Under the pieces are notes generated by a model. The model searched no databases and was not told the DNA's origin. It saw only the letters and a program-made list of their open reading frames with translations. Shown piece by piece: positions 1-7,057 of a stretch of DNA of 7,057 nt; the first letter of the stretch is position 1; each line of letters opens with the position of its first letter. This stretch comes from Phycisphaerae bacterium (GTDB lineage Bacteria; Planctomycetota; Phycisphaerae; Tepidisphaerales; Tepidisphaeraceae): assembly GCA_014380825.1 (NCBI GenBank), contig JACMJD010000689.1:1-7057 (forward strand). Reading direction: 5' to 3'. Both the position numbers and the translations under genes were made by a program.

Positions 1-904
1 CGCCGGCTGACAGCTTCGGGTTGTTCGTGCGAAGACTGATGGCCAGACGACTTTCGTGAACCGCAGTCGTCAACGACCACTGCACTTTGTCAAAGCGCAG
101 CAGGAAGTCCGCGAGCACGGCGGGTTTCTCGAGCGAATCGATCGTGCCAAGATGCGAGATCATCGCTTGATCAAAGTATGTCGCGGTCGACAGCGCGGTC
201 GCGTATGCCTGGTAATAGCTCTGCGGCAGATCGACGTAACGCATCTGATACAGCTTGTGCGTGTCGGCGATCAGCGTGAGGCTGGACAGCGCCATCTGAT
301 CCAGCGTGGCCGGCGTTCCCGCGGCGCCGGCGAGATCGCTTTCGATCGCAAAGATCAGCGTCGCGCCAAGCTCCGGCGAGATCTTTTCTTCCAGCTCCAT
401 GAAGTAACTGAAAATGATCGAGCTGGTCGCGCCGACTTCCGGCCGGATATCGCAGAACGAGCATTTCAGTTTTCGCCCGCGCGATGTGTGATGATCGATC
501 ACCGCGGTCGGCACGAGGCCAGCGGGCAGCGGGCTGTACGCAAAGGTCGGCTGCGCATCGAGCAGGATGATCGCGTCATAATCTTTGAGCGCCGAGTCGT
601 TCCACGGCACGACGCTCAGCGGCGTGTGGCGCGTGAACGCGTCGTTGATCCCGCCGCCGATCTGTCCCTTGATCGACATGTCGATCGTTGCGTCTTTCAA
701 TCGCGATCTGAGCAGAGTGCAGAGCGCCAGGCTGCTGGCGAGCGCATCCGGGTCCGGATGGATATGCGTGGTGACTAGGATCTTCTTTTTGTCCGCGAGC
801 AGGCGCAGCAGCTTGCGCGCACGTGGCTTGCCACGAGCTTTGCGGTCAACGGCCGCGGCTTTGCCGGCGGCGGTCTGCACGCATGATTCAACGAACGCGG
901 TCAT
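1..904 (-). CDS. DHH-family phosphoesterase (NrnA/RecJ-like), 3' end beyond window
   Basis: The frame is open from an ATG at 904-902 to the left window edge: 301 codons with no stop, so the C-terminus is missing. All four DHH-superfamily motifs are visible: motif I HIHPDPDAL (D51, D53), motif II ILLDAQPT (D116), motif III VIDHHTS (D137-H138-H139) and motif IV ESDLAGA (D190). In this family these residues bind the divalent metals that hydrolyse phosphodiester bonds in nano-RNA, cyclic dinucleotides or pAp. Residues 225-301 match the linker and the beginning of a DHHA1-type substrate domain; the glycine-rich GGGH motif that normally closes DHHA1 would lie outside the window. The first ~40 residues (basic, Ala/Lys/Arg-rich) precede the usual fold start. 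No signal peptide or membrane segment is seen, so the protein is presumably cytosolic. Family assignment is firm; the exact substrate (oligoribonuclease versus c-di-AMP/pAp phosphatase) cannot be decided. A GGAGG lies 16 nt before the ATG, too far to be a normal ribosome site. This gene contains none of the repeats that fill the operon upstream. Confidence 0.9.
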   Translation of the reverse strand, partial: MTAFVESCVQTAAGKAAAVDRKARGKPRARKLLRLLADKKKILVTTHIHPDPDALASSLALCTLLRSRLKDATIDMSIKGQIGGGINDAFTRHTPLSVVPWNDSALKDYDAIILLDAQPTFAYSPLPAGLVPTAVIDHHTSRGRKLKCSFCDIRPEVGATSSIIFSYFMELEEKISPELGATLIFAIESDLAGAAGTPATLDQMALSSLTLIADTHKLYQMRYVDLPQSYYQAYATALSTATYFDQAMISHLGTIDSLEKPAVLADFLLRFDKVQWSLTTAVHESRLAISLRTNNPKLSAG

Positions 905-914
905 ACTATGGGGA

Positions 915-944
915 ATTATACCTCCGGCAAGATTAGATCGGCAG
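915..944 (-). promoter_or_regulatory. Putative promoter of the DHH phosphoesterase gene
   Basis: A perfect TATAAT lies at 920-915 on the minus strand, only 10 nt before the ATG at 904. The best -35 candidate, CTGCCG at 944-939 with an 18-nt spacer, matches consensus at only 3 of 6 positions. If this -10 is used, transcription would start about 4 nt before the ATG or on it, giving a nearly leaderless mRNA; this would fit the lack of a correctly spaced Shine-Dalgarno sequence. The GGAGG at 925-921 would then be part of the spacer and not a ribosome site. This is pattern-based only. Confidence 0.35.
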
Positions 945-1010
945 GTAAGGAATGCGGGGTGAGACCGGTTGGAAAGCCCGATAAGAAGCGTGCATTATTC
1001 TCGCGTTTTT

Positions 1011-1065
1011 GTGTAGCCCCGCCGCTTGCGGCGGGTGAATCCCGCTGCAAGCGGCGGAGCTACAC
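1011..1065. repeat. Intergenic 55-bp palindromic (REP-like) element
   Basis: The two 25-nt arms (1011-1035 and 1041-1065) are complementary at 23 of 25 positions around a 5-nt loop TGAAT. The core is CCGCCGCTTGC facing GCAAGCGGCGG. It lies 15 nt past the dnaE2 stop. On the minus strand the hairpin is followed by AAAAA and not by a U-run, so it is not a standard intrinsic terminator, although it could still stabilise the 3' end of the operon mRNA. The rest of 905-1079 shows only the promoter described separately. Confidence 0.8.
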
Positions 1066-1079
1066 GGGAGGTGACGCGA

Positions 1080-4000
1080 TCAGTGAAAGTCCCGCGAACT
1101 GAGCTCAAAGCCACGAATCAGCTCACTTCGATCAAACATCCGCTTCGCCATCACATGCACGACCTGGCCCTGGCGCTCGATGTAGCCATCGCATTGGAGC
1201 AAGCCCGCATGACGGGCGGCGGCGCGGTACGTGTCGAACGTGTTCGGACGAACGATCAGGTTCACCACGCCGGTTTCGTCTTCCAGTGTGATAAACACGA
1301 TGCCCGAAGCCGTGCCGGGCCGCTGACGGATCAACACCAGGCCCGCGACTTTCACCCAGCGACCGTGGGGTAGATCGTTCGCGTCGTGCGCGGTGAGGAT
1401 TTTCTGAGCGGTCAACGTGTCGCGCACGAGGGCCACCGGATGTTTCTTCAGCGACAGGTGCGTCGTCGAATAATCGGTCATCACTTCCTGACCCAGCGGC
1501 ATGATGGGAAGCTCAACTTCGGATTTCGGATTTCGGATTTCGGGATTCCCGAAAAGTTCGGGCGCATCATCGTGAAGTTCGATCGCTTGCCAAAGCGCCT
1601 GGCGGCGAGACAGATCGATCGATCCATACGCGTCGGCCTCGGCGAGTCGCTCGATTGCTTTGCGAGAAAGTTGCGTGAGATGTTGGAACTGCTCGACCGA
1701 TTCGAAACGGTTCGTGGTTGCGCGCGATCGCGCCTCGACGATGCGATGGGCGAATTCTTCGCGGAAGCCTTTGATCTGACGAAAGCCAAGACGCACGCAC
1801 GGACCGTTCAATCCCCAAGTAGTTTTGTCGTCTTGTCCCTTCGCCCCGTACTCGGGGAGAGGGCCAGGGTGAGGGGTCTGCGCGTACTCGCGTCTTCGCA
1901 ACAGCGAAGAGTCTTCGCGCAGCGTCGACCCCTCACCCCAACCCTCTCCCGGCGTAACGGGCGAGGCAGCAAGCGTGCAATTCCACTCGCTCTCATTCAC
2001 ATCAACCGGCAGAACGGTCACACCATGTTCTTTCGCATCGCGAACGATCTGCGCCGGCGCGTAAAAACCCATCGGCTGACTGTTCAACAGTGCGCAGCAG
2101 AACACAGCCGGGTGATGTCGTTTGAGCCAGCAGCTTACGTACACCAGCAGTGCGAACGACGCCGAGTGTGATTCGGGAAAACCATATTCGCCGAAGCCCT
2201 GGATTTGCTCGAATGTTCGCTCGGCGAAGTCTTGTTCGTAGCCGTTCTTGATCATGCCTTCGATGATCTTCTTATGAAATCCAAGGATCGCGCCGCTGCG
2301 TCGCCACGCCGCCATCGCGCGGCGGAGCTGATCGGCTTCATCCGCCGTGAACGACGCCGCGACCATCGCGACTTTCATCGCTTGTTCCTGAAACAGCGGG
2401 ACGCCCAGCGTCTTGCTTAAGACACCCTTGAGCGCTTCACTCGGATACGAAACGGCTTCTTCGCCGTTTCGTCGTCGCAGATATGGGTGGACCATGTTGC
2501 CTTGAATCGGACCCGGTCGCACGATCGCGACTTCGATCACGATGTCGTAGAAGTTTCGCGGACGAAGACGTGGGAGCATGGACATCTGCGCGCGCGATTC
2601 GATTTGGAAGACACCGATGGTGTCCGCGTCGCAGATCATGTCGTAAACAGCGGGATCGTCGGGGGGGACAGTATGTAACTGATAGCGCCTTCCTTCGTAG
2701 CCACGATCGCAAGATCGTGGATTCAGACCGCGTAATGGGTCCACCATCTTGCGATCGTGGCTACGAGGTGCTTCCAGCAACTTGAACGCTTTCGAAATGC
2801 ACGTGAGCATCCCGAGCGCGAGCACATCGACTTTGAGCAACCCGAGTTCTTCGATGTCATCCTTGTCCCATTCAACCACAGTCCGATCTTCCATGCTCGC
2901 GTTTTCGATCGGGACCATCTCACACAACGGTCCGCGACACATGATCATTCCACCCGTGTGTTGACCGAGATGGCGCGGGAAACCGAGCATTTCCGCGACG
3001 AGCGCGACGACTCGTTGCACCGTCGGATCGCGCCCGTCGATACCGGCTTCTTTCAATTGGTCGGGAGACAGCGTTCCACGATGCCACCAGTCCAACCGCT
3101 TGGCGAGCGAATCGACCGTGTCGACCGACATGCCCATCGCTTTGCCCACATCACGCACCGCAGAGCGGCCGCGATAGGTTATCAAAGTCGCGGTCATGCC
3201 CGAGCGATCGCGTCCATACTTCTGATAGACGTATTGAATGACTTCTTCACGGCGTTCGTGTTCGAAATCGACGTCGATATCGGGTGGCTCGTTGCGCGCA
3301 GCGGAGACGAATCGTTCAAACAGCAGATCGACTTCGGCGGGATTGACGCTGGTGATGCCGATGCAATAACACACCGTAGAGTTAGCGGCTGAGCCACGGC
3401 CTTGACAGAGAATGCCGCGCGCGCGGGCGAACTTCACGAGATCGTAAACAGTTAGGAAATAGGCTTCGTAACGCAGTTTCTCGATGAGCTGAAGTTCATG
3501 CACGATCGCGGCGCTCACTCGTTCTGGAATTCCTTGCGGATATCGTTCCGCAGCGCCGCGCCAAGCGAGATCGGTGAGAAATTGCAGCGGTGTTTGTCCC
3601 TCAGGCACGACTTCATCCGGATATTCATATTTCAACTCGCCCAAGCTGAAATCACACCGCTCGGCGATCTCGATCCCGCGTCGAATCGCCTGTGGATGAT
3701 CAGCAAACAGCCGATGTATCTGCTCGGGCGATTTGAGATATCGCTCGCCATTCGGGAACAACTTGAATCCCGCATCGTGGATTGTGCATTTGTGATGAAC
3801 ACAGGTGAGCACATCTTGGAGCGCGCGACGACCCGGATCGTGATAATGAACCGCGTTGGTCGCGAGGAGTGGAATGTGCGTTGCGCGACTGAGGTCGACC
3901 ATGCGACGAAGATGCGAGTCATCGTCAGCGCCATAAACGCGCGAAACAGTGAGCGAGAGACGATCACCGAGCGCATCACGTAAATAGTCGATCGCATCTC

Positions 4001-4484
4001 GATGATTGCTTGCGAAACCGCCCCTCGACAATGCTCGGGGCAGGCAAGCGGCAGCAGCGATCAGTCCAACACTGTGCGCGACGAAATCATCGATCGACAG
4101 CTCGCATTTCCCTTTTTCGACGCGCCGTTTTCCCAACGTCAGCATTCGACACAACCGTCCATACGCAGCGCGATCGGTTGCCCAGACAAGCAGATCCGGT
4201 CCATCGGTCAGCGGGATTCGCGAACCGATCAGCAGCTTCATCTTGCAGCTTTTCGCGGCAGCATGCGCACGGACGACACCGGCCAAGGTGTGATGATCCG
4301 TGATCGCGATCGCGCGGTAACCCAGCTCGGCGGCGTTGTAGACCAGCTCGTCCGGATGGCTCGCGCCGCGCAAAAACGTGAAATTGCTGGTGACGTCCAG
4401 CTCGGCGTAGTCGAGGTCGCAATGCGCGACACGCGTTGGTGGCGGCAAGGGTTCGCGGGATTTTGGATCAGGGGATTCGGGCAT
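1080..4484 (-). CDS. dnaE2: Error-prone DNA polymerase III alpha subunit DnaE2 (ImuC)
   Basis: DnaE2 is the catalytic C-family polymerase of the ImuA-ImuB-DnaE2 mutasome, which carries out mutagenic lesion bypass. From the ATG at 4484 the protein is 1134 aa. The PHP domain covers roughly residues 26-260 (YAELDVTSNFTFLRGASHP, ITDHHTLAG with D63). The palm carries PDIDVDF with catalytic D404 and D406, and KVD with D553, close to E. coli PolIII alpha D401/D403/D555. PGPIQGNMVHP and FQEQAMKVA mark the fingers region, SRKAIERLAEADAYGS is the helix-hairpin-helix, and an OB fold occupies about 1030-1134. The C-terminus ELSSRDFH is typical of DnaE2. Three repeat-derived inserts (residues ~574-597, ~840-883 and ~976-990) make it longer than the usual 1030-1090 aa. 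An in-frame TTG at 4523 would add 13 residues read from a dispersed repeat, so ATG 4484 is preferred, although neither start has a clear Shine-Dalgarno sequence. The gene lies 123 nt downstream of imuB and is presumably co-transcribed with it. Confidence 0.95.
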   Translation of the reverse strand: MPESPDPKSREPLPPPTRVAHCDLDYAELDVTSNFTFLRGASHPDELVYNAAELGYRAIAITDHHTLAGVVRAHAAAKSCKMKLLIGSRIPLTDGPDLLVWATDRAAYGRLCRMLTLGKRRVEKGKCELSIDDFVAHSVGLIAAAACLPRALSRGGFASNHRDAIDYLRDALGDRLSLTVSRVYGADDDSHLRRMVDLSRATHIPLLATNAVHYHDPGRRALQDVLTCVHHKCTIHDAGFKLFPNGERYLKSPEQIHRLFADHPQAIRRGIEIAERCDFSLGELKYEYPDEVVPEGQTPLQFLTDLAWRGAAERYPQGIPERVSAAIVHELQLIEKLRYEAYFLTVYDLVKFARARGILCQGRGSAANSTVCYCIGITSVNPAEVDLLFERFVSAARNEPPDIDVDFEHERREEVIQYVYQKYGRDRSGMTATLITYRGRSAVRDVGKAMGMSVDTVDSLAKRLDWWHRGTLSPDQLKEAGIDGRDPTVQRVVALVAEMLGFPRHLGQHTGGMIMCRGPLCEMVPIENASMEDRTVVEWDKDDIEELGLLKVDVLALGMLTCISKAFKLLEAPRSHDRKMVDPLRGLNPRSCDRGYEGRRYQLHTVPPDDPAVYDMICDADTIGVFQIESRAQMSMLPRLRPRNFYDIVIEVAIVRPGPIQGNMVHPYLRRRNGEEAVSYPSEALKGVLSKTLGVPLFQEQAMKVAMVAASFTADEADQLRRAMAAWRRSGAILGFHKKIIEGMIKNGYEQDFAERTFEQIQGFGEYGFPESHSASFALLVYVSCWLKRHHPAVFCCALLNSQPMGFYAPAQIVRDAKEHGVTVLPVDVNESEWNCTLAASPVTPGEGWGEGSTLREDSSLLRRREYAQTPHPGPLPEYGAKGQDDKTTWGLNGPCVRLGFRQIKGFREEFAHRIVEARSRATTNRFESVEQFQHLTQLSRKAIERLAEADAYGSIDLSRRQALWQAIELHDDAPELFGNPEIRNPKSEVELPIMPLGQEVMTDYSTTHLSLKKHPVALVRDTLTAQKILTAHDANDLPHGRWVKVAGLVLIRQRPGTASGIVFITLEDETGVVNLIVRPNTFDTYRAAARHAGLLQCDGYIERQGQVVHVMAKRMFDRSELIRGFELSSRDFH
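1520..1551. repeat. Short tandem repeat (CGGATTT x3) inside dnaE2
   Basis: Three exact copies of the 7-mer CGGATTT occupy 1520-1540. They run into the small palindrome CGGGATTCCCG at 1541-1551. In dnaE2 the stretch reads GNPEIRNPKSEV, at a linker between the helix-hairpin-helix and OB regions. A similar IR-P-like repeat (AIRHPKPAIRN) occurs in imuB at about 6065-6110, which suggests one dispersed repeat family; dispersal elsewhere in the genome was not tested. Confidence 0.7.
1838..1966. repeat. Palindromic element inserted in frame in dnaE2
   Basis: The core arms 1855-1878 and 1927-1950 are complementary at 21 of 24 positions. Weaker outer arms extend to about 1838 and 1966, and an inner hairpin pairs TCTTCGC with GCGAAGA around 1893-1910. 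With these bounds the element is 129 bp (43 codons). It reads PVTPGEGWGEG at one end and TPHPGPLPEYG at the other in the dnaE2 frame. From memory, GEGWGEG/PHPGPLP peptides are frequent translations of dispersed palindromes in PVC and other environmental genomes. The edges are approximate. Confidence 0.8.
2695..2766. repeat. 72-bp palindrome inserted in frame in dnaE2
   Basis: The arms 2695-2715 and 2746-2766 are perfect 21-bp inverted repeats, and pairing continues imperfectly to about 2725/2736. Each arm is itself palindromic: CCACGATC-GCAA-GATCGTGG at 2701-2720, with a counterpart at 2741-2760. The element is exactly 24 codons. It adds the peptide RSHDRKMVDPLRGLNPRSC and flanking residues about 20 residues after catalytic D553, in a loop that is short in other family members. 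Confidence 0.85.
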
Positions 4485-4498
4485 TGGTGTGAAATGAG

Positions 4499-4599
4499 CA
4501 ATGACCAAGGTCGCAATGACCAATCAATGAATAAGCACCAAGCACGAATTTTGGGTTTGGTCATTGCTCATTGATTGGTCATTGATCCTTGATCATTGG
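4499..4599. repeat. Imperfect palindrome filling the imuB-dnaE2 gap
   Basis: A perfect 17-bp inverted repeat (4514-4530 and 4568-4584) extends outward into imperfect arms reaching about 4499 and 4599. The sequence is rich in the word CAATGACCAA and its complement TTGGTCATTG. It covers most of the 123-nt space between the imuB stop and the dnaE2 ATG, and it would encode the N-terminal extension MVIATLVIAHF if the TTG at 4523 were used. No promoter, U-run or Shine-Dalgarno sequence is evident in it. Confidence 0.75.
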
Positions 4600-4607
4600 T
4601 TATTCCC

Positions 4608-6422
4608 TCATTCAAATTCTCCATGCACAAACCATTTTCCCGTTTCCTGCACACGAAACACCCAGAACCGCTGTCCTGACTTTTCGTCTTCAACGTCGAA
4701 GTAATCCCGCGTCTTATCGTGTCCGCGCCACCATTGACCGGCGATGCGCTCAGGGCCGATGGAGTGGGACAGGCGGTGCGTCGCGCCGCCATAGCTTGGG
4801 CGGGAGAACTGGATTGGAAAACCATCGGCATGATCCGATGGTGAGACGGTCACCAAAATCTCTTCAGGCCAATCGAACAAGTGAAGCGGACGAAGTTCGT
4901 GGCATGGGCGCCTCGCCCATGCATTTATCGCTTGAGCGCCGGGCGCATGGGCGAGGCGCCCATGCCACGTGAATGCGTACTCCGGCACATGCGATTCGAT
5001 CGGCTCCGCCTGCGCGACTGTTTCCTGTCCCATCCGCACGCTCAGCCGCTCGATCAGGTGATCCAGCTCGATCTCGCCGGCGAATTCTTCGTGTTCGAGC
5101 AGCGCGATCTGCTCATCGCTGACGCGCTGGGCGCTGGTGACGATCAACTGGATGCCAAGAAATCCGACATCGGTCTCGACCGTTTCCATCGCGCAGCGAA
5201 GTAGGTTGAACAGATTCACCGGATCGCGGCTCGGACGAGACAATCGAATCGATTTGTACAGCGTGACCGCGTAAGGCCGAAAGAATTCCACGTCGATCGC
5301 TCGGGCGCCGCAACCACGTTTGAGCAGGTCGGCCACGATCGTTTTCAGCAGCGTTTTGAAGACCAGCCAGATCGCTTCGAGCGAATCGACCGAGCCGTCG
5401 AAATCCATCCGCGCGCTGATGGGCGAAAATGGTTCCAGCGGCACAAGCGGCTCGGCGATGCGACCGAACGCTTGATCGATGCGAAGCAATAACTGCTGAC
5501 CGAATCTCGCCGGCAACGATTCGCGCGGGAGTTTGGTGAGCTGCCCGATCGTCGTCAGACCCAGGTGGTGCAATGATTCGACGATTGTCTCATCCAAGCG
5601 AAGTGCTGAAGGACGGAGTTCGAGCAGGGCGTTGTGCAGCTCATCTTGCTCGACGATCGCGTCTTGATGCTTTGGCGAAAATGTGAGCGCCCACGCCGCG
5701 GCAGGATTCGGTGCGACGGTCAGATGTGCGGTGATGCGAAATCGATCGAGTGCATCGCGCACGCGCGGGATGATTTTATCGATCCCACCGAATACGCGTT
5801 CGCAACCGGTGAGGTCGAGGAAGAGACCGTGGTTTTGTATTGCCGCAAGCGGCGAAACAATCGGTGAGAAGCGCATCATCCATCGAGCGAGCGCTTCAAG
5901 TGCAATCGCATCTCGATACGGTTCGTGCGATGCATGCTTCACCGTCGCATCGAGCGCACGGGCTTCGCTTAATGTCATCCCGGGACGAATACTCTTCGCG
6001 CGGGCCGCATCATTCACAGCGACGATCAGTTCGCGCTGCGCGATGGGTTGAACGAGAACCAGAGCATTGCGGATCGCGGGTTTCGGATGGCGGATTGCAG
6101 GATCGGGAGCGAATCCGGATGCGAGCGATGCGCTGGGTTTTGTCAGGTTCTTCTTCGGTCGCTCGATCCAGACTTGATGTGACCAGCGACGAACTCTAGC
6201 AGGGGCAATTCTTTGTTTGTTGTACGAAACGGATCCGAGTCTTCGGAGTATCTCAGACCCGGCGTGTGAAGCGGACGCGATCGCATTTCCAGTTATTCTG
6301 CATTCTTCATTCTGCATTCTGCGTTCAGACTCACGCTGTCGCGCGAGTTGTCGCCGGAAGCGGTCGATCGGCCAGTTGCTCAAGCGTACGCAGAGGATGG
6401 ACTTGGATGCTGTTGGTTTCAC
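4608..6422 (-). CDS. imuB: ImuB, catalytically inactive Y-family polymerase-like mutasome subunit
   Basis: ImuB is the scaffold that links DnaE2, ImuA and the sliding clamp in mutagenic lesion bypass. The start is a GTG at 6422-6420 with GGAG seven nt upstream, giving 604 aa. The N-terminus SILCVRLSNWPIDRF is the palm start with the first metal-binding Asp absent. IRPGMTLSEARAL (~146-157) and GLFLDLTGCERVFGG follow; the Ser-Ile-Asp-Glu motif of active Y-family enzymes is replaced by Gln-Asn-His-Gly just before LFLDLTG, so the catalytic acids are missing, as is normal for ImuB. A helix-hairpin-helix (LTKLPRESLPARFG) and a little-finger-like region come next. The ImuB-specific C-terminus is intact (GPERIAGQWWRG, RDYFDVEDEKSGQRFWVFR, KWFVHGEFE). 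Two repeat-derived inserts, about residues 31-118 and 485-509, explain its length above the usual ~480-540 aa. I do not see a clear clamp-binding motif. The 5' end overlaps imuA by 92 nt in another frame. Confidence 0.93.
   Translation of the reverse strand: MKPTASKSILCVRLSNWPIDRFRRQLARQRESERRMQNEECRITGNAIASASHAGSEILRRLGSVSYNKQRIAPARVRRWSHQVWIERPKKNLTKPSASLASGFAPDPAIRHPKPAIRNALVLVQPIAQRELIVAVNDAARAKSIRPGMTLSEARALDATVKHASHEPYRDAIALEALARWMMRFSPIVSPLAAIQNHGLFLDLTGCERVFGGIDKIIPRVRDALDRFRITAHLTVAPNPAAAWALTFSPKHQDAIVEQDELHNALLELRPSALRLDETIVESLHHLGLTTIGQLTKLPRESLPARFGQQLLLRIDQAFGRIAEPLVPLEPFSPISARMDFDGSVDSLEAIWLVFKTLLKTIVADLLKRGCGARAIDVEFFRPYAVTLYKSIRLSRPSRDPVNLFNLLRCAMETVETDVGFLGIQLIVTSAQRVSDEQIALLEHEEFAGEIELDHLIERLSVRMGQETVAQAEPIESHVPEYAFTWHGRLAHAPGAQAINAWARRPCHELRPLHLFDWPEEILVTVSPSDHADGFPIQFSRPSYGGATHRLSHSIGPERIAGQWWRGHDKTRDYFDVEDEKSGQRFWVFRVQETGKWFVHGEFE
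4898..4969. repeat. 72-bp palindrome inserted in frame in imuB
   Basis: Perfect 25-bp arms (4898-4922 and 4945-4969) flank a 22-nt loop. The arms contain CATGGGCGCCTCGCCCATG, which is itself palindromic. The element is 24 codons and supplies the peptide WHGRLAHAPGAQAINAWAR plus a few residues, between the HVPEYAF segment and the RPLHLF segment of ImuB, which are normally joined by a variable linker. It is open in at least three of the six frames. Confidence 0.87.
6065..6115. repeat. Degenerate GCGGAT-type repeat in imuB
   Basis: Related words (GCGGATCGCGG, TTTCGGATGGCGGATTGC) recur here and read DPAIRHPKPAIRNA in ImuB. The stretch resembles the CGGATTT repeat inside dnaE2 at 1520-1540. It forms the distal end of the extra segment near the ImuB N-terminus, just before the conserved strand LVLVQP. 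The copies are degenerate and the bounds approximate. Confidence 0.5.
6231..6250. repeat. Small hairpin within the ImuB N-terminal insert
   Basis: TCCGA at 6234-6238 faces TCGGA at 6243-6247 around GTCT. It reads as part of GSEILRRLGSVSY in ImuB, within the segment (residues ~31-118) that has no counterpart in the family as I know it. It may be a remnant of another palindromic element; evidence is slight. Confidence 0.3.
6295..6328. repeat. ATTCTGC tandem repeat in imuB, next to the imuA stop
   Basis: ATTCTGC-like 7-mers are repeated here (ATTCTGC, ATTCTT, CATTCTGC, ATTCTGC, then a degenerate GTTC). In ImuB the stretch reads ERRMQNEECRI. It begins immediately downstream of the imuA stop codon (6331-6333 on the plus coordinate) and opens the ~88-residue insert of ImuB. 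From memory this is a commonly dispersed motif in environmental genomes; no search was possible. Confidence 0.65.
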
Positions 6423-6936
6423 GGTGATGCTCCAGGATGACGGCGGTTCCGACTTGTCCTCCGTGACCGTGAATCAGTTCGATCCTCCATCGTTGAACCG
6501 TCCGCAACCCGCGCTGCGGTGAAACGAGCCAGCGCGTGGTGGCGGAATAAATGTTGGCGGTGCGATCGTACGGGCGCAGCAGAATACCGATGCCTTTGCC
6601 GCGTTCGGCGGCAAGTTGGAAACGCCGCGCTTCGATGCGCGATAATCGTCGAGGCGATGCGATCGTCGCGATCACGCCTCGGCATCGCAGACATTCCGCG
6701 ATCGCCCAGTTCTCATCGGGAATCGTTTTCGGCCGCAACAAGAACAACCGATCCAGCGGCACACCCATCGCTGCGACGGCGGGGGGATAAAGCTTGCCTT
6801 GCGGATCACACCAGACGATCGCGCCGCGAAGATTGTTGGAACCGCAGATGGACGCCGATGGACGCGGATTAAAATTCAATTGTCCACGAATGGACACTAA
6901 TGAACACGAATCAGAATTTGATTTATTCGTCTTCAT
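6331..6936 (-). CDS. imuA: ImuA (SulA/RecA-like mutasome subunit), 5' part missing or disrupted
   Basis: ImuA is the RecA-like accessory subunit of the mutasome. Conserved ImuA sequence runs from GAIVWCDPQGKLYPPAV (~38-54) through LDRLFLLRP, WAIAECLRCRGVIATIA, RRFQLAAERGKGIGILLRP (~105-122) and RWRIELIHGHGG to the stop at 6333-6331. The N-terminal ~80-100 residues expected in the family, including the nucleotide-binding-like region, are absent. Instead residues 1 to about 35, from an ATG at 6936, are read from a dispersed repeat (NPRPSASICGS), and an in-frame TAA lies upstream at 6966-6964 within the opposite arm of the same repeat. No Shine-Dalgarno sequence precedes the ATG. Either a repeat has split the gene, or the true 5' part was lost in assembly at the fold-back described for 6779-7057. 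Family assignment is good; the start shown is only nominal. The 3' end overlaps imuB by 92 nt. Confidence 0.75.
   Translation of the reverse strand: MKTNKSNSDSCSLVSIRGQLNFNPRPSASICGSNNLRGAIVWCDPQGKLYPPAVAAMGVPLDRLFLLRPKTIPDENWAIAECLRCRGVIATIASPRRLSRIEARRFQLAAERGKGIGILLRPYDRTANIYSATTRWLVSPQRGLRTVQRWRIELIHGHGGQVGTAVILEHHRETNSIQVHPLRTLEQLADRPLPATTRATA
6430..6433 (-). promoter_or_regulatory. Ribosome binding site of imuB
   Basis: GGAG at 6433-6430 is seven nt before the GTG at 6422-6420 and lies inside the imuA coding region. It supports the GTG as the true imuB start, because the encoded N-terminus SILCVRLSNWP is the conserved ImuB beginning and no ATG in that frame precedes it closely. Confidence 0.6.
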
Positions 6937-7057
6937 TCGTGTCCATTCGTGGACAATTGAATTTTAATCCGCGTCCATCGGCGTCCATCTGCGGTTCCAA
7001 CAATCTTCGCGGCGCGATCGTCTGGTGTGATCCGCAAGGCAAGCTTTATCCCCCCGC
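6779..7057. repeat. 279-bp inverted repeat at the window end (dispersed repeat plus copied imuA sequence)
   Basis: Positions 6779-6897 and 6939-7057 are perfect reverse complements (119 bp each). Pairing continues inward with single mismatches at 6898/6938 and 6905/6931 to a loop at about 6912-6924. The inner part, about 6839-6997, is a dispersed-repeat palindrome with words such as GATGGACGCCGATGGACGCGG and TCCACGAATGGACAC. The outer ~60 bp of the left arm are conserved imuA codons (GAIVWCDPQGKLYPPA), and the right arm repeats them inverted up to the last base. Such an extension into unique coding sequence is what a fold-back assembly error at a palindrome would produce. Confidence 0.9.

Follow-up and report, generated by a model that had tools for sequence, protein, structure and literature searches.

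In-frame palindromic and tandem repeat insertions in DnaE2 and ImuB of a Tepidisphaeraceae-like planctomycete, and an S23-carrying element in a DnaE2 loop of its relatives

The window considered here is an entire contig of 7,057 nt from a Tepidisphaeraceae-like planctomycete of a soil lineage, and its genes and repeat elements are collected in Table 1. The true start codon of dnaE2 is probably located downstream of the TTG, at a site where the predicted protein begins MPESP and agrees with the consensus MPExPxP taken from the homologue alignment. There are 1297 homologues of ImuB at E 0.001 in the protein database search, and an Rfam scan of the window returns nothing at gathering scores. The TTGGTCATTG array is most likely intergenic. 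A strict scan of the window reveals five palindromes, including one at a suspect contig end, and each of five Markov shuffles has none.

Table 1. Genes and repeat features of the window
Feature	Position	Strand	Basis
DHH-family gene, palindrome-free	2..904	-	PF01368
GTAG palindrome, intergenic, in the gap between dnaE2 and the DHH gene	1011..1065	.	repeat and palindrome scans
dnaE2 (error-prone DNA polymerase)	1080..4523	-	NF004225, 1440.9 bits
Heptad array TTCGGAT x 3.7 (1518-1543), third dnaE2 loop, aa about 991-1001	1518..1551	.	tandem scan, alignment, AlphaFold2
Imperfect palindrome, peptide GEGWGEG...PHPGPLPEY, second dnaE2 loop, aa about 853-896	1838..1966	.	repeat scan, alignment, AlphaFold2
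GTAG-tagged palindromic dimer, dnaE2 hot loop, aa about 586-610	2695..2766	.	repeat and palindrome scans, alignment, AlphaFold2
Palindromic TTGGTCATTG array between imuB and dnaE2	4493..4605	.	repeat and palindrome scans
imuB (Y-family-like)	4608..6422	-	PF00817
Palindrome in imuB, perfect 25-nt arms (100%)	4898..4969	.	repeat scan, alignment
Degenerate heptad array in imuB	6069..6105	.	tandem-repeat scan
Heptad array ATTCTGC x 4.6 in imuB	6295..6326	.	tandem-repeat scan
imuA, 3' part	6331..6936	-	NF033429, 59.2 bits, under the cut-off of 150; model positions 65-171
Inverted repeat of 133 nt reaching the contig end, with a decamer palindrome (about 6842-6994) and mirrored imuA sequence	6779..7057	.	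repeat scans

The original prediction named six insertion sites in the three mutasome genes, four of which stand. Three of these are in DnaE2 (1520-1551, 1838-1966 and 2695-2766), where the arms or array are evident, and the fourth is in ImuB (4898-4969). The frames of dnaE2 and imuB are open across their inserts, and homologues align on either side of the DnaE2 and ImuB inserts in protein alignments. The element at 2695-2766 adds 24 amino acids to DnaE2 and has 27-nt arms with 96% complementarity. The element at 1838-1966 adds 43 amino acids, and because its 52-nt arms are imperfect (75%) it is missed by a stricter palindrome detector. The TTCGGAT array is a tandem array and not a palindrome. 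DnaE2 residues 588-610, 858-896 and 991-998, which are the three insert sites, have pLDDT values below 50 in the AlphaFold2 model, but these are only three of 18 such segments, and inserts that lack aligned homologues score low anyway. The inserts are presumably translated, and the loops that hold them look tolerant, as had been proposed.

Alignment with homologues, which had been suggested as a source of insert-free orthologues, provides one. The DnaE2 of relative P0002 lacks both larger inserts, an arrangement like that of the in-frame Rickettsia palindromic elements (RPEs). In the closest relatives, the two larger DnaE2 sites hold a different occupant or are empty. Thus, the inserts are in frame, in loops and, at the larger sites, absent or different in close relatives. 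The elements at 2695-2766 and 1011-1065 (TCGTAGCCACGATC... and GTGTAGCCCC... with inverted partners) carry a GTAG tag at the palindrome end and are paired head to head, as in GTAG REPs and BIMEs.

The ImuB insertion at 4898-4969 adds 24 amino acids in frame. There is a diverged copy in relative P0122, and by eye it is not recognizable in P0123-P0128. The single large ImuB insert predicted at about 6071-6332 is rejected. That interval contains a conserved middle segment of ImuB, RVRRWSHQVWIERPRKNL, recognizable in relatives P0122-P0124 and P0128, and all that survives of the predicted insert is the two short heptad arrays on either side. An insert proposed at the 5' end of imuA likewise falls away, as its palindrome belongs to the terminal inverted repeat. 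The halves of this repeat (6779-6911 and 6925-7057) are 98% identical, mirror imuA coding sequence and end exactly at the end of the contig. The database copy of the window's ImuB is located on a contig of 7,057 nt as well, so the window is the complete contig and the repeat is probably an assembly fold-back. The ImuA model NF033429 is matched only from position 65, and the 5' end of imuA in the window is unreliable.

When nine window elements are compared with 2.2 Mb of family DNA, which includes overlapping loci, six have no match, one has a match at a single place, and the elements 1838-1966 and 4898-4969 each match eight places in seven other family loci. The GTAG elements at 2695-2766 and 1011-1065 have no relatives in these 2.2 Mb. 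There are 16 palindromes of another GTAG family (GTAGGGTCCGCC...) in a 1.2-Mb sample of G012, a complete relative chromosome. The RAYT transposase domain PF01797 is found in 26 of 26 family genomes, and GTAG palindromes are located near a match in only three of 30 loci. Related insert types are multicopy in a relative's chromosome: in the G012 sample, four of five mutasome palindromes have 16-20 other places, and the fifth is found only there. Three of these palindromes are in ImuB, and their places overlap because the three are related to each other.

The five palindromes of G012 are found in 7.1 kb of mutasome genes where 0.18 would be expected (Poisson P 1.4e-6). The background is 24 intragenic palindromes over a 943-kb sample of G012 coding sequence, predicted with a purpose-made codon-score gene caller. 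The DHH gene of the window is indeed free of palindromes by scan, as originally observed, although this is expected anyway at the background rate.

Internal inserts of 8 amino acids or more, one or several per protein, are present in 98 of 121 DnaE2 and 78 of 121 ImuB proteins (the query and the best 120 listed matches in each case, with ordinary loop-length variation counted in), and they are clustered at few loops. The same loops in relatives hold different repeats, which agrees with the predicted repeated colonization by unrelated elements. Ordinary drift may account for some of the variation in these loops.

The DnaE2 loop that holds 2695-2766 in the window is the site of an S23 element in relatives. 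There, an intact gene for a 23S-rRNA-intervening-sequence protein (PF05635, E 1.2e-33), as found in the ORFs of 23S rRNA intervening sequences (IVSs), lies between inverted arrays of 7-8-nt units, and the dnaE2 frame reads through this gene in another phase. The element resides in dnaE2 and not in 23S rRNA, and there is no S23 gene in the window contig. The antiframe peptide scores above 130 bits in 24 of the 120 best DnaE2 homologues, always at alignment core 567-577; this best-120 sampling biases the protein counts and would miss split genes. The other 21 of 45 antiframe-matching DnaE2 proteins were dropped, 20 of them at 50 bits or less along with P0018 (92 bits, located in another loop, and 4.7 bits with a narrower model), as were five ImuB matches of 14-37 bits. 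When the antiframe region is searched against the database, 70 proteins are retrieved, the query among them, and every one has the C-family polymerase domains PF07733 and PF17657. Eight of the 70 span 20% or less of the query and are flank or arm matches.

There are 16 DNA cases of S23 in dnaE2, partly from the same organisms as the 24 protein cases, and all are found within window residues 583-621 on the same strand and in the same phase. They come from 30 loci examined among 47 class-wide matches; the other 14 loci are not S23 in dnaE2, and the 17 matches outside the examined set include ORFs of 1083, 1517 and 1382 amino acids. The host phase of the 16 cases contains no stops in 1,929 codons, versus 106 in the third frame, and in free S23 genes the same phase is interrupted by 204 stops over 6,767 codons. 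S23-frame identity exceeds host-frame identity in six of six pairs. Inverted arms, reminiscent of the terminal stem of 23S IVSs, are found in all 16 cases (15-16 nt in the weakest two) with looser search settings that had no control of their own. Flanking inverted repeats accompany 46 of 71 S23-like ORFs, which include weak, fragmentary and antisense matches, versus one of 57 control genes, all from G012. No arms were found in the arm search for the S23 of L409, which has a methyltransferase host.

The antiframe peptide query favours S23 genes in that one phase; matches with stops were reported too, and none of those examined are in a DnaE2 ORF. A PF05635 search of 26 genomes, which is a less biased sample, has matches in 22 of them, 87 in total. 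Four of the 87 are in dnaE2, and the host frame is open in four of four. A reverse transcriptase was considered and rejected as an obligatory S23 partner: RVT_1 is present in only 15 of these 26 possibly incomplete genomes, and two genomes with S23 genes, G009 and G010, yielded none. One S23 element and four solo palindromes in G012 have GCAGTAC arms in common, as the terminal repeats of MITEs would be, but the interiors share only chance matches of 8-10 nt with the S23 element. Because the arms are shared and the interior is not, the solo copies are not established as deleted S23 derivatives.

We consider it probable, at roughly 0.8, that dispersed palindromic and tandem elements landed in frame in tolerant loops of DnaE2 and ImuB, and that they are of at least two kinds, including the S23 element of relatives. 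Repeat copies would have inserted in frame into few loops of the two proteins, would add peptide, probably disordered, on translation, and would persist because such loops may accept any open peptide. The first kind resembles REPs and includes GTAG-tagged palindromic dimers, 2695-2766 among them. The second consists of inverted arrays of 7-8-nt units, whose complete form has the S23 gene between its arms, and it repeatedly takes the DnaE2 loop of relatives where the window has its GTAG element. One stretch of DNA in these dnaE2 genes thus keeps two open frames. The restriction to loops and the open phase are probably best explained by selection after insertion together with a preference for the site, and a transposition or homing step is presumed.

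A tentative extension, to which we give less than even odds, is that S23 elements form a frame-transparent mobile class, in which the element's own gene is intact while the host frame would stay open across it in a different phase. A single lineage would home to one DnaE2 loop across the Phycisphaerae, and S23-less mutasome palindromes would descend from S23 elements as by-products, with the heptad arrays of the window as a possible example from the same machinery. On the DnaE2 tree, hosts with S23 are scattered. It is rather unlikely, though a serious contender, that a single ancient insertion in dnaE2 was inherited vertically with many losses and no homing. This account fits the constant phase and strand of S23 in dnaE2, the placement of all 16 dnaE2-resident S23 genes with DNA inside one clade of 20 (SH-aLRT 96), the retention of S23 by both members of two close pairs, and a weak but detectable correlation of S23 and DnaE2 distances (Mantel r 0.32, p 0.009, n=16; r 0.15, p 0.04, n=27). 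The S23-frame proteins were used for these distances, as antiframe peptides are too saturated for a test of vertical descent.

However, presence on the DnaE2 tree involves 22 changes versus a shuffled mean of 24.9, and one gain would need 46 losses. In addition, the pair L391/L406 has a DnaE2 distance of 0.13 and an S23 distance of 0.53, with different S23 subclades and heptad versus octad arms, and P0040/P0043 are likewise unlike in arms and antiframe peptide. The contrast is softened by L396/L415 (DnaE2 distance 0.12, S23 distance only 0.36). Other members of the clade of dnaE2-resident S23 genes lie in an ImuA-like ORF, in an amidohydrolase and at two further places outside dnaE2.

An improbable explanation is that mutasome genes are specifically targeted, through function or induction, beyond mere tolerance. 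Strong palindromes per kb, which vary with threshold, number 0.32 in ImuB and 0.31 in ImuA versus 0 in PolA and 0 in DnaE1 (a set of nine, without the unusually long G018 and G019 ORFs), and DnaE2 and repair genes are named in the available text of PMC3733652. Nevertheless, the rate in ValS, a set that may include paralogues, is 0.21, and DnaE2 has only three strong palindromes in 60.1 kb (0.05). The mutasome is enriched in palindromes, but it is not unique in this. Inserts are also found in PriA, PheS and others, and given these, the hot ValS and the low rate of DnaE2, loop tolerance may suffice. Alphaproteobacterial ImuB was rejected as a clean outgroup, with 4-11 palindromes in 117.7 kb depending on threshold, some of them CGTC REP-like.

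There is very little to recommend a model in which the insert is removed at the RNA level like an IVS or intron, by an RNase III cut of the stem as in 23S rRNA, leaving no peptide. An mRNA cut by RNase III would be left with its halves unjoined. The host frame is free of stops (0/1,929), which an excised insert would have no need to maintain. The 23S IVS does have a similar architecture, with an S23 ORF in an inverted-repeat stem (PMC4990558, available text). Loop-length drift and low-complexity slippage with no mobile elements would suit variable loops and simple heptad arrays, yet this is the least credible account given the long near-perfect inverted arms not seen in shuffles, the multicopy families across a relative's chromosome and the full gene within some elements.

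Insertion of dispersed elements into tolerant loops, our preferred reading, can be compared with several known systems. Inteins and self-splicing introns recurrently occupy the same site of polymerase genes, as S23 does in dnaE2; in contrast to inteins, no splicing domain emerges from a Pfam scan of five hosts other than dnaE2 that bear inserts. The idea of intragenic palindromes in DnaE2 is not new, because a 2013 paper already described comparable GTAG and CGTC REPs inside genes and named DnaE2 and uvrA as hosts (Di Nocera et al., PMC3733652, available text). These are palindromes, often dimers, with a GTAG tag as in 2695-2766, and in one case they occupy about the same site, in recB of two Xanthomonas species. 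A hot loop shared across a family, inverted 7-8-nt arrays and an internal S23 gene are not described in the available portion of that paper. Thus, the suggestion that the elements be described as a comparable set is partly anticipated, and what it gains is the S23 element of relatives. The analogy to RPEs, also drawn originally, is supported. The available text of PMC3733652 presents RPEs as palindromes inserted in frame into proteins that have no relationship to each other. RPEs differ in sequence and in phylum. To our knowledge, none carries a gene in an overlapping frame.

The 23S IVSs, for example that of Coxiella, resemble the element of relatives in having a PF05635 ORF between inverted repeats in a tolerant loop, but they are located in rRNA and excised, and their function and origin are unsettled, with mobility a hypothesis only (PMC4990558, available text). 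The element of relatives is instead found in protein-coding genes with the host frame open, and its arms are tandem arrays of 7-8-nt units. PF05635 also resembles Avd of diversity-generating retroelements, which is essential to retrohoming (PMC10053308, available text). The Avd-like model PF22296 matches S23 below its cut-off. The reverse transcriptase marks a difference, with RVT_1 present in only 15 of the 26 genomes. An S23 gene within inverted-array elements of one DnaE2 loop offers a testable system for 23S IVS mobility. For annotation, such elements help explain length variation of DnaE2, ImuB and ValS in this lineage. They indicate that repeat DNA can fill loops of repair and essential proteins with the frame kept, and they connect 23S IVSs with RPEs, intragenic REPs and similar palindromes of protein-coding genes.

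In four related genomes (G003, G009, G012 and G026), the first DnaE2 loop has a long occupant that contains a complete gene for S23 (PF05635), the protein of 23S rRNA intervening sequences (IVSs); this gene lies one frame off dnaE2. The peptide that the dnaE2 frame reads through this gene (the host-frame peptide) scores more than 130 bits in 24 of the best 120 DnaE2 homologues, always at the first loop. The host-frame region, together with its arms and some 13-15 DnaE2 residues at either flank, was used as a database query. The search gave 70 proteins with the query counted, and every one carries the polymerase domains PF07733 and PF17657. Eight of them cover 20% of the query or less, and 43 of the 49 newly listed proteins have at least 120 amino acids between the loop-flanking motifs.

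There are 47 matches to the host-frame peptide, found in 43 of 397 genomes of the class, and 30 of these loci were fetched. S23 lies inside dnaE2 in 16 of the 30, always within window residues 583-621, on one strand and in one phase; these cases overlap the 24 protein cases, with at least G026 in both. The dnaE2 frame through the 16 genes has no stops in 1,929 codons, their third frame has 106 in the same number, and free S23 genes have 204 stops in 6,767 codons in the host-equivalent phase. Identity is higher in the S23 frame than in the host frame in all six pairs compared, which argues for the S23 gene, rather more than the host-frame peptide, as the conserved product.

Flanking inverted repeats are found at 46 of 71 S23-like ORFs (67 loci). 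A comparison set of 57 similarly sized control genes has them at one; these genes come from G012, a relative with a complete chromosome of 7,189,892 nt. The arm period is 7 or 14 nucleotides in 30 of the 46, 8 or 16 in eight, 6 in one and unclear in seven, and unit sequences vary from element to element while the period persists. G outnumbers C in the 5' arm of 44 of the 46 elements, and in 36 of them that arm is mostly purine. All 16 elements in dnaE2 have arms at somewhat looser settings, with a best period of 8 or 16 in 14 of them (one weakly). In G012, four palindromes that lack S23 have arms matching those of an S23 element (92-100% in best segments of 24-38 nt), and sequence comparison found none of the element's interior in them.

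A tree of the DnaE2 core has 136 leaves, 27 of them with S23. The presence of S23 on it needs 22 changes, compared with a mean of 24.9 and a minimum of 20 in 500 shuffles. A single gain would entail 46 losses. Distances among S23 proteins correlate weakly with those among DnaE2 proteins (r 0.15, p 0.04, n=27; second set r 0.32, p 0.009, n=16), and therefore there is some vertical inheritance. Two near-sister hosts (loci L391 and L406) carry S23 genes from different subclades with different arms, and a second close pair (L396 and L415) is less discordant. The S23 genes of dnaE2 fall within one clade of 20 (SH-aLRT 96, from few columns and a quick search), which also takes in the copies from ImuA and the amidohydrolase, plus two further ones outside dnaE2. 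In our reading, S23 elements have repeatedly been inserted or replaced at a single DnaE2 loop that is both tolerant and preferred, alongside vertical descent, and we infer transposition or homing of the S23 element.

S23 occupies other hosts, in the same phase as in dnaE2, in 4 of the 30 fetched loci, namely a methyltransferase in two genomes, an amidohydrolase and an ImuA-like ORF. The two methyltransferase proteins align through the insert; with S23 at the corresponding place in both genomes and in the dnaE2 phase, this N6/N4 methyltransferase is a possible second preferred site. The ImuA-like ORF matches NF033429 at 75 bits, under the cut-off of 150. A fifth such host is a GNAT-like ORF in genome G018 (Acetyltransf_7, slightly under its cut-off), again in the same phase. 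Arms are present in four of these five cases, and the arm search found none around S23 in L409.

The window is a complete contig, the copy of its ImuB in the protein database being on a contig of 7,057 nt. Its closest relatives in a protein homologue search are Tepidisphaeraceae-like planctomycetes. A strict inverted-repeat scan finds five palindromes, the suspect contig end counted among them, and none in any of five shuffles. All three in-frame DnaE2 inserts of the original prediction are borne out, and each coincides with a segment below 50 pLDDT (residues 588-610, 858-896 and 991-998) in an AlphaFold2 model with a mean pLDDT of 73.1. There are 18 such segments in total, the longest internal ones being the two larger inserts. 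Relatives lacking the inserts had been proposed as a check, and the nearest relatives do differ. The homologue P0002 has a short first loop and a second loop without the palindrome peptide; its third loop holds a heptad-like peptide similar to that of the window. In P0001 (88% identical in the best segment), the first loop holds a 162-amino acid stretch.

The smaller proposed ImuB insert is also real. Given a diverged copy in the ImuB homologue P0122, the element probably predates the split between the two sequences. The larger had been described as one insert, and what stands is two short flanking arrays, the segment inside being recognisable in P0122-P0124 and P0128. A palindrome is present where an insert was proposed at the 5' end of imuA, and the site is unreliable because the inverted repeat there mirrors imuA coding sequence and runs to the last base. 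The main part of the window finding thus holds; taken alone, it adds a new member to a kind that is already known.

Features of the window and of S23-bearing loci from relatives
Feature	Location	Strand	Content
imuA (3' part)	window	minus
imuB	window	minus
dnaE2	window	minus
DHH-family gene	window	minus
DnaE2 insert	window 1518-1551		heptad array
DnaE2 insert	window 1838-1966		imperfect 52-nt arms
DnaE2 insert, first loop	window 2695-2766		27-nt arms
ImuB insert	window 4898-4969
ImuB arrays and inner segment	window 6071-6332
Contig end	window 6779-7057		133-nt inverted repeat; natural palindrome, probably folded back during assembly
S23 gene inside N6/N4 DNA methyltransferase ORF	L394 1484-1852 (G184)
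S23 gene inside N6/N4 DNA methyltransferase ORF	L409 1478-1867 (G220)
Different, second S23-like ORF	L394 2220-2783 (G184)		directly after the S23-bearing methyltransferase ORF
S23 element inside or just upstream of ImuA-like ORF	L411 580-1914 (G088)		octad arms

Internal inserts of at least 8 amino acids relative to a 50%-occupancy core, a count that includes ordinary loop variation, are present in 98 of 121 DnaE2 sequences (the query and the best 120 of 7,999 matches) and in 78 of 121 ImuB sequences (the query and the best 120 of 1,297). They sit at a few recurrent loops. Among the longest insert peptides, many look like translations of inverted tandem arrays, such as RRHEGTEARRHEG...SCLRASVPSCL.

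A G012 sample of 60 stretches of 20 kb contains 183 palindromes, compared with 6 after shuffling. There are 117 in intergenic regions, 42 that are partial and 24 inside predicted genes (943 kb of coding sequence), six of the latter having good coding support on both sides. Hosts include PriA, PheS and LptD-like proteins. The dnaE2, imuB and imuA genes (the mutasome) of G012 hold five palindromes in ~7.1 kb, with 0.18 expected (P 1.4e-6). Four of these recur at 16-20 further places in the sample, where no other place was found for the fifth, and the three in ImuB are mutually related. Across the family (arm at least 24, score at least 19), there are 7 palindromes in 22.0 kb of ImuB, 2 in 6.4 kb of ImuA, 9 in 44.0 kb of ValS, 3 in 60.1 kb of DnaE2, 1 in 47.6 kb of UvrA, none in 54.3 kb of PolA and none in 29.5 kb of DnaE1 (nine ORFs, a set without the unusually long G018 and G019 frames). 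In outgroup ImuB there are 4 in 117.7 kb. The mutasome is enriched in palindromes, yet so are other genes.

Two ValS open frames with palindromes inside reach 1617 (L303, G022) and 1475 (L306, G021) amino acids, other full ones having ~935-1137. The ValS profile match is interrupted at ~365-377 and 568 in many genomes, and these breaks suggest hot loops in ValS as well. DnaE1-like open frames of 1649 and 1691 amino acids (G018:C23 and G019:C356), compared with ~1250 in most relatives, suggest DnaE1 inserts in some genomes. Palindromes resembling CGTC-type repetitive palindromic elements (REPs) are found in three Sphingomonas imuB loci (L034, L043 and L074; Alphaproteobacteria), and thus imuB may be permissive to such elements even in distant phyla.

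Among the titles and abstract openings listed by searches of largely open-access literature, none concerns S23 elements inside protein-coding genes. Intragenic REPs have been reported, many in replication and repair genes and DnaE2 among them (PMC3733652). 23S IVSs with S23 and inverted repeats have been described, with mention of a mobile-element hypothesis (PMC4990558), and PF05635 is said to resemble Avd, which is essential for retrohoming (PMC10053308). The S23-encoding, frame-transparent elements that recur in one DnaE2 loop, to which the window led, are worth following up and are a new form of a known thing.
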